Origin: Pomphorhynchus laevis
Lineage: Eukaryota; Acanthocephala; Palaeacanthocephala; Echinorhynchida; Pomphorhynchidae
DNA length: 64,000 nt
NCBI GenBank assembly: GCA_012934845.2
Contig: WNNJ02003048.1
Span: 1-64,000, forward strand
Direction of reading: 5' to 3'
A program made the translations under genes and the position numbers. Below, piece by piece: positions 1-64,000 of the stretch. Position 1 is the first letter of the stretch. Every line of letters starts with the position of its first letter. The notes beneath the pieces were generated by a model. That model was not told the origin of the DNA and ran no database searches. It worked only from the letters and a program-made list of their open reading frames with translations.

Positions 1-329
1 CATCCGTCTGACTGATCGAACAAAATGTTACAAAAACATCATGTTTTTATAACTTATGTATTGTAAAAAATTCCACAAAATAAATATCAGAACAAATCGA
101 TTTTTTTAATTTTAATTTAATAATTCTTTATTTAATAATATAATTGTTATTTTAATTTATTATAATAATCATATCAGCTAACTGAATCTACGTATTTTAT
201 AAATTGAAAATAATGAAAATAAAATAACTAATAAATTATGAATAAATAATTGTTATATAAGATTTTAAATAATCTTTATTTTTATAAAGTTAAAATTTTA
301 ATTTTTAATTTAAATCCCTTAGTAATTGA

Positions 330-490
330 CTTATAACAGACGTTGTATCAGAATAAGAATTAGAGGTCATCAGGAGGAACTGCTATGCTATCAGGTTTCG
401 GCCTCTAACTCCTCTACCCAACATAGCCGCGGCCCCAAATACGCGCTAATGACGTATTTTCTCGGATGAAATTTGATTATTTTGTATCTT
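330..490 (-). repeat. PLE-family 3' structured module, copy 1
   Basis: Read on the minus strand, this matches the segment that follows the RT-thumb frames at 27.4 and 28.3 kb. It has a hairpin with AAATACG and CGTATTT arms, a GC-rich strand, GCTATG pairing with CATAGC, a GCCGAAACC core and a CCTCCTGATGA tail. The inversion relative to 27-28 kb shows independent insertion. No coding sequence is attached here. Confidence 0.7.
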
Positions 491-604
491 ATTCTAATAC
501 AAAGCATATTGTTTACTATCTATCCATGAAAATTTTTGCTTAATAGTTTGAATAGATTTTTAATAATATTTTGTTGTTTTTTATATTGTAAAATTATAAG
601 AAAA

Positions 605-1115
605 TAAATCCATTAAAGTTGCTTGAAAATTAACAAAAGAATGTCGTACCAAGAATACATAGTTTTAGTGTTTATGACAGAGGTTATATTACCGAAAAAC
701 AAAGTCCAGGGTCAATCAATAACTTGTCAGTAGAACAAATAAGATCCGATAACTGAGTCTACGTATAAATCAAGTCTACATGACCTGGCTATTGGCCAAT
801 ACCTTATCTCTTAGACACGATCACGTGAGGTAGTTTACATTATAAAGTGTAAACACCTTGGGATGCAAACCTCTCACTTTTTAAAGTAAATAATTCATCA
901 AACTTGCTTGAAAATTAGCAGAAAAATTATAATCAAATAATCTTGACCTTGTGAAAACCTTGCTGACTTCTTGAGTAAAATAATCACGGCGCAACAAATA
1001 CATAGTTTCAGTATGTTTTGAAAGAGGTCATATTACCGAGAAATCAAAGTCTATAGGTCATTAATAACGTGTCAGTAGAACAAATCAGATGACTGCGTGT
1101 ACGTATTTTATACTG
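605..1115. repeat. Imperfect direct duplication, about 290 bp apart
   Basis: The segment around 610-775 recurs at about 905-1110. Both share TTGCTTGAAAATTA, ACATAGTTT, a GAGGT.ATATTACCGA block and GTCAGTAGAACAAAT, ending near a TACGTA motif. The copies differ by scattered substitutions. They probably derive from the same repeat that carries the flanking PLE 3' modules. No open frame of note. Confidence 0.55.
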
Positions 1116-1314
1116 TATATAAATCAAAAATAAAGGTATACAATTAATAATTATGTAAGATTTTTACAATATATATTTATATCAAGTTTAAATTGAAATT
1201 ATAAAATTGAAATAGGTAAATAATTATGAATAATAGATAATTGTTATAATTTTTTATTATTAATATCAAATTTAAATAAAAAATTTAAATTTAAAATAAA
1301 AGTCAATTTTTATG

Positions 1315-1515
1315 AATTGACTTATAAATAACAGACAATGTATTCGAAAAATGATTAGTTGTCATCAGGAGGAACTGCTGTTATCACATTTCGGCTCCTC
1401 TTCCTCAACCCAGCAGTAGCGGGGTCAAATACATGCTAATACCGTATATACTCTGATGAAATGCGAATATGTAGTGTTTTAATCTAATACAAAAGATATT
1501 ATTTATTATCCATCC
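1315..1515 (-). repeat. PLE-family 3' structured module, copy 2
   Basis: Second minus-strand copy. The long helix is CTGCTG with CAGCAG here, where copy 28.3 kb has CTGCTATG with CATAGCAG, so both strands changed together. The CCTCCTGATGA tail and GCCGAAA core are kept. Confidence 0.65.
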
Positions 1516-1519
1516 ATAA

Positions 1520-3560
1520 ATATTGCCAACTTTGTTGACTTATATTTTATTATTACATAAAGATTGCGTAACCGGCACAATATAATTATAAAATTAATAT
1601 AAATTATAAAACTAATAAGTTATAAATAATAAATAATTGTTATATACAATTTTAAATAATCTTTATTTTTAAAGTTATTATTTAAAATTAAAATTTGAAA
1701 TTGAAAATAAAAGTTTTATTCTTATGAATTTGGAATGGTGACTTTAAAAATGAAAAGGTCATACTTAAATTACTTAAATTGCATAATGTTTTTAACAGAA
1801 ACCCATTTTTTGTTAAAAGTCGATGTAACAACTGTTATTGCTCAAATATTGGTAAAACTACATAAGGATTGCGTAACCGGCACAATATAAATGCAACATA
1901 AAGCGTTGTAATAAGTTATATCACGTTGATAATTAAGACCAAAAGTTAGTTCGTATGTTAAATCACATTAATAGATCACTAAAGTTATTTTATTACGCTA
2001 ATATGTTATTGTGGCGCGTTTCAGCTCGCTAAGACAGTTACAATCAACGCCCTTATAACTATAAAATGTTTTACGTCGTTATTTTAAAAACCAAATGTGA
2101 TTTTTTGTAAATTCAATATTTAACTCGTTAAGCTTATAACTTCATATGAAGAATTCTTCTTTACTCATGTGATTAAAATAATCTATTTTTAATTTCACGA
2201 GTAGAAATAAGGAGCTATCCAGATGTAAAAAGATCTTTTTGAATATGGCAGTTTTTACTTTTTTCGTTCATGTTGATTTCCAAATCCACAAATAAAATAT
2301 ATTTTTATTAATTTTATTTATTTTAAAATATTATTATTTTAAGATTTTGCATTTTATCTATTTTTATTTTTGTGGCTAGTATGTTGAAAAATGAACTACA
2401 TTTGACTGTATGAGGATATCAATTTTTTATAGGTAAGCTTCTATATGAAAATAATTAACTTTTAGTGCAGAAGGCCTATTTTATTTAAAAGATATAGCCA
2501 ATAACAGAGCTGATTTCAATTTAAAAGTAATAGTTTGAAGATTTTAAATATTTGCAATTTCTTTAGTTTTGTAATTATATCTTTTGCTCTTAATTGTAAA
2601 TTTAATATTTAACTCGTTAATAAATCATTTTCTTAATTTTATTTTATTGATTATTATCTTATTATTATCCATTAATCCTAGATAAAAAATCATAATTGTT
2701 TTTAAGGTTATTAAGTCATTGGATAATGAATTTTATCCGTCGATGTCTAATCTGTATTTTTATCCTTTTGATGTGTTTATCCTAATTATTTTATTTAATT
2801 ATTTCTAAATCAAATTTTATCGTATTTTAACTTCTTTGGATATTATCATAACGTAATAAAAGTAAGAACATAATAGTAAATATTAATTCTTAATTGTTAA
2901 TCCTAATTGAAAAAATCTTTTGTGGAATTAATTCATAAATAGATAATTTATAAATCTCAAAAGCTAACATTTAAAAATATGTGTAATATGCTTATTACTA
3001 GTTTATTTCTACAGACCGAAAGTTTCTTTATTGTAAATGTAAATGCAATATATTTGAATCTACATTTAATGAATTTTCATTTAATAAAACCACTTTTATA
3101 TCCCCAATTTTGTATTTTAGGAACCCTATATTTATTTAAAAAAGTATATGTTACTATATACTCTTACAAAAGTAAGAGTACCAAATATAATAGAAATTTA
3201 ATATTTATATAGGATTTATTATGATTTATATTTTACAAAGTTCAAATTTAAAATAAAAATCAAATTTATGAATTGACTAATAAATAATATACGATGTGTT
3301 CAATCAAATAAGGATTAGAATATTATAATTCCTATTTTGAATTTATCAAATAAATTATAAATTATAATAAATTTTAATTATCAAATAAATTATTTTATTT
3401 TTATATTTTTAAAATTTTGGAAATTAAAATTGCTATATAAATTAGTAGCAATTTATACAAAATAATCTAAAATCATATTTATCTAAAATTATATAAGATT
3501 TTATATAATGTTTAAATTTAAAATTGAAATTTAAAATAAAAATCCATTTTTATGAATTAA
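1520..3560. other. AT-rich spacer, no gene seen
   Basis: Long A/T runs with frequent stops on both strands. The 77-codon frame at 2979-3212 has AT-driven composition and no domain. Short phrases such as AGATTGCGTAACCGGCACAATATAA occur twice (near 1560 and 1865), so the stretch is repeat-derived at least in part. Confidence 0.6.
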
Positions 3561-3640
3561 CTTATAAATAATATACAATCTATCCGAATAATGATTTGAG
3601 GTCATCAGGAGGAAGTAAAATATTATCAGTAACTTATAGA
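3560..3640 (-). repeat. PLE-family 3' structured module, truncated copy
   Basis: The GAGGTCATCAGGAGGAA block and its AT-rich lead-in match copies 1 and 2, but the sequence diverges after the tail. Only the 3' end of the module remains. Confidence 0.55.
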
Positions 3641-3644
3641 CCGC

Positions 3645-6560
3645 CACAGTTACAATGCATTCAGCTATTCATTTTAGAAAATACCGTTAAAATAAGAAAA
3701 TTGCAAATCTGTAAATATTAGGATTGTGCAAGATTATTAGTTTACAAAACATCCGATTTGGTAAAAGGATAAACGTTTCGATAATTTTATTGACAAAAGT
3801 AAGAGTATTCAATTTCGTAACAATTTTATATAACTGATATAATCCTTATGATTTATAATAAAATTGAACTTGTAATTATTGAAATATTTCTGATTTGAAA
3901 ATAATGATTTTGTGAAAATTTGTTCTGATAAAAATCTATAAAAAGTTTTACTACTATTAAAATAAAGAAAAGACATCCACGATGACAAAGAGTTAATACA
4001 TAATGCCAATAAAATCAAATTCATCGTCTTCATCTATTAATATACATGATGAATACAATCGCTCACATTGTAATTGTTCTTCGCGCTTTGTTTTCTTCTG
4101 TTCATTCATTATAAAGAATGAACTTTAAATTACATGGATAATTATCCATGTATCCATGGATATACGGATAAATGCATGTGTTGCTTACTTGAAAATATTG
4201 AAATATTTATTTTCATAAAAATTATATATTTTCAATTATTGATACCATACGAAAATGACTATTAATATTTAAGCAATTGTTTTTAAAAACTATTGTTTAT
4301 TACAAAATCGTATAATTATATTAATTTGGAATTTTGGAGCAGAATCAAAAATAGTATAATAATATAAAATAATATAAGTAATAATATATAGTCGTATATT
4401 TTTGAATTTTCTATTGCATTAAGTTGCAAATCTATGCATACAGATTAAAATAATTAGTAATTTAAAATAATTTGTAATATTTTTAACATTTATATAAAAT
4501 TACAAAAATAGTGCATAAGATTAGACTAATGTTTAATATTTATATTTGATGTTTATTATTAAAAGTTATGAAATTAAAATTAGTAAATATTTCTAGAAAA
4601 TTTGGAATTTAAGAACGAGATCAACAAATTGCATATCGCTTGGTGCTACTAGCATCATAAAAACAACGTAAAATTGCCTAAGCAAATTGTACTTTTTGTT
4701 TCTAATTTCTAATTGTAAATCCTGCCCGAAAATTCCAGATTATAAACAGATCAATATCGGTTACTTTAATATTAATTTTTATATAAATTAATACATTATT
4801 ATATGTATTAATTTATATATATAATATATTAATATAAAATATATTAATTATTATATAAAATATATTATATTATTTTTTTATATAAAATATATTAATTATA
4901 TATTTTTTCCGGCCCAAAAAATCCAGATAAAAGCTGGATCAAATATCAGTTATTTAAATATTTATTTTTATATTAATTAATACTTTATTTTCTAATTACG
5001 ATTTGTTAATTCTGCTACAAAAATTAAAATTTTATAAATGAATCAAAATCAGAAAATTTTATTAATTTTTATGAATAAATTTTATGAATTTTATATTTTT
5101 TAAATAACTTGATTATTTTTACTGTGTTGTAAGTGCATAATCAGCCTGGAATGCAACACCAAAAGCTTATTGTAAGTTAACATTTTGAGATTTAAAAGTT
5201 ATCAACAGCCTGTATATTTTTAAATTTGATTTAATTATAATAATTGGCATTTTAAAACAGTTAAAATGTCAAATACGTTTGTTTACTAAATTGATGCATA
5301 AGATGAAACTATTGATGGTAGCTAAAGTAATAGCGATTTTCATAAAATCTGAACGACTGTTGTGAAACGGCAATGATTGCGTTTAGCAATTGTATCGATT
5401 GTAATCAATTATATTATTTCTTATTCAACTATATTTATCAACTTTATTATTTTTTAAAATTCGTATAATTCATCTTAGTATTATGAAAAGATCCTAAATA
5501 TTATGCTTTAAAAACATAAACCATGAAATTACTTAAATATTAAAGAAAAACAGCTTTAAAAACATAAACCATGAAATATTTAAGATTGTGAAGTAATTTG
5601 AAATTTAAAATTAAACTTTTTTCTTAATTTAGAGCCAAAACATTTTCGTTTTCTAAAAATCTATAGAAATTTTTTTAAGTGTTTCATAATATCAAGCATT
5701 TATGATATTAAAACATTTTTAATAAGTGATAGTTACTGTGAATATTATTTAAAAATGTTATTAATTTATGATGGAAAATATAAACTGTGCTTACTGTGCT
5801 AGAATATATATACTGTGCTCGAATCAAATGTAATTTTTGATTGTAGCTGTATGTTTTTAAAGATCAAGTTACATCGAGATATCGCTCTTTTGCAATTATA
5901 CAAATGTTTAAGACTTATCCTTTTATATACCGATATAATGGGTGAGGACAATTTTAAAGATACGCAGTATTGACCTGTAATAAATCTTCGGTAGTTAAGG
6001 TTAATTAATTTTAATTTGTTATTTGTTATTCACCAATGGAATATATTTCATTCATATACTATTTTCGTACCAATCGTTTTACAGAAAAGAGATATTTGTT
6101 GAGCAGTAATGTATTTAGTAGATTGAACGAAGTGTAATTTCACGATGATTAATGTTTATGCAAATAGAAACCTTTATGGGATTTATAAGCAAGTTGCTAG
6201 GTACGCAATATATTAAGTTTCCGAATTGTCAGTTTATATTTTTAACGAGTTTATATTGAAATTGATAACACTCAAATAATCAACTCTTGCCATTTTATTA
6301 TATACTTACGAGTGCCAAAATAAAAAACGTAGGTTATGTAAGACATTAAATTCTAATCTGAGTTATATCGCAGACACCTAATCCAATATTGAGAGAAATC
6401 TCGTTACTAAAGACTTATCTGGAATCACGTTCATCGTTATTATATCTGCATTATTGTTTTTTACAAACAACTCATTTGAAGGATATTTCTGTAATTTTGC
6501 TATAAAATGAGCGTCAAAAGGATGTGGTTTTATAAAACATTAAATAACGACGATATGATA
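3645..6560. other. AT-rich spacer with small repeats
   Basis: No gene recognised. It holds a degenerate repeat pair (about 4715-4800 and 4905-5000, both with a CC.GA.AAATCCAGAT lead) and a short direct repeat of GCTTTAAAAACATAAACCAT at about 5504 and 5551. Short frames here, such as 3809-4033 on minus, are AT-biased and carry no motif. Confidence 0.5.
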
Positions 6561-6582
6561 ACAATATGCCGATTAGACGAAG

Positions 6583-7047
6583 GTGAAAGCTCTGGTAGTG
6601 GTTAACACAGCCGACTACATTAAAGGCGGTCTAGAAATAGTTAACGGAAATGAATTTGAAAAATTAAAAAAAGATCCAACTTACCAGCGAGAACAAATGT
6701 TTTATCGATTTCATAATGAGCTAACGAAACAGTACAAACTCGAAAAAGATTTTGTGCACGTGCGGTCATCTCAAGCTCAAATTGCATTTGCATATATCCT
6801 GCCCAATGTACATAAACCAGGTCTTTGATTCAGACCTATAACTGCAGCATACAATAGTTTCTCGCACAAACTTGCGAAATTTATAAATATAAAGCATATT
6901 TTGATTTCTGAGAGGAAATTGTCAAACATCAAAGGTAGTCCTCACTTCGCAAATGAGATTTTAAAGTTTAATGGGGAGAAATTTCACATTTTCATAGCTT
7001 ATGTAGTTACATTGTTTACAAAAATTCCGTTAGAACCATCAATTTAG
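6583..7047 (+). pseudogene. Decayed Penelope-like element reverse transcriptase fragment
   Basis: The frame reads an RT amino-terminal block (VVVNTADYI, FEKLKKDPTY) followed by LPNVHKPGL, then a TGA stop. The same frame continues with FRPITAAYNSF and VVTLFTKIPLE. PLE RTs have this order: a DKG-like lead, a P.VHKP...RPI motif, then a DVVSLFT.IPL motif. The catalytic aspartate of the last motif is not in place (IAYVVTLFT), and nothing of the YADD box or GIY-YIG domain follows. It is a dead 155-codon relic, not a gene. It lies just upstream of Mo25 in the same orientation, which is probably chance. Confidence 0.75.
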
Positions 7048-7360
7048 GCTTTTCATTTCGAATTTAAAGATCAATACGATATTAAAAATATAATTTTTGC
7101 TTGCAATTGATTTGACATCGTTTTTTCGCAATTATTTATTAATTTATCATTCATTTTTCAGATTTGATAAGCTGCTATAGATTATATAGCTTTTATTATC
7201 ATATCAGCGCGTCGGTAAAGCTTTGAACAAAGAATTTCAAAATCGCATATTCCAAATATGGCATTGATGTTGGCTTTTTGAATTTCTGCCTCAATTATAC
7301 TGATTCAGACCGCTAAGATACAAACACTTTTTGCTATATAAATCTATATAGCATTTAAAA

Positions 7361-7369
7361 ATGCCACGA
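7361..7369 (+). CDS. CAB39: Possible first coding exon of Mo25
   Basis: AAAAATGCCACGA then GTAAGT. It supplies Met-Pro-Arg in phase 0, and the next exon begins in phase 0 after TTTAG at 9105. Vertebrate Mo25 also begins Met-Pro. The exon is very short and the 1.7-kb intron was not checked against transcripts, so this is a guess; another upstream ATG could be used. Confidence 0.4.
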
Positions 7370-10300
7370 GTAAGTTATGTTTTCTGACACTTTTAATACT
7401 GATTTTTTATTTGCGCTACTTGATTTTGAAAAAATTGTTTGATAAACAAGTTTTTAAAAAACTTGTGTAAAAATTTTAATCTCTAAGAACTTTTTAAAGA
7501 TTTAACTTATTGTTTAGGTTAATTAGATCACTCATATATATATTTCAAGTTATGATAATTTTTATGTTATATACATTTTTCTTATTTTCATTCTTACCTT
7601 TTATTTTGAATTTATAATGAAAGTAGAACTACAAAATAAATGCTTTTAATTCAATATTTGATCGTTACTGCTATTTTTATTGTACTAATTGCTCGCTTGT
7701 ATAAATTTAGAAATTAAAATAAGAACGAAAAGATTAATTTTGTTTTTGTTCCCTCAGCAGCTATCAAATTATCAGAGTTTTCTTATAGTTTGTTGTAAAT
7801 TATACACTGATGTCGCTAATAACAGTATTTTACGCTAAACATAAACTCGAAATGAAGGAAATATTATTTTAAAACGTATACTCGCCAGTCGTCAAAATGC
7901 TTTTACTTTTTTTATCATTTATCATTTTATTTATTTATTTATTTATGAATATTTAAAAGTCAATTATATCTAAATTTAATTCGATGATCACGAAAGTGTA
8001 TTTAACTAAAAAGGTTTATTTAAATTTTCAAACACAATTGTGCTCATCCAATGAACACAGTTGTGTTTGAAAATTTGCTAAAATAGAAATTTTGATTGTC
8101 CAGCTGTTCACTCTCTCCACTAATTAATAACAAAAACCAATTAGCGAACAGACCATATTAATATTGCTAATATAAATAGTTAGAAATAACATATATTCCT
8201 TGTGGCAAAATGCCCTTTTATTCATAATATAAATAATATTTTAGATTCAAAATATTATTTTTAAATATCAATTTAAAATATTATCGTATACACATGGACT
8301 TGTCATGCTGTTATATTTTTACGCTTCAGTAAATGTGTTTGAATTTGGAAACTGTAATACGACCCGTGGTCCTCTGCGGTGCTGCTTGTTGGCCGATATC
8401 AAAATATGAAGAACGCAAAGTTGCCGCAATGGAGACAAAGATGCTCAGATGAACAGCAGGAAAAACCTTAAAGGATCATGTCCGGAACAAAGAAATAAGG
8501 AACCAGTTTGGCGTAGTGCCAATAATAGATAAACTCCGCGAAAGGCGACTACAATGGTACGGCCAGGTTATCCGCGCAAGCGAACATCAACCATCAAATA
8601 AGTCCATCACTGTGACAGTGGATGGAAAACTTCTGATAGGAATGCCGAATCTGCGATGAATTGACGTCATACGTCATGATTTGATAAGTGTTGGACTGGA
8701 AACCAAAGACGCTCTCGATAGAGCCAAGTGGAGGCAACTCTCAAAAGCAGCGGACCTCGTCCCTGCACGGGAAAGACGCTAAAGAAAAAGAATAAGAAGA
8801 GTAAATGTGTTTGAATTGCTCAGTTAAGGCGCTGTCGTCTAGGCAAAATTAGAATTTATGTAAAACACATTGCTAGCAACACTTACATTACTGCAAACAT
8901 TATTTTTTTATGATCTATAAGGTTTTTATTCTCTGTACCCCATGATAAAAACCTGTATTTCTTATTGCGATCTATAATTAGAGATTAGTTTAAAAATGAA
9001 CTTTATAATTTCAAAAATGAGCATTTTAAAGTGTTTGTTTTACATTGTTTACTTCTTTGATAATGTAAATTACTGTGGCAAATGCAGTCATCTTGGATTA
9101 TTTAGATTGGTATATTCAAAGATCGTCATAAACCAACTGAGGTTGTTAAGGTACTAAAGGAGAATTTTGCTATATTGGAGAAAGGCGAAAAGAAAAATAC
9201 TGAAAAGGTAATATACCATTTATCTGATTGACTATTTAATAAGCATTTAGCTATATTTGAACATTTAGCTATTAAATAATATATTTATCATTTAGCTGCT
9301 TGAAGAGATTTCAAAGTACCTTTCAGTAATGAAAGGAATGCTTTACGGTACCGCAGAGCAAGAACCACAAACGGAGCAAGTTACATCTTTGGCTCAAGAA
9401 ATTTATCATTCAAACTTGTTGGTAACTTTTATATACCAATTACACAGAGTTTCATTCGAAGACAAAAAGGAAATCACTCATATATTCAATAATATGCTGC
9501 GTCGTCAAATAGGGAAAATATATCCTACAGTTGACTATCTTCTACATCATACAGATGTTCTTTCACGACTTCTTCACGGGTATTTAAATTTGCAATTTTA
9601 ATATATTTTACCAAATGGTTTATTTTACCAAACCATTTTATTTCCATTAAATTTTGTAAAATGTTCTTGTAATTTCCAATTTCAATGAAACATTAGCAGA
9701 AAAACATTAAAATTTTCGTTGATATTTCGTTAACTAATGAGCATATCTGATATTAACCTTACATCTACAGTACTGACCATGTACTATCAGCTAACTTCGA
9801 TTTTCTTGTTGGTCGTTCCGTAACAACCGTTACTGAACGACATTCGGCTAAAACATCGATATTATGGAAAAATCATTTTCTAAATAAAATCTACAATTGA
9901 GTGCATGTGAGTAGTCCGTTTGTGATCGGAATTGGTAGAATTAATATTGATAAAACATTAATTTTATATTCATCCCTGATGAAAACTTCATCAGGGATCA
10001 GTTTTGTCTTGATCTCCGATGATAGTAAAAATACTGAAATGCTATACTGTAACTATATGGTCTAAATATATAAATAATATAATTTTCAAAAAATAGAAAA
10101 ATATACTTTAATAAGTTACATAATTTAAAGTTTGTTACAACCGTATCACATACTGGCAACATTTATTCAACGTTTACGATTATTGTGATAATTGCACGTT
10201 AAGACTTTTTTACACTTAGATATGAAGACCCTGAGATAGCATTACATTGTGGTGCAATGCTTCGTGAATGTTGTCGTCACGAATATCTGACCAAACACGT

Positions 10301-13300
10301 TATTGATTCGCCGGATTTTTTCAATTTCTTTATTTACGTTGAGTTGTCAACATTCGATATTGCATCTGATGCATTTTCAACCTTTAAGGTAGGTTTGTGT
10401 CAAGCTTATTTAATAAAATTTGTATAAAAGTTATTTTAAAGAAATACGGGTATGTATATTTGTCTTTGATACGAGGATGTTTATATTCTTTCTTCATATA
10501 AATTCATTATTTATTTCTATAAGTAGTTTAAGATCATTGATTTATTTCTGATAATGCTAGCAGCAGCTAGTGAAATATAAAAATAAATTAGTGTTTTATA
10601 GATCCTTCTTCGAAATTCAAAAAATAATTTGAATTATTTTAAATAGTTGATACTAATCCATTATTACCTGAAGAGAAAATTACCTGAAGGTGTAATTACT
10701 TCAGAGTATTTGATATCATTATTTGATATCATTATTTGATATTTCGCTTACCTCTGCAGGCATCTTCAGAAAATCATCTTCATCAAAGAATAGAGGAAAT
10801 TATTGATATTTCGCTAACGTCTATTAGCGAAATTACAGGGAATTACAATCAATAAAATTACAATCATGTAATTTTCTAAAGATGCAAACAGAAGTTAGCG
10901 AAATATCAATAAAACAATTTCTTCTTTTCTTTGATCCAGCTCCATTAATTATTTATTAATAATGGACCAGTATCAACTATTTAAATAAATATTAATAATT
11001 ATTAATTAGAATTATTATTAGTTTTGCAGAATCAACAAAAATCCTATTATTATATTTCGCTAGCAGCTTTATTACCAAAAACAAAATAAATGTCAGAAAC
11101 AAAATTTATTTGTTCATTCAATTTAATAAATTGTATATTTGGTTTCTGAGTATGTCAGTAACATAGTGAAATATAAAAATAAATAAGCGTTTTACAGATC
11201 CTTCTCCAAAAATCCAAAATTGCTAAATTTTTAAATAACTTTAGTTTGTTTCTCTTTTACTTTATTTTAATATTGTCAAAATGTTAACCTTTGATTCATA
11301 TGGTAGCGCTTATTGCCTATATTGATTGCTTATTTGCAAATATTTAAATTAAATATTTAAGCCTCTTCGTACTGTTGAGACAGTGAACTTTGTATGATTG
11401 AATTAATCGAATATCTTAAATATTATTTCCTTTCGTAGTTTGAATATGAATTGTTGACAGGTGGTTTTAAAACCACTCTAAAACTTTGGTCTTAAAGCCA
11501 ATTAATTTGATTTTTTGTTAAAAAATGTTATAATTTTTCTAAGTTTTTCAGGCCATCAGGTGAACATAAAATGCGGAACCTAAGAAATACAGATTTTAAA
11601 ATATAACGCTCACATTATTCTTGCGTTGACAAAAATAATGTTACAAAATCTAGTTTTCTTGTGAAATCAGTTATTTTACTGTAAACCTAATAAAATAAGT
11701 TATAGTATTTTGTATTTGAGTGTAATTATATAGTTAAATTAAAACTAACTCATAACATTTTTTATAAATGAGGGAACTACATTCGTGTTTCTTTCGTTAA
11801 ATTTTTCTGAAGATTTCCAGGCCATCAGGTCAACATTATAATCAGAATCCAAGATTTTAAAGTATAATGCTGACATTATTCTTGCATTGGCACAAATAAA
11901 GTTACAAAATCTGGTTTTCGTATATGAAAATAGATCTCTTACGAGTTTCTGTTTGAAACAGTTTCATATATCGCATATTTTTTATAGTTAAATTAAAACT
12001 AACTCATTTTCAAACATTTTCATATAGCGAAGGAATTACTTTCGTTCTATTTTTGTTTTTGTATCAAACAAAATAAACAAATTGATTTTGTTATATTTTT
12101 AAGATCGACAATTGATATTACATGAAAATTCATTAAGTTCATTAATGTAATTCATTTAATTCATATTACTACCAAATTCATTTGCTAGTAATAGTTAATA
12201 TATCGATAGTAATTATAGTCTGAAATACAACTTCTATTGATTGTATAGTTTTGAGAAATCTTTTATAATTAAATAATAATAATATTTTAATATTTTTTAT
12301 ATTAAATTTATATTTTATATATTTATATTATTTTTAGCAATTAAATAGTTTATAATCAAATATTAGTTGTTAATCAGTTTCCCTCTTTAAATTGCTATCA
12401 TTCAAGCAGCTTAATTTGGAGATAGAACGATAAAAATTGCTATAAATAATAAATTAATTATTTGTTCAATAAAAACTAATATTATTTATATTTAACTGCT
12501 TGAATGATATTATTTATATTTTGTATTAAAACAAAAATACTTGGAATTATTCGCAAATAAATTATTTGACAATAATTTACGATATTAAATATTTTTTAAA
12601 TGTGCGATCGTTAATTAGCAGTTCTTTACTATTTTCATAGTTGTTTGAAAATTTTAAGGATTGATAAAAATATTCAATGATAAATATTTGAAAAGTTTAA
12701 ACATAAATTAAAAGTTTGAAGAATATTTATTGACAAATATTCAATAGTTTATGACGATAAAAACGATTTAAAATAATTAAATAATTATCGACTGTTTGCG
12801 ATTTCTGTACTTCCAGTATCAATCATTTATTTTTAAGGAATTTCTTATTCGTCATAAAACACTGGCTGCTAATTTTCTGGAGGAAAACTATAACACTTTT
12901 TTTGAGCTTTACGAGAAACTTTTGTTATCTGAGAATTATGTAACACGTCGTCAATCCCTGAAGGTTTGATTCTAAACGCTATATACACTTCATTAAAATA
13001 TTAAATAATCAAATTTTTAGCTACTTAGCGAATTGTTACTGTACAGATCTAATTTTTCGGTAATGGCTCGTTACATAAGTAATCCCGACAATTTGAAGCT
13101 AATGATGAACCTATTCCGTGAAAAGAGCTCTCACATACAATTTGAGGCATTTCATGTTTTCAAGGTCAAATTTTTTATGAAAAACATGTAATTTATTTGT
13201 ATTATCTCCTGAATAGATATTTGTCGCTAATCCAAACAAACCAAAAGCGATATCTGATATTTTAGTGAGGAACCGTGACAAGCTTATCGATTTCCTGACA

Positions 13301-13546
13301 ACATTCAACACTGATCGTACTGACGATGAACAGTTTTGTGATGAAAAAGCTTATCTAATCAAACAGATCAAAGAATTAAAGGAACAAGATATATCGACGA
13401 CGGTTCGTTCTGGTTCAAGCAACGATCCTGGCAGTGCTTTTGCTGGCGGTATTAGTGGAGATTACAATACTGAAGGTCCAGGTACAATGGCACCACCAGC
13501 ATCTAAAGAACCCACTACAGATCATGGCAGCAACAAAATGATTTGA
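7361..13546 (+). CDS. CAB39: Mo25/CAB39 scaffold protein, spliced gene
   Basis: Mo25 is a helical-repeat scaffold that binds the pseudokinase STRAD and switches on LKB1 and other STE20 kinases in the cytoplasm. Exons: 9106-9207, 9296-9579, 10220-10388, 12838-12963, 13021-13164 and 13217-13546, all with AG/GT borders and matching phases. Diagnostic strings along the protein are [53 protein letters not shown] and EKAYLIKQI, in family order. The start codon is inferred: ATGCCACGA at 7361-7369 is followed by a GTAAGT donor in the right phase, giving about 387 residues. The end is unusual. After the normal carboxy end it runs on for about 50 residues rich in Gly, Ser and Pro. Identity is secure; exon 1 is not. 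Confidence 0.9.
8022..8075. repeat. 21-bp near-perfect hairpin in Mo25 intron 1
   Basis: AAATTTTCAAACACAATTGTG at 8022-8042 pairs with its complement at 8055-8075, with one G-U wobble and a 12-nt loop. The size resembles a miRNA precursor stem or a short palindromic MITE. Nothing else supports either. Confidence 0.6.
8360..8790 (+). pseudogene. RTE-type LINE, 3' end fragment
   Basis: The translated fragment reads ETKMLR, then [31 protein letters not shown], and ends with [15 protein letters not shown]-like residues. This string is the hallmark carboxy end of RTE-clade RT proteins (VRNE.IR...GV.PI..K.RE.RLRWYGHV ... DALDRAKWR). One TGA interrupts it. The fragment is much less AT-rich than its surroundings, as expected for a transferred or recently inserted element. 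It is 5'-truncated and sits in Mo25 intron 1 in the sense direction. Confidence 0.8.
10637..10986. mobile_element. Non-autonomous MITE in Mo25 intron 3
   Basis: About 350 bp bounded by inverted repeats of roughly 29 bp: TTTAAATAGTTGATACT on the left and its complement AGTATCAACTATTTAAA on the right, with 2-3 mismatches. TTAA lies at each edge, as in piggyBac-type target sites. Subterminal inverted blocks also occur (GATATTTCGCT and AGCGAAATATC). No coding capacity. Confidence 0.65.
11548..12030. repeat. Dispersed repeat, copies 1 and 2
   Basis: A block of about 105 bp beginning CAGGCCATCAGGT.AACAT and ending GTTACAAAATCTGGTTTT occurs at about 11549-11655 and 11817-11922, in Mo25 intron 3. 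Both contain ACATTATTCTTGC.TTG. It is followed by a shared AATTAAAACTAACTCAT phrase. Non-coding; class unknown. Confidence 0.6.
12405..12525. repeat. Dispersed AT-rich repeat with ATTCAAGCAGCTTAATTTGG
   Basis: The phrase CATTCAAGCA.CTTAATTTGGAG, followed by a CGATAA.C block and AATTAATTATTTGTTCAA, occurs here, at about 16205-16300 and at about 16757-16860. The last copy abruptly ends a PLE RT fragment, so this repeat is mobile or is the edge of a composite insertion. Confidence 0.5.
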
Positions 13547-13549
13547 ATG

Positions 13550-14480
13550 ATATTTTATTGTTTTTATTTTCCTCTCTCGAATTTCTGCTGATGTTTTCAG
13601 AAATAAAAAGATCGTTAAATTTAAAATAAATGTTTTTCTGAATAATTTATTACACTATCTTTTATGTGTGTTAAAGATATGTGTAGTTAAAATCTACAAA
13701 TATTTAAAGCTTACCCAATTAAATTCAATAATTTATCAATAAAACAAATTCTGTAATCGATAGTTTGCGGAACACTTCAATTCAGTATTGAAGAATTGTT
13801 ATTAGTGGACATAGTATATAATAATATAATTTTTAAACTAAAAATAAATTAGTTTGAAACAAACTGATCCATAACATAATAATTTAATATAGTTTATGGT
13901 TTAAACAAATCAAATAATCATGTTCATCTTTTATTGTAAAGAATCGATGCGATTAATAAACAAAGGTAGGTTATAAAGTTGCATGGTTCACATTCTTCTA
14001 CAATTATATACTTCATTTGAAATCATAAATGATTTTGAATTAAAATGCTAAAATAAAGCTTTAACTAGTTGAATTTTCAAAGCAGAAAACAAGTCGAATG
14101 ATCCATAGCTAGCGTAAATAGAACAGAAACGGGAACTTGGATCAGCAGCAGATGATGATTCTCTGCGATTTACCTATTGCAATTCCATTTGTATAACGAT
14201 CCTTTTATTATCAACGTATAGTTCAATTATTTGAAATAATGAGTAATTAATTTTAAACTTAATTATATTATTTTAATAAAATATAATTATAATATAATAA
14301 TAATTAATAATTATTATAATTATTAATTATTAATAATTATTATATTATTATAATATAATAATATAATATAATAATTATAATTATAATATGGTTGGTCAAA
14401 ACCAAGTAGATATTAATTACATAGAGATTATTGATATATTAGCCTCTCACTACCAACTAATTACACATTTCGCGACATTT
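13550..14480. other. Mo25 3' flank and AT-rich spacer
   Basis: An AATAAA occurs shortly after the Mo25 stop (near 13602), usable as its polyadenylation signal. The rest is A/T-rich, including a dense AATTATTATAAT palindromic tract at about 14270-14390. No gene seen. Confidence 0.5.
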
Positions 14481-14489
14481 CATTTCAAG

Positions 14490-15215
14490 TTCAGCCAATG
14501 TGCGATGATTCCCGACGATTCTTAAGCGAATTGGTTGGTGCTACTTAAAGAATTAGCACAGCCATGTCAATTTTATAACCCGCATATAACAAATGAGCAA
14601 TATTCTATAGGAGAACGTCTTCGAGATTACGTAACTATAAAAACACCGCACGTCAAGGTACAAAATTCCATACTGCATCTGGACGATACTACATTTAAAA
14701 ACGCTATAATAATATGTCACGCCCGTGAATTAATACAACAGACTCAAAAGAATATATTCGACAAACACGCAACTCTTCCGGTCATATTTGATAGAAAAAC
14801 GATTTTTATGAAGCAGACGATGTACAGCCGTTCGAAAAGGGCCGAAGAGTACAACGCGTAAAAAGTACGAGTCGACTGTGAAGTGTTGAAAATGCAACCT
14901 TATTTATTCTAGACAGTCTAGGTGTCCGGAAAATAAATAGGTTTGTTCAGAATGCCTTCGAAGAAGTCATTTCTCATCATGTTGTTGGGGACGGAAATAT
15001 CAGTCGAATCGCAACGATAAAAGGGAAATTGAGCAGGAGTCTGAAGAAGAACTGCTGAAATGTCTAAACACAGTGGCTGGAAGAAACCAAGAATTATTGA
15101 CGGTTATGGTTGCCATTAATGGATTATGGACTGAAATGGAATTCAACATCGGTCGAATTACATTTTAGTCCATTCCACAAGAGCGGTTGAGTGTAATAGC
15201 GGCGAACATTATTGT
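14490..15215 (+). pseudogene. Decayed Mag-like Ty3/gypsy gag and protease relic
   Basis: A 108-codon frame (14535-14861) matches the gag of the intact element at 58.6 kb. It has LKELAQPCQF, then GERLRDYVTIKTPH, then SILHLDDTTFKNAI, parallel to RGLASKCSF, DDRLRDLVIAYTP and SLLRLDNPTLDDVI there. About 250 bp on, AINGLWTEMEF recalls the protease lead ING.QVEMEFDTGA, but the DTGA catalytic box is gone. Several stops and frame shifts separate the pieces. It is an old, dead member of the same lineage. Confidence 0.7.
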
Positions 15216-15459
15216 TTTGGTATATAATAGCCGTTCAGATTTTGGCATGCAATTTCCATATTGGTTCCATATTGCATAATCAATTATGTTCAATTATTTT
15301 AGATAATGATTATCTAAAATAATTTAAAATTTAAATTATATAACTTTAATTTTAATTATATTATTTTTAAGCTAAAAGATACAATTTCTAAACAATAAAT
15401 CCCGTAGAATACGTGAAGATAGCAAATTAATGTAAAATATTATTCTAAAACATGTTCTG

Positions 15460-15985
15460 TTGAGCATTTTAAAACATCAGGCTAACATTAACAGAGGAAT
15501 TGTTAATTGTCGACATTGCATTGACACAAATGCGCTACATCTTTGCATTTCAATATTGAACGGAATATATGAAATTTAAGATATATATTTCGAGATATTA
15601 AATAATATGTAACCGCGGCTGTAGCATTGATATAACAATTAATATTTTAAATGAATTTAAATTGAATATTTAAAATATTTAAATTTTATTTATAAAATTA
15701 ATAATATTAATATTTTGAATTTATTTTATAAAATAAATCGGAGAAGAAAATTATAGTTTAATATTATAATTATTATATCGACTTATTTCGGCAGCAACAG
15801 TTGTTGCCGAAATAAGAATTTTTCTAAATAAATATTGCCAGCGTATTGATAGCAAATTGAAATAAAATTCCAGGACATCAGGTGAACATTAAAGGCGAAA
15901 TCCAAGAAATGCTGATTTATTTTAAAAGCATTTGTTGATAATATTACATTGACACAAATGACGTTACAAATATTTTGAATTAATC
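15460..15985. repeat. Dispersed repeat, copies 3 and 4, with palindrome
   Basis: Two more copies of the CATCAGGTGAACATTAA ... CATTGACACAAATG.CGTTACA repeat of 11.5-11.9 kb, at about 15470-15550 and 15872-15975. Between them, 15782-15816 is a 16 of 17 bp hairpin with arms CTTATTTCGGCA.CAAC. Confidence 0.55.
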
Positions 15986-16382
15986 TATGGAAATAAATTT
16001 TTTATGGTTTTCTGTTTATATCGATTGTAGGTTTTGATAAATTTTTATTATTTTTATCACTAGCAAAATTGTTTAATTAACAATTTGTTATCAATTCTTA
16101 ATTAACAAAAACTAATTAATATTAATAAAATATTATTAATTTGTTAATTAATCAATTACTCTCCTCTTTAAATTACTAGTTGAAATTACTACTTTAATTT
16201 ACCAGTCTTCATTCAAGCAACTTAATTTGGAGGAAGAGCGATAACCAAATGGCTTTATTTTGTTAATTAATTATTTGTTCAACAAATAATTAATCATCAA
16301 ATAATAATTAATTATAATTAATCATATTATAATTAATTATAATATAATTATAATTAATCATAATTAATTATATTCATCAAAA

Positions 16383-16757
16383 TGGTATAAATATAGATTA
16401 AATAATAACAACGACAAAAATAAAATTTACAATACGTTATATAATAACATAAATGATTACTTTAGTAAGCTGATTAATAGTGAAAGCTCGAATATATCTA
16501 AGATAAAAATTTGGAAAGATTATATATTTGATAAAATTAAAAATAAAATGAAAATAACAAACAATTATAAAAGGAAAGATAAAATTAATAAAGATATGTA
16601 TAAAGAACTTACTAAATTAAAGGTAACTATATAATAACAACTATTGATAAAGCTAGTAATAACTTTGTCTTCATATGCAAAAAGCTTTATTATGATGAAA
16701 GAAATTAATAATGACTTAAATATAAACACAGCATATGAACGTAGTGAGTTAAGTTTA
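16383..16757 (+). pseudogene. PLE reverse transcriptase, 5' fragment (copy A)
   Basis: The frame reads INDYFSKLI, IWKDYIFDKIKNKMKITNNYK, DKINKDMYKELTKLK and TTIDKASNNFVF, nearly the same as the better copy at 22.1 kb. A frame shift follows TKLK. The DKASNN phrase is the start of the PLE-type RT core. The copy stops abruptly where the ATTCAAGCAGC repeat begins. Confidence 0.65.
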
Positions 16758-16975
16758 TCATTCAAGCAGCTTAATTTGGAGGATGATCGTTAACCTCCAA
16801 ATGCTTTATTTGATTGCTTTATTTTGTAAATTAATTATTTGTTCAACAAAAGCTAATTAATAAGGAAAGTTTTTTTAATGTGGCAAATGCACACAGACTG
16901 TGTGCTTACAAGCTTACAAAGCAAAACAGATTGAAAACAATAGTTACTCGTTTAGTAGCATCGATTGTAGTTGCT

Positions 16976-18820
16976 TTATGAAAAATTGGAATGAGGATGA
17001 AAATTGCAGGTGATCAGGTAGGGAATTCCAAAGTAGAGGAGCAGCGATATGTAGGGATCGACGGTCGAAGTTGGTTGAGTAAAGAAGTACGTGCAGCAGA
17101 AGAGAAGCACATAACTTAGTTGAGTAGAAAGAGAGCGAGATTCACTTAGAGTTGGTAGATAGAGATTAGAAGGCAAATTACAATGGAGAAGGCGATAGGT
17201 TAAACAAAACAGACGAAAATGAACGCGATGCTCAATACTTAGCCATCCAAGTTTTGATAAATAGGAAGATATATGATCGAATTTACCAAGTCGAAGAAGG
17301 ATGCGCCCATCAGTGTTAATGAGGCGCTGAAGAGGTTTAAAAGATGACTTTGAAGGGAAGATGAGAAGGCTAAGACAGTGGTCAATACACGAGAAGAGAA
17401 GGGTGGGGATAGTATATTTAAATGAACTAAAGTCTAGATAATTTCTGACGAGACAAATAACACGCGGAAGAATATTTAAAGATCTAGTTTTATCACGAAT
17501 GAAGAGATCGATATGCAGGTTATTGTTGAAGTGAACACCTAGAAATACTAGTTTATCTACATCAGGAATAATTGTGGCCTGAAGATACAGAGAAGGAGGA
17601 GATGCCGAAACGGAGGAGGGCAAAATCCATAACACTTTGGATTTGGTAGGATTTAGGGACATGCGTAAAGAAATTAAATGTTCTGATAGAGCACGAAGAC
17701 AATTATATACGGATATGAAAAGTTGGCTTAGGGAATGAGGAGACGAGTGAGAATAAAAATGTATATCATCAGCGTACTGCATAACTCTGAAGCAGAATTT
17801 ATTAGTTATACAAGATAAATCTCCAAGAAGAAGCGTAAATAGAATAGGGCCAAGTACAGAACCTTGAGGTACACCACAAGAGAAAAGATAGAGGAGAACA
17901 CATTGAATTAGAATGGACGAAAAATGATCGATCGGAGAGATACGAAGAGAACCAAACCAAGGTGGACGAAGAGAAGCCATAGTGATAGCGAAGACGAAAA
18001 AGATGGATTTTGTGATCGACAATGTCGAATGCAGATGAAAGATCGAGCGATATTACCACACTACAAAGTCCTTTGTCACGAGCGGAGAGCAGATCATAAA
18101 ATATTTTATGACATGCTAGTTAGGTTGAATGATTGGAATGGAAAGCAGATTGAAAAAAGATAGAGCTGCGATGAAGAGAGATACTTGTTTATCTGATCTA
18201 AGACAGGGTGTTCAAGAATTTTAGATAAGGTTGGTAGAAGTTTAATATTGGGCGATAAGATGACGGAAGAGAGGGGTCAAGAGAGGGATTTTTAAGTAGG
18301 GGGCGAACAATGGCCGTTTTCCAAAGTAAGGAAAGGTGTTAAGTCTGTTGACAACAATTTGAGAATTCGAGTAGGGATGGGATCGGCAGGAGAAGACTTA
18401 CAAGTTAACGAAATAAGAAGGCAAGATACCTCATCTTCAGATACCGCAAGTAGGTAAAAGAGCTCAGGGATACGAACAGACGAGATACAAGAAGTTTGTG
18501 GAAAGGTGATGATCGAATCGATTATAGAAACAGTTTTTGAAATTAGGTAATCGGAGAATTGAGAAGGATCAAGAGTGGAGCTGACAGAGGAACGAGAAAG
18601 TAGATAATTAAGAGTTTTCCATTTAGTTTGAGAGTCATTATCGGAAGCCAGTTTGTTTCGTTAAAAACTATGTGCCTTAGAACGCAGAAGTTGCCTATGC
18701 GAACGACGAAGAGCAAATAATTGGTTACGTTAAAGGATGAGTCGAGTTTTGAAGATAGTCTGAGATAACGATGATAAGTTCTGGAAGAACGACGCAGGAG
18801 GCGTTTTGAAGTCATACATT
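16976..18820 (-). pseudogene. LINE ORF2 reverse transcriptase part
   Basis: Contains ISLDLSSAFDIVDH (RT motif A), CGVPQGSVLGPILF (motif B region) and QYADDIHFYSHS (catalytic YADD), then NPTKSK and a VFLGVHF-like motif. The motif A frame and the GVPQGS frame differ, so there is a frame shift near 17.88 kb. Upstream, 18543-18815 carries the thumb-distal start of RT in a third frame. The order and motifs are those of CR1/L2/Jockey-type LINEs. Confidence 0.8.
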
Positions 18821-18941
18821 CAGAGTCGAACCATGTTGCAAGAATTTGACGAGATTGAACAAAAGTTTCAAGGGGAAGAATTTCATCGAGGATAGAGCAA
18901 AATACATTGTTAAAGAGGGTACATAAGTAATTAGTGGATTG

Positions 18942-19665
18942 CTAGATAGAATAAGGATACATTAAAGAAGAGCGGTTAATATGAGAGCGAAGAAGGGAAA
19001 AGTCGACGAATTTCCAAGAACGATACGAGATAATTTTTGCAGGAACATTTATTTTTAAAAAAGAATGAGAACATGTAACAAGGAAGTGGTCAGATAGAGC
19101 AGGATCAGATATGCACAATGAAGAAGACAAGGCAAGACGCGAAGGTAGGACAACAATATCGAGGGTACCGCCAAGAATATGGGTAGCAGAAGAATAATGA
19201 GGAGACATGATTTGAAAATCATGATCGTTAAATGTAGAAATCGTCTTTAGGGTATTGGAATCACGAGGACGGTCTAAGCGAACATTTATATCACCTAGTA
19301 CAACACAAGGTAAACCGGAGAGGAAGATGAAAGAAAGTAAGTTTGACAGTTCACAGAAAAAAAGAGTCAGAAGGATGACATGATCCAGGTCGATAGAATA
19401 AGTAGATATTGAGAAACAACGAGCCGGCTTTGACACGGAACCCAAGTAGTTCAAAAGTGAGAGGAACAAATGGCAACGATAATGATTGCAACGGAGACCA
19501 ATGGTGAGAGAAAACTATAAGACCACCGTGGTTAATTGATCGATTTGAACAAATAGGTCGTTGACGAGCCTTATCGACCACATAGATATTTAAAGAGCGA
19601 AGGCGTTTAAGAGAGTAATCATTCTGATCAACGTGCCAAGATTCGGTTAAACACAAAACATCCAA
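18942..19665 (-). pseudogene. LINE ORF2 APE-type endonuclease part
   Basis: VLCLTESWH (Mg-binding glutamate motif), LYRPGS, VLGDINVRLDR (catalytic D.N motif), HILGGTLDIVV and SDHFLV (terminal SDH) appear in the order of AP-endonuclease domains of LINEs, which nick target DNA for target-primed reverse transcription. A frame shift near 19.4 kb splits the domain. The key residues are still present. Confidence 0.8.
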
Positions 19666-19839
19666 AGATTTATGAAGGAAAAGATCATATACTGAATCAA
19701 CCTTGTTACTAAGAGAACGGATATTTAAAACGGCTAATTTCCAGGAAGACTTGGAGAGCAGCGGAGTACTGGTAAGCTCTCATTTACTGTGTGGGCTTCC
19801 CTACTTGATGAAACTATTATCTTATGCCCTCTATTAAAA

Positions 19840-20400
19840 TATCGGTTACTTGGGTCTGACTTTTTTCGTTCGGATAATTATTTCCTTAATCTCTTAAGTT
19901 CCTCTTGTTCAAGTTTCGACAAATCAGGGCACAAGTACACCTTATGAAAGAGATAAGAATTCTTAAGCTTAAACGAATATTTTAAAGATGATTTCACATG
20001 GCTGACGCTAGTTTTTACCTTAACCCACGGAGGAGAGTTAGTATGAAGTGCAGGGAGTCGATGAAAGTCTAGTTTTTGTCCGACCAAAGGACAACCAATT
20101 TCCTCAAAGAGATTTAATATAATTTGTTGGTCGCTTTCAGAATCGGGTAAATTACGAACTATCAGATGTGAGGCCCTAGCGCTTTCCCTATTAAGAGAGT
20201 TTGCTAATTTAGAATAAGATTTATCTACCTCTGGTGTGCGTTGAAAAGAACAAACAGCATGAGAAACTTGCTTATTGATGCAACGGTTGAGGGAGGAGTT
20301 GATAGACTCATTTACTATTCTATGTATACGCTCTTTGTCTGTTCAGCAACTATTTGAATCATTTGATATTAACTGGCTTTTAAGTTTAGTTACTTCAAAT
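19840..20400 (-). pseudogene. LINE ORF1 protein with RRM-like domain
   Basis: The minus strand reads NETRFEVTKLKSQL (coiled-coil like), then LIVRNLPDSESDQQII, IGCPLVGQKLDFHRLP, PPWVKVKT and YLCPDLSKLEQEELKRLR. This pattern is common in ORF1 proteins of CR1/L2/Jockey LINEs, which bind element RNA. Stops interrupt it. The first AUG is unclear, so the 5' end is approximate. Confidence 0.6.
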
Positions 20401-20589
20401 CGGGTTTCATTTATTGCTCAGCTGCACAAAATTCACAGAAGGAATTAATTAATATTAATTAATATTAATCAAATATATATATTTTTTGTTAATTATTTAT
20501 TCACAAATTTGTGATAATCTCTCTTTTATTGTTTATAATTTGTTATTATATAATTTGTAATAATTTTATTATATTCTCAATTTTATTAT

Positions 20590-21801
20590 ATATTATTATT
20601 AATTGATAATTAATAATACTACTTTTGTTGACATTAATAATGCTACTTTTGTTGACTTTGAGCGAGCATTTGACACAGTGAATCGTTCTTTGTTACTTGA
20701 TAAACTTTCCACCAGTGTCCGTTAGTGGTCGCTTTTTGTATCTTATTTATTCTGTGCTTCAGCCTAATCGCCTTAAAGTATCTGATGGTATCAACACCTC
20801 TGATTTCTTTTTTTGCTAATCGCGGTGTTTTACAGGGAGATCCACTCAGCCCTATATTATTTTCCTTTTTTGTTATGGATTTGCCTATGCATCTTCGTCA
20901 TGCATCGAATGAAGTCTCTTGTACCCTCTATGCCGACGATCTAGTAATATTAGCCAAAGATCTTTTATCCGCTCAAAGTGCGTTAGATGCTCTGTCATCC
21001 TATTGTTTATCAAATCAGTTGACGGTGAATGTAAATAAATCGAAAGCCCTTAAATTTCGGTTAGGTGGACCTTTGCGTCGATGTGACATGCTGAGAATAG
21101 GCAATGTAGATTTAGAATTCTGCAATAGTTACAATTATTTGGGAGTATTACTTTCGTCGAAATGGTCATTTACTGAACACCTACATCGTAAATCCTCGAA
21201 GTTAGTTGTAGCAACCTCTTATGCAAAAAACTTAGGTTCTTTATCTTTCTCAGGAGCCCTCCGGTATTTTCGAAGTATGTTGCTTCCCATAGTTTCATAT
21301 GCTTTGCCAGTTATCTGGTCGGATTTAAGTCCCTTCAATTTTCAGCAGTTGGACAGGTGTCAATGGAGATTCGTGAAGCGAATTGTTGGAGTCTCACCAA
21401 AATGTTCTTCATCGGTTATAGCGATACTATCATCGTTAGAACCTTGCTCTAAATACATCTGCTCAACATTTAATCTTGAACACACTGCATCATTTACTAC
21501 TAACCTGAACATGTTCTTTCGAAAGACGACGTCATTGGATTCTGAATTTTATCTTACTCCGGCATTCTTACAGACTAAATGGAGAGAACCCTGTGCGAGG
21601 AAAAGACCGCTGATCTGGAGAGCATCTGTCCATGGATATCACGATAAATTCTGCGCTATTAGAATTCCAGTACATGCACGGTGCTCTTTGTGCATTTGTG
21701 TTCTTTGCAAAAATGAATGCGCATCTAACCTGCATATCTTTACTTGCCCAATTTTGAAAAATATGTCACTATCCGATATTGACAGTAGGAGAAGATTTTG
21801 A
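20590..21801 (+). pseudogene. Second LINE family, RT and C-terminal zinc finger
   Basis: From 20635 the frame gives VDFERAFDTVNRSLLLDKL (motif A) up to a TAG. The long frame 20725-21801 has NRGVLQGDPLSPILF (motif B), CTLYADDLVIL (motif C), NVNKSKALKF, YNYLGVLL, a CQWRFVKRIVG thumb, and ends with a CSLC...C..C...NLHIF.C cysteine-histidine cluster. This resembles R1/I-group LINEs, whose RT is followed by a CCHC motif. The endonuclease half is missing. The 358-codon run without stops suggests a fairly recent loss of function. Confidence 0.75.
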
Positions 21802-21809
21802 AATACAAT

Positions 21810-22090
21810 TTATAAAATTGATAAACTTTTGGTGTATTTATTTTGTTTACCCAGTACCGAAAGGTAAAGAGGTATAATAAATTCTCTCATTATTATTAAT
21901 TGACAACGAATTGAGCCGAGGCTCTTTACAAGTTGCTTCACAAAATAAAAAGAATAAAAAGAATAAGAGTCGTTTTGTCCCTCCATCATCAGATAAACTA
22001 CTGAAAATCCCACCGTTGTCTTGAGAAGGAAGGGTCATCATCCAGTAGGGCGCAAAAACTTGAAGCAGTAGACGACATTATAATTTTATT
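21810..22090. other. LINE 3' flank, no gene seen
   Basis: Short AT-rich spacer between the LINE at 20.6 kb and the PLE fragment at 22.1 kb. Frames here on minus are open by chance. Confidence 0.4.
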
Positions 22091-22094
22091 ATTA

Positions 22095-22960
22095 CACTGT
22101 AATAAAAAAGAAAATGAAAATAACAAGCAATTATAAAAGGATATTAAAAAGAAAATGAAAATACCAAACAATTATAAAAGAACAGATAAAATTAATAAAG
22201 ATATGTATAAAGAACTTACTAAATTAAAGGATAACTATATAATAACAACTACCGATAAAGCTAGTAATAACTTTGTCTTCAAATGCAAAAAGCTTTATTA
22301 TGATATACTAATGAAAAAGGTTAATTCTAATGATTTAAATGTAAATCCAACATATGAACGTAGTGAGTTAAGTTTAGAAACAATTATTACAAGTCACTGT
22401 TCTATAATGGATAAAAAGGGTATAAAGGTTGAATTAGATAATAAAACTATACCTACATTATATTGGAATCCAAAATTACATAAAAATCCAATAAAACCTA
22501 GGTTCATATGTAGTGCGTTTAAATGTACATTAAAACCACTTTCTGTCTATATGAATAAAAAATTTAAATAATTAAAGCACCTTTCAAAAAATATTGTAGG
22601 GTAATCGAAATTAAAAGTTATTAAAACACAGAAGGAATAAATTATTTAAAAGTACGGACATCTATATTTAGACAAATAAAAGGTATTTAAATGAGAGGTA
22701 ATATTAGCCCAATTATAGCTGACTTAGTTTAAAACGTTATAAAATATGAATTTGTCCATAACTGTTTAAGAAATTAATCTAAATTATATAAAGATAAAAA
22801 TATACGACCCGAATATTGACTTAATAATTTATATGTAAAATCGGCAAAAGAAAAATATCGAAACATATTTTTGATTGAACATTCATGCATACCTTATAAT
22901 ATTAAATATAATAAATTAAATATTGACATTACAAGAATTACCATAAAATGTAACAGTTAA
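22095..22960 (+). pseudogene. PLE reverse transcriptase, 5' half (copy B)
   Basis: The 138-codon frame 22155-22571 reads TTDKASNNFVFKCKKLYYD, then TIPTLYWNPKLHKNPIKPRF and CSAFKCTLKPLSVYMNK. That is the amino-terminal RT core (DKA...K.HK.P...RF). After a stop, degraded pieces continue to 22960, ending with FLIEHSCIPYNIKYN, the start of the thumb block repeated at 27-29 kb. So copies A/B and the 27-29 kb thumb units belong to one element family. The K.P..RFI/K.LS phrase recalls the Chlamys/Naiad PLE branch, but no amino-terminal GIY-YIG is visible. Confidence 0.7.
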
Positions 22961-23165
22961 TATATCACGATTTAATATTATAATATTAAATCGAAAATAT
23001 TATATAATATAATATTATATAATATTGTATTAATATATCACGATTTAATATTATAATATTAAATCGACAATATTATATTATATTATATTGTATTAATATA
23101 TCACGATTTAATATTATATTATTAAATCGATAATATTATATTATATAATATTGTATTAATTTGTA
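22960..23165. repeat. Three tandem AT palindromes, about 65-70 bp unit
   Basis: ATATCACGATTTAATATTATAATATTAAATCG recurs at about 22968, 23035 and 23098 with AT-rich linkers. Each unit is itself palindromic (GATTTAATATT with AATATTAAATC). Confidence 0.7.
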
Positions 23166-23599
23166 TTAATTGTGTATCACTTCCACTTGCAAGTTCTAAA
23201 AAATATGCAAACTGAAAAAATTAAGGTTCGTAACTTTACTCTTCTAAATCGTGAAATGGAAGAGCTTCCTCCGATTAAAAAACTACTTAATCTGGTTAAC
23301 ATTACCCCCACAATTCCAATGCAAACAAACAGTATTTCAACGAATTTCTGAGAAAATTTATTAACACACAACCTAATAGAGTTATAATTAACTCTGCAAA
23401 AGTGATGAATAACTACTACAGGATATCCTTCGTATCCTCAGACTTAGCCACCTCTTTTGCTAAGTTCTTCAAAGAAAATTGTTCCCATAAAGGAACTCTA
23501 GTATCAAAGCCTATTATGTTGTCAGTAAAGATTACTAATATTATCCCCGACCTAGAAAAAGAAGATATCGCGGAGCTTTAAAAGCGTTATTCCATTCGA

Positions 23600-23893
23600 A
23601 ACATTAGATTTATTACAAACAAAGACGACCAAACTCTTCCTATTACATTCGCAAATATTGAAGAGGACAATGCCCATCTCCTGTCTAATGCAGCATTCAA
23701 TCCTTTTATGGGTTTCAGTCAAAACTTTACAATTGCAAGTACGGACAACCTTATATTTCCACATTACAACAAGTGTCACATATGGGGACACTGGAACTCC
23801 ACCTGTAGTAGGATGAAGAAATGCGGAGTATGTGGATCTAATGAATCCGCTCATGACACACAATGCAAACTAGTCCCAAAATTGCGGACTTGA
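23600..23893 (+). pseudogene. LINE ORF1/gag with CCHC zinc knuckles
   Basis: The frame has NKCHIWGHWNSTCSRMKKC and then CGVCGSNESAHDTQC, two adjacent C..C....H....C-type knuckles as in ORF1 proteins of I and Jockey LINEs. The first cysteine spacing is slightly altered. Preceding sequence reads IPFETLDLLQTKTTKLFLLH-like in another frame. Confidence 0.6.
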
Positions 23894-25439
23894 ACATCCT
23901 GCGTGGTCAAGATGTTCAGCATTCAAGGACTATGTGAGAAGACATACAGTAAAGAATAATGTCTACTCTCCCCCATAAAGGTAAATTCAGTGTGTAACTT
24001 ATATGGACCTAATATGGACGAAATGTTCAACTTATTTAAAACACTTCAAGAGAAACAACTGGATCGATTGAATTACTGATTGCCAGTTTGGCAAATACAC
24101 CCTCTAAGCCTTGCATAATTTATCTTTCTGTTGATAAATCTTCAAAGAAGAGAGCAAAATCAAATTCTTCAAGTGTGAATTAAAAGAGGAGATTTACATC
24201 CTCTTCCAAGAAAGCAATCCTGCCTTCTTCAAGACAGTGCCTCCTATTACAATTGCCAAGCAGAATGTAAACCTGTGAAGATTGGCAGATGGAGTCACGA
24301 CGGGAAATGAAGATAACGCCCGTAAGCAAGTGTCTCTAACTTGTCTAGCTAGGTGTGGTAAGAACAACCTTCTCACCTCTGGTTCGGACTAGAAGGCATC
24401 CCACTCCAGCTAACTTAACACAATGCAAAGTATTCAAGAGCCTTTTTCACTGAATATCCTTCGGTGGACTTCGTGAGGTGCTTCTGCCATTAGCCTTCTA
24501 TCTGGTAGAGATGCATATGTTATAGTCCTTCAGGAGACTCGGCCTATCCGGCTCCCCCAGGACATTACATGATTTATCCATAAGCACATCTACACTCACT
24601 GTACTTCGTAAATAACCCCACCTCACTCCTCTTTATCTCAATGTCTTTTAACCCTAGTAAAGAGATCTTTAAGATCATACATCTTACCTAACTATTCTTG
24701 TCCATCCCTGTCTTGTATAGCTTTATCACTCTGTAAAAACGGTAAACGCATCAGAATAGCCAATATCTATATCCGGCCAGGAGAAATTCACAAGAACCAT
24801 GACCTCCTGGATATAATATTGGGGTAGCGGTTATGATATGTTACTTAGTGACTTTAACGACAGAACTGATCGTTGGATTAATCCAGCACTCCGCAGAGCC
24901 GGGAACGACTATCTTATTCACAAACCTCCGTCCCCCACCTTTCATTGATCAACAACAAATTCTCTCCTCGACATATTACTGCTACATAAGATGTGGATGT
25001 TAAAACCTATCTGCACGGAGCAGTCGCGCCAACATCAGACCACCTCTTATGATCATATTCGCTGGCGGATAGAGGAAGATACGTTGCTTAGAAGGAGGTT
25101 TCACTACATCCCATCAGAGTGGCCTTCTTTCAGGCAGCTATCAAAATCTTCCCTAGAATTGGTAATGAGAGTTTGACCGAATTTAATTCCTACCTTTCAT
25201 CGCAAGCTATCGGTTTGCTTTCGACTACCTATAAAGGTCGAATATACAATAACACTCCAACAAAACCCAAGGTCCTCGCTAAAATGCTACATCTTCCCAA
25301 TCTCTCTGTTTCCACCAGACATGCCCCCTCGAATGAATACTGGAGCTCTAGATATAGGTTCCAGCTGAGCAGGGATAGGGCAAGCATTGCTCACTTGAAC
25401 ACTTCTCAGGCTTCCTTCTGGAAGATATTCAAGAAGGAA

Positions 25440-26895
25440 AAGTGTGTCTGCTGAAAGGATAGATGCTTGATTTGGATTGGTAGCATAGGGCTTAACAAAG
25501 TTTTAGAGAAGTCACTATCCTTACATAATTATGGAGCCACTCAATCTCCTCTACCAATCCCGCCTTGGTGTGACTTCATGAGTAGGGCTCTATCTGTCAC
25601 AGATATCCTAAACTCTTGAGGGCCACTTCCGGGCATCTCCAGACCCTACGCGTTACTCTCTAATTGGGTCTGTCAGCTTTTGATCGACAGTCAGAGAAAG
25701 GAGGTCGGTATTACACTGCTATTAGCCTACCCATCCGATATTGCTGGCATAAATATTAGCTGAAGTATGTTTTTACCCAAAAAGAAATTGATTTTATGCT
25801 CTAAAGATCTGCGAACCATTTTGATTCAAAACTTCCTCATTTCCATTTACGAAAAAGCGCTTGCGCGTAAAATTCGCGACCATCTAAGCAGGCGAAATTT
25901 AATCCCACCAGGTTTTCGTGGGTTCGTAAAAGATCGCTCGGTCCATTATGCAAAAGGGTGAAGTCCATCAGATTTGTCAAGATAACAGTCATCAGCTTGC
26001 TGTGGCTGTCTATCTTGATTTTTCTGCTGCATTTGACCGCATTTCAATTCATGTCGTTATCTCTTGTCTCAGGTCCCTCGGGTTGCTTATGAAAATTGTT
26101 AACAAGGTGAAAATATTATTGTATACCAAGCGATTCTTATATGAAGACGACCCTGATACACGTCAGTTCCACCCTATTACGGGTTTGCCTTAAGGATTCC
26201 CACTTTGTACAATCGTGTATCTTGCTGCCTCCATTAGACTCTACAAAAAATTTAAACGCGATCAACATCTCGTCGTTCACGCTGATGATACCACGGCAAT
26301 GTTCTCTGGATCAGGTGCAAAGATTTAGCCTCTGACATCAACCGTCGCTTTTTAAGATTAAAATATCAGCTATCCATATCTAATCTTGTTCTAAATTCTT
26401 CTAAATCGCAGGTGGTCGTCTTTGTTGGCGCCCCTGCCACCAAAAAGAAGCTTAAGAAATTAGACTCTCTGCACTCTCCTCCATTGTGCAGTCTCAACCA
26501 CTCTCCACCTTCACAAGTTGAGTAAAATACCTGGGGTTCACCATTACGGTAAACTGGTCAGCGAAAGCTGACCAGGGTAGACAAACGTATCCTGAAGAAA
26601 ACCTTATTCTTTCAGGTGAGCCCTGAAACGGTTTCATCATATGTCATTGAATGGGAAAACCTAAGTGAGTCACTGGGGTACTTGGAATATCTCGGGATTA
26701 GTCTTCTTTTCAACAGAACGTCCCCCACAACGAAGACTAAGGTTTCTCAAGCTCCTCATTTCACGATTACCGAGCATAGTCCGCCTCGATTGGATTATTC
26801 GGGGAGTGAGATACTTCGGGTGGTTTAGTCGAAGAGTTGCGTGTTGGATTGGTTGGAAGGCTCAGATTCATGTGGACCTGAGGCTGTGACAAAAT
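25440..26895 (+). pseudogene. LINE reverse transcriptase relic
   Basis: SIYEKALARKIRDHLSRRNL and GFRGFVKDRSVHYA (RT motif 0/1), AVAVYLDFSAAFDRIS (motif A with catalytic D), a TGLP.G motif B remnant, then HADDTTAMFSGSG (the YADD box as HADD). The pieces lie in several frames with stops. The downstream RYFGWFSRRV part may be the thumb. Dead copy. Confidence 0.7.
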
Positions 26896-27059
26896 GAAGA
26901 CTCCATTCACGACCGGACTGACTTTGTTTTCTGTTTTCTTTTTCGGTATGTTTTTCTTTTTAAAGCTTTTTAGTAAGTATATAGTTGTTAACAAAATCCT
27001 TATTATTATAATAAAATGTAACGATATTGGCTTTCGTTAAAATCATTTAATTAATTTAA

Positions 27060-27402
27060 TAATACATATTTTAAACAGGGGCATTATAAAAATATTATCA
27101 AACAGAAAATCCGAAAATATATAAATCAACAAAATATTATAAAATTAAATTATAACTCATTCATACAATATAATATAAAATATAATACATCAAATAATGA
27201 AATTTTAAGAATTGCAACAATATGTAATGATATTGGCTTTCTTCAAAATCATTTAAATAATTTAATAGATGCATATTTTAAACTAGGTTACTATAAAAAT
27301 CAAATCAATCTGAAAATAGTAAAATATATAAATCAACACAATAATATAAAGAATAAATTTAAACTCTTAAGTGGCAAATTTTTATGGATGGATAATAAAT
27401 AA
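27060..27402 (+). pseudogene. PLE RT thumb plus 3' end, unit 1
   Basis: Reads NEILRIATICNDIGFLQNHL, AYFKLGYYKN, IVKYINQHNNIKNKF and ends KLLSGKFLWMDNK then TAA. This is an RT thumb with the usual R...IC.D..F......L...Y...GY pattern. The stop comes right after, with no carboxy-terminal GIY-YIG, so this PLE family lacks a downstream endonuclease. Directly followed by the structured 3' module. Confidence 0.65.
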
Positions 27403-27439
27403 TATACTTTGTATTAGAATAAGATACTAGATAGTTTTA

Positions 27440-27560
27440 TCAAAGGAAATACATCATTAGCATGTATTTGGCCCCGCTGCTATGTTGGGTAGGGGAGTTA
27501 GGGGCCGAAAGCTGATAGCAAAGCAGTTCCTCCTGATGACCTCTAATCCGTATTCTGATC
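27440..27560 (+). ncRNA. PLE 3' structured RNA-like module, sense copy D
   Basis: Hairpin AAATACAT/ATGTATTT (27447-27469), GGCCCC (27470-27475) pairing with GGGGCC (27501-27506), and CTGCTATG (27477-27484) facing CAAAGCAG (27519-27526). GAAA lies at 27507-27510 and the tail is TTCCTCCTGATGACCTC. Pairings 2 and 3 interleave, giving a pseudoknot. Function unknown. Confidence 0.5.
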
Positions 27561-27768
27561 CATAGTTTGTTATCTATTAGTCAATTCATAAAAACTGATT
27601 TTTATTTTTAATTTCAGTTTATAATTCATCTTGATATAAATTATATAAAATCTTATAACAATTATTAATTTTATTATTTAATTATTAAATTTTGATTTAG
27701 CATTATTAGTTAGACTAATATGATACTCACTTAGCTGAGTATACGTATGCTGACTCAGCTATGTTTCA

Positions 27769-27948
27769 GTCTACTATGTCTACTATGTCTTGTGCGGTTA
27801 TTTCATAGAAGGCATCTTTAATGTAATGTTTAAGTTGTGCTTCTGAGCGGCACCTATTTATGTTTACCAAACTTTACCATTTACTAAATAAGTTTTCAAT
27901 TGAATTAAGAAAAGGACAGTATGGTGGGTGGTAGTTGGCAATAAATCC
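27769..27948 (-). pseudogene. Tc1/IS630-type DDE transposase scrap
   Basis: The minus strand reads YHPPYCPFLNSIENLFSKW, a stop, then a RCRSEAQLKHYIKDAF.EIT tail. The PPYCPFLN.IEN.FSKWK string is the carboxy end of the DDE catalytic core (the last acidic residue is the E of IEN) in Tc1/IS630-like transposases. Only about 60 codons remain, wedged between two PLE thumb units. Confidence 0.75.
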
Positions 27949-27999
27949 AGAGAAATCTAAAGAATATATTAGAATATATTTATTAGAATATATCGTAAA

Positions 28000-28288
28000 G
28001 ATGACATATTTAAATTTACAAGAAACATTTTTGCATGAACATTCATGCATACCATATAATATAAAATATAATACATTAAATAATGAAATTTTAAGAATTG
28101 CAACAATATGTAATGATAATGGCTTTCTTCAAAATCATTTAAATAATTTAATAGATACATATTTTAAACTAGGTTACTATAAAAATAACATCAAGCAGAA
28201 AATAGTAAAATATATAAATCAACACAATAATATAAAGAATAAATTTAAACTCTTAAGTGGCAAATTTTTATGGATGGATAATAAATAA
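28000..28288 (+). pseudogene. PLE RT thumb, unit 2
   Basis: Same thumb block as unit 1 with a longer lead (NLQETFLHEHSCIPYNIKYN). It ends in the same KLLSGKFLWMDNK stop and is followed by structured module E. The open frame 27935-28288 begins within the transposase scrap, so its first 25 residues are not PLE. Confidence 0.65.
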
Positions 28289-28329
28289 TATACTTTGTAT
28301 TAGAATAAGATACTAGCTAGTTATTTCAG

Positions 28330-28450
28330 AAGAAATACATCATTAGCATGTATTTGGCCCTGCTGCTATGTTGGATAGAGGAGTTAGGGGCCGAAACCTG
28401 ATAGCATAGCAGTTCCTCCTGATGACCTCTAATTCTTATTCTGATACAAC
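28330..28450 (+). ncRNA. PLE 3' structured RNA-like module, sense copy E
   Basis: The best-preserved copy. Hairpin 28333-28355 (AAATACAT/ATGTATTT, loop CATTAGC), GGCCC 28356-28360 with GGGCC 28388-28392, and CTGCTATG 28363-28370 with CATAGCAG 28405-28412 (8 perfect bp). GAAA is at 28393-28396 and the tail CCTCCTGATGACC follows. TTAGGGG can alternatively pair with the downstream CCTCTAA. Confidence 0.55.
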
Positions 28451-28647
28451 GTCTGTTATTTATTAGCCAATTCATAAAAATGACGTTTATTTTAAATTTC
28501 ATTTTTTTAACTTGAATTAAATTATAGAAAATCTAAAAACAATTATTAATTTTATTATTTAATTATTAAAATTTGATTTAGCATTATTATGTTTTGTTTG
28601 TTTTATAATTATATTAAATACGTAGACTCAGTTAGTTGATTTAATTA

Positions 28648-29022
28648 ATGATATCTAAAAAATTATTAGAAATTTCAAGAAACATATTTTTGCATGAGCA
28701 TTCATGCATACCATATAATATAAAATATAATACATTAAATAATGAAATTTTAAGAATTGCAACAATATGTAATGATATTGGCTTTCTTCAAAATCATTTA
28801 AATAATTTAATAGAAACATATTTTAAACTAGGTTACTATAAAAATAACATCAAGCAGAAAATAGTAAAATATATAAATCAACACAATAATATAAAGAATA
28901 AATTTAAACTCTTAAGTGGCAAATTTTTATGGATGAAAATAAGATACTATATAATTAAATTTCATCAGAGAAAATATGTTATTAACATGTATTTGTCTCG
29001 TTGCTATAACTTTTATGAATAA
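28648..29022 (+). pseudogene. PLE RT thumb, unit 3
   Basis: Third thumb copy, almost identical over NIFLHEHSCIPYNIKYN through LLSGKFLWM, then diverging (KIRYYIIKFHQRKY). The near-identity of units 1-3 and their head-to-tail order with the 3' module in between suggest tandem insertion or template jumping typical of PLEs. Confidence 0.65.
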
Positions 29023-29173
29023 TTTTATATGAATCTATTTAAATTTTTGTTTAGTTATTTTTTATAACTCAACAAATAACGTTTTGTTATTTGTTATTGT
29101 TATAGTTAGTAATTAATAAAAACAATATGTGATCGTGGTATTTAAACATATCTGAATTGCGTTGAGTTAACCG

Positions 29174-29208
29174 AATATGACCGGTCGACATCCTCGACCG
29201 GTCATATT
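29174..29208. repeat. Perfect 15-bp GC-rich hairpin
   Basis: AATATGACCGGTCGA, a 5-nt CATCC loop, then the exact complement. Strikingly GC-rich for this region, and next to the inverted-repeat complex that starts at 29.3 kb. Confidence 0.75.
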
Positions 29209-29299
29209 AATTATATTAATATGGCAATATTAATTATATTGATAATAAATAATATACTTTATATTAGAATATAATACTAGATAATTAAATTTTATCAGA

Positions 29300-31170
29300 G
29301 GAAATACATCACTGAATGTATATGACCCAGCTGTTATGCTTGGTCAAGGAATAGTGGGCAAAAAATGAAAAATGAAATTGACACACATTGAAATGTGTCT
29401 ATCAGTTGTCTATCCAAAAAAGAAGGTTATCGAAAGAAACTGTAATGTTATCAGGTTTATCCCCTATTCCATGACCCAACATATCAGCAGGGCCAAATGC
29501 GCTTTAATTACGTATTTAATCCATCGCATCTTGATAGACACTATCTAAAACTGTGTGGGCGTAAATTTTCATATTTTATACTGATTTGCATATAAATAAT
29601 AAATTAGCTTTTAATGTGGGTGCTCGAGCAATGATAAGCTCTAGAAACGAGTTTATCGAGCTAGCCACCCGAAACGATACCTCGAGCATCTTTTTATCGT
29701 GTTTTAGTTATGATCATCAAGATATACGTTTCTTTTTTGTACAGATATTTTTTATTAATGAGATCGTATATAGCAATTATTCATACAAAATCATAACAAA
29801 CTTTATACTAATTAAATAAAATTAAGAATAATTAACTTTGCCTTTCCAAAAAGCAAAGCCAAAGGCTAAAAAGCCTTATGTAAAGGCGAAGTGTTAAAAT
29901 AAATTGTCATTGTCTGTGGCTTCGTAACAATCAATTGTTAGTTGACTTGTAAGCTTGAGGCGGCTACGTATTTGTCACGTTAAGTAAATATATATTATCA
30001 CAGTATATTTCATGTAAAAATATATAAGATTCATTACACTTCGTTATTGAATGCATAGTATTTAACATTATTTGGATGTATGAATGTTCATGAACAATAA
30101 ATAGATATTCTGACATATCGGTGGTCATAAATATCTGTACAAAAAAGACGCATATCATTATGATAATATCTAAAACGCGATAAAAAGATGCTCGAGGTAT
30201 CGTTTCGGGTGGCTAGCTCGATAAACTCGTTTCTAGATATTTGACAAGTAACCTGATGCATTGCTCGAGCACCCACATTAAAAGCTTATTTATTATTTAT
30301 ATGCAAATCAGTAAAAAATGTAAAAATTTACGCCCACACATTTTTAGATGGTGTCTTTTAAGATGCGATTGATTAAATACATCATTGGGCGTATCTCGCA
30401 CGGCTGATATGTTTGGTCATACAACAGGAGTTAAACCTGATAACATAGCATTTCTTTCCTTTACCTTCCTTTTTGTTATAGACAACTGATAGGCACATTT
30501 TTTAAGTTCCCAAAATAGTTTTTTAATTTACAATTAATTTTATTTAAGTTTTTAATTAAATTAACAATTAAAAATTATTTAATTAGACATTAGACAGAAC
30601 TTAATTTGTAGAAATTTATAGTTATCTTAAGAGATCGTATATAGCAATAGTTTATACAACAGCAGACAAAACTTTATTCTAACTAAATAAAATTACGAAT
30701 AAATAACTTTGCATGTCAAAAACTAAGCAAAAGGCTAACAAGCCTTATGTAAATGTGAAGTGTTTAAATAAATTGTCATTGTCTGTGGCTTCGTAACAAT
30801 CAACAAAACACTATAAATACAATATTATAAAATATTATGGCGATTCTTAACATTTCATTTTTAAATGTTTAATATTTAATGTATAAATACGGATAAAATT
30901 AAACGTTATGGAAATAAACTGCTATGTTATCAAGTTTCGTTCCTATTCCATGACCCAACATATTAGAGCGGCGAAATACGCGATAATGATGTATTAAATC
31001 CATCGCATCTTGATATACACAATATCTAAGCATGTGTGGGCGTAAATTTTCATATTTTTTACTGATTTGCATATCAATAATAAATTAGCTTTTACTGTGG
31101 GTGCTCGAGCAATGCATCAGGTTACTTGTCAAATATCTAGAAACGAGTTTATCGAGCTAAAATATATAAA
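29300..31170. repeat. Inverted-repeat complex with module copies
   Basis: A block at 29520-29935 (containing GTGGGTGCTCGAGCAATG and CCCGAAACGATACCTCGAGC) recurs inverted at about 30130-30380 and in part directly at 30640-30800 and 31000-31160. Degenerate PLE 3' modules flank it at 29305-29365 (+), 29445-29520 (-), 30380-30460 (+) and 30900-30990 (-). Small frames inside (29586-29819, 30088-30276) are the same repeat read in either direction and match no protein I know. Confidence 0.65.
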
Positions 31171-32160
31171 TCAGTATAATTGTTAATCAGTATAATAATA
31201 TAAAATTGACTTTTATTTTAATTTTAAATTTTAAATTTTAACTTGATATAAAATATTATATAAAATTATTAATTATAATTATTAATTATTTAATATAATT
31301 ATTTCTCAAATAAAATCATTTTCTAAAATCATTATTTAAAATGATTTAATCATTATTGATTAAATATTAATATTAATCATCATTAATAATGATTTAATCA
31401 TTATCATTATTTTAAATCATTTTTTTATAAAAAATGATTTAAATAATTATATGATTTGTTTAACAATCATTTATAATAAGATTTATTAACACAAAAAATG
31501 TCAACTAACTAAGTTAAATAATCATTTTAATTGCTTACATAAACATATATTACAACATAAAGAACATTGGATGTCTTAATTTACATAATAAATTAAAACT
31601 TCGAAATGCACATGTCTAGGATATAATATGATATCCTAGACATTTGAACCACGTAATTGAACCCTACTCCGAAGAAGGTAATGAACATAATGGGGTAATG
31701 AAAATAGATTACATTTTACATTATGCATTTTACATTTCACTTTATAACAAATGTATTTTAGACTAATTCGTAATGAATCGTGAGCCAACACGTTTGCTTT
31801 TGAGAAACGAAAACAAAAATTGTATTAACAAATTTATAAGAATTTAAAAAGCTAAATTTCTCGATATGTTTAAATTAAATGAATTTGCTATAATTTGTAA
31901 TTAGTGATTTGAGTTATAGTTATAGATCAGGATGGATATATTTCTATAAAATTATTAAAACACTTCATATGCACAAAATTTATAATCTTTACACATGTCG
32001 ACAAAAACATTTATTTGTGATTTGTAAATATAATCTAGTTTGCACAAAAGTTATTAATAAAAGATTCACACAGTGATCATAAAAATAAATAGAACATATT
32101 TTTGTCTAATAAATATGGATTAGTGACAAGGGAGGAATAAGGTTGAATGTATAACATCAA
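31170..32160. other. AT-rich spacer with a 13-bp hairpin
   Basis: No gene seen. At 31612-31643, ATGTCTAGGATAT pairs perfectly with ATATCCTAGACAT around a 6-nt loop. The remainder is AT-rich 3' flank of the minus-strand phytochelatin synthase. Confidence 0.5.
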
Positions 32161-32167
32161 TTCGACG

Positions 32168-32824
32168 CTATTCTGCATAAAAAGCTAAGAACCCTCTTTT
32201 CTTCTTTGAATGACTGTCTAGTGTGTTCATTGCATTGAATAATGTGCTGGATGAAACCCAAATTGGATCGTATCCAGGTGTAACGTCCATGAATAAAAAC
32301 ATATCTTCCGTATACGAGTACTCACCTATTGGACTTATATGACCCGTTTTCCTTTGCTTAAACAGAAAAGACGTATCAACATTGCAGGCAATTATAGCAT
32401 TGCACTTTTTCAAATGTGATAGCATTAGCTCTCGCATCTCTACGGCATTTGAGAAATCAATTCCAGCAAATGATACGTTCACGTGTAGGCCGAAAATTCT
32501 TTCGCTCACATTTTTCAGTTCATCCAAAGTAATTCCAGTCTTATGTACTCTCTTATTACAAGTCAGATCCAGCATTTCAGGGTAGAAAAGAACATCTTTC
32601 TCTGAGATAGATCGCTCCCAATTGTACTTGTCTGCGAACAGTGTATTTAAAACTATAGATAAAGTACAAAATCCACAAAATGTTGGATGCAATTGCTTTG
32701 TGTAGTATTTTTGAACTCGCTGGCAATTTATTGATGTTTCTAAAATCTTGAATCCCAAGCTGCTATTCAAGGGAATCGAACCGTTCAATGGTTCACCAGT
32801 ATTTATTGCCATAGCATTTTGCAT
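32168..32824 (-). CDS. Phytochelatin synthase-like enzyme, half-length
   Basis: Phytochelatin synthase is a papain-fold gamma-glutamylcysteine dipeptidyl transpeptidase. It joins gamma-Glu-Cys units from glutathione to make metal-binding phytochelatins, or hydrolyses glutathione and its conjugates. The 218-residue frame covers the whole catalytic domain. HPTFCGFCTLSIVLN places the nucleophile at Cys50, GHISPIGEY the histidine at His162, and FMDVTPGYDPIWV the aspartate at Asp180. KKKRGFLAFY matches the domain's end. The frame then stops, without the Cys-rich carboxy domain of most plant and animal enzymes, as in bacterial half-molecule forms. No intron is seen. The upstream ATG at 32824 is the first in frame; a second Met follows at residue 5. 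Confidence 0.88.
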   Translation of the reverse strand: MQNAMAINTGEPLNGSIPLNSSLGFKILETSINCQRVQKYYTKQLHPTFCGFCTLSIVLNTLFADKYNWERSISEKDVLFYPEMLDLTCNKRVHKTGITLDELKNVSERIFGLHVNVSFAGIDFSNAVEMRELMLSHLKKCNAIIACNVDTSFLFKQRKTGHISPIGEYSYTEDMFLFMDVTPGYDPIWVSSSTLFNAMNTLDSHSKKKRGFLAFYAE

Positions 32825-32829
32825 TTCAA

Positions 32830-33975
32830 TTCAACTGATTTTGTTTATTTGAAAGGAAATTTGACTCTATGAGGAAACATTACATAAAATGCAAGTTTGT
32901 CAAGAAGCTGTGGGAAAAATAATATCAAAAAGTGACGACGGAATGTTCTGACACGCCTAAATATTTACTTCCTCTATAACAAGACCAACTGTGCAAAAAC
33001 ATCGAAACATAATAGGCTTCATTATGCAACTAATTTTTCTGATAATAGAAAAGATGAAATAGCAAATGTTTTTACTTGACAATATATTTCCCTTTTAGCT
33101 ATGTTGGGGTAAAATTGATTTCATGTGTGAATTTGATACTAGCAATTAACATTAAGAGAATCAAAGGCAATAGTAATTGTCAAAATAAAGGATAGTTTTA
33201 CTTGTCCTTTTAAAATCTGCCGAATGTTGTTATTGTAGTTAACATTTAAATTTGAGAGAACAGTCCGGATAAAATAACCTTAAAAGTTTAAATGAATTTA
33301 AACAAGCTTTATAAGTTTGTTCAGAACTGTAAAAAATTAATAATGCTTATATGACAAGAATTCAACCTTAAAATAAATGAATTAATTTGAATTAATTGAA
33401 GCTTTAATATTTTGATAAATCATAATTATTTAAAAAGTATTAACAACCAAATTAAAACATAAATTAACACATATATTTTATTAAATAGGTAAACAAATTT
33501 ATTCAGATAAATTAAATCTTAATAAAACCTTAAGATAGTTTAATTCTTAATAAATAGTTTAATTCTTAATAATTGATAAAGATGCATACCTAAATATCTA
33601 ATACAAAAATATTAAAATTACACAAATTAGATTATTTATCAACTTATAAAAGTCATACAATGTTTGAAAAGGAAATATTTTAATATATTTTAATATAATT
33701 TTGTTATTTTATATAATATTAATAAAAATCAATATGATGTAATTAATATATTCATTTATATAAAAACATACGTAATAATATATTTTGATAAATTTTACAT
33801 GATATTAATAATAATTAATATTATGTAATTTATATTATATAATAATTACAGTATTGTATGCATATAAAATCCCATTTTAGAATAGCTTAAAATAAGGAGA
33901 GTATTCATTTTATTTCGCGCCATTTAATATATAGATGTCTGTTGGGATCACAACCCTAGAATACAACGTATATCA
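32830..33975. promoter_or_regulatory. Divergent intergenic region between PCS and BTB genes
   Basis: About 1.15 kb separates the two genes, which are transcribed away from each other, so it may hold both promoters. It is AT-rich with no clear core element. I see no frame or repeat of note beyond short AT palindromes. Confidence 0.35.
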
Positions 33976-33980
33976 CTAAG

Positions 33981-34781
33981 ATGATTGAAGAACAACCTGT
34001 CGGATATTGGAAAAAGTTTAATGACGATTTATGTAAAGAATTTCCTCTTCAACTATGCCAATTTCCAGATTACCAATCAGACAATTACAGCAGTATTGGT
34101 TCGAGAGAATCAACACTTACGAGTATGTGCACATCTGACGTTTCCTCATTTTCAGATTCCACTGAAAATACGCAAGGCGAAATTGAAATAGTGTGTGAAA
34201 ATTCGAATGAATGCCTATTTCTAAGTAAACATCTATTGCAAGTTATATCCGGTACAAACGGCTGGCCTAATACCGTTACATTTAATAGTCTAAGCAAGTC
34301 CCAAGTTGCAAATTTCCTTGAATTTGTCTACCCGAATTCCAATGGGACTCTGTGCTTAAAGAATATAGGGATTGTCTTACACCTTTCATGTTTCTTTCAA
34401 ATAAAGATCCTCATTAATTTTTGCTTAAAGTTTATCGAACGATATATTCACTCAGTGGTATGGATTGGCAAGAAGAAAAGGTTCAGGACAGCTGGAGTTC
34501 TTGTTCAATTCGATAACAGAGTTCGGCTACCGTTGTTTAAATCCGCTGTTGAGCAAGCGGTGTTTTGGCTAAATACAATCTACGCGGTGCCATCTGTAAG
34601 GCATCACAAGGTTGTTGACGACCTAATAGATATTTTAGCACTTTGTCCATTGAACTATATTGAAACATTTGCAGACTATAAAGAGCTACAATTGCAATTA
34701 AAAGCAAATATAATGGAAGGCCGAGTACAAATACTAGAAAGTATAGAGGAACAATTAACATCATCGTCTTTAATAATGTGA
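33981..34781 (+). CDS. BTB/POZ-domain protein, single exon, family unknown
   Basis: 266 residues. Residues about 66-155 read as a BTB fold: IEIVCENSNECLFLSKHLLQ (with the K/SKHLL of the BTB core), FLEFVYPNSNGTL, then LHLSCFFQIKILINFCLKFI, the usual last helices. BTB domains dimerise and often link substrates to Cullin-3 ligases. The first 60 residues are Ser/Thr-rich and probably disordered. The carboxy 100 residues look helical (BACK-like position) but I cannot name a domain; no Kelch, MATH or zinc finger is visible. There is no intron. The start ATG at 33981 is the first in frame. AATAAA at about 34893 could end the transcript. Not recognised as a named orthologue. Confidence 0.7.
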   Translation: MIEEQPVGYWKKFNDDLCKEFPLQLCQFPDYQSDNYSSIGSRESTLTSMCTSDVSSFSDSTENTQGEIEIVCENSNECLFLSKHLLQVISGTNGWPNTVTFNSLSKSQVANFLEFVYPNSNGTLCLKNIGIVLHLSCFFQIKILINFCLKFIERYIHSVVWIGKKKRFRTAGVLVQFDNRVRLPLFKSAVEQAVFWLNTIYAVPSVRHHKVVDDLIDILALCPLNYIETFADYKELQLQLKANIMEGRVQILESIEEQLTSSSLIM

Positions 34782-34784
34782 GTG

Positions 34785-37540
34785 AATCGACAAAGTAATA
34801 GCCATTAAGTTACTTGTCGTTTCCTCGATGATCATTTGTTCAGCAACAAAAATATCAAGAGATATATTAAATTTTCAATTACATATTTAAGAATAAACTT
34901 TGATTTATTCAAAAATTAGTTTATAATTAACATCTTCGAGACGTTAAAGAAAATTTAAAATAGAATATGGGATTTTTATATTAATTTTTAAATGCCAATA
35001 CTAGTTAAATAAATACGCTTAATAGAATCACAAATATTAAATATTAATACACAATATTAATATATAATATAAAAATTGAAATATTGGACATTAACGTTTT
35101 GTTATATTAAATAAAAATACTATTCTTCGTTCCATAAAGATTTTATTTGTAAAGAGTATGTTTAAACATCGAGAGAAAGAATAAAATAAGATTTTTTAAC
35201 ATACTCAAGCGTTATGTCATACTTTAAAAGGCATAACACTTGATAATAAATATCGTAATAGTCGAAAATGCGTGAAAAAATTTCTTAGTTTATTTGTTCT
35301 CGCGATGCTAAAACGCCCTATACAGTATTAATGTATATAATGTATACGAACACCCTTGGATATAATGAGACTATTCTCATTTTATTCAGAGACACTCAGA
35401 AATAGAGCTTCCAAATACAAATATATGGTGTGTCGAGCCCTTTGTTGATAAGAGGATATATCCTCTTATAATATATTTAGTCTAAAGTATATTAAAACAA
35501 AAATATTATGAATTAAACTGTTTATTTTAATTATATTAAAATTTTTATAAATTTTAAAGAAGTCAGGTAATATATCTTCATAATTTGGTTAGAAATATTT
35601 AGAAATAAAAAATAATTTTATAACTTATAATTCAAAATAAAACAATATAATTTTAATAATTAGATAACTTTATAATGTATATTATAAAGTTATAATATAC
35701 GAAGCATATATAATATGTACAAACATATACGTTTATTATATATAATATACATATATAACATATTAACGGAACAGTTGTTAAATAATTAAATATTAACTAA
35801 TATTTAAATAATTTATATTATAGTTAAATAATTATAAAGTTAAATATTAACTTTATAATTTATATTATAATGATATTTAAATATAATAAAAAATTTAAAT
35901 TCGATTATTAAATTTAAACTAAAACATCAATTGATAGTTTGTTTAAAAAGAGTAACATTTCAAATTTTTGTAACGGAACAGTTGCTAAATAGTTAAATAT
36001 TAACTAATATTTAAATAATTTATATTATAGTTAAATAATTATAAAGTTAAATATTAACTTTATAATTTATATTATAATGATATTTAAATAAAATTAAGAA
36101 ATTTAAATTTATTAATTTAAATTCAAAATAAATTATTAAATTTAAACTAAAGCTTAAATTGATAGTATGCCTAAATACTAGAGTCGCATTTCAACTTTTT
36201 GTAATGGAACAGTTACTAAATAGTTAAATATTAACTAAAAATAATTACGTTTAAATTTAAATCATATAAATTACTATTTGAACATCTAAGTTATGATATA
36301 AAGATGGCATCAGACTTTAAATTATAGTCCTCATTTTACATTGTTTGATGTGGAATTATATCGCACAGCTATAAATCATCACAAAAAGATATTATATTTT
36401 ATATATTAAATAATATATAAAATGATATATATTTTCAACTACCCTCTTCCAATATTAACTGCTATACAATTATTAGATTTAATAATAATTTAATAATAAT
36501 TGGCAACAGGTAAAATTTGAAGAGACTGACAGCTTTCTCTCATTAATGCCAAATAATAATTCGCATATTAATAGATTCTTTATAATTCGACCAAAATTAT
36601 CTACCGAATATAATCTATCAAGCGGATTGGACATCTAACAATTACAAACCAATATTGAAAGTGTTTACAAAATTAGGAATTCGATAACTCAGTTATTAAA
36701 ATTCCGTTTTTTCTCGATTATTTTATAAAGAATAATAGCAGCATTGTCTATTAATTAGCAGTTTCGTAGCTAAATATCAGATTGCCAGTACCAACTGTGT
36801 TCATTTATATTTCCGATAAAGCATTAGCAATGGAATGATAATTGATAGTTTACATCTACACAATGTCAACACTTTTTATAGTGTTAAACACTATAAAAGC
36901 TCGAAAGCACTTTTTATCTGGAAGAATTCTTTAAGCAAATTAATTTGTAACAAATACTTGTAAACAAAAAAACAGTTATTGTTTTAACGACTGCATTAGG
37001 GATTGAATAAGCAGTTTTTTGTCTGCAAATAACTACAATAATTCTATTTTTTTAGTTAAGGTTCTAGTCCGAGATCGAAAGTATTAGTGCGTCAACATAC
37101 ATATTTGAAAAATATATTTTCTTTATATAATTAATGTAACGATAAATATATTGTCAAAAATATTAAAATATAAATATATTACAAATTCTTTGCGTTATTA
37201 TTTTTGATAATCTAATCAGTAAAAATTATTATCAAACAAACTTTGCAAACAAACAAATTTTGATAAAATTTCGATCAAATGATTCTTTTTGATATTAAAA
37301 ATTTTTTATAAACGAAAAGTTTTTAAAGTTAATTTGTGTCATTTGATATTTAACATTTATGTGGAATTTTATTATTCGAATTAAAAATATACATTTATAG
37401 TTTTGTAAATTAATAGGAATAGTGAAATTAATTGAAATTAGTTTTATTCCAAGATCATACTTTTTTTCCAAGAAATTAAAAATCGATTATTACATAATCA
37501 TTATGTAATAATAATCGATTATTACATATATCGACGACTC
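34785..37540. other. AT-rich spacer with long direct repeats
   Basis: No gene seen. A block starting GAACAGTTG.TAAATA.TTAAATATTAACT occurs at about 35768, 35970 and 36205, the first two matching for about 120 bp (spacing about 205-230 bp). A 48-bp palindrome around AATCGATTATTACATAATCATTATGTAA lies at 37481-37528. Confidence 0.6.
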
Positions 37541-37549
37541 ACTGTTTTT

Positions 37550-37606
37550 CATGCTGCCACTTCAAATGAATGTTATTAAAACATTCATTGCAAGTGGCAG
37601 ATCATG
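37550..37606. repeat. 19-bp hairpin, miRNA-like geometry
   Basis: TGCCACTT..AATGAATGT pairs with its complement around a 7-nt loop, with one 2-nt mismatch; outer CATG ends also pair. It lies in intergenic DNA. It could be a miRNA precursor or simply a palindromic repeat. Confidence 0.5.
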
Positions 37607-37864
37607 TTTGAAAAATGTGTTAGTGTAGGAAATGTTTTGCTTACAAAGTAGTTATTATGGGACAGCAGCTTTCAAAATATTGCCGTACTCCATTGAAATC
37701 CATGACCATTGTTATCATGCTTGTTTGATGATATTTGAATGATACAAATGCCCAATTCAGTTGAATAATAAAAAAGACGACGTTTTGGCATTAACACTTT
37801 TATTATTTTTATAATAAAAATAAGGAAAATAGAAAAAATACCACGTAACAAATATGATATCCTT

Positions 37865-38165
37865 CACAGATACGGGGTCGCCCCAATTGTGAGCGACATG
37901 GAAGAGACTAGATTTCGGTGGTACGGCAAAGTGTTGCGAGGTGAAAATTGATCCCTTGCAAAGACCGCCTTAAAGTACTAGATCAGAGCCGAACGTCCGA
38001 CAGGTCGACTCAAGCGACGATGGCTAGATGGCCTTTATACATATATGATAGCATCTGGACTTCACCCAGACTAGGCTCAAGATAGGGCGAAATGGAGGGC
38101 TAAATCCCACATAGCCGACCATGCCTCGAAACAGGACAAAGGCTGGAGAATATGAAGAAAAATAG
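37865..38165 (+). pseudogene. RTE-type LINE 3' fragment, second copy
   Basis: Reads GVAPIVSDMEETRFRWYGKVLRG, stop, then RPTGRLKRRWLDGL and AQDRAKWRA. The same RTE carboxy signature as at 8.4 kb, but from a different subfamily. Stops show it is dead. It is again GC-richer than its surroundings. Confidence 0.75.
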
Positions 38166-38609
38166 AAAAAGTAGAAGTTAAAGAGCTAGAATATAATCGA
38201 TTATACTGCAAAATATAATTTTTGATTTTATAAAAAATTAAATTTCTAATGAAATTTTATCCTTTTCTTACTATAAATTTATGAATAAGGAATTAATCGA
38301 TCGATTTATCTCAGGGATTATCAGCTAAGATATACAGATTTAATTAGTTAAATTCCGTTCACATATTTTTGTGATGAAAGATGTTGTGATATTGTTCACA
38401 TTTTGTACTAACTCATTTATTGCTATTACACTGTTTTTAAATAAGTTTAATAAAGCTACCAGTTAGGCATTACAATTTATTAAACTTAAATTCAACGATA
38501 CAATCACCTAAATGATTTGCGAATAACGATTTTTAAGCTTCATCTGGCATACAAGGACAATTTTCTAAGTAATTACAACTAAGCAAGCTCAATGAGATTT
38601 TCGATGCCT

Positions 38610-39640
38610 TAGATGATTGAGAAATTGATTGCATTCATTCGAAGGTTAATGCAATATCTGAACGGACCGGACAACGATAAATCGATAATTTTGTATAATT
38701 TATTTACTGTATCCTTATTTATAATAACCTGCTCAAAATTAAGCGGTAGCTATCGCTATTCTAAAGGAAATGTTCGATCGACCGCCGAATATTGTATATA
38801 CCATGTATCCTATGTCGTTTATACTCTAAAAAGATACGGAGGGTGTATCACAGTATTTCGAAGAGTTGAAGTCGCTTTCAGCTGAATGCAACTTTGAAGC
38901 TGTCACTGATGATCATCGAGATCGGGTTTGTTACATGTTTTTATCATCGGGATTATATCATACAAGATAAGGGAAAGATTACTTAAAAACGCTGCATTTG
39001 ATCTTTCAATGTCATGCACCTAGGCAAAAGTCATTGATCACGTGAAAAGTTGTACAGCAGAGATTGAACTGGGCACTGAAACACGGCAGTTTCTTGCAAT
39101 TACTAGACTAATAGAGGCTTCCTCGATCGATACAGATAATGCAAGTCTCATCAGTATGGATGATATCGTGTCAGATCATTCAGCAAATATAACTACTGCA
39201 TTGAGCATTTCGAAACCTTGGAAGTGATTTTCTGTGGTATCACGAATAGTCATAGTGTGTTAACAGATCAACTAGAACATGTCATTGTAAAAAATGTGGG
39301 AAGTGTGACACTTTACGAGGGTATGCCATTAAAAACTGTAATGAATTTTTTAAAATTCATTACAGTGAATTGTAAAATAAAAAAATTTTTAAAATTACAA
39401 AATTCATTACTGGTAGTTCCAGCATCTACTATACGTCCGTCCCATTCAACACTACCATTATTCCTTCTAGATATATCAGTTAATGACTTAGTTGACACAG
39501 ACATTACAAATAATTGTATTCACATAGACTTGATGTGTGACATATTTGTCTTTGCAAGATAAGTCCCCGGCCGAAATGCCATCTTGAAGCAAACAAAAGG
39601 TTTGATCAATCTCGATGTAAAGATCAAGATTATAACACAT
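38610..39640 (+). pseudogene. Decayed LTR-retrotransposon gag relic
   Basis: Reads FEELKSLSAECNFEAVTDDHRDR, the gag phrase (S....L..C.F.....RIRD) also seen in the intact element at 58.6 kb. About 330 bp later CHCKKCGKC...GYAIKNC is a damaged CCHC knuckle. Stops and frame changes occur throughout. No protease or RT follows before about 40 kb. Confidence 0.55.
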
Positions 39641-39644
39641 TTAC

Positions 39645-42600
39645 GAGTGGTTTATCAAATCTTGAACGATTTGTGAACTGACAGCATACGGAGTCAAGGT
39701 TCTTTCAACAACATGAATCAATTAAGCCAAGTTTCAAAGGTTCAAGTTCACCACTTTGTATTGAAACTATTTCAGTATTAAATATTGAATATCTCCGCCT
39801 CTTTGTTCTGACGCATCAAAGTGGAAGCCGATGACTACGAAGTCCCGCTGCTTTTCAGATGTTATCAAATTTATTGATTAATTTTTATAATTTTATAAAA
39901 ATGAATCAAATTTTATCTAACAGGAAATCAATAGACTGTTGTTAGAAAATATAATTCGATCCAATACCTCTCATTAGCGGGCTCAAAATTTTTGATAGCA
40001 GGAGCTATCGAAATATTGTGAATTTTTGGAATAAAACTAGTTTCACTCCTTTATTCGTCCCTATCAGTTAGCAAAATTATAAAAATTGATATTTTTATTT
40101 CATTAAATTAACAATAGCAAAATAGATCTGATTAATAATTGTGTAATTATTTAAAGCACGCAACTTGGATTAAGCGCAATTATTGAAATGAAAAAAAAAC
40201 GTGTAATTCCACAAAAGAGATGATGCCTCAGCATCTATCAATAAGGGATTTTTAGGGCAAAAGATATCAAAAGCGGTTGATTGTTTCGAGCTGAAAATAA
40301 CCAAAAGAAATAAATTAATAAAATAAATTACATATTTCTAAAGCAAATATGTAATTACGGGGGAATCATTTGTTTTTATCAAATAACTATTAAGATATTT
40401 GATGAGGACTGTGATGAATTCTATTACTTACAATTATACATGCGTTAATGTTAGGGTCATTACTTGAATACGTGTATAGTAAGGTCTGCGCGTTGCGTAT
40501 ATTTTAGAGATAATCACAAATAGCAGATAAAAAGAAGATAGAAACTATAAATGGTAGTCAATCTCACAGGGCATACTTCCACATTTGCCCGAGTTCAAAT
40601 CGTACTTGGCATTGGTAAATTGAGAGAATAAATATGAATGAGGCTTACAGTATCTTACTGCAGCTAAAAATCTCTCGCTTAGTGCAATCGCAAGCTAGTG
40701 CAACTGTATTATTAATGGAGAAGTTGATGGAATCATTTGAATAGAACGGTGCCGAATTCCGTTACCATTATCTGAAATAAAATTTGTTCGAATTATCTTT
40801 AATAAGTATCCATATGATATTTTTTATGCGAATCATTTCTTATAAGACTGTTAATAAATAATAAAATTATTTAAAAATTAAAAATATTGAAAAACATATT
40901 GATTAATATTTATTAATTAACAATTAATATTAGCAATAGAATGACGAACTTTAAAATTATGTAACGAATAAAGTGTAAGTACATAATTTTGTAATTAAAT
41001 ATAAGTGGATAAGTGGAATTCATAGTTTCGATATTGCTATCCCGATTTTATTGAAATAATCAGTTATGCCAAATATAATTGATCATTTGAGAAACTATGC
41101 AACAAAAAAATATGAAACGAAAAAATATCAATTTTATGAAATAATCATCGTGTTAAAATGACCACAAATGACTGCTAAGATACCCACAATAAAATTTATT
41201 TTCACATAGAAAATACAATGGGATTGAGAGTTAATTTTAAGCCGTCCACCCAAATGTAGTTGTTCACTTATTGAGCCGGCAGGGGAAAGATTCGTTTAAG
41301 CGATGAAATTCTTACCCTAAAACGATTTATCGAAAAATGTGCCTAACCCTAAGAAGTACCCGTCTATAATGATCTTGTAAACGTTTGTTTTTGGGTTAGA
41401 TTGATGCTTCAGCATTTACAATATCGATTGTTTAGTCTTAATTACAACAACCCACAGATTTTATTATAAATTGTTCTGTGGAAATATCTAGTTTTCTCCA
41501 ACGAAATTGGAGAAATGTAATTTTAATTAAATTTTAATTTGTGGGATACGAACGTTCATCTCCACAGAGGATTCGCTTGTACGAAGAGATTAGACAAAGA
41601 GCGAAGAATATATTATCTTGCTATTCGATATTTAATGAATAGTACATAGCCAAAGAGAAACAAGGATGAAATGTTTTATTTTAAAACATTTCGAACTTTT
41701 TGTACAAAAAGTTCAAATTGTTTTGAACATTTCATATTTTTATATTCTTTAATTTTTTCTTATTCTTTAAATTTTTTAATATTCTTTTATTTTTAAAATA
41801 TTAAAGCGTTTTGAAATGACGCCAGATTTGAGTTCGTTATTGTATATTTGTCAATAATAAATAAATGGAGAAACGGATATAACTGGGTATTGGAAACCAT
41901 CACAATTCATCAGCAATCAAATCCCTATATCGGTTTCTGCTTATTGAGCTTCATCAGTAGGGTTCAGATTTTAAGAGTGTTTAGGTACCCTCCCCAAAGT
42001 TTAGAAGGTGATTATTACATTATTACGACCTTCAAGTCCAATTTAATATACAATTTAATTACCAGAATTTAATTATCATATACAATTTAATTATCACATG
42101 GTATAAAGAATTTCTATTAAACATCCATATTTCATTTATACAACTGAATTCTGGTGTTGTACATCATTCTGATGAATACATATGGTACATCTTCGATTTC
42201 AAAGATTTAGCAGATGAGGAAGTAAAAAGCTTCAACCATTTTAAGCTAAAAAGCTTTAATTGTAAAAATAAAGACATAAAAGTTATTTATTGCTCGCACA
42301 TCAAAATCATGGCTAATTACAGATTATAATGTTACAAAAATCACACAATTGGGAATTTTTTTGCCATCTGAATATGCCAATTACACTTTACAGTACTCAT
42401 TGAAAGTGGACTCGTCAGTAAATGATAGCCAGGATGCTGAATGACTTGAATACAAATAATACATAAACTGAACTGTAGAGTAAAGACATTAATTAAGAAA
42501 AGGCATTAAAAAGCTTATGATCGTAGATTAAGCCAATTATGAAGAATGTATCATATTGAACTTAAGAAAGTGTTTATTCTAACAAAATACTTTCTGAACT

Positions 42601-43190
42601 ACTTGAATTACGCAACTCAGATCTTCAGCTATAGAATCATAAATGTTTAATTTTAACCTTAAATTAAGTTCAAATTAAGTTGAACTTGTTGCTTATATAA
42701 GAATATATCTCTATATATTTCGGTCATATCATCTGTACATGAATATTGATCGGATTACATCTCGTATCGATCGATTTGATTTTCACTTAAAATTAGTTAT
42801 GATGTGGCAATTATTTGCCAATCAATTATTTACAATTATTCTGTGGATATCCATAACTAACCCTTTAATTGAATTCTATTTATGGTCGATTTCGTAATTA
42901 ATTATGAGTGAAAAAATAAGCAATTCAAAACGAAATAAAATAATAATTTAAATGGTAATTTAATAAAATTATTTTATTATTACCTCGAGACTAAAATTGA
43001 TATTAAATTTAATTATAAATTTTATTATAACTAATAATTTCTATTAAACTGAATTCTGATGTTTTGTTTTTATTTTACAAAAAATCGAAATAATTGAATT
43101 TTAAAAAAATATATATTTAATTGAATACATTAAAAATTGTAAAATTGTATTGTATTGAGGAAATGTTGCAACTTACGAAAGCTTAATCGT
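39645..43190. other. Spacer with possible minimal hammerhead
   Basis: No gene recognised on either strand, though exon(s) for the end of VPS72 might be expected here; I found no YL1 carboxy motif. See the hammerhead candidate at 41923-41962. Frame 41848-42072 simply contains it. Confidence 0.4.
41923..41962 (-). ncRNA. Candidate minimal type I hammerhead ribozyme
   Basis: On the minus strand: CCCTA, CTGATGA, a GCT/AGC stem II with CAATA loop, GAAA, a tiny CCGA helix III loop, ATA as cleavage triplet, then TAGGG closing stem I (5 perfect bp). Stem II has an A-A mismatch at its first position and helix III would be a single pair. Such minimal forms are known from PLEs. It could be a degenerate or chance match. 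Confidence 0.4.
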
Positions 43191-43213
43191 AATAAATTGT
43201 AGATCTAACTTAC

Positions 43214-45580
43214 TATGACACTTCTTTAAGTATATTAAATTGCTTAATGGTACATAAATTAAATACCCATTGATAATAAATGAGCGGTGTACAATGCGAA
43301 AATCTTCTCCTCCTCGTTCATTTAATTTAATTGTCTTTTTACGTTTTTTATTTTCAAGCTCGACTTCATCGAACGATGCTAAAATAAAAGCCTATATAAT
43401 ATTTTAGCATTTATGCAAGATTTTTACCTAAAGAAGCAATATTAATTTGTTCTGTTATTTTGGCCTCTTGCATTTGCTCCTCCTGAGTGGGCTTTCGTGG
43501 AATAAAAAGCTTTAATTTGGATGCTCTCTTCTTGTTTTTTAACTTTGCGAATGGTTTATGCTTTAATACAGAAGGTCGAGAGCTTTTCCGTCGACACATA
43601 GGAGATGATTGATCATCTGTCTGCTCGCAGGATAATCGATTATCGTTGATAGTAAACTCACCGTCTATACTGAAGTAATAAAAAATGGATGAGCTGTGAT
43701 TTAAAAATAGCCATTTAAGAGACATAACGACTAAGTCAAACGATTAAACAATTTCTAGAATACTAATCATTTAAATAATAATTTATGATATTTTAAAAGG
43801 AAGTGCATATATGTTTTACAGATTTGAAAAACAATAATCCGCTGTTACACAAAACAACCATTTACTCTGAAAATACATGTTTACGTATTTAATTCTTTTT
43901 TATTAATACGTGAGTATTATCTGATTTGAGTTCTTGTTTGCTTCCACAATATTTACTTCAAATGGATCAAAAAAATCAAATACAAAATATTTATCCTAAA
44001 TTACAATAGAAATTGATTCTTCACAAATTTTTTGAAAAAAATTGTGAAGCTTAAATTTTAAAAATAAAAAATCGATATCTGTCAAGTTATAAAATTGTAA
44101 ATGTTTTAATATAAAAGTTTCATTAGAAATATAAATATTAAAAATTTGATCACATTTTTAGCCTATGTAAATACCAACAAATAGTCGTAATATTTTCCAA
44201 AAATATTATATATTATATATAAAATAATATTAAAAATTTGATCAAATTTTTTAGCCTTTGTGAATACAAATAAACAGTCGTAATATTTTACAAAAATATT
44301 ATATCTTATTATATAACATACAATATTATATATAATATTAAAAATTTGATCAAATTTTTTTAGCCTTTGTGAATACAAATAAATAGTCGTAATATTTTAC
44401 AAAAATATTATATCTTATTATATAACATACAATATTATATATAATATTAAAAATTTGATCAAATTTTTTTAGCCTTTGTGAATACAAATAAATAGTCGTA
44501 ATATTTTACAAAAATATTATATTTTATTATATAATATACAATATTATATATAATATTATAATATTATATATAAGATTATAAGATTATTATAATCTTATTA
44601 TAATCTTATTATTATAATCTAATAAGATTATAATAATCAATAAAATATAATATATAATATTATAATATATTATAATAATCAATAAAATTATTGTTAAAAT
44701 TTATTTTTTAAATTTATTAATAATAAATATTTGCGCAATATTTTAAACAATAAATATTTAGTAAAATTATTTATTAAAAATAAAAATATATATCAAAAAT
44801 TTAATTTATCTCCCTTGTCAATTTTATTACAATTTTATGAGTAATTAATGGAAATGTCCCGATTTATCATCCGGGTAAGAGACATATTGTTTATTTTTCA
44901 AACACTGTTTTCAAATAATGTAAAAAATATATATAATATAATTTTATTATTTAATTTTATTTTTATTTATTTTAATTATATTATATAAAATATAATGTAA
45001 TATAATATTAGATAATAGTGACTTTAATTATGAAAATTAAAAAATGGCATATTAATATTTAAAATGGAATTAAAAATATAATAAAATATATCAACGCAAG
45101 ATATATTAAATTGTATATTTGAAATAAGATTATATATAACTATACATAGCAATTGATATGTTAATGAAAATAACTTATTTTACTCACCCACTTTGAATAT
45201 CAATCAGTGGTAATGTATCGTCTCTCCGCTTATTATCTTGACTGCTCTTTAATGGCTTGTCAGAATTTGTCAGTGTCTTTCTGAACTTAACCTTTTTAGA
45301 CCGTTTATCTTCATTTTTATCGATAGGCTCGCCGTTTTCAGATGATTCATCTTCAGTAATATCGATATCTGAGGCGGAAATATCTGTTCCTGAAGAATCT
45401 GCTTTAAAATCTTCGTCACACTCATCCTTTGAAAATCACAAAATTACTAAATTTATATCAAAAATCAATTACTTCCGAAAATCCACCCATTGAAATCTTG
45501 TAGAATTCATCTTGCAGTTCACCACCGCTCAAAAGCTTAGCAAGACGATTGCCTGCATTTGAACGCCTTGGTCTATCCAT
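43214..45580 (-). CDS. VPS72: VPS72/YL1 nuclear protein, partial (5' exons)
   Basis: YL1 is a subunit of the SWR1/SRCAP and TIP60 chromatin remodellers and a histone H2A.Z chaperone. Minus-strand exons: 45580-45473, 45426-45188, 43669-43428 and 43378-about 43214, with AG/GT borders and consistent phases. Exon 1 gives NAGNRL..LL and DEFYKISMGGFSE, close to the conserved AGNRL...DEFY...GGF start that binds H2A.Z-H2B. Exon 2 is acidic. Exon 3 has TQEEQMQEAKITEQINIASL, the conserved TQEELL.EAKITE.NL motif. Exon 4 (SFDEVELENKKRK) follows the family. Intron 1 is only 46 bp; intron 2 is about 1.5 kb and holds a tandem repeat. The carboxy YL1-C domain was not found. The end of exon 4 is inferred from a GTAAGT. 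Confidence 0.85.
44137..44565. repeat. Four-copy tandem repeat, about 108 bp, in VPS72 intron 2
   Basis: ATTAAAAATTTGATCA.ATTTTT followed by AGCCT.TGT.AATAC and TAGTCGTAATATTTT.C recurs at about 44139, 44229, 44337 and 44446. Copies 2-4 are nearly identical; copy 1 is more diverged. It trails into AT palindromes to about 44660. Confidence 0.75.
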
Positions 45581-45599
45581 CTAAAATCCATTTTCTGTG

Positions 45600-46320
45600 A
45601 TTTAAAAGTTGAGAGTAAAGGGTCATATGTATTAATATGTGGTTATATGATTATATAAATATATAATAACATAATTATTTATGAATATGTCATATTTATA
45701 CTATATGTTAATAAATACACATCATAAAATTAGCGTGAATCAGAAAAATCCGAAGTGTTGAGACTGAATAGTGAATTAGAACAAATTAGACAAAATTGGC
45801 CTAATATCTAATAGCTTACCAGAAAGGTCATTAGATGCAGTTGTGGCTCTACAAATTGGCCAAGTGTGAACATGATTGGCGCATGTGGCATCGAAATAAA
45901 AGACAATTGATAGCAGACGCTAAGAAAAATTAAATCGAAAATCAGAATTATTTATTAGATTATAAACCAATAATTAATGATCCAAACGCTAATATAATTT
46001 CTGTGATCAAATTTCTTGACAAATTCCATTACAGAGTGGATCAGCATTCTTTCGGCTTAAATGTTCGACTGTCATAAACCTAACATGTCAAAAAATAATT
46101 ATTTTTATTAAATTGGTATAATTGTCGTATAATTTCGCTTTTCGATCATACAATGTTTCTTTCGACCATTTTAAGATTATCCAATGGATTTACAAAATTT
46201 TATTTATCGTATAATTTTTAAACGTTTGCATGCAACAATATTACTTTTATCATTATATGCGACCCACTTGTACCTATCGATTGTTCACTCATATGTTTTA
46301 ATTAATAATTATATTTAAAT
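45600..46320. other. Upstream of VPS72, no gene seen
   Basis: VPS72 promoter side on minus. Degenerate sequence on plus around 45780-46080 contains short coding-like phrases but no domain that I can name. Confidence 0.35.
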
Positions 46321-46324
46321 TTAT

Positions 46325-47222
46325 CCCGTATTCTACTTTAATCCTATCCATAAGCCTACAGCAGTACGCTACATTTCAGTATTTGTGGACATTATGAGGT
46401 ACTGATCCAATACCTACGTTTTACGTTTTAGTCCTTTTTAATTTTGGCTGACGATCACTCGACTCGTCTGTTTTATTTGCACTTAGATTTAATGAAATAC
46501 TTTCGTCTTACATTTTGCAAACTTAATTGAAATCATTTCTGATTTCGAATTAAATCAGCGTTGGTAAGGACAGGTTCTACCTTCAATTTAAAAAAACTAC
46601 ATATTTTTCGTAATGAATATTACTATTAAGTAGTCACCTATAGTTTGTTTCCTAATTTTAAGTTAATATACCTGCGCAGTCATTGGTACCATTGAAATCT
46701 TAATGACTATTTTTATCTCGTACGCATCTTTAATTCTATCTATAGACTAACATCAGTTGGTTTAATTTTGATGATTACTTTTATTCTCCACGCCATTTTA
46801 ATCCTATCGGTTTGCTTATAGATCGGATTAAAGTAGCGTACGTATTTCAATGGTACCAATGACTGCACAGGCCTATCAACTTAAAATTAGGAAACAAACT
46901 ATCAGCGACTAGTTGATAATAGTATTTAATTTCCAAAATAGGTAGTTTTTTAAATTGAAGGTAGAACCTGTCCTTACCAACGCTGATTTAATTCGAAATC
47001 AGAAATGATTTCAGTTAAATTTGTATCTTAAATAATTTGTAGTTCATCCGATCTAATTGCCAATAAAAGCAGACGAGTCGAGTGATCGTCAGCCAACATT
47101 AAAAGAACCGAAACGTGAAACGTAGGTATTGGATCAGTAGCTGATGAGAATCCACCAATACTGAAATGTAGCGTACTGCTGTTGCATTATAAATCGAATT
47201 AAATTAGCGTGCAGAATAAAAT
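46325..47222. repeat. Fold-back element with about 400-bp inverted arms
   Basis: The left arm (about 46325-46750) and right arm (about 46800-47222) are inverted copies. Shared blocks include GCAGTACGCTACATTTCAGTA, CCAATACCTACGTTT, GCTGACGATCACTCGACTCG, AACGCTGATTTAATTCGAAA.. and CATTGGTACCATTGAAAT in order. One arm has a roughly 20-bp insertion near the centre. Two short extra pieces (AACAATGACTGCACAGGTATATC and a diverged one) follow to 47340. No transposase. A fold-back or MITE-type element. Confidence 0.75.
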
Positions 47223-47344
47223 ATTCATCAAAATTTTAATGGTAACAATGACTGCACAGGTATATCAACGTAATATTTTAGCAACGTGGAATGCCATCAA
47301 AAATTCCAATAGTAACAATGACCCCACAATTATATTAACTTAAA

Positions 47345-48560
47345 ATAATAATTATAATATAATTGCTAATAATCGTAGCAGCGCTTTTGATTCCCCTAAT
47401 AATGTAGATACACAAGTATTACAATTTAATAATTGATGACTAAAGATATGTGTGCTGTTTTCTCTCGTGTTTTCATATGTACGATGAAGGTATCTCTGTT
47501 TACACATTATATCTTTAAATTACTAGGTTTATGTTTTTATAAATAGGTCAATGTGTAATCGACCATCATTTATTTCGATTCGTCGATTTTTAAGTAACAG
47601 CTATATCCGTTTAAAGGATCAACAAGAACCAACTAAACGCGGTATACATTGTAGACTTTGATCAAAACGTAAGTTGCGACAATATCAACGAATAAAAAAG
47701 GTATATTGACAGTTCTTAGCAATGTTCCATAGGCAATCAATTACGCTGTCATTAAATATTACTTTATTAATAGTGAATATATTGAAATAATAAATTGAAT
47801 AAGTGCATCAGCACTCTTTCGATTTAAAAGTCAAATTAAAGATAATTCAAACTATTAAAAATCTACAAAAACCAATAAGTACTGTGATTTGAACTATCAA
47901 AGTCGTCAAAGGCTAGACTATTTCAGTAAGTTAAAACAGTATTTTGATAATTTACTAGGTAACACGATCATCCTTAACTCAATTCACAAATTATTTTGTC
48001 GCAATATCGTGAAAGTCTTAGATTCTAACAGAAAGATAATACTTCGATTATTGTGCTAACAACACAGTGGCCAATGCGTCCATATAGGGTTTACTCGATT
48101 CAGCAAAAGCTGTCTTTTATCATAAACTTTTGTTACCACACTATTGATCAAAGGGATCTTCGATCGCTGAAATGCTAACTGGATTAATTATTGTAACATG
48201 CAGAAAGCGGGACATGTGATAAGTTCCGATGAATGAGCATCAAATTCATCTAATTAATTTCATTCTAATCTGATAGACGCCAGATGTAGTTAAGTTATAT
48301 ATATAAGTTAAGTGATTGTTGAACCTGTGTCTGGGATCCATTATTGCACTCTTTTGTATATGTAAACGATTATATACCTTAAGAAAGGTTTTATTTAACA
48401 ATATCTAAAACAGCAAAATAACAAATATATTAATCATAACAGAATAATCATAACAATCTTCCCTTCAGCAAATATAATCGTCCAGATATCGTAGCCTTCT
48501 TCTACTATGATATTCGCTCAATGAACTTTGCAGTGTACTTCCATCTTTTGGTAAAGGCAT
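47345..48560. other. Spacer, no gene seen
   Basis: AT-rich with no motif. The phrase GCATCAGCACTCTTTCG.TT.AA near 47810 resembles 46033 (GATCAGCATTCTTTCGGCTTAAA), hinting at another diverged repeat. Confidence 0.35.
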
Positions 48561-48590
48561 TCTTCGTAACTCACTTGTTTGGTTTCTTCG

Positions 48591-50480
48591 TCAACATGCA
48601 GTACTTTCCTTTGTACGCTTTGCTATTCTAGTTGATTGCCAGATCAGATTCACATTAGTTTCATCATTACTAGATTCGTTCGACTCGTTTGGAATCAATA
48701 TTTTGTCATCGGTTTCACTACTCGTACCATGCTGGGGACTTCTAACGAGTCTATGAAGAGATGCGGTTGACTCTCTACAATTTAAATCACAAACTGCTGC
48801 ATATTGGCCATTCGAGTGAATCAACTCAACTTCTCGAAAAATGAGTCTGCGTTTGTTAAAGGGTTTAAACCCGTTGTTAAAGAGTTTAAATGTATAAGTG
48901 TCTGTTTATACTGCAACCAGCAATGCGATTTGAATTCCTTGGATAACAAAAAATTCGATCATAAGGAGTTTTTTAAGGTACTTGTACATAAGAGCGAACG
49001 CATGGATCTAAAAATATTTGGTAGAACGAATTCCCAGTTTCTGTTGTTAAGAATTTTTGATCTAAGAGCAAGTCGTATATTTTTTTCAAATGATGTTAAC
49101 ACATATTTCGGCCTGCCCATTTTCTTTGGTTGTAAGCACTGATCCTGCTCACAGAGATCCCCTTTAAAGTAGAAAATTCTGACATTCTTCAGATTGGAAA
49201 CATTAACCTTGATCGGATTGTATTCTGACAGGACGATTGAAAATACTAAACACTTGGCGCATAGCTTTAATGACCGACGTTAACGAACAATCTCTACAAG
49301 AAATTGCAAAAGGATAGCATGACAATTTATCTACTATGCATAAATAGCGATTTCCAGCTACTGATTCAAGAGGCCCTTTGAAATCAATGTTTAACCGTTC
49401 AAATGCCTGTGCAGCGTTTATGACATGTCTAATGTGTGGTTTGTAGATTTTTGGTTGAACCTCTGCACAAATAGACAAATACCATTCACCTTCTCAAAAT
49501 TCGATTTATAAACCGGTAGATGATGTTGCTTAACGGAAGGTAGCATACGAGTTATCCCAGGGTAGCATAATGATTAATGTAATTGATTAAGTTTCTTAAG
49601 ATTTCTTAGATTTACCCAGATATGAGATAATCGAGACATATCATCGGCTGCCTTGTTACTACTCTCTCTATATATGATTTCAAATTGATAAGGGGAAAAT
49701 TCCATACAGCAACGAGCTACGTTATCGTTTGTAATAGTTCTGATGAGTTCTTTCAAACATGAAGATGACTGATCTATGATCTGTAATTATCTAAAATGTC
49801 GTCAGAGTAGAAAATGTTTTCATTGCTTTACCGAATTAACAATTGCTAATGCCTCCTTATACACGCTGGCCTTGTGAATCATTGATTTTGGTAAAGATCG
49901 GAATATAATGTTACGGGCCTTTTATTTTGCCTTAAAATTGCTCCTATTGAATTGTAAGATGTGTGTCTCCATTGTTAGTCGTGAATCCGATTTATACGGG
50001 TTTAATGTCGTTTTTGAAATTTCCTTAGTTAGATAATAAATATAACTAAGAATTTCCTTAGGCAATGGGGAAATTTCGCAGTCAAGCAACACATGAATCT
50101 TCATTAAGAAAAATGGTATTCATTGTAACAAATAAGCTATAAGTTCTAATAGTCGTATATCTTTCTTGTTTCGAGTTATTGGGTAATTGCAAACGGTTTT
50201 ATGCGATTTGGGTCTGGTTTCACTGAACCATTCGACAGCATGTAACCCAGAAAATCAAATTCTTGTTGTCTATATTTTGTTTTCCCATCAGTCAATGTTA
50301 AGTTAATCTTCCGGGCCACGCAAACAACTTTTCATAACGTTCGTCGTGCGTTTCAAGGTCTCGACCGCAAATGATTATATCGTTCAAATGTGCAAAAGCA
50401 CCAAAAAGATTGGGATCACTTATAATCTGATTCATTATTAGCTGGAAATCCGATACTGAATTTGTCAATTCGAAAGATAC
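48591..50480 (-). pseudogene. CsRn1-like Ty3/gypsy pol, 3' half
   Basis: On minus, from high to low coordinates: RT end with ELTNSVSDFQLIMNQII, AHLNDIIICGRD (the YLDD box as HLND) and FDFLGYMLSNGSVKPDP; RNase H with SVYKEALAIV and YQFEIIYRESSNKAADDMSRLS; integrase with FERLNIDFKGPL, NRYLCIVDKLSCYPFA and VRIQSDQG; and a tail with STRIAKRTKE. The FERL.IDFKGPL phrase is typical of CsRn1/Kabuki-type gypsy elements. Frames are broken repeatedly and a catalytic Asp is changed to Asn, so it is dead. Its 5' half lies beyond the inserted LINE. Confidence 0.75.
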
Positions 50481-53400
50481 GGTTTCAATGTTAATAATTT
50501 ATTTAAAGTGGCAAATGCGTGCCAGCTGCACGCTTACAAGTCCACTAACTAAAAAACACAGCAAAAGTAATACAGATAAATTAGTTAAATTGTTTAAATG
50601 TGATCGGATTTGTCGTTTGAAACACGGCATTGAGGTTGATTGACGTATATGAATGGTAGATGATTCTACGAGAGGCAAGTAGCCACAAGGAAGGAGCGGA
50701 AGCCAAAAGAGGTAGAGTAGTTTAGGACATGTAAAAGAAGAGAATTACAGATACGCAAAGAACAATAATCAGGACGAGAATTGTCGAGAGAAGGAAGGTT
50801 GAGAAATGAAGTGGTATGAAAAGTTACAAGGAGGAAAGTAATGATAAGAAGACGAATTTCAACACGAGAATAAATGGTAGGCAAATCGAGAGAAGCAAGA
50901 TGGTAGAATGTATGATCAAAACGACGAAGACGGAAGAGAATTCTGACGGTTGCGTTGATGATTCGTTGTAAAGGAAGAAGAGTGGATTTAGGTGAGTTGG
51001 AAAATAGACTAAGACAATAATCGAGTCTAGAAAAAAGGAGAGAAGATATTAGAGTCATACAAGAAGGGAAATCGATCAATCTACGAACTTGACGGAGGTT
51101 GCGGAGTATCAAGGTAGATGAGCGTACTTTATCTCTAACGAAATATTTAAGTTAAAGTCATTTGTCGAAATGGAAGCCTAAAAAAACGAGATTGCCAACG
51201 ATAGGAATAATTGAAGAATTTAACGATACGAAGGGAGGTTCTAACCCGGGGCGTCGAGGAAGGATCCACATTATTTTGGATTTATTAAGATTCAGAGTAA
51301 GACGAAAAGTATTAAGATGTATAGTTATTACAGGAACAAAAAAACAGAACAGTTGGAAGCAGAAACACTAAGATCGTGAATACGATAACAGGTATGAGCA
51401 TAGATGAGAATGTCATCGGCATATTGCATAACATGGAAGTTAAATGTATGAGAAATAGAAGACAAGGTACCGAGAAGAAAAGATAAAAGTATAGGGCCTA
51501 ATACGGAGCCTTATGGAACATCGGACGGGATGGACGAAGGATGGGAGAGAAAAGAGTTAGAATAGACGCGAAATGTACGGTTTGATAGATATGAAGAAAA
51601 CCATGATACAGTGGGTAAAGAGAAGCCATAATCATGACGAAGGCGATGTAGAAGAATCGAGTGATCGACGATGTCAAAAGCAGACGATAGATCAAGAGAA
51701 ACTATGACACTACATAATTTATGATCGCGCGAGATGAGTGAGTCATTATAAACTTTAAGAATTTAACTATTAATAATTTAACTATTAATAATTGAAGAAT
51801 TTAACGATACGAAGGGAGGTTCTAACCCGGGGCGTCGAGGAAGGATCCACATTATTTTGGATTTATTAAGATTCAGAGTAAGACGAAAAGTATTAAGATG
51901 TATAGTTATTACAGGAACAAAGAAACAGAACAGTTGGAAGCAGAAACACTGAGATCGTGAATACGATAAACAGGTGCATGAGCATAGATGAGAATGTCAT
52001 CAGCATATTGCATAAAATGGAAGTTAAATGTATGAGAAATAGAAGGCAAATCATCGAAAAGAGAGAAAAGCAAAGGGCCTAATACGGAGCATGTGGAACA
52101 CCTGAAGGGATGAAAGAAGGATACGAAAGATAAGAGTTAGAACAAACGCGAAAAATAGGGTTTGATAGAAATGAAGAATCGAGTGAAAAAAGTGGGAAAA
52201 GAGAAACTATACTCATGACGAAGGCGATGTAGAAGAATCGAGTGATCGACGATGCGAAAAGCAGTTGGAGGATCAAGAGAAACTATAACACAACATAATT
52301 TTTGATCGCCTGGAATGAGTAAGTCGTTATAAACTTTAAGACATGTAATTTCGGTAGAGTGATTAGAGCGACAGCAGCTTGGAAGGGAGAATACAAGTTG
52401 GAGGAAAATAGATACTCATTAACTTGCTTGAGAACAAGACGCTTAAGGAGTTTAGAGAGGGTTGGGAGAAGTGAGTTAGAACGGTACGAATATGGTAGTG
52501 ATAAGTCGATATATTGCTTTTTGAGGAGAGGTCGAAGAGTGGTGCATTTCCAGTTGGAACGAAATGTGCGGCTGTGGAAAGACAAGTTGAACAATGTGGT
52601 TAGGACAAGTGAGATAGATGAACCGATATTTTTAAGCAAGTGAGTGGGAATTGGGTTAGAAGGAGAGGTTTTATTAGGTAATGACAGAAGAACCGAAGAA
52701 ATTTCATCAGACGAAACGGGAAGAAGGTTGAATAGTTTTGGGAGGGAAGTATTTAAAGAGAAGAGTGGGTACAAGGGGGATATGGGTAGTAGGGAAAGTA
52801 AATTAGATAGCTTAGTTTGTAGATAAGAAGAAAATTCATCAGGATTTATATTACAAGAAGTAGATGATCGTGAAAGAATTGAGTTTAAGATTTTTCAATA
52901 AGATTTAGAGTTGGAAGATGGCTCGAGTTGATTTCGTAAAAAGAGAGTACGTTTAGTACGTATAAGAATGAGCTGGGAACGGAGGAGAGTGAGTTAGGAA
53001 GTACAGAGAATTGGGATATCGATATTTCCAGGGTCGACTTTGATTAGCTAATGTTGGAAACGGCGAAGGAGGATGGGGACGAGTAAGAATGACAAGAAAA
53101 TGATCAGACAAACCGGGATCAGTAATTGACAAGGAGATATAGTCATTTAAGCACTTGGGAACAGCAATGATGTCAGTGCACCACCGAGAATATGAGTGGG
53201 GCTTGTTGCAAGTAATTTGTAGTTAAGATCAGAAAAAAGATTAGTTAGAGTGAAAGAGTCAGAGTCAGCTGGGTGATCAAGACGAATCTTAAAGTCACCG
53301 AGAACAAAAGAAGGAGTAGAACCAGAGCGGCATAGACAACGAATAGCAAGATCGTCATAGTGCCAGGATTCGGTAATGTAGAGAATATCGATAGATAATT

Positions 53401-53651
53401 GATCGAAGATATCAAGGAGGAGATCAGCTTTATGAAGAATGGAGCGAGTGTAGAAAAGATTAAAACGAAAAGTATGCTCAGGAGCTAGGTCGACTAGCAA
53501 AGTAGACAGGGGGAGAGACGGGACGCCATCGAATTTTTGGCCTCATGTGTACAACGTGAAAATTTTCGTTGATTTGACGGATTGATAATGATAACTCGCC
53601 GTTTGTTTCACGTTGATGCTTCTCAATGCGAAATATATACATAAAGGTTTT
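50481..53651 (-). mobile_element. CR1/Jockey-like LINE inserted in the gypsy element
   Basis: About 3.15 kb. From its 5' end: endonuclease (LYITESWHYDD, FVLGDFKIRLDHP, HILGGALT) at 53500-53147; RT start (52774-52283, LLSLPNKTSPSNPIPTHLLK, LRPLLKK); RT core in broken frames; and a thumb-distal part (51112-50666, SRLDYCLSLF, PLQRIINATVRILFRLRRFDHT). The 3' end has hairpin GCGTGC/GCACGC (50517-50533) and GCATTTGCCACTTTAAAT. GGTTTC and GGTTTT flank it as a short imperfect target duplication. It interrupts the gypsy RT. Confidence 0.75.
51210..52350 (-). repeat. 581-bp tandem duplication inside the LINE RT
   Basis: A segment starting ATTGAAGAATTTAACGATAC at 51210 recurs at 51791 with few differences, including the GAAGGCGATGTAGAAGAATCG and TAAACTTTAAG blocks. 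So RT motifs A-C occur twice in this copy. It is an insertion-time or later duplication, not a feature of the family (absent from the 17-20 kb copy). Confidence 0.75.
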
Positions 53652-54125
53652 ATATTCATAAAGATTCCCGTCAACTTCAAAGGCTGTTAATTGTTGATCG
53701 CTTGAAAGTGGAACAATCTGATAGTACGCTATGGAAAGTGGACACTTGTGAACTCATAATATTGAGAGATTTGAGATATTGATGGATCGATTAAAAAGGC
53801 TGGATATGTGTCCAATAATGTGTATCGATAGATAGTGCTAGAATAGTCAACAACCATTCGTTATTTCTTACCAGGCTCCGATAAGTGCAACACCTGAACT
53901 CTCCAAGGTGATCGATCTTTTATTACGACATTTTGGATAAGAGGTGCTTTGATTCCGGCTTTATTAAATTGTAAAGATTAATTAAATCGACGCGATTTGG
54001 TGGCAATTGATTGAATTTCATTACTGATTCCTGGATACAAAACCATTGGCTCAACATTCATGATAGATGCGGTCTAAAGAGACCCAAGATTCAAGCCAAG
54101 ATGTCGTCCATTGAATTGTGACATT
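53595..54125 (-). pseudogene. CsRn1-like Ty3/gypsy pol, 5' half of RT
   Basis: On minus: GIKAPLIQNVVIKDRSPWRVQ, MVVDYSSTIYRYTLLDTYP, ISQISQYYEF and TAFEVDGNLYEYKT, the opening of a gypsy RT (SPW..Q....R..IDY...N..T..D.YP...I). It breaks off at the point where the LINE begins, and the next RT residues resume at 50480. Gag and protease are not seen upstream; a minisatellite starts at 54.18 kb. Confidence 0.75.
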
Positions 54126-54182
54126 CAAAAAATCTCTACATAGAAAAAAGAAAGTACACAGTTTTTGCATAACGAAAACTGC

Positions 54183-54455
54183 CAATCACGAAGAAGCATA
54201 ATCACGAAGGAGCATAATCACGAAGAAACATAATCACGAAGAAACATAATCACGAAGAAACATAATCACGAAGAAGCACAATCACGAAGAAGCATAATCA
54301 CGAAGAAGCATAATCACGAAGAAGAATAATCACGAAGAAACATAATCACGAAGAAGCATAATCACGAAGAAGCATAATCACGAAGAAGCATAATCACGAA
54401 GAAGCATAATCACGAAGAAGCATAATCACGAAGAAACACCAATCACGAAGAAACC
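54183..54455. repeat. 16-bp minisatellite, about 17 copies
   Basis: The unit AATCACGAAGAAGCAT repeats head to tail with rare changes (GAAGGAGC, GAAGAAAC, GAAGAATA). A 16-bp period cannot keep a reading frame, so it is non-coding. It has no spacers, so it is not a CRISPR array. Confidence 0.85.
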
Positions 54456-54833
54456 TTAGGTATCTATGAGCAGAAAAACGATTTAGTGGACTATAAAGAA
54501 ACCATGGTAGTGTTTTGATATCGCAACGCCAAAACACTAAATTACTTCATTACTTTTTAGACTAATGACCTCCAAATAACTTTTTGAAGGTCATCAATCT
54601 AAGTAATGAAAGCCTGTATTTATTTATTATATAACTATATATAATAAAATTATGATAATTCAAGTAATTATCAAACAATACTTTATTTAATTAGTGTTGA
54701 TGTGTTGACATCAACATAAGCTAATCGCCTTGTATTGCTATAGTAATTACAAGCTAATCGAGCGTCAAGTCAAAGACGTTTGCAAAATGGATCGAAGCGA
54801 ATTGCTTAGTCGAAAATCTCTGCCGGAGGATGA

Positions 54834-55441
54834 GGGGGTGGATGTTATATTGTAACCGATTATCATCCGGCCTTATTGTCTTTGGAGGGTGATCTCAATA
54901 GGGCATTAGCGTCTTTGAATGTAATCACGGGCTCAAGGAAGAAACTGAAAGTAGTTTTTAAAAAGGGTGTTAATTTGAGAAATCTACTATCAAATAAATT
55001 ACGTCATGAGGGTACATTAAGTGGTACACGCCCCTGCGGTAATAATAGATGCAAATGCTGCGCAGAAATATGCAGATGCAGCAAATTTCGTAGCTCTGTC
55101 ACGGCGTTGGAGTACACCACAAGATGTGCAGCCACATGTAAAACGAAAAACCTAGTATATTTGTGTTTGTGTGCTGAATGTCCGGTTCAGTATGTCGGAG
55201 AAACAGGACATCAACTTAATATTCGTATGAATACTAGACGTTGCGACGTTAGAGCTGGACGAACTGGTAGGGATGGTGCAGCTAATCATTCCATTGAACA
55301 CCCTGGGCATACAATGAGCGTTATGGTTTTAGAGGATGAATTGCCTAACGTAACTGCGAGGAGAAATAGGGAACAGTTCTGGATAACGCAACTTATGACA
55401 GATTTATACCTAAACACAAATAATGACTGTCACTTACCTTA
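54834..55441 (+). pseudogene. Penelope-like element, C-terminal GIY-YIG endonuclease
   Basis: The open frame runs from after a TGA at 54831 to the stop at 55439-55441. It gives LSLEGDLNRALASL, VFKKGVNLRNLLSNKL, then GTRPCGNNRCKCC, the Cys-rich linker typical of PLEs. The endonuclease follows: NLVYLCLC..CPVQYVGETGHQLNIRMN, with the L-V-Y / Y-V-G pair, a catalytic Arg, and a later glutamate (RNREQFWI). The domain nicks DNA for target-primed reverse transcription. The RT part is missing upstream, so the copy is 5'-truncated, but this half is uninterrupted and its codons look conserved. It may be young. The hammerhead satellite begins 390 bp downstream. Confidence 0.85.
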
Positions 55442-55527
55442 GCACATGAACTGTATATTTGTGTTTTGATACTTGATTTGTGTTTTTGTTATATTGCAGG
55501 CATTGTATTGTGCATATGTATATTTCA

Positions 55528-55578
55528 GATTGAACTGAAGAAGGCTTACAAAAGCCGAAAGCTTTTCTAATAAATCAC
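55528..55578 (+). ncRNA. PLE terminal hammerhead-like motif, + copy
   Basis: CTGAAGA (55535-55541), A, GGCTT/AAGCC stem (55543-55547 with 55552-55556), GAAA (55557-55560). This is the order CUGANGA, stem II, GAAA of a hammerhead, with one extra A before stem II and no clear stem III or cleavage triplet. AATAAA follows at about 55570. It marks the PLE 3' end. Confidence 0.45.
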
Positions 55579-55673
55579 AGTCACTGTTCATTGGATTTCG
55601 ATTTCAATCGTAAAATAAATATTTCGAAAGTATTCCAGAAATGGGATCTCGTGTGCGGTTCAACAGTAACATA

Positions 55674-55675
<2 letters not shown>

Positions 55676-55760
<85 letters not shown>
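55676..55760. repeat. (TA)n microsatellite, about 42 repeats
   Basis: Pure TA dinucleotides between a + and a - copy of the PLE terminal motif. The minus-strand frame here is only the YI dipeptide repeat and is not a gene. Confidence 0.95.
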
Positions 55761-55763
<3 letters not shown>

Positions 55764-55789
55764 CAAAAACAAAATGACAAAATGTATAT

Positions 55790-55841
55790 TTTTTAAAGCT
55801 TTCGGCGTGAGCCTTCTTCATACACCCTATTAGGGTGTATG
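55790..55841 (-). repeat. Inverted PLE end and 11-bp palindrome at array edge
   Basis: Minus-strand GAAGAAGGCTCACGCCGAAAGC is a second PLE terminal motif facing the first. It abuts CATACACCCTA-T-TAGGGTGTATG (55819-55841). The right half of that palindrome is the first 10 bases of the satellite unit, so the array begins head to head with an inverted PLE-like end. Confidence 0.65.
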
Positions 55842-56093
55842 GAAATGGATATCATGAAGGAAGGATTCTGTAGCTGGTTTTCAATGCGAAAGTCACCTCG
55901 TGTGACCTAGCAACTATTCATTACATAAATAAGCATCTATCAAAGGATCACCACTCCCGATTTCAATCGATCTTCATGATCTCATACGATAAAATCTATA
56001 ATAAGCATGCCAGAGAAGCATCTCGGACAATGCAGTTTCTGGATATCATGATGGAAGGTTTCATATACTGTGTGAAATCTGGTAATCCTGGAT

Positions 56094-56152
56094 TCGTAGC
56101 CTAGCAGTCAAGAGCGCAAGCCAAGCACGGAGAGCGACAGCTCGAATCTCGG
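56094..56152 (+). promoter_or_regulatory. tRNA-like Pol III promoter in each satellite unit
   Basis: GTAGCCTAGCAGTCAAGAGCGC followed by CACGGAGAGCG and CAGCTCGAATCTCGG looks like a tRNA-Leu/Ser-derived body. TAGCCTAGCAGT (56097-56108) matches the A box TRGCNNAGTGG loosely and AGCTCGAATCT (56139-56149) the B box GGTTCGANTCC, about 31 bp apart. It recurs every 443 bp and in the piece at 63.2 kb. Pol III transcription is inferred. Confidence 0.6.
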
Positions 56153-56189
56153 ATAAGTCAAATTTCAAAAGGCGAAGAGTTGGTAGTCA

Positions 56190-56279
56190 GCCTTCTGACG
56201 AGCCCGGGGCTACCAACATGTGGCAAAAAGCGGGCGAAACGAAAACGGTTGTGGCAATGGCGCCGTTAGTAGTCAGAGT
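56190..56279 (+). ncRNA. Type I hammerhead ribozyme, unit 1
   Basis: Stem I GCCTT (56190-56194) with AGAGT (56275-56279); core CTGACGA (56195-56201); stem II GCCCG (56202-56206) with CGGGC (56231-56235); GAAA (56236-56239); helix III with AACGG/CCGTT inside AC/GT; cleavage triplet GTC (56272-56274). All invariant core residues are present. The cut would fall after C56274, exactly at the unit border. Stem I has one C-A mismatch here. Confidence 0.85.
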
Positions 56280-56632
56280 GTATGGAAATGGATATCATGA
56301 AGGAAGGATTCTGTAGCTGGTTTTCAATGCGAAAGTCACCTCGTGTGACCTAGCAACTATTCATTACATAAATAAGCATCTATCAAAGGATCACCACTCC
56401 CGATTTCAATCGATCTTCATGATCTCATACGATAAAATCTATAATAAGCATGCCAGAGAAGCATCTCGGACAATGCAGTTTCTGGATATCATGATGGAAG
56501 GTTTCATATACTGTGTGAAATCTGGTAATCCTGGATTCGTAGCCTATCAGTCAAGAGCGCAAGCCACTCATGGAGAGCGACAGCTCGAATCACGGATAAG
56601 TCAAATTTCAAAAGGCGAAGAGTTGGTAGTCA

Positions 56633-56722
56633 GCCTTCTGACGAGCCCGGAGCTACCAACATGTGGCAAAAAGCGGGCGAAACGAAAACGGTTGTGGCAA
56701 TGGCGCCGTTAGTAGTCAGAGT
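56633..56722 (+). ncRNA. Type I hammerhead ribozyme, unit 2
   Basis: Same core and stems as unit 1, shifted by 443. One G to A change in the stem II loop (CCCGGAGCT) leaves the helix intact. Confidence 0.85.
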
Positions 56723-57075
56723 GTATGGAAATGGATATCATGAAGGAAGGATTCTGTAGCTGGTTTTCAATGCGAAAGTCACCTCGTGTGACCTAGCAAC
56801 TATTCATTACATAAATAAGCATCTATCAAAGGATCACCACTCCCGATTTCAATCGATCTTCATGATCTCATACGATAAAATCTATAACAAGCATGCCAGA
56901 GAAGCATCTCGGACAATGCAGTTTCTGGATATCATGATGGAAGGTTTCATATACTGTGTGAAATCTGGTAATCCTGGATTCGTAGCCTAGCAGTCAAGAG
57001 CGCAAGCCAAGCACGGAGAGCGACAGCTCGAATCTCGGATAAGTCAAATTTCAAAAGGCGAAGAGTTGGTAGTCA

Positions 57076-57165
57076 GCCTTCTGACGAGCCCGGGGCTACC
57101 AACATGTGGCAAAAAGCGGGCGAAACGAAAACGGTTGTGGCAATGGCGCCGTTAGTAGTCAGAGT
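57076..57165 (+). ncRNA. Type I hammerhead ribozyme, unit 3
   Basis: Identical in core, stem II and GTC site to unit 1; same stem I mismatch. Confidence 0.85.
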
Positions 57166-57518
57166 GTATGGAAATGGATATCATGAAGGAAGGATTCTGT
57201 AGCTGGTTTTCAATGCGAAAGTCACCTCGTGTGACCTAGCAACTATTCATTACATAAATAAGCATCTATCAAAGGATCACCACTCCCGATTTCAATCAAT
57301 CTTCATGATCTCATACGATAAAATCTATAACAAGCATGCCAGAGAAGCATCTCGGACAATGCAGTTTCTGGATATCATGATGGAAGGTTTCATATACTGT
57401 GTGAAATCTGGTAATCCTGGATTCGTAGCCTAGCAGTCAAGAGCGCAAGCCAAGCACGGAGAGCGACAGCTCGAATCTCGGATAAGTCAAATTTCAAAAG
57501 GCGAAGAGTTGGTAGTCA

Positions 57519-57608
57519 GCCTTCTGACGAGCCCGGGGCTACCAACATGTGGCAAAAAGCGGGCGAAACGAAAACGGTTGTGGCAATGGCGCCGTTAGTA
57601 GTCAGAGT
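57519..57608 (+). ncRNA. Type I hammerhead ribozyme, unit 4
   Basis: Identical in core, stem II and GTC site to unit 1; same stem I mismatch. Confidence 0.85.
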
Positions 57609-57961
57609 GTATGGAAATGGATATCATGAAGGAAGGATTCTGTAGCTGGTTTTCAATGCGAAAGTCACCTCGTGTGACCTAGCAACTATTCATTACATAA
57701 ATAAGCATCTATCAAAGGATCACCACTCCCGATTTCAATCGATCTTCATGATCTCATACGATAAAATCTATAATAAGCATGCCAGAGAAGCATCTCGGAC
57801 AATGCAGTTTCTGGATATCATGATGGAAGGTTTCATATACTGTGTGAAATCTGGTAATCCTGGATTCGTAGCCTAGCAGTCAAGAGCGCAAGCCAAGCAC
57901 GGAGAGCGACAGCTCGAATCTCGGATAAGTCAAATTTCAAAAGGCGAAGAGTTGGTAGTCA

Positions 57962-58051
57962 GCCTTCTGACGAGCCCGGGGCTACCAACATGTGGCAAAA
58001 AGCGGGCGAAACGAAAACGGTTGTGGCAATGGCGCCGTTAGTAGTCAGGGT
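57962..58051 (+). ncRNA. Type I hammerhead ribozyme, unit 5, best stem I
   Basis: As unit 1, but the sequence after GTC is AGGGT instead of AGAGT, so stem I pairs fully (GCCTT with AGGGT, including G-U pairs). This and the copy at 63.3 kb have the best-formed ribozymes. Confidence 0.87.
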
Positions 58052-58387
58052 GTATGGAAATGGATATCATGAAGGAAGGATTCTGTAGCTGGTTTTCAAT
58101 GCGAAAGTCACCTCGTGTGACCTAGCAACTATTCATTACATAAATAAGCATCTATCAAAGGATCACCACTCCCGATTTCAATCGATCTTCATGATCTCAT
58201 ACGATAAAATCTATAATAAGCATGCCAGAGAAGCATCTCGGACAATGCAGTTTCTGGATATCATGATGGAAGGTTTCATATACTGTGTGAAATCTGGTAA
58301 TCCTGGATTCGTAGCCTAGCAGTCAAGAGCGCAAGCCAAGCACGGAGAGCGACAGCTCGAATCTCGGATAAGTCAAATTGGTAGTCT

Positions 58388-58422
58388 TCTGGCGGTATGC
58401 CTTGTGTATTTTGATATATAAT
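58388..58422 (+). repeat. Stray LTR fragment next to the 5' LTR
   Basis: GGCGGTATGCCTTGTGTATTTTGA..TATA resembles the LTR interior at 58494-58525 (GGCGGTATGCCTTTGTATTTTGACTATATA). It sits between the broken sixth satellite unit and the 5' LTR, suggesting an earlier LTR-related event at this site. Confidence 0.6.
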
Positions 58423-58614
58423 TGTTGTGTATGAACGAACACACTGCAAATGTATGGCAATGACGATTATCACTGGCAGCAATGTGCTTGGCGGTATGCC
58501 TTTGTATTTTGACTATATATGTCGGATAGCGACTGTTTCTGAACGCTGGTGTTTTGTTTGTACTAAAAATTAAAAAACGTTAGCGTTTGCTTTGCAATGT
58601 CTGAAAACACAACA
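58423..58614 (+). repeat. 5' LTR, 192 bp
   Basis: Begins TGTTGTGT and ends ACACAACA, an 8-bp perfect terminal inverted repeat with TG...CA edges. It reads identically to 62781-62972 base for base by eye. The gag-pol start codon (58597) lies inside it. Confidence 0.95.
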
Positions 58615-61600
58615 ATTGGCGACGAGGGTGGTTCAAAATTTTCGTCGAACGACATTATGAAAATTGTATGGGAACAACAACGTACATTGACGAAGTTGAT
58701 GGAAAGTCTGCAAAATCGTGAAAATCCCAATAAGGATTGCAATATACCGGCGTTTCAGCATTTCAATGCAGATCACGATAAGTGGATTGATTACGGGATT
58801 CAACTGAAGAATTTTTTGGGCATGCACAGAGTTGATTCACAGATGCGACAAAAACAATTCTTACTGTCCAGTTGTGGTCAAGAAATTTTTCGCTTGGTTG
58901 GACAATTGATTCCGTCTTTCGAAAAAGAGGACATTACTTTCGAGATGATTATTAAGGAACTCGATCGTCATTTTAAAAAGCCGATGCATATAGTTGCAGC
59001 CAGATTCGAATTTACGCAATGTCGACAAAAAGCCAATCAGTCACATAAAGATTGGATAGCGGAAGCAAGGGGCCTGGCTAGTAAGTGTTCGTTTTTCGAT
59101 CAATCCATTCAAACCGAACAGCAAGCAATCGACGACAGATTGAGAGATCTGGTAATTGCATATACTCCAATCGAGGAAATACGTATGAGTCTATTACGAT
59201 TAGACAATCCTACGTTAGACGATGTAATTAGGATTGCTTCTAATTGGGAAATGACACAAGCTACTAAGCACTTGTTAGCGACGGAAACCAGCTCGAATTA
59301 TGCAAATGACTCGAAAAAGGATGTTGAAATTTCGCATGTTAATAAATTAAGTGCTGGACGTCGATCACAATGGAATAAAAATTCCATGCCTCGTTGTACA
59401 CGATGTAATGGTTCAAATCACGTAAATGAGCAACAGTGTTGGGCTAAGAACGTAAAATGTCACCGTTGTGGTAAGATAGGTCATATTCGTCGATGCTGCA
59501 AGGTAGCACTACAAAATATTCATCAGTTGATATCAGACGAGAATGGTGATAATAAGGCTGTAGAGTTGGCTTTTCTCGAAATTCAAAACGTTTGTCGAAG
59601 GGACCATATCCTGGGACCGACATTGGAAGTGAGAATAAACGGAGTTCAAGTGGAAATGGAGTTTGATACGGGAGCAATGTTGTCTGTAATATCTCAAAAA
59701 ACATGGTCAAGTTGTGGTTCGCCTGAGCTAAGAGCGGGAAGATGGCTGAGAAGTTTTGGTGGAGGGTTGATAAAGAGCATAGGTCAATGTCAAGTGACTG
59801 TAGAACTAGATAATGTAGCCAAATTGTTGAATGTCGAGGTCGTATACGAAACAGAAAAGAGCTTGTTTGGACAACCGTGGATAGAAGCATTTAACATGTC
59901 CTTGCCACGTCAAGTAAGATCCCGCCCACGAGCTATCAATCAGTTAAATTTAAATCAACAAGGTGCATCCGATTTAAACCACATGTTACTCAGATTTAAG
60001 GAGTTATTCAATGAAGATCTTGGGAACATTAAGGATTTGGAGATAAAGTTACAAGTTGATCCATCGGCTATTGCACGATGCATTCCGGCTCGTCGCGTAC
60101 CACTGCCATTAAAGCCAAAAATCGAAGAAGAGTTAAAGCGCCTTTTATCGAATGGAACATTAGAGCAAGTTGATTCAAACTGTAATTATATTGAATGGGC
60201 GAGTCCAATTGTTTCTGTGCTCAAGAAGGATAACTCAATAAGACTTTGCGCTGACTTCAAGGCGACAATTAATCCGTATCTGAATTGTGATTGTTTCGAA
60301 TTACCGACATTTGAGGAGATACTGAGCAAAATCGCAGGAGGCACCTTGTATTCAGTATTGGATTTAAAGGATGCGTATTCACAAATGAAAGTTCATCAAG
60401 ACTCTCGAAAGTATTTGACCATATCGACACCCTTCGGATATTATCAATATCGTCGATTACCATTTGGGTTATCCATTGCACCAATTTTGTTCCAGCGTTA
60501 TATGAATCAATTACTCGGTACGATTCCGGGCGTCGCAGTTTATCTGGATGATGTTGTAGTTGCAGGTGAAACACGTTCAGAACATATAGACAGACTTCGA
60601 AGTGTAATGACAAGATTATTGAATGCGGGAATACGAGTTAAACGTGAAAAGTGTTTATTTCTTCAAGAACAAGTCAAATTTCTGGGACACGTGTTAGATA
60701 AAGGAATGGTAAAAGTTGATCCAGAGAAAGTTGATACTATTCAAAATATTTGTCCACCGTCAAATCCTAAAGAACTGCGAACGTTCTTGGGAACCATAGG
60801 GTTCCTTGAACGTTTTATTCCTCATTTGCGGTCGCAGTGTGCTGACTTGTATTCGTTAACGGGTGTACGAGCGAATTGGAACTGGACAGATCGGCATCAA
60901 AGCCAATTTGAATTGGTCAAGCAAAGTATGCTAAAACCGAAAATTTTAATACCATATGATGGGAAGAGTAACCTGAAGCTGTATTGTGATGCTTGTGAGA
61001 GAGGCTTAGGAGCCGTACTGCTTCAAGAAACTAAAAACAACCGTTATCTGCCGATTGCATACGCATCAAGAAAATTGAGCAGCGCGGAAATAAATTACTC
61101 GCAAATCGACCGGGAGGCACTTGCACTTATATTCGGTGTCAATAAGTTTCGATATTTTCTATTAGGTAGAAAGTTCGTACTCATCACTGATCACAAACCT
61201 TTGAAATACATATTCGGAAATCAACGTAATTTGCCAAAGATCGCGAATCAGCGTTTAGTCAGATGGGCATTGTTGTTGAGTCAATTCGACTACGAACTCG
61301 AATGCATTCCAGGAAAAGATAACATAATTGCCGATGTCCTCTCCAGATTTCCATGTCAAGGCCTTGACTGTGCAGAAACGTCGGGAACAAATGATATCTG
61401 TGTGAATTTGTTATGTGAGGACACACCTTTATTATCCGCAACAGCTATTCGCGAAGCTACGAAACAAGATTTGATTCTAAAAAAGGTGACGCAATATGTG
61501 TCGATCGGTTGGCCAAACAAAGTTACAGACTCGAACATTCATTATTACAGCACAAGACGCAATGAGTTATCATTTGAAAATGGAATTTTGCTTTTAGGAG

Positions 61601-62751
61601 CGCGTGTATTAATTCCGACGAGTCTACGGGAGACAGTTTTGCGAGCTTTGCATGCAGGCCATCCGGGAATTGTGGCTATGAAGTCCTTATCACGATATTA
61701 CGTATGGTGGCCTGGATTGGATGCTGATATCGAGCGCTCAGTACAAAATTGTAACGATTGTCAGCGTTTCCGGAATAACGAACCTAACCATCCACTTCAC
61801 AATTGGCCTGTACCCAGCGATATATGGACTAGGATTCACGTAGATTTCGCCGGACCATCCCAACAGGAGTATTACTTTGTGGTTCAGTGTGCTCTATCAA
61901 AATGGCCAGAGGTTATTAAGATGCAATGTACAAGTGCTCACTCAACAATAAAGGTATTAAGAGAAATATTTGCCAGAAATGGGGTTCCGGAAGAGCTGGT
62001 ATCAGACAATGGTCCCCCGTTTCAGTCTTCCGAATTCGCGAATTTTTTGCAGTCTAATGGAGTAAAGCATGTAAGAGTATCTCCGTATCACCCAAGATCA
62101 AACGGTTTAGCGGAGAGGTTTATTCAAGTACTAAAGAATAAAGTGATCAGACCTTACAATATACACGATCGTCCAAAGCGATTGCAGCAATTCTTATTGT
62201 CGTATAGAAACACACCGCACAGTGCCACAGGAAAACCACCATCAATTGTCTTTACCGGTCATCGTTTGACTACCTTATTTGATCGTTTGAAACCGAATCT
62301 ACGTTCTACACTTGAAGGTTATCAAGCAAATAACAAAATACATTTCGATAAGAAATCCAAACCGAGGGAGTTTTATTCAGGAGAAAAGGTGTGGTATCGG
62401 CAGAAAAGTAACGAACCGTGGTCGGCGGGGGAAATAGAAAAGCGCTCAAACTGGACATCGTATGTCGTGAGCAACGCTGATCAAAACTACAGATTACACG
62501 CCGATATGCTTCGTAAAGGAGAAGGTATAGAGAATCGAGAAATTACCAATGATGCAGACAATGATCAAGAGAAAATGAATTCAACATTGTCACAGCGGAT
62601 TGAGATAACTAGTGATCAAAGTCCACTTACCATTACGAATTCGGCGGATGAAAAAAATCTTGAACATGATAATTGCCATCGCCAATTACCTAGACGATCA
62701 GAAAGAGTCCGTAAAGTACCTGTTCGATATGGCTGGAATGTGGCGTACTAA
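58597..62751 (+). CDS. Mag-type Ty3/gypsy gag-pol polyprotein, intact
   Basis: One uninterrupted 1384-residue frame. Order: capsid-like gag (1-260); two CCHC knuckles (about 266-303, CTRCNGSNHVNEQQC and CHRCGKIGHIRRCC); protease (FDTGAMLSVIS, Asp about 356); RT (about 500-690, YLDDVVVAGE at 649); RNase H (LYCDACERGLGAVL about 795); integrase with HHCC zinc finger (HAGHPG...CNDCQ, from about 1018) and D,D,E residues (HVDFAGP about 1082, VSDNGPPFQ about 1136, NGLAERF about 1172). No envelope gene, so it moves within the cell. The fused frame, double knuckle and LTR-borne start fit the Mag lineage. No inactivating change was seen. Relics at 14.5 kb are older relatives. Confidence 0.95.
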   Translation: MSENTTIGDEGGSKFSSNDIMKIVWEQQRTLTKLMESLQNRENPNKDCNIPAFQHFNADHDKWIDYGIQLKNFLGMHRVDSQMRQKQFLLSSCGQEIFRLVGQLIPSFEKEDITFEMIIKELDRHFKKPMHIVAARFEFTQCRQKANQSHKDWIAEARGLASKCSFFDQSIQTEQQAIDDRLRDLVIAYTPIEEIRMSLLRLDNPTLDDVIRIASNWEMTQATKHLLATETSSNYANDSKKDVEISHVNKLSAGRRSQWNKNSMPRCTRCNGSNHVNEQQCWAKNVKCHRCGKIGHIRRCCKVALQNIHQLISDENGDNKAVELAFLEIQNVCRRDHILGPTLEVRINGVQVEMEFDTGAMLSVISQKTWSSCGSPELRAGRWLRSFGGGLIKSIGQCQVTVELDNVAKLLNVEVVYETEKSLFGQPWIEAFNMSLPRQVRSRPRAINQLNLNQQGASDLNHMLLRFKELFNEDLGNIKDLEIKLQVDPSAIARCIPARRVPLPLKPKIEEELKRLLSNGTLEQVDSNCNYIEWASPIVSVLKKDNSIRLCADFKATINPYLNCDCFELPTFEEILSKIAGGTLYSVLDLKDAYSQMKVHQDSRKYLTISTPFGYYQYRRLPFGLSIAPILFQRYMNQLLGTIPGVAVYLDDVVVAGETRSEHIDRLRSVMTRLLNAGIRVKREKCLFLQEQVKFLGHVLDKGMVKVDPEKVDTIQNICPPSNPKELRTFLGTIGFLERFIPHLRSQCADLYSLTGVRANWNWTDRHQSQFELVKQSMLKPKILIPYDGKSNLKLYCDACERGLGAVLLQETKNNRYLPIAYASRKLSSAEINYSQIDREALALIFGVNKFRYFLLGRKFVLITDHKPLKYIFGNQRNLPKIANQRLVRWALLLSQFDYELECIPGKDNIIADVLSRFPCQGLDCAETSGTNDICVNLLCEDTPLLSATAIREATKQDLILKKVTQYVSIGWPNKVTDSNIHYYSTRRNELSFENGILLLGARVLIPTSLRETVLRALHAGHPGIVAMKSLSRYYVWWPGLDADIERSVQNCNDCQRFRNNEPNHPLHNWPVPSDIWTRIHVDFAGPSQQEYYFVVQCALSKWPEVIKMQCTSAHSTIKVLREIFARNGVPEELVSDNGPPFQSSEFANFLQSNGVKHVRVSPYHPRSNGLAERFIQVLKNKVIRPYNIHDRPKRLQQFLLSYRNTPHSATGKPPSIVFTGHRLTTLFDRLKPNLRSTLEGYQANNKIHFDKKSKPREFYSGEKVWYRQKSNEPWSAGEIEKRSNWTSYVVSNADQNYRLHADMLRKGEGIENREITNDADNDQEKMNSTLSQRIEITSDQSPLTITNSADEKNLEHDNCHRQLPRRSERVRKVPVRYGWNVAY
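58616..58633 (+). other. Probable primer binding site
   Basis: TTGGCGACGAGGGTGG starts one base after the 5' LTR. TGGCGAC... is a common primer-site start in Ty3/gypsy elements, complementary to a tRNA 3' end. The exact tRNA was not determined. The segment is also translated, as the frame begins in the LTR. Confidence 0.6.
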
Positions 62752-62768
62752 AAAGACCACATTTATAT

Positions 62769-62780
62769 GGGGAAGAGGAA
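62769..62780 (+). other. Polypurine tract
   Basis: GGGGAAGAGGAA directly abuts the 3' LTR, as needed to prime plus-strand DNA synthesis in LTR elements. Confidence 0.85.
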
Positions 62781-62972
62781 TGTTGTGTATGAACGAACAC
62801 ACTGCAAATGTATGGCAATGACGATTATCACTGGCAGCAATGTGCTTGGCGGTATGCCTTTGTATTTTGACTATATATGTCGGATAGCGACTGTTTCTGA
62901 ACGCTGGTGTTTTGTTTGTACTAAAAATTAAAAAACGTTAGCGTTTGCTTTGCAATGTCTGAAAACACAACA
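62781..62972 (+). repeat. 3' LTR, 192 bp
   Basis: Identical by eye to the 5' LTR. The flanks are ATAAT before the 5' LTR and GTTTG after the 3' LTR, so no target-site duplication is visible. Confidence 0.95.
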
Positions 62973-63090
62973 GTTTGGTATAATTTTATTACTTATGGAA
63001 CTATGGTTAAATCATCGCGTCTTGCCACCATTCTTCAAATAGTTTAAAGGATAATTAATTTAAGATCTTAGCTATGTAAAATCTTTAAAT

Positions 63091-63449
63091 GCCAAGAAGC
63101 ATCTCGGACAATGCAGTTTCTGGATATCATGATGGAAGGTTTCATATACTGTGTGAAATCTGGTAATCCTGGATTCGTAGCCTAGCAGTCAAGAGCGCAA
63201 GCCAAGTACGGAGAGCGACAGCTCGAATCTCGGATAAGTCAAATTTCAAAAGGCGAAGAGTTGGTAGTCAGCCTTCTGACGAGCCCGGTGGCTACCAACA
63301 TGTGGCAAAAAGCGGGCGAAACGAAAACGGTTGTGGCAATGGCGCCGTTAGTAGTCAGGGTGTATGGAAATTGGATATCATGAAGGAAGGATTCTGTAGC
63401 TGGTTTTCAATGCGAAAGTCACCTCGTGTGACCTAGCAACTATTCATTA
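63091..63449 (+). repeat. 443-bp satellite, separate piece
   Basis: Starts mid-unit at GCCA.GAAGCATCTCGG, runs through the tRNA-like part and ribozyme into the first 95 bases of the next unit, then stops at ATTCATTA. It has its own changes (GGTGGCTACC, GGAAATTGG). It lies beyond the LTR element and may be the far end of the same array or an independent copy. Confidence 0.85.
63271..63361 (+). ncRNA. Type I hammerhead ribozyme, satellite piece
   Basis: GCCTT, CTGACGA, GCCCG/CGGGC, GAAA, GTC (63354-63356), AGGGT. Fully formed core and stem I. One base is inserted in the stem II loop. Confidence 0.87.
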
Positions 63450-63479
63450 TATATAGATCTCGTGGCAAACGAGATTACG

Positions 63480-63560
63480 TTGATTTGCTGTATTATCAGG
63501 TTTCGGTCCTCTATCCAACATTGCAGCGGGACCAAATACATATGAAAATTCTTTATTTTC
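63480..63560 (-). ncRNA. PLE 3' structured module, antisense copy
   Basis: On minus: GGTCC (63543-63539 read as the complement) pairs with GGACC (63509-63505), where copy D has GGCCCC with GGGGCC: a compensatory C-G to U-A change. GAAACCTGATA and the ATGTTGGATAGAGG block are kept. The CTGC helix is degraded and the CTCCTGATGA tail is lost. Confidence 0.5.
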
Positions 63561-63789
63561 CCGAATTTTTAAAGAAATCATTAATTAATTAAAAAATTAT
63601 TTGTTGAAAATTAAATAATTTTCGACAAATTACAATTAAATAATTTAGATTATTCATAACATTTTATGACAATTATAAAATTTCTTTATTTAATGTATTA
63701 TATTTTATAAATTTTATATCGTATTTAAATTTTATACATTTTATATTGTAAAATGTAAAATGTAATATGTATCTATTAAATTATTTAAA

Positions 63790-63930
63790 TGATTTTGAAG
63801 AAAACAAATATGTTTACAAATTGTTGCAATTCTTAAAATTTCATTATTTAATGTATTATATTTTATATTATATGGTATGCATGAATGCTCATGCAAAAAT
63901 ATGTTTCTTGTAAATTTATATATGTCATCT
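63790..63930 (-). pseudogene. PLE RT thumb fragment, antisense
   Basis: The minus strand reads ETYFCMSIHAYHI-like and NNEILRIATICK, the same thumb block as the units at 27-29 kb, including HEHSCIPYNIKYN in near-complete form. Runs off toward the window end. Confidence 0.6.
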
Positions 63931-64000
63931 TTACGATATAAATTAATAGTAGTTTTAATTTATGTTAATTTAATGTTCAGATCTAGATATATACCTTCTT

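Follow-up and report, generated by a model that had tools for sequence, protein, structure and literature searches.

On our best reading, the tandem array at 55832-58379 belongs to a hammerhead-bearing family of the known non-LTR retrozyme kind, whose copies appear to bear, genome-wide, the signs of 5' ends set by the ribozyme and of Penelope-type integration. The array lies in the window analyzed here, a stretch of 64,000 nucleotides from Pomphorhynchus laevis, and is probably an insertion of a non-autonomous non-LTR retrozyme, for which ribozyme-cut RNA would have been copied by Penelope-type machinery. The Penelope-like element, the TA targets and the head-to-head arrangement described below go beyond an earlier, sequence-only reading of this DNA, which had proposed a tandem repeat with a hammerhead in every unit.

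The 443-bp array and its putative hammerhead

The features of the array and its surroundings are as follows.

54756-55675, plus strand: Penelope-like element, 3' part, with a C-terminal frame at 54834-55442; other copies stop at the equivalents of 55622 or 55675
55677-55760, no strand: (TA)42 tract between the Penelope-like 3' end and the inverted fragment
55762-55831, minus strand: inverted fragment, head-to-head with the array, with a Penelope-type minimal hammerhead-like motif at 55798-55820
55832-58379, plus strand: 443-bp array of five complete units plus a partial one of 333 nt, beginning exactly at unit position 1, the 5' end of the predicted cleavage product
55922-55931, plus strand: 3'-terminus site A (unit 91-100), recurring every 443 bp; many copies elsewhere pass into TA tracts here
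55990-56001, plus strand: 3'-terminus site B (unit 159-170), sequence-aligned with the Penelope-like terminus 55611-55623
56190-56279, plus strand: hammerhead of unit 1, with helix I 5' strand 56190-56194, CTGACGA 56195-56201, stem II 56202-56206/56231-56235, GAAA 56236-56239, predicted cleavage 56274/56275 and helix I 3' strand 56275-56279
56638, 57081, 57524 and 57967, plus strand, and 63276 past the insertion: further hammerhead cores
58423-62975, plus strand: Ty3/Gypsy-type LTR retrotransposon splitting the array, with repeats at 58423-58617 and 62781-62975 that are 99.5% identical
63077-63453, plus strand: rest of the array past the Ty3/Gypsy-type element (unit 159-443, then 1-96), with the sixth hammerhead core at 63276 and a short TA run at its end

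Repeat finding in the window recovered a tandem repeat at 55835-58379 with 5.7 copies and a 99% match, bearing out the exact 443-bp period of the sequence-only reading over five full units; the GC content of the array is 0.45 (56001-58000). All five full units (5/5) carry CTGACGA, GCCCG/CGGGC, GAAA and GTC in hammerhead order, as had been claimed for every full unit. The extent given for the array held for 55832-58379 but was incomplete, in that the array resumes at 63077-63453, beyond the Ty3/Gypsy-type insertion, with a sixth complete hammerhead.

Bordering the Ty3/Gypsy-type element are a 43-bp LTR-like segment and some 100 bp of further sequence (58380-63076). No clean target duplication was seen around it in this interval, and the array resumes out of register; the region reads as a nested or rearranged insertion. 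A plant-type LTR retrozyme was considered for the array and rejected, as there are no flanking LTRs with a PBS and PPT, and the nearby LTRs belong to the separate, interrupting element. Elsewhere in the window, a phytochelatin-synthase-like frame (PF05023) lies at 32168-32830 on the minus strand, for which a protein search returned, besides itself, one distant homologue only (28% identity). The window also contains a 16-bp minisatellite at 54184-54452 and a 109-bp repeat in about three copies at 44224-44558.

We described the hammerhead by its core, helix I of at least 4, stem II of at least 4 and helix III of at least 2, a descriptor chosen after the motif had been seen. It was matched once by the family consensus and by 0 of 20000 random Markov sequences of unit composition, and the antisense of the consensus gave no match. 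Helix III, which the sequence-only reading had listed, is present, although not as a simple hairpin: it consists of 2 bp, an irregular internal loop and then AACGG/CCGTT. Four of the five main-array junctions read GTC/AGAG, versus GTC/AGGG in the family consensus; the AGGG form occurs at 58046 (the fifth junction of the main array) and at 63356. The AGAG form leaves 2 bp of the 5-bp helix I ahead of a mismatch, and helix I is thus weakened. Core position 7, a free position, varies between C and T across copies. Core mutations in most copies were not seen; rather, the core was intact in 101 of the 106 units that hold this region in the fetched stretches.

A match to the Rfam type I hammerhead models had been set beforehand as a check, and here the outcome was negative: no Rfam hammerhead model matched the array at the gathering score or at E<=10. 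In the portions of PMC7229834 drawn on here, such a match does not figure among the defining features of animal retrozymes. A 296-bp hammerhead family of the same genome does match Rfam. The ribozyme of the 443-bp family is an unusual long-stemmed hammerhead, with extended stems II and III, and covariance-model searches can miss a hammerhead of this form. In predicted folds, the imposed hammerhead reached -28.4 kcal/mol versus -34.8 kcal/mol for the best structure, so that it would not be the lowest-energy form but about 6 kcal/mol dearer, and three ribozyme stretches from the window folded no better than their shuffles. The ribozyme region showed no excess conservation (0.0092 versus 0.0105 for the rest of the unit), and selection on the ribozyme was dropped as a claim for this reason.

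Copy ends across the genome

A search of the genome (249 Mb, 3242 contigs) with the first 17 bases of the unit found 1081 exact copies. The base before the unit start was not the last base of the unit in 168 of these, versus 31 of 857 at an interior control boundary, 260/261 (Fisher P 2e-19). On inspection, 29 of 33 broken 443/1 boundaries were copy starts exactly at the predicted cleavage site (manual count; a script gave 30); the 33 matches came from 30 stretches, L091 looks like a mutated unit, and L108 and L114 have a common flank. At the control boundary, none of 10 inspected cases among the 31 was a copy start. The inspected samples were the top of the match listings, skipping places already fetched, and hence not random, and the similarity searches scored the best candidates only (in one search, the best 35 of 1050).

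Among the fetched stretches, 12 of 55 non-edge starts had unit base 1 as their first base (uniform model, P 7e-21), two of which (C19 and C3071) have a common flank; the other 43 lie away from base 1. Some base-1 starts abut TA tracts directly, and since the first A of such a start may belong to the tract, its position is sure only to one base. Others are exact head-to-head joins, with base 1 facing base 1 on C1917 and L102. The 168 candidate starts, with 29 of the 33 inspected ones real, bear on ribozyme cutting, and copy 5' ends coincide with the site at which self-cleavage is predicted. The proposed retrozyme-type repeat, with type I hammerhead cleavage at C56274/A56275 and at the equivalent bonds of the other units, is partly supported: copy 5' ends genome-wide fall on that bond, while Rfam gives no match.

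Furthermore, 11 of 13 inserts starting at base 1 exceed a whole number of units (0, 1, 2 or 3) by 100 or 169 bases, within one base. One of the 13 lies at a contig edge, and the two exceptions are the window array, split by the inserted element, and a divergent C1021 copy. These lengths are as expected if the templates carried uncut internal ribozymes, and linear oligomers of this kind explain the array lengths equally as well as circles do.

Other hammerhead families were also present. The pattern CTGANGAN14GAAA gave 5859 matches in the genome versus 329 for a reversed control, and further hammerhead repeats occur at spacings of about 296, 306, 323, 351 and 379 bp. A 30-base ribozyme pattern had no exact match in viral or in bacterial and archaeal contigs. 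The 351-bp family showed no excess of cut-site starts, with 20 of 397 boundaries broken and 2 or 3 of the 15 inspected among these 20 looking like starts, and in the 296-bp family 0 of 12 starts fell at its own cut site. The 296-bp family, which is Rfam-positive, has 5 of 12 ends at one position beside AT runs, and head-to-head arrays are present. These two families read as copied mostly from circles, or as cut differently. At L085 (C19:222000-224000), a 351-bp array lies between a TA tract and a Penelope-like RT frame, fused to the frame four bases past the cut site, as if the enzyme might have switched templates.

The restriction of the cut-site excess to the 443-bp family, among the families examined, is what would be seen if base 1 were the transcription start of a SINE-like retroposon, with the reverse transcriptase running off the primary transcript and the hammerhead inactive or incidental; that the hammerhead is not the predicted lowest-energy fold points the same way. 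However, such a start would coincide only by accident, at odds of 1 in 443, with the single bond at which the motif predicts cleavage. A Pol III promoter of the tRNA type was tried and rejected: A-box-like and B-box-like stretches lie at unit 266 and 308, but at chance level, with 904 of 4000 random sequences scoring as high. ARAGORN found no tRNA in 55500-58700. We consider a transcription start at base 1 unlikely.

The 3' ends are also fixed. Of 58 in the fetched stretches, 16 fall at unit 100 and 23 at unit 169 (together 39/58), and 48 lie in TA tracts, versus 68 of 7715 background windows; the remaining 10 lie outside TA. TA tracts at the insertion ends would mask target duplications. Head-to-head neighbors were found on 15 of the 36 fetched contigs with the repeat (manual count), and several head-to-head arrays have TA at both outer ends, e.g. 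on C3017, C1917 and C168, which is the product expected if both target strands had been primed.

The fetched stretches hold 80 full units, distributed over 44 arrays and 34 contigs. Two units from the same array differed by a median of 0.45% (59 pairs), two from separate arrays of a contig by 0.46% (35 pairs) and two from separate contigs by 1.14% (3066 pairs), and the corresponding means were 1.15%, 3.89% and 2.18%. Unlike the medians, the means fail to favor likeness within a contig, because some contigs hold divergent copies. Tandem repeats, the alternating unit variants seen on C713 and a ribozyme lacking excess conservation would all suit ordinary satellite DNA, expanded by unequal crossing-over and with a chance or dead hammerhead. 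But the distribution over 44 arrays on 34 contigs, the fixed 3' termini in TA, the 5' ends that are scattered or at the cut site, and the head-to-head pairs are signatures of insertion, and they make the satellite explanation highly improbable.

Kinship with Penelope-like elements and proposed mode of copying

The two 3' termini have a counterpart in the Penelope-like element next to the array. Among 45 Penelope-like matches, the last query position was 472-473 in 18 and 524-526 in 20 (manual count), which sets the two termini some 53 bp from each other. Because the query stops at 526, the second terminus rests instead on fetched copies, of which 7 of 9 others turn into TA there; at the first terminus, TA tracts follow 14 of 15 sampled copies. 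Furthermore, the Penelope-like 3' end aligns with unit 116-206 with a score of 52, which none of 1000 shuffles equaled (maximum 46). The alignment sets Penelope-like 55611-55623 on unit 159-171, so that the first terminus of the element corresponds to the second terminus of the unit. An earlier alignment against unit 61-170 alone was weaker, with 32 of 1000 shuffles as good. The inverted fragment at 55762-55831 is joined head-to-head, over three bases, to the first base of the array, and its outer part is found again on another contig (L156), past a Penelope-like end and a TA run.

A Pfam search of the window C-terminal frame (54834-55442) gave no match. A longer frame of the element, at L070, gave a weak RT match of 25.3 bits, under the Pfam cut-off, and no GIY-YIG match in Pfam. 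GIY-YIG (PF01541) was present in 38 of 120 homologues among the matches listed (of 2664; manual count). The Penelope assignment of the element is therefore a putative one, which rests on homologues with GIY-YIG and on our recognition of the element, not on domain matches of its own.

A possible hairpin of the form UCC-loop-GGAUC was observed close to the ends that face TA in three hammerhead families and in some Penelope-like elements. Among 12 tails chosen by eye, 9 contain it (shuffle mean 0.15, maximum 2); in flanks taken without such a choice it occurs in 9 of 53, versus 8 of 8278 background windows; among these 9 flanks, 2 are 443-bp copies themselves and 2 have a common flank. This putative shared tail hairpin is suggestive. 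The window units read GCATCT where the consensus has GAATCC, and we therefore do not rest the case on it.

Mobilization by a LINE or by the neighboring Ty3/Gypsy-type element, in place of the Penelope-like element, was weighed as well, since the Gypsy-type element lies directly against the array and the window also contains RT fragments from further elements. The Gypsy-type element was rejected as the parent of the array because it splits the array and because self-comparison showed no similarity between its repeats and the unit, whereas the two termini, the TA targets, the head-to-head pairs and the shared sequence fit the Penelope-like element. We regard transfer by a LINE or Gypsy-type element as quite unlikely.

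Under the preferred reading, a retrozyme copied by Penelope-type machinery, long array transcripts would self-cleave at the junction of unit bases 443 and 1, probably at a slow rate and only in part, and the resulting RNA would carry unit base 1 as its 5' end. The pattern of copies suggests, as the enzyme involved, a Penelope-type reverse transcriptase/GIY-YIG endonuclease that would open (TA)n tracts, in many cases on both strands. Copying would begin at either of two internal AU-rich sites of the RNA, near unit 91-100 or 159-170, and run toward the RNA 5' end, often halting exactly at the ribozyme cut. Where both strands were primed, two copies joined head-to-head would result, and tandem units would come from templates with uncut ribozymes, or from circles. 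The signal recruiting the enzyme would be at least partly common in sequence with the adjoining Penelope-like element. We lean, with less assurance than for the insertion itself, to the view that the piece related to the Penelope-like 3' end makes the 443-bp family a template of the enzyme, that linear ribozyme-cut oligomers, and not circles alone, serve as templates, and that the copies record cutting in the germ line.

Elements of both kinds occur here in one genome, marked alike by two termini in TA tracts and with related terminal sequence. If true, in vivo hammerhead activity would be readable from genomes, and there would be a direct answer to what mobilizes animal retrozymes. Both this question and that of ribozyme cutting are testable with one purified enzyme and one short RNA.

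Comparison with known systems

By description, the family can be likened to schistosome Sm-alpha, which consists of satellite-like repeats with type I hammerheads.

A similar likeness, also by description, holds for the newt satellite repeats, as characterized in the portions of PMC7229834 drawn on here, which are likewise satellite-like with type I hammerheads. A further parallel in that source is with animal non-LTR retrozymes, described as tandem repeats of 150-450 bp with a type I hammerhead, GC under 50% and no LTR, with thousands of motifs per genome and Penelope-like elements in the same genome. The 443-bp family shows type I hammerhead order, a repeat length in the 150-450 bp range, GC under 50% and multiple dispersed copies. 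It differs from the retrozymes described there in its extended stems II and III, unmatched by Rfam, and in its frequent cut-site starts; TA-tract targets, two termini and sequence in common with a Penelope-like 3' end are not described in those portions. Target duplications of animal non-LTR retrozymes, where present, are given as longer than 4 bp, and Cervera and de la Pena (2020) went no further than to call Penelope-like elements a strong candidate for mobilizing such retrozymes (PMC7229834). Judging from titles and the openings of abstracts, we found neither TA-tract targets nor copy ends at the cut site described for retrozymes in the literature. The plant LTR retrozymes (PMC4918200; features as summarized in PMC7229834) are also non-autonomous and hammerhead-bearing, but differ in their LTRs, PBS, PPT and type III hammerheads.

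With regard to integration, the 443-bp family shows an AT-rich target and two adjacent 3' termini, as found for Penelope-type integration. For a purified Penelope-like enzyme, cleavage of both strands of AT-rich DNA and initiation at two neighboring sites within the RNA have been reported (PMC11167929). According to the parts of that report used here (Frangieh 2024), Anolis Poseidon resembles the present family in its two adjacent internal RT starts, its AT-rich target, its cutting and extension on both strands, and its hammerhead. The 443-bp unit differs in having no enzyme gene; furthermore, copies end at the cut here, whereas no RNA reads were found beginning or ending at the Poseidon hammerhead cut. 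The RNA start sites of Poseidon are not homologous to the DNA that is cut, while in the 443-bp family both are AT-rich.
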